Assembly: GCA_020216985.1 (NCBI GenBank)
Contig: JAIWOH010000078.1
Span: 1 to 10,000 of the forward strand
DNA length: 10,000 nucleotides
Direction of reading: 5' to 3'
DNA from: Nitrospira sp.
Lineage (GTDB): Bacteria; Nitrospirota; Nitrospiria; Nitrospirales; Nitrospiraceae
In this document: positions 1-10,000 of the stretch, in pieces
Position numbering within the stretch: position 1 is the stretch's first letter
Layout of the letters: the number at the start of each line of letters is the position of its first letter
The notes under the pieces: model-generated
What the model was told of the DNA's origin: nothing
The model's input: the letters and a program-made list of their open reading frames with translations, nothing else
The model's database searches: none
Program-made: the position numbers and the translations under genes

Positions 1-141
1 TGGGGGATGAATCCTTGGTAATGGCACTCCCCGTTGGCTGAGGCTGAAACTCCATTATCAGCTACCAGCCTCCATCCTTCACGACATCCTGCGAGCCGGC
101 GGCTGGCACAGAACGACCTGGTGGCTCTTACAGAATTGCTG

Positions 142-2049
142 TCAGAGGCTTTTCGGCAACAAAACCGTAAACGTCGTCCCCTTTCCCTCCTCGCTTTCGA
201 CGGTAATCGTGCCCTGATGTTCGTCGATGATCCCCTTGACGACGGTCAGCCCAAGACCGGTCCCCTTGCCGAATTCTTTCGTCGTGAAGAACGGCTCGAA
301 CACCTTCGGCAGCATCTCTTGCGGAATCCCGTGACCCGTATCGGCCACCGTGAGCTTGACCGAGTTCTGATCCTGGGCCAATCCGATTCGCAAGGTCCCC
401 CCCTGTGGCATCGCATGAATCGCGTTCGCCACCAAATTGATGAACACCTGGCTCATTTGATCCGCGTCGGCCATCACGCTGGGGCATCGATCGTCCACCA
501 TCAATTCCACCGTTACATGGTTCCGATCGAGCCGTTCTCGAAACAGCTCGATGCCGTCTTCGACGACGTCCCTCAGATGGAGCGGTCTTCGCTCGGGAGG
601 CTTTCGTCTGGCGAACGCGAGCAATTGGTTCATGACCCTGGTAATGCGTTCAACCTGGGCGATGATCGTCTTGAGGCTTTTCTTGATCGACTCGTCATTT
701 ACGCGATCCATCAAATACTCGGCGCGGCCCAAAATCACGTTCATCGGCGTACCGATTTCGTGCGCCATGCCGGAGGCGAGCGTGCCGAGCTCTGCGATCC
801 GCTCGGTCCTCTGGAGCTGTTCCTGAACCTGTTTGAGCTCCGTCACATCAATACCGGTCGCCACGATGTAATCCGCTCGCCCCTCCGTATCGGGAATCAC
901 CGTATTGGCCCATGCAATGCGCCGTCTCCTGCCGTCTTTGCCCACCCAATCGTGCTCCTGTTCATGGTGAAGCGTTCTCTCCACGAGTCGCTCGAATGCC
1001 GACTTGACGGATTCCACTTCTTCAGGAGCCAGCAAGAACTCCCAGACCGCTCTCCCCATGACTTCTTCCGAACTGTAGCCGGTCGCCTGCTCGCAGGCGC
1101 GATTGAAGCGGAGAATCCTGCCTTCTCGATCCAACACGACGACCAACGCCCCCGCGGTTTCCAAGACCGCCTCGATGAATGCGTGTTGTCTCCGCAGTTC
1201 TTCCAATACCCGTTGATGCTCGGTGATGTCACGGAGAATGACGGTATAGTAACGCTTGCCCTCGACGGAGACGTGCGAAATGGCCGCCTCGATTGGAAAC
1301 TCTTCGCCGTTGGAGCGGAGTCCCATCACCGTCCCCAGTTTGCCCATTTTTCGGTTCGTCACGTTGGATTGTCCGAACGCCTGCACTTGTTGCCGATGTG
1401 TGTCGCGGAACCGGGCCGGCAGGAAGCGATCAAGGGAATTCCCGACGGCCTCTTCCGCGGAACACCCGAACATCTGCTCGGCCGCCCGGTTGAACAACAC
1501 GACCTTCTGCTCGTGATCCGTGGTGATGATGGCGTCCATGGCGGATTGGATGATGCTGTCCAGTCGCAGTTGGCTGACCAGCAGTTTTTCCTCCGCCATT
1601 CGCAGACCGGCGGCGGCCCCCGCCGCCGTTTCGGTCGCCTGGGAGCTGGCCTGCTGCGCCTCAATCATCAGTCCTTGGGCATGGACCCGTTCGACTCGCT
1701 CGGACTTGAGTTCATCTTGCGCGCGCTTGTAACGGACCAGTCCTGTCGCGATCATCCAGAGGATCGCCGTGCCCAACGCTCGGTTGAACAACTCAGCGGG
1801 GGCCGACTCCGCCCCCGGCTTAAGCAAAAAGACGGCCCACACGAGCACCGTCGCCAAGGCGGCATAGGTGAGCGGGAGAGACCGGCCCGGCAAGACGAAC
1901 GTCAGGAGCAACGAGAGGACATAGAGCATCGAGGCCGCCATTTCGAGCGGCGCCAGTGCATCGATCAGTAAGACGACGATCGTGACGGTCGCGACCACCG
2001 TCGGTGCCACGCGCATGATTCGACGACCTATCTTTTTCATCCGATCCAT
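142..2049 (-). CDS. Membrane-bound PAS-PAS sensor histidine kinase
   Basis: A 635-residue sensor kinase of a two-component system, most likely phosphorylating the NtrC-type regulator encoded 55 bases upstream. The N-terminus has about four hydrophobic segments (roughly 15-32, 36-54, 58-77, 90-104) that should anchor it in the inner membrane with almost no periplasmic domain. An Ala/Gln/Glu-rich, probably helical linker follows (106-160), then two PAS domains (about 160-277 and 286-406), the second ending in the usual IDVTELK connector. The HisKA domain has the H-box MAHEIGTP with phospho-accepting His430. The ATPase domain shows the N-box ([10 protein letters not shown], Asn542), G1 DTGHGIP (570-576), the F-box FEPFFTTK (584-591) and G2 GTGLGL (596-601), so it should be catalytically competent. 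The PAS domains show no obvious cofactor clue, so the signal is unknown. Met4 is an alternative start. Confidence 0.95.
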
Positions 2050-2104
2050 CCCGGCCTGAGTCGGAGCAGGCGCCCCCGCTCCCCTAGATGGTCAGAGACG
2101 GTCC

Positions 2105-3484
2105 CTAGTCTTCCGGGTGAGGTTTCCCTTCGATTTCGGCAAGTTTGCGATAGAGGGTCTTGCGATCGATGCCCAGGACATGGGCGGCCTGATACTTGTT
2201 GCCGCCGGTCTTTTCGAGAATCTTTTTAATGTATTCCTTTTCGACCTCGTGCAAAGGCAGACTCTTCTCCGCCGCTTCGTCCAGCACCCGGCGGTCGCCG
2301 CGTGCCCCTTGCACCGCCGGAGGCAAATCATCCGGGGACACCTTGTCTCCGCGGCTCAACGTGATGGCCCGTTCGATCACGTTTTCGAGTTCGCGCACAT
2401 TGCCCGGCCAGGCATAATCGATCAACATCGCCAACGCCGCTTCGCTGATCCCTTTGACCGGTTTTCCTCCCGCCTCGGCGCACTTCTTCAAAAACGCATC
2501 GACCAGCAGCGGAATATCCTCCCGCCGTTCGCGCAGAGGCGGCAGTTTTAATTCAATGACGTTGAGCCGATAGTAGAGGTCTTCGCGGAACCGCTTGTTC
2601 TTCACTTCGTCGGCCAGGTTCAGATTAGTCGCCGCGATGATCCGCACGTCCACCGCGATCGGCTTGGTGGCGCCGACTCGCCTGACCTCTCTTTCCTGGA
2701 TCGCCCGCAACAGCTTGGCCTGCAACATGAGCGGCAGCTCGCTGATCTCGTCGAGAAACAAGGTCCCCTTCTGCGCTTCCTCGAACAATCCCCGTTTGTC
2801 CACCTTGGCATCGGTAAACGCCCCCCGCATGTGCCCGAACAACTCGCTCTCCAACAGTTGCTCCGGAATCGCGGCGCAGTTGACGGGAATAAACGGCGCC
2901 TCCTTGCGGCTGCTGTTGTAATGGATCGCCTTGGCGACCAGCTCCTTTCCGGTCCCGCTTTCCCCCGTGATCAACACGTTGGTCGGACTGTCGGCCACCC
3001 GGCGAATCAAATCAAACACCGCCTGAATCGCTTTGCTCTTGCCCAAGATCTGGTGAAAACTGTATTCCTTGCGCACTTCCCGACGGAGGCGGTCCACTTC
3101 TCTCCGGAGCGCCGCTTCCCTGATCACCCGCTCGACGACCCGGATCAGCTCGTCCTTCTTGACCGGTTTGGTGAGATAGTCGCTCGCACCGTGCTTCATC
3201 GCTTCGACGGCGGTATCCACCGATCCGAACGCGGTCATGAGCACCACATTGACCTCGGGGTACTCTCGTTTGATTTGATTGAGCAGTTCGAGCCCCTGCA
3301 TGCCTTTCATCCGAAGATCCGTCAGCACCACGGCATAATCTTCTTCCGCCAGGAGCTTCAAGGCTTCTTCGCCGCTTCCGGCCACGGATACCTGATGCCC
3401 TCGATCTTTCAACATATCCTGGGCCAATTCCCGCATGTCGGCATCGTCATCGACGACCAGGATCGCTCCCCATTCTTCCGTCAT
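2105..3484 (-). CDS. NtrC-family sigma-54-dependent response regulator
   Basis: A 459-residue regulator with the order receiver, AAA+, Fis-type HTH. The receiver (about 6-120) has the acidic pocket Asp12/Asp13, phospho-acceptor Asp56 (LTDLRM), Thr84 and Lys106, so it should accept phosphate. The AAA+ domain (about 146-375) has Walker A GESGTGKE (174-181), Walker B LFLDE (Asp245-Glu246) and the sensor II stretch GNVREL (361-366). The sigma-54 contact loop reads GAFTDA (221-226) instead of GAFTGA. The C-terminal HTH is at about 415-450 (GGNKYQAAHVLGIDRKTLYR). The start is supported by GGAG five bases before the ATG. The gene lies immediately upstream of the histidine kinase in the same direction, the usual layout for a cognate pair. 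Its targets cannot be read from the sequence; I found no convincing sigma-54 promoter (GG-N10-GC with TGGCAC/TTGC context) directly in front of it. Confidence 0.96.
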   Translation of the reverse strand: MTEEWGAILVVDDDADMRELAQDMLKDRGHQVSVAGSGEEALKLLAEEDYAVVLTDLRMKGMQGLELLNQIKREYPEVNVVLMTAFGSVDTAVEAMKHGASDYLTKPVKKDELIRVVERVIREAALRREVDRLRREVRKEYSFHQILGKSKAIQAVFDLIRRVADSPTNVLITGESGTGKELVAKAIHYNSSRKEAPFIPVNCAAIPEQLLESELFGHMRGAFTDAKVDKRGLFEEAQKGTLFLDEISELPLMLQAKLLRAIQEREVRRVGATKPIAVDVRIIAATNLNLADEVKNKRFREDLYYRLNVIELKLPPLRERREDIPLLVDAFLKKCAEAGGKPVKGISEAALAMLIDYAWPGNVRELENVIERAITLSRGDKVSPDDLPPAVQGARGDRRVLDEAAEKSLPLHEVEKEYIKKILEKTGGNKYQAAHVLGIDRKTLYRKLAEIEGKPHPED

Positions 3485-3555
3485 TTTTTCTCCAACTAAC
3501 TAATTACGCGAAGACCATCGACTGCAAACCAATACCCTTCCTCCGATGTCCCAAA

Positions 3556-3611
3556 TTGCAACAGTGCACTCATCTGCTTGGGGCATTGTGCACCACTTTG
3601 CTGCCACTTTG
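3556..3611. promoter_or_regulatory. Repeat-bearing candidate operator upstream of the two-component genes
   Basis: Within the 276-base gap between the oxidoreductase and the response regulator, two identical octamers CCACTTTG (3593-3600 and 3604-3611) are exactly 11 bases apart, one helical turn. Two GTGCAC palindromes (3564-3569 and 3588-3593) are 24 bases apart; the first sits inside the perfect palindrome AGTGCACT (3563-3570). This arrangement about 80-130 bases before the regulator start fits a protein-binding region. No clear sigma-70 or sigma-54 promoter could be assigned. The rest of the gap shows only a weak T-rich tract (minus strand, 3653-3658). Confidence 0.35.
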
Positions 3612-3760
3612 TTGACGAAACGGAGAGAGGTGCAAAGGTAAGACCAGCAAATAAAAAACCGGAGAGAAGTCTGAGGGAGGCTTCCGAGACTCGTTCGGCT
3701 CAATTCCTCAATTCAGCGAGACGGAAGAATGAGTTTGGCTGCCATGGCGCATTTCATGTT

Positions 3761-4531
3761 TTAGATTCCCGCGTACCATTCATATCCTTGGTCCTCCCAG
3801 TAGCCGCCCTTCCCTCCGGCGATCCCGGAGAGCGACTCGACCAGTTCGATCCGCTCGATATACTTGGCCTGCTTGTATCCTAATTGTCGCTCGAACCTCA
3901 GGCGCAAAGGCGCGCCATGGGGAACATCGAGCGATCGGCCGTTCAGTTCATAGGCCAGGATCGTCTGGGGATGATAACAATCTGCGATCGCGATGCTCTC
4001 ATAGTACGGTACCCCTTCGTCGTCCACATCCGCGCAGTGAAAGACAGCATATCTTGCGTTCAAGAGGGGTTGAACCTTGTGCATCAGATCGCCGAGCGGC
4101 ACGCCAGTCCACTTGCCGATGGCGCTCCAGCCTTCGACACAGTCATGCCGGGTGATCTGCGTTCGCGCCGGCATCTCCTTGATGGCCGCCGGCGAAATCA
4201 GCATGGGGGTCGTCACCAACCCGTCGATCAACAGATTCCAACCGGCAAACCCATTCTCGGCCTTGGCGGCATAGTCTGCAGTCCCGGGATCGGTGTTGCC
4301 GTTTGCCGGAAAAACCGCCGAGATATCCGATTCGCCATATTCCTTTGCCAGAGCCGAGGCCGGCACCACGGCTCGCTGCACGGCGCCGGTCAGTCGCTCG
4401 GTATTCTGCAACAGCCGGGACAACCAACTGTTCCGAGTGACGTTGTCGCAGCCGGCAAGCACCGCCAAACTTGCACCCCCGAGGGCGCCTTTCAGGAGCC
4501 GGCGGCGTGTCATGATCGGTCTATGCTTCAT
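3761..4531 (-). CDS. Tat-exported lipoprotein molybdopterin oxidoreductase (sulfite oxidase/MsrP superfamily)
   Basis: A 256-residue molybdenum-cofactor enzyme of the sulfite oxidase superfamily (oxidoreductase molybdopterin-binding domain, about 95-235). The N-terminus carries a twin-arginine signal (TRRRLLKG, residues 8-15), then a short hydrophobic stretch ending in LAGC with Cys28 as probable lipidation site, so the enzyme should be folded with cofactor in the cytoplasm, exported and tethered to the membrane. Cys131 in HDCVEGWS is the expected molybdenum ligand. The C-terminal part has the usual PHGAPLRLRFERQLGYK region (204-220). Met1 is supported by GAGGTG seven bases upstream, and the start overlaps the preceding cytochrome gene by 11 bases, implying coupled translation and an electron-transfer pair. 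Substrate is not readable: sulfite oxidation, or methionine sulfoxide reduction as in MsrP/YedY, are both possible; the neighbouring Met-rich peptide favours the latter. Confidence 0.9.
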   Translation of the reverse strand: MKHRPIMTRRRLLKGALGGASLAVLAGCDNVTRNSWLSRLLQNTERLTGAVQRAVVPASALAKEYGESDISAVFPANGNTDPGTADYAAKAENGFAGWNLLIDGLVTTPMLISPAAIKEMPARTQITRHDCVEGWSAIGKWTGVPLGDLMHKVQPLLNARYAVFHCADVDDEGVPYYESIAIADCYHPQTILAYELNGRSLDVPHGAPLRLRFERQLGYKQAKYIERIELVESLSGIAGGKGGYWEDQGYEWYAGI

Positions 4532-5456
4532 GGCGACTCACCTCATGCTTGACGACGAACCACCCGGTGATCATTGACCGAAGGTTGTTGATCAGTCCCG
4601 TGAAGATCACTTCGATAACATGAATGACGATGAACCCGACGAACGAAAAGCAGGCGAGAAAATGAATCGTCCGCGCCCCCTGCCGTCCGCCGAAGACGGT
4701 CGGCAGCCAGGGAAGAGCCGCGTCGATGGTCGGAGACATCGCGAGGCCCGTCAGCACGATCACGGGCGCCATGCCGAACAGCACCACGAGATACGCCAAC
4801 TGTTGAAGCACGTTGTACCGTTTCGCATCATCACCCCCTGGATGCCTGAGACGGAGATGATCGCCGATCGTTCGACCGACAGCCCGGAGATCTCTGCCGG
4901 TCGGGACCAAATCACGGGTGACGTGGCGGCTGAACAACGCATAGCAGAAAAAGAGAACGCCGTTGATCACAAATAACCAGGCAAACAAGAGGTGCCACTG
5001 CCGTCCCATGGCGAGCCATTTGGCGCTGGGGATGGTCGCCCAGGCAGGAAAGGCCCGCCTCGATCCATCTGAATAGCCGAGGACGCCGGTGGTATCGAGT
5101 TCCACACCAAGGACGGTCGTGACCCCCTTCACCTCACCCGTCTCGGTGTGGAGCGAGCGGATGGCGAGCAGCGCCCGCTCGCGATCCGAGCGGTCTCCCC
5201 AATACAGAGCCGGGTGGGCATTGAAAATCTGCAGGCCGCTCATGATCAGAATGACGAGGATCGGGACATTGAGCCAGTGACTGATCAGCACCGGCAGCCG
5301 GTGGCGGTATACCCGCTCAACCACGGGCGGGACGGAAGAAACGTGCGCATCGGGAGTTGAGCCGACCAGTGGAGCCTGCGAGGCAGGAAACTCCGGCCTC
5401 GCATACCGTTCGTCGGCCCGCGCCAATTCCCCCGCTGATTCAATGGGCGTGGCCAT
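4521..5456 (-). CDS. Cytochrome b561-type membrane electron-transfer subunit
   Basis: A 311-residue integral membrane protein of the b-type cytochrome class related to cytochrome b561 and the NiFe-hydrogenase cytochrome subunit. Four hydrophobic helices are visible (about 53-78, 153-176, 216-240, 262-290). Candidate haem ligands lie in the expected helices: His60 (ISHWLN), His155 (RQWHLLFAW), His265 (RTIHFLACF) and His279 (VIHVIEVIF), enough for two haems b. A roughly 75-residue hydrophilic loop separates helices 1 and 2. The first 50 residues are hydrophilic and low in conservation signals. The start is supported by GAGGTG a few bases upstream. It overlaps the molybdoenzyme gene and most likely passes quinol electrons to it, or takes electrons from it. 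It is not recognisably the six-helix MsrQ/YedZ ferric-reductase type. Confidence 0.9.
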   Translation of the reverse strand: MATPIESAGELARADERYARPEFPASQAPLVGSTPDAHVSSVPPVVERVYRHRLPVLISHWLNVPILVILIMSGLQIFNAHPALYWGDRSDRERALLAIRSLHTETGEVKGVTTVLGVELDTTGVLGYSDGSRRAFPAWATIPSAKWLAMGRQWHLLFAWLFVINGVLFFCYALFSRHVTRDLVPTGRDLRAVGRTIGDHLRLRHPGGDDAKRYNVLQQLAYLVVLFGMAPVIVLTGLAMSPTIDAALPWLPTVFGGRQGARTIHFLACFSFVGFIVIHVIEVIFTGLINNLRSMITGWFVVKHEVSRHEA

Positions 5457-5516
5457 CCCTCACCTCTCGATCCCGCAAATCCTCGCCTACCATTTCGGCC
5501 GTAGATGGGCCTGGTC

Positions 5517-5813
5517 TTACTTGCCCATGGCGCCTTTCATCTCACCTTTCATCGTGTCTTTGTGCGCCTTCATGTCACCTTTCATGGCATCCTTCTGGAC
5601 CTTCATGTCATCCTTCATGGCGTCATGCTGACTCTTCATCTCGCTTTTCATCGCCTCTTTCTCGGACTTCATCTCATCCTGTTTCGCTTTCATCGCTCCT
5701 TTCATCTCTCCTTTCATCTCGCTCTTCGCCGCGCCCATCTCATCGGCGTGCGAGAGCACGCCAGACCCGACGAGATACATGACCGCCACAACCGACATCA
5801 GTGCTTTCTTCAT
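5517..5813 (-). CDS. Exported Met/Lys-rich repeat peptide (pentapeptide MXKDX family, MrpX-like)
   Basis: A 98-residue small protein. Residues 1-23 form a Sec signal peptide (MKKALMSVVAV..., probable cleavage after SHA), leaving about 75 residues of almost pure Met, Lys, Glu, Asp, Gly, Ala, Ser. The mature part holds 14 methionines, most followed by Lys, and no Cys, Trp, Tyr, Phe, Leu, Ile or Pro. It resembles the MXKDX pentapeptide-repeat family; MrpX of Azospira suillum, a methionine-rich sink for hypochlorite, is of this general kind. Expected to be a charged helical periplasmic peptide. The start is fixed by AGGAGG six bases before the ATG; a longer upstream reading would overlap the YHS gene and has no support. 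Placed between the YHS protein and the cytochrome/molybdoenzyme pair. A metal-binding or other protective role is an alternative to oxidant scavenging. Confidence 0.88.
   Translation of the reverse strand: MKKALMSVVAVMYLVGSGVLSHADEMGAAKSEMKGEMKGAMKAKQDEMKSEKEAMKSEMKSQHDAMKDDMKVQKDAMKGDMKAHKDTMKGEMKGAMGK
5526..5657 (-). repeat. Four tandem 33-base units encoding 11-residue Met-Lys repeats
   Basis: Inside the Met-rich peptide gene, residues 53-96 divide into four consecutive 11-residue units: EAMKSEMKSQH, DAMKDDMKVQK, DAMKGDMKAHK and DTMKGEMKGAM. The common pattern is D/E-x-M-K-x-D/E-M-K-x-x-x. The DNA is similar but not identical between units, so this is an aged tandem duplication kept in frame. 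An 11-residue period equals three helical turns. Confidence 0.85.
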
Positions 5814-5868
5814 GACAAACCTCCTGTTGTATGGTGAAGGAACGGATATGGTGGAATACGGCATGACG

Positions 5869-6330
5869 CTACTCCCGTACCTTGGCAAGCTTGTTCGCCG
5901 CCAGACAGTTCGCGTCCGCTTGGCGGACGTAGCCCTGGACATCTGAAAGCCATTGCGCTCGCACGCTCTCGCTGTAGTTGAGAGAGAGCCTGTCACCCAG
6001 AACCGTCAACGCCTCGAGGTCGATGGCGGCCTTGTACTCTTTGGTCATGCCGTAGGCGCAATAGCCACCGTACTGCGGGGCGAATTTCTCCGGATCGTTT
6101 GCGAAGGCCTCGCGGTGAGCTTCCGAGGCAAAGTAAAACGTCGAACCTTCGTGTTCTGCCGAGAAATCCGGCGAGCCCTTCACCGCCTTCTGCTCGGTAA
6201 AATAGGCGACGGGGTCGTACCCCTCGATGGCGGCCCCGTTCCGCTCAAAGTACTGGCCAGCGGAAGCGGAAACGACGCTTGCTGCAAGTAGAACGACTAC
6301 CGTCGCACCGCACCGAATCATTTCCCTCAT
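5869..6330 (-). CDS. Exported YHS-domain protein
   Basis: About 153 residues from the ATG at 6330. The N-terminus is a signal peptide (hydrophobic core ATVVVLLAASVV, probable cleavage after SASA near residue 24). The rest is a typical YHS-domain protein: NGAAIEGYDPVAYF, then KGSPDFSAEHEG, the FANDPEKFAPQYGGYCAYG stretch and LNYSESVRAQWL. YHS domains are short modules found in metal-handling proteins and in stand-alone exported proteins of unknown function. Two cysteines (about 91 and 142) could form a disulfide. A longer reading begins at a TTG (6375) with no ribosome-binding site and adds an uncharged, non-signal-like extension, so I prefer the ATG with AGGGAG eight bases upstream; the ATG three codons later is also possible. 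It lies 55 bases before the Met-rich peptide gene and is probably co-transcribed. Precise function unknown. Confidence 0.88.
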   Translation of the reverse strand: MREMIRCGATVVVLLAASVVSASAGQYFERNGAAIEGYDPVAYFTEQKAVKGSPDFSAEHEGSTFYFASEAHREAFANDPEKFAPQYGGYCAYGMTKEYKAAIDLEALTVLGDRLSLNYSESVRAQWLSDVQGYVRQADANCLAANKLAKVRE

Positions 6331-6355
6331 CTCCCAATCTCCCTCGCATCGACCG

Positions 6356-6397
6356 TCACCGTGTCGCACGGACAACCGTCAACGCCACGGCGTTCAT
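6356..6397 (-). CDS. Possible 13-codon leader peptide upstream of the YHS gene
   Basis: A short reading frame, MNAVALTVVRATR then TGA, starts eight bases after a strong AGGAG and stops 25 bases before the YHS start, in a different frame. It has no resemblance to known attenuator peptides and no run of one amino acid. Its only support is the very good ribosome-binding site, which otherwise has no gene to serve, and the hairpin that covers this site. It may be a leader peptide, or chance. Confidence 0.25.
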   Translation of the reverse strand: MNAVALTVVRATR

Positions 6398-6400
6398 ATC

Positions 6401-6424
6401 GTCCTCTCCTTTCTAGGAGGAGAC
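6401..6424 (-). promoter_or_regulatory. Hairpin covering a Shine-Dalgarno sequence
   Basis: On the transcribed strand, GTCTCCTCCT and AGGAGAGGAC flank the loop AGAA. They can pair over ten positions with one G-U pair and one C-A mismatch. The right arm contains the AGGAGAGG ribosome-binding site of the 13-codon frame that follows. It lies in the 144-base gap between the anti-sigma and YHS genes, where a change from regulatory to effector genes occurs, so it may tune translation or processing. Confidence 0.35.
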
Positions 6425-6474
6425 TCTCTCGGGACCGCGCTGGATGCGGCCATCATGGCCGGTCGCTCATTCGG

Positions 6475-6741
6475 TCACTGTTTTCGGTGCCGCGCCACGA
6501 ACGCCCCTCGTAGCCCGTCGGGATCGGCCAGCGCCTCAGGCGCTTTGGGCAACAATCCGACCAGCCGGCGCACGAAAGCAATATGCTTCACATAGGCCTC
6601 ACAACCGGCGCAGACGGCGAGGTGCAGCACAATCCGCGCATTGCGACCGTCCCCCGCACACGCATCGAGATAGGCGGAGGTCCATTCGGCGACTTCCCGG
6701 CATGTGATCTCGCTTGCCGCCTCTTCACCGCTCTGCGTCAT
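6475..6741 (-). CDS. Soluble zinc-binding anti-sigma factor (ZAS type)
   Basis: About 88 residues from the ATG at 6741. It carries the zinc anti-sigma signature HxxxCxxC (His40, Cys44, Cys47, reading HLAVCAGC) with an upstream cysteine at Cys14 (ITCREVAEW), which together form the usual ligand set. There is no membrane segment, so it should be cytoplasmic, like the thiol-responsive RsrA/ChrR type. It follows the ECF sigma gene and should hold that sigma factor inactive until zinc or thiol chemistry changes. The start was chosen because GGAGG lies five bases before this ATG; a TTG start at 6789 would add 16 residues and shorten the gap to the sigma gene from 60 to 12 bases, and remains possible. 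The helix after the zinc motif (VKHIAFVRRLVGLL) is a typical sigma-binding continuation. Confidence 0.85.
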   Translation of the reverse strand: MTQSGEEAASEITCREVAEWTSAYLDACAGDGRNARIVLHLAVCAGCEAYVKHIAFVRRLVGLLPKAPEALADPDGLRGAFVARHRKQ

Positions 6742-6801
6742 GGGCGCCTCCCCCTCATCCGCTGTTGAGCAGTCGCCCAAGACCGACAATCCTTACAACC
6801 C

Positions 6802-7521
6802 TCACGCACGGTCTTTCAGATAGGTTTCGACGGCTTGCCGCACCCGCTCTCTGGCTCGATGCAACCGCACATACAGGTTGGTTTCCGTGATCTGCAACAT
6901 TGCACAGACGTCCGCCGACTCCACCCCCTCCATGTCGCGCAGGACCAGGACGGTTCTCAGCGTCGGCGGCAGTGCGTCGATCGCTCGCCGCATCGCCGCA
7001 ACTGCCTGTTTGGACGCCAGGAGCTTCTCAGGAGTTTGGTCATCCCACGGCCGCGGCGGAAACGCCCAATGCCCGGCCCGTTCACCTGATTGATGGAAGC
7101 GAGCCGGATCCACCGCCTCTTCCCCTTCATCGTCGATCGATTCCAAGGCCGAAAAGACCGTATGCCGTCTCTCCCGCATCCCTCGATCCTTCGCCTTGTG
7201 GATCAGAATTCCGAAAATCCAGGATCGCAACGAGGACCGCCCCTCGAACAGGTCAAGAGACTGGATGACCGTCATCCAGGTGTCTTGCGTCACCTCCTCC
7301 GCGACTTCCCGATCAGCCACAAATCCCATCGCCATGCGGATGAGCGCGCCATGGTGCTTCGCGACCAGGCTGTCGAACGCCGCCTCTTCGCCCCGGCGGA
7401 GCCGGGTGATGAGCATGTGATCGTCCTCCGTCAACAGGAACTCGGTTGCGGACATGGTCGGGGCTACTCGAGACAGGCTTTGCCCCGATGATCCGGTATG
7501 TGCCCCGGCGACTCCGTTCAT
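6802..7521 (-). CDS. ECF-type RNA polymerase sigma factor
   Basis: A 239-residue group IV sigma factor. Region 2 spans about 36-115, with the core-binding and -10-recognising stretch around VAEEVTQDTWMTVIQSL and SLRSWIFGILIHKAKDR. Region 4 spans about 172-232 (LPPTLRTVLVLRDMEG, then the HTH helix TETNLYVRLHRARERVR). There is no region 1.1 or 3. The linker between the two regions is long (about 116-170), acidic, and contains GHWAFPPRPW (150-159), a motif I associate with a subset of ECF factors paired with small zinc anti-sigma proteins. The start overlaps the STAS stop in an ATGA and is preceded by AGGAGG at six bases. It probably directs transcription of its own operon and the downstream envelope genes; I could not identify a convincing ECF promoter by eye. 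Confidence 0.93.
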   Translation of the reverse strand: MNGVAGAHTGSSGQSLSRVAPTMSATEFLLTEDDHMLITRLRRGEEAAFDSLVAKHHGALIRMAMGFVADREVAEEVTQDTWMTVIQSLDLFEGRSSLRSWIFGILIHKAKDRGMRERRHTVFSALESIDDEGEEAVDPARFHQSGERAGHWAFPPRPWDDQTPEKLLASKQAVAAMRRAIDALPPTLRTVLVLRDMEGVESADVCAMLQITETNLYVRLHRARERVRQAVETYLKDRA

Positions 7522-7787
7522 GATCGGCCTCCTCCCTGGAGCAACGCCGTGATGAAACCCGGAGCGCTCATGAGCGACACGTGGCTGTCCGACAAACTTC
7601 TCAGCACTTCGATCCCCGCTTCATCGATGTAATTGACGTTCGCGCAGTCCACATACACGGCTTTCTTGCACCGAAGGTAGGCGCGACATTCACCGTCGAG
7701 GAGCGCCGCCCATTGCTCGGTGATCTTGCCCTCCAATTTGATCAACACATCACCGTCACTTTCGTGAACCTTCGTGATTTTCAGCAT
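7518..7787 (-). CDS. STAS-domain protein
   Basis: An 89-residue single STAS domain, the fold of anti-anti-sigma factors such as SpoIIAA. The start is set by AAGGAGG seven bases before the ATG. The stretch VYVDCANVNYIDEAGIEVL corresponds to the phosphorylation-site loop; where SpoIIAA has DSSG, this protein has Asp55-Glu56-Ala57-Gly58, so the phosphorylatable serine is replaced by glutamate. The gene overlaps the ECF sigma gene by four bases (ATGA), so the two products should be made in step. Partner-switching STAS proteins normally act with a SpoIIAB/RsbW-type kinase, which is absent here; it may instead bind the sigma or anti-sigma factor, or act as a scaffold. Role unknown. Confidence 0.85.
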   Translation of the reverse strand: MLKITKVHESDGDVLIKLEGKITEQWAALLDGECRAYLRCKKAVYVDCANVNYIDEAGIEVLRSLSDSHVSLMSAPGFITALLQGGGRS

Positions 7788-8095
7788 TGCCCGTCCTCCT
7801 TCTCCCGTTCAGCTTGATGAGAAGCTGTTCAGCAACCGCGATGCCATGGCGGCACCGCCGCACCAGGAAAGACCTAAGCGACTGATGCACAAGAGGAAAT
7901 GGCCGCCACGCAGGGGAAGGAGTCGGATCGATGGGAACGAACGATTCCCAAAATATTGTGAGCGTCCCAATTACATGGGAAAGTAGAACGCCGTCATTGA
8001 TCAAGCGTCATTCGTAGATCGGTATGCGACGGAGAGAGGAGGACGGACCATGATCTCGGAGAACGTCACGGTTGACGGATGACGACCAACGAGGC
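7788..8095 (-). promoter_or_regulatory. Non-coding region with clustered inverted repeats, probable operon promoter/operator
   Basis: This 308-base gap separates the sigma-54 activator from the STAS-sigma operon, and I see no credible gene in it. It holds TGGGAA-N7-TTCCCA (7932-7950) and, 14 bases on, TCCCA-N6-TGGGA (7965-7980), four copies of the same half-site in mirrored order. Beyond it lies the perfect palindrome TTGATCAA (7997-8004) flanked by direct repeats CGTCATT 14 bases apart (7992-7998 and 8006-8012). A small hairpin, CGTCA-loop4-TGACG (8064-8077), follows the activator gene but lacks a T run. A weak GG-N10-GC pair occurs near 7855 on the minus strand. The repeats suggest specific regulator binding; which protein binds is not readable. 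Confidence 0.45.
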
Positions 8096-10000
8096 TTAGG
8101 CGGGGCGGGAGATGCCCAACTTCTTCATTCGCGCTTCCAGGGTCGTGGCGTTGAGGCCGAGAATCCTGGCCGCACCTTTCTCGCCGCTGACACGCCAATT
8201 GGTGCGGCCGAGCACGGCGAGGATATGGGCTCGTTCGACCTCCTCCAATGTGGCAGGCCCCGCGTTGAGGCCCGCCTCGGTGTTTCGCGGCATCCACTCG
8301 TCCAGCTTGAGTTCCGGACCTTGATTCAGGATCACCGCTCGCTCGATCACATGTTCCAGCTCGCGGATGTTGCCCGGCCAGGTATAGCTCTTGAGCCGCT
8401 GCATCGCCGAACCAGACACTGATTCGATAGGCTTCCCCATCCTAGAGGCGAACTTCTTGACGAAGTAGGACACCAAGAGCGGAATATCCTGTGTCCGATC
8501 CCGCAAAGCCGGCAGCGCGATGGGGAAGACGTTCAGGCGATAATAGAGATCCGAGCGGAATCGCCCGTCGCGCATCTCTTTCTCCAGGTCACGGTTCGTT
8601 GCGGCGATCACCCGGACATCGACCTTCATGGTCCTGGTGCTTCCCAGCCGTTCGAATTCTCCCTCCTGGAGCACGCGCAGGAGCTTCGTCTGGAGCTCCA
8701 TTGGAATCTCACCGACCTCGTCCAGAAAGATCGTGGCCTTGTCGGCCGATTCGAACCGGCCGATCTTCTTCGCCAAGGCGCCGGTGAATGCGCCTTTCTC
8801 GTGGCCGAAGAGTTCGCTCTCGATCAAGCCGGCTGGGATCGCCGCACAGTTGACCTTGATCAACACCCCGTGTTTTCTCCGGCTCAGATTGTGGATGGCG
8901 CGCGCAACCAACTCCTTGCCTGTCCCAGTCTCGCCAGTCACCAGGACCGTTGCATCCGTGCCAGCCACTTTCTCGATGGCCTGCAGAACTTTTTTAATCG
9001 GTGCAGAGACTCCGATGATCTCCTCGAAATTGTGTTCTGTTTTGATCTCTTCCCGAAGGTACAGGTTCGCCGCTTCGAGTCGCGCTTTCTCCTGTTCCAT
9101 CAGCACCCGCTCGGTGATGTCGAGAAACATTGTCCTCGTGTACGTGCCGCTGGAGTGCGGTTTCGACCACCACTGAATCCACAGGGGCTTCCCGTTGTCT
9201 TTCCGGCGGAGTTCGAGGACCACCCCGCCGGTATCGGTCCCCCGTCCGACCGACTCAAACGCCTCTTTCAGGCGGCGTTGGGCTTCCGGCGTATCAGGAA
9301 TGAAGGATCTGCCGTAGGTCCTTTCGACCTCGTCCGCTGTAATTCCCAGCGTGCGCAAGGCCGCCCGGTTGGCCCGGATGAACTTCGAACCCAGCCCCTC
9401 ATGCACATAGGCGATCGGCGCTTCCTCGAACAGGTCGCGCAACTGTTCCTCGTTCTCCTTGAGTTGGGCATCCATCCGCTCCCGTTCAAGCTCGGCCCCG
9501 GCGCGCACCCCGAAAATCTTAAACACGGGCAGTACCCGCGGGTCGTCGTGCATGGGCTTCGTATCCATCACGGCCAGATGGCCCATAACCATACCGGACC
9601 GATCGGACACCGGAATCGCCAAGTAGCTCTCAACACCCAGCCGTGCCAGATCCTCCCGATGGTCCGGAAACAGATCTTGCACCTTCTCCGGAAACAAACA
9701 GACTTCCCCGGCCAGCACGCGCTCGCAGGGCGTATGGGGCAAATCGTACTCGAAGTTCTCGAGAAAGCCGTCGCCCTTCCAGAAGGCCAATGTCCTCACG
9801 CGGGTGCGAGTCCCTTCGACAAACTTGGAGACAAAGGCATACTGTGTCTGAAGCGCCTCGGCCAAGCTCTTGACGAGGAAGGGGAAAAAGTCCACGCCGG
9901 TGACCGCCGCCGTTCCTTCGTCGATCTTGCGCAATATGAGGTCGCTCTTTCGCAGGGCCTTCTCGAACCGCAGCCGGTCCAACTCCGCTGCCGCCCGCAC
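8096..10000 (-). CDS. Sigma-54-dependent transcriptional activator, GAF-PAS-AAA+-HTH (N-terminus outside window)
   Basis: At least 634 residues, open at the right edge, so the true start lies outside; residue numbers count from the edge. A GAF domain (about 30-172) is followed by a PAS domain (about 185-298, ending in [13 protein letters not shown]), a coiled linker, then the AAA+ domain (about 325-555) with Walker A GETGTGKE (356-363), an intact sigma-54 loop GAFTGA (403-408), Walker B IFLDE (Asp427-Glu428) and GNIREL (543-548). The HTH is at about 590-630 ([20 protein letters not shown]). This is the FhlA-like plan: a sensing N-terminal half in place of a receiver, so it responds to a ligand or redox state and not to a phosphorelay. 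It precedes the STAS-sigma operon in the same direction but is separated by 308 bases. The ligand is unknown. Confidence 0.95.

Follow-up and report, generated by a model that had tools for sequence, protein, structure and literature searches.

A gene cluster of Nitrospira sp., kept in many nitrite-oxidising members of the genus, probably protects the cell envelope with a methionine-rich peptide that soaks up oxidants and is then repaired, and the operon appears, from its promoter motifs, to be turned on by an unusual two-step sigma-factor relay. The window, which is the whole 10,000-nt stretch that we analyzed, comprises positions 1-10,000 of contig JAIWOH010000078.1 (GCA_020216985.1), and the locus lies at 3761..7787. 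We consider it likely that this is the Nitrospira version of a methionine-sponge defence under two-tier control. The catalytic steps that we infer are as follows: the exported peptide would be sacrificially oxidised in the periplasm by reactive species of chlorine, nitrogen or oxygen, the lipid-anchored molybdoenzyme (MOX) would reduce methionine sulfoxide of the peptide and of other envelope proteins, and the membrane cytochrome b (CYB) would draw electrons from quinol and feed MOX. Nitrospira oxidise nitrite in soils, in wastewater, and in drinking water, settings that see the use of chlorine and chloramine. If our reading is true, the CYB-MOX pair and its two-tier circuit could underlie nitrifier tolerance to chloramine and reactive nitrogen, and oxidant tolerance would become directly testable in these hard-to-culture bacteria through an envelope repair operon that is conserved and whose promoter code can be read. 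We found no description of this locus in Nitrospira in the titles or abstract openings of the open-licence literature searched.

Gene order and distribution in Nitrospira

All seven genes claimed in a preliminary description of this DNA are real, lie collinear on the minus strand of a Nitrospira-type genome, and have the coordinates given there (Table 1). They are transcribed in the order STAS, ECF sigma (SIG), anti-sigma, YHS, Met-rich peptide, CYB, and MOX, with the last two genes overlapping, as had also been claimed, by 11 nt.

Table 1. Features of the locus and of its upstream region in the window
Feature	Position	Strand	Evidence
NTRC2, GAF-PAS-sigma54 activator (enhancer-binding protein)	8096..10000	-	PF00158, PF02954, GAF and PAS matches
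Inverted repeat TCCCA-N6-TGGGA, candidate upstream activator site	7965..7980	.	Palindrome
Second inverted repeat TGGGAA-N7-TTCCCA	7932..7950	.	
Predicted sigma54 -24/-12 promoter TGGCA-N6-TTGCT before STAS	7831..7846	-	
STAS-domain protein	7518..7787	-	PF01740; alignment of 25
ECF sigma factor (SIG)	6802..7521	-	PF04542, PF08281
Predicted ECF promoter TGTAAG-N16-CGAC before anti-sigma gene	6772..6797	-	
Soluble zinc anti-sigma factor (ZAS, zf-HC2)	6475..6741	-	PF13490; alignment of 25
YHS-domain protein with signal sequence, accessory	5869..6330	-	PF04945; NF041384
Exported Met/Lys-rich peptide, MrpX-like	5517..5813	-	Signal sequence, composition, alignment
Membrane cytochrome b (CYB), Ni_hydr_CYTB/b561 family	4521..5456	-	PF01292; alignment of 10
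Molybdoenzyme (MOX), twin-Arg and lipobox signal, Cys-Val-Glu	3761..4531	-	PF00174; alignments; MsrP 1xdq

MOX and CYB are both present in 25 of 59 genomes of the genus, and close STAS and SIG copies share one set of 25 of the 59. A close MOX relative (E below 1e-100) is found in 23 of the 58 other genomes, or 24 counting G034, where MOX is in pieces. Gene order is kept in all 18 genus stretches that carry sigma and MOX, and the Met-rich peptide is present in 16 of them; among the relatives' 17 such stretches, CYB is found in 17 and the peptide in 15. The preliminary description had proposed to abandon its own reading should the genes fail to co-occur; we ran that check, and co-occurrence in the genus genomes is strong. 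The thresholds were of our choosing (close MOX and CYB copies, STAS at E below 1e-25, sigma at E below 1e-80, and in-locus copies of the peptide), and the sets omit G048 and, from G001, a CYB fragment of 95 residues and a YHS copy that is broken. The peptide was not found in 6 of the 25 MOX-bearing genomes, two of which (G020 and G045) have a contig end near CYB. G048, a 78%-complete genome, has a genuine copy of the peptide but no MOX, and the MOX-peptide table that includes it reads 19/6/2/32. The locus is not a product of chance, as MOX has relatives, the gene order recurs, and the signal sequence and Met-Lys repeat of the peptide are kept. Chlorite dismutase was dropped as a marker because matches in 96 of 98 genomes make it no discriminator.

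Peptide, molybdoenzyme and cytochrome

With the cleavage site placed by eye, the mature window peptide has 75 amino acids, of which 14 are Met and 18 are Lys, and it lacks Cys. The claim of an exported Met/Lys repeat peptide holds, with signal sequence and repeat kept in 22 orthologues (window counted). Even at E values of up to 10, the window peptide shows no match to TIGR02953 (MXKDX family), a model against which the Rhizobium peptide reaches 72 bits.

The twin-Arg pair and the lipobox Cys28 of MOX are invariant across 38 aligned sequences. Alignments of 35 and of 38 sequences both show the Cys-Val-Glu motif of MsrP to be invariant, and it lines up with that of 1xdq. MsrP is the best sequence match of MOX, which scores 90.4 bits against the MsrP model NF003767, below the cutoff of 207. 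In CYB, only PF01292 exceeds its cutoff, and His residues are invariant (alignment of 10). A domain search of CYB gave no match to PF01794, which we take to be the MsrQ family. The cytochrome of the rhizobial MXKDX/SigF locus (Rhizobium CIAT894) belongs to the same family as CYB and is 51% identical to it. The "different cytochrome" of the preliminary description is therefore different only from the E. coli MsrQ type and is not peculiar to the Nitrospira locus, its family being shared by rhizobial MXKDX/SigF loci.

Outside the Nitrospirota, a Met-rich peptide lies within 285 nt of the CYB-MOX pair in 20 of 72 loci, a count that includes by eye the L106 peptide, which fails a crude signal-sequence test, and excludes L139, an antisense artefact of the compositional scan. 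SigF/NrsF matches occur in 14 of these 20 loci versus 5 of the other 52, and two of those five have an MXKDX match. In alphaproteobacteria, the same pair adjoins MXKDX peptides and SigF/NrsF. The peptides beside CYB-MOX are of unlike types, and the MOX tree forces at least nine changes of the Met-rich label, where L078 and L110 are labelled by MXKDX homology alone and are absent from the compositional scan. This recurrence of unlike peptides is, among the sequence evidence, what best argues for methionine-sulfoxide chemistry, and one enzyme pair with such varied partners favors the view that sacrificial buffering by methionine is a general strategy, evolved repeatedly. It is quite possible, though we would stop short of calling it probable, that CYB-MOX forms a class of its own among respiratory methionine-sulfoxide reductases, widespread and built from a b561-type cytochrome and an MsrP-like lipoprotein, and that this class has repeatedly gained unrelated Met-rich peptides, with a sigma54 activator supplying a redox-gated ECF sigma in Nitrospira.

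Alternative functions and related systems

The enzyme family leaves room for a different chemistry, in which the Met-rich peptide would be incidental and CYB-MOX would feed quinone as a sulfite dehydrogenase or another S/N-oxyanion enzyme. The Mo domain of MOX does have the sulfite-oxidase fold, and sulfite oxidases have the top structural Z scores, but Foldseek puts MsrP first; we dropped the fold as a discriminator between MsrP and sulfite oxidase because the two structure comparisons do not discriminate. Two Nitrospira loci, L033 and L147, also have a second PF00174 protein behind the sigma module, and this one resembles sulfite oxidases. MOX itself, however, scores only 28-34 bits against the SorA, SorT, and SoxC models (cutoffs 420-600), a domain search found no match to the dimerisation domain PF03404 in it, and its Cys-Val-Glu motif and the Met-rich neighbors described above also count against sulfite, which we regard as improbable. 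Copper or other metal handling, with peptide and YHS protein binding periplasmic copper and the Mo-enzyme repairing copper-oxidised methionines, seems unlikely. A Met-x3-Met spacing could bind Cu(I), and about 1.2 kb away from one CYB-MOX pair of Paraburkholderia are cueR and genes for a heavy-metal-associated protein and a metal P-type ATPase. The available part of one report also links E. coli MsrP to copper stress (PMC9302797). Yet the peptide is free of Cys, and the partners that we sought, SigF/NrsF and Msr genes, both recur. We think it very unlikely that the locus serves general quinol/redox homeostasis, with methionine repair as one output among several: some genomes do have AOX-like (PF01786), redoxin/TlpA-like, and glucose-dehydrogenase-like genes within the operon or next to it, with an ECF motif before the AOX-like gene in L032, but they occur in 2, 5, and 5 of the 17 stretches, respectively, far behind CYB and the Met-rich peptide.

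The methionine-sponge reading agrees with several known systems, compared here with the available parts of their descriptions. MrpX-YedY1-YedZ1 with SigF/NrsF of Azospira suillum and BcrXQP with BcrS/AbcS of Brucella likewise combine an exported Met-rich peptide, an MsrP-superfamily enzyme, a membrane cytochrome, and ECF control. Both are likened to the window locus by description; the sequence comparison is with the Rhizobium CIAT894 form, which has the same CYB and MOX families. Unlike the Azospira and Brucella systems as described in those parts, the window has a peptide outside TIGR02953 and a soluble ZAS rather than a six-helix NrsF, and it adds STAS, YHS, and a predicted sigma54 input. 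The proposal of a divergent MrpX-type locus stands as to co-occurrence, soluble anti-sigma factor, STAS, and YHS, but the cytochrome is not peculiar to this locus and YHS is dispensable. Brucella bcrXQP is induced by HOCl and contributes to HOCl resistance, according to the part of that report available (PMC8315932). E. coli MsrPQ (YedYZ) shares with the window the pairing of a periplasmic Mo-enzyme with a membrane cytochrome and the Cys-Val-Glu motif; it differs in that MOX falls below the MsrP cutoff, CYB belongs to PF01292 and not to the presumed MsrQ family, and MOX has a lipobox. To our knowledge, MsrP has none. The UPEC operon c3566-c3568, again likened by description and from part of its source, also joins a cytochrome B, a Mo-enzyme, and a Met-rich peptide, but is under two-component control and protects from hydroperoxides (PMC8550376).

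Predicted two-tier promoter circuit and its proteins

As read from the DNA, the control circuit would be the new element of the locus, a sigma54 promoter for STAS-sigma being followed by an ECF motif. In the order of events that we infer, an oxidant-related signal would act through the GAF-PAS activator on the sigma54 promoter so that STAS and ECF sigma are made, and oxidation of the zinc anti-sigma factor would then free sigma to transcribe the anti-sigma and effector genes. The -24/-12 site before STAS is the sole such site in the window and is present in 24 of 25 loci, with a palindromic candidate activator site no farther than 200 nt from the -24 box in 22 of 25. NTRC2, whose 5' end is cut off by the contig end, is found upstream of STAS in all relatives with a stretch long enough to show it, sometimes with another gene intervening. 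The genome also contains rpoN, so that promoter, enhancer-binding protein, and rpoN, by which sigma54-dependent control is recognized, are all present.

The soluble zinc anti-sigma factor, STAS, and YHS had been put forward as departures from the Azospira suillum version, and these differences are real. The anti-sigma factor is an 88-amino-acid soluble zf-HC2 protein in place of the membrane NrsF (DUF1109), its lack of a membrane segment being judged by eye from the 88-residue sequence; the alignment favors an ATG start at 6741 over the TTG of the longest ORF. The ZAS hallmarks, an N-terminal Cys and His-x3-Cys-x2-Cys, are conserved (alignment of 25). The same hallmarks, an ECF sigma, a GTAAG-like -35, and an Msr target are found in the sigmaE-MseR system of Neisseria, where the ZAS anti-sigma MseR with sigmaE controls msrA/msrB; the available part of that report mentions no Met-rich peptide or cytochrome pair and no oxidant response was found, and its promoter, with a -10 of CGTC and a 12-13-nt spacer, is unlike that of the window (PMC2893595). 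The YHS protein scores 138 bits against NF041384 (cutoff 70) and is dispensable, being fragmentary or unmatched in several relatives' loci.

SpoIIAA-type STAS proteins have a phosphorylatable Ser in an Asp-Ser-Ser-Gly motif. At this site, the window STAS protein has Asp-Glu-Ala-Gly and its relatives mostly Asp-x-Arg-Gly (alignment of 25). We rejected SpoIIAA-type partner switching because the phospho-acceptor position lacks Ser. A domain search of the anti-sigma factor found no ATPase (kinase) domain.

The ECF motif stands before the anti-sigma gene in 19 of 25 loci, and the common motif also precedes CYB or YHS. The pattern TGTAAGRA-N14-CGAC has the site at 6772..6797 as its one match in the 2.26-Mb genome, where the reversed control pattern likewise has one. 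Neither the sigma54-to-ECF circuit nor a motif at msrA was part of the preliminary description. Of six genomes scanned, four have the ECF pattern in front of an msrA that encodes a signal sequence, and one has it before msrB. At exported msrA, the motif is found in 15 of 24 sigma-positive versus 8 of 25 sigma-negative genomes (one-sided Fisher p 0.03; 0.05 with 5 paralogue-only genomes added), in a test of 54 of the 59 genomes that omitted G001, G002, G015, G023, and G048, where a close msrA is missing, broken, or partial. Because some sigma-negative genomes also carry the motif, the case for control of msrA by SIG is weakened.

Conservation of the locus in the genus

All seven genes of the preliminary description were recovered in place on the minus strand, and their families were checked against Pfam and NCBIfam. 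We compared the window genome (2.26 Mb, 87% complete), whose named relatives belong to Nitrospira, with others of its genus and order. Of the 58 other genus genomes, 23 have a close relative of the molybdoenzyme (MOX), as does one of 39 same-order genomes. MOX and the adjoining b-type cytochrome (CYB) are both present in 25/59 genus genomes, counting the window genome and G034, which was scored MOX-positive although the gene is in pieces; G035 has CYB without MOX, and a 95-residue CYB fragment in G001 was left out of the CYB count. Close copies of the sigma factor and STAS genes occur together, in a set of 25 of 59 genomes. MOX and sigma are both present in 21 genomes with four exceptions each way (Fisher p = 2e-8); shared descent means that such p-values overstate independence, but presence is nonetheless patchy.

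Gene order (STAS, sigma, anti-sigma, effectors, CYB, MOX) is conserved in 18/18 genus stretches carrying sigma and MOX, the window included, with some single genes absent, undetected or past a contig end, and 16 of these stretches have the Met-rich peptide. Co-occurrence of peptide, oxidoreductase and cytochrome, the check suggested in the preliminary description, is strong among relatives. YHS matches are only partial or broken in the loci of G004, G010, G018 and G037. In G059, from another family, sigma and anti-sigma adjoin CYB-MOX but are encoded on the other strand, and no Met-rich peptide was found. A PAS histidine kinase and an NtrC-type response regulator lie downstream of MOX in the window; among the relatives' stretches examined, such a pair was found by the locus only in L032. 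See the table for coordinates.

Two proposed tiers of control

A strict sigma54 promoter (TGGCA-N6-TTGC) lies 53–63 nt upstream of STAS in 24/25 loci, against a background of 24/3188 segments of 250 nt in which the loci themselves are included, and it is the sole such site in the window. In 22/25 loci a palindrome, TCCCA-N6-TGGGA, starts 113–144 nt ahead of the -24 box (background, 15/1997 segments). Upstream of STAS lies a gene for a sigma54 activator that has GAF and PAS domains and a DNA-binding end of Fis type; some relatives have an extra gene between it and STAS. The window genome has rpoN.

A second motif, TGTAAG-N15-17-CGAC, occurs within 100 nt upstream of the anti-sigma gene (19/25), CYB (15/28) and YHS (7/19), and within that distance upstream of STAS, sigma, peptide or MOX in 0 loci; base-shuffled controls gave means of 0.02 loci or less. 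This ECF motif is similar to the ECF16 consensus, (T/C)GTAAC-N17-CGAA, which a Brucella paper quotes (PMC8315932), and to the neisserial -35 (PMC2893595). In the window it stands upstream of the anti-sigma gene only, and therefore a single transcript likely runs from the anti-sigma promoter through MOX.

The pattern TGTAAGRA-N14-CGAC matches the window genome once, at the anti-sigma site, as often as its reversed control. Across six genomes it gave 27 matches versus 6 for the reversed control, nine of the 27 in the locus. The 18 elsewhere, whose genes were named from their sequences, include four upstream of an msrA that encodes a signal sequence (G007, G039, G058, G053) and one upstream of msrB (G053); the others precede DoxX-like, membrane-protein, MOSC or other genes, or none recognised. 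Among 54 msrA genes from across the genus, the ECF motif precedes msrA in 15/24 sigma-positive, 8/25 sigma-negative and 3/5 paralogue-only genomes; the window genome's msrA has TGTAAG upstream but lacks CGAC at the required spacing. As sigma-negative genomes carry it too, a family of related sigmas probably uses the motif, and its position before msrA supports a methionine-repair theme without proving a regulon of the locus sigma.

Met-rich peptides and the CYB-MOX pair

A signal sequence and Met-Lys repeat are kept in 22 peptide orthologues, the window's included, with 16–22% Met in the mature peptide. A word-based protein search gave eight relatives of the window peptide, which falls outside TIGR02953 (MXKDX). 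Six stretches (L244–L249) hold a family of signal-sequence proteins rich in Met, Lys and Glu (8–10% Met, about 35–40% identical to the peptide), near a lipoprotein paralogue in 5/6. Groundwater Nitrospirota have another exported Met-Met-rich protein, 0.7 kb (L069) and 2.9 kb (L071) from CYB-MOX.

To look beyond Nitrospirota, we examined the best 80 loci among the matches listed in a genome scan, 72 of them not named Nitrospirae or Nitrospira. CYB adjoins MOX in all of these except L122, whose contig starts immediately ahead of MOX. In 20/72 loci a Met-rich peptide stands no more than 285 nt from the pair, and the compositional scan of these loci (up to 12.9 kb) gave no other sense-strand candidates farther out. 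SigF or NrsF matches accompany 14 of the 20, versus 5/52 of the others. The peptides are of unlike types. Rhizobia and Phyllobacterium have MXKDX upstream of CYB, together with divergent SigF/NrsF; other rhizobia have a type that contains Cys and lies downstream of MOX; Salinisphaera and Modicisalibacter have an Asp-Asp-Gly-Met type, and Marinobacter yet another. On an IQ-TREE tree of 88 MOX proteins, where the Nitrospirota form a single supported group, the Met-rich label requires 12 changes, at least nine of them forced by supported branches. That one enzyme pair is coupled time and again to Met-rich peptides of unlike type is the strongest evidence at hand for methionine sulfoxide as the probable CYB-MOX substrate. 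Most of the 72 pairs lack a Met-rich peptide; in several, a TetR regulator and a hypothetical protein take its place. On a Paraburkholderia fungorum plasmid (L058), cueR and the genes of a heavy-metal-associated protein and a metal P-type ATPase stand ~1.2 kb from a CYB-MOX pair.

The locus probably works like MrpX/YedYZ under SigF/NrsF, whose peptide-enzyme-cytochrome arrangement it shares, but peptide family and anti-sigma type differ. The cytochrome family also agrees, by comparison with the Rhizobium loci. The cytochrome, previously called different, is so relative to E. coli MsrQ but not to the rhizobial MXKDX/SigF loci.

Locus variants and paralogues

In G053 and G052 no Met-rich peptide was found, and both have an alternative-oxidase-like gene within the operon; in L032 an ECF motif stands immediately upstream of that gene. 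CYB-MOX does not follow STAS-sigma-anti-sigma in G054. No CYB match was present in G072, G089, G086 or G091. A related sigma in another family of the order accompanies STAS and a similar sigma54 activator in L152 (G089) and L153 (G086); in G091 only the sigma and STAS were seen side by side, and in L149 (G072) it is beside YHS. An apparent CYB-MOX fusion paralogue forms one open frame of about 500–570 aa, 32–35% identical to CYB and 43–45% to MOX.

Coordinates of features in and around the locus and its relatives
Feature	Location	Coordinates	Remark
PAS kinase, NtrC-type regulator	window	142-3484	minus strand
Alternative-oxidase-like gene (PF01786)	L032	12300-12974	in operon; Met-rich peptide not found in genome
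Alternative-oxidase-like gene (PF01786)	L033	4866-5612	in operon; Met-rich peptide not found in genome
STAS-sigma-anti-sigma, then lipoprotein, redoxin, outer-membrane-like protein, sulfite-oxidase-like enzyme	L147 (G054)	5081-9921	
Lipoprotein, redoxin, sulfite-oxidase-like enzyme	L033	8516-11341	downstream of CYB-MOX
Glucose-dehydrogenase-like zinc enzyme	L156	5775-6878	between anti-sigma and next effector gene; one of several such Nitrospira loci
Met-Met-rich protein	L069	1969-2553	
Met-Met-rich protein	L071	1456-2127	
CYB-MOX and metal genes	L058	5797-10804	
Fusion paralogue	G053:C1	3024689-3026119	
Fusion paralogue	G058:C1	3994289-3995485	
Fusion paralogue	G024:C1	224266-225708	
Fusion paralogue	G045, G001, G016
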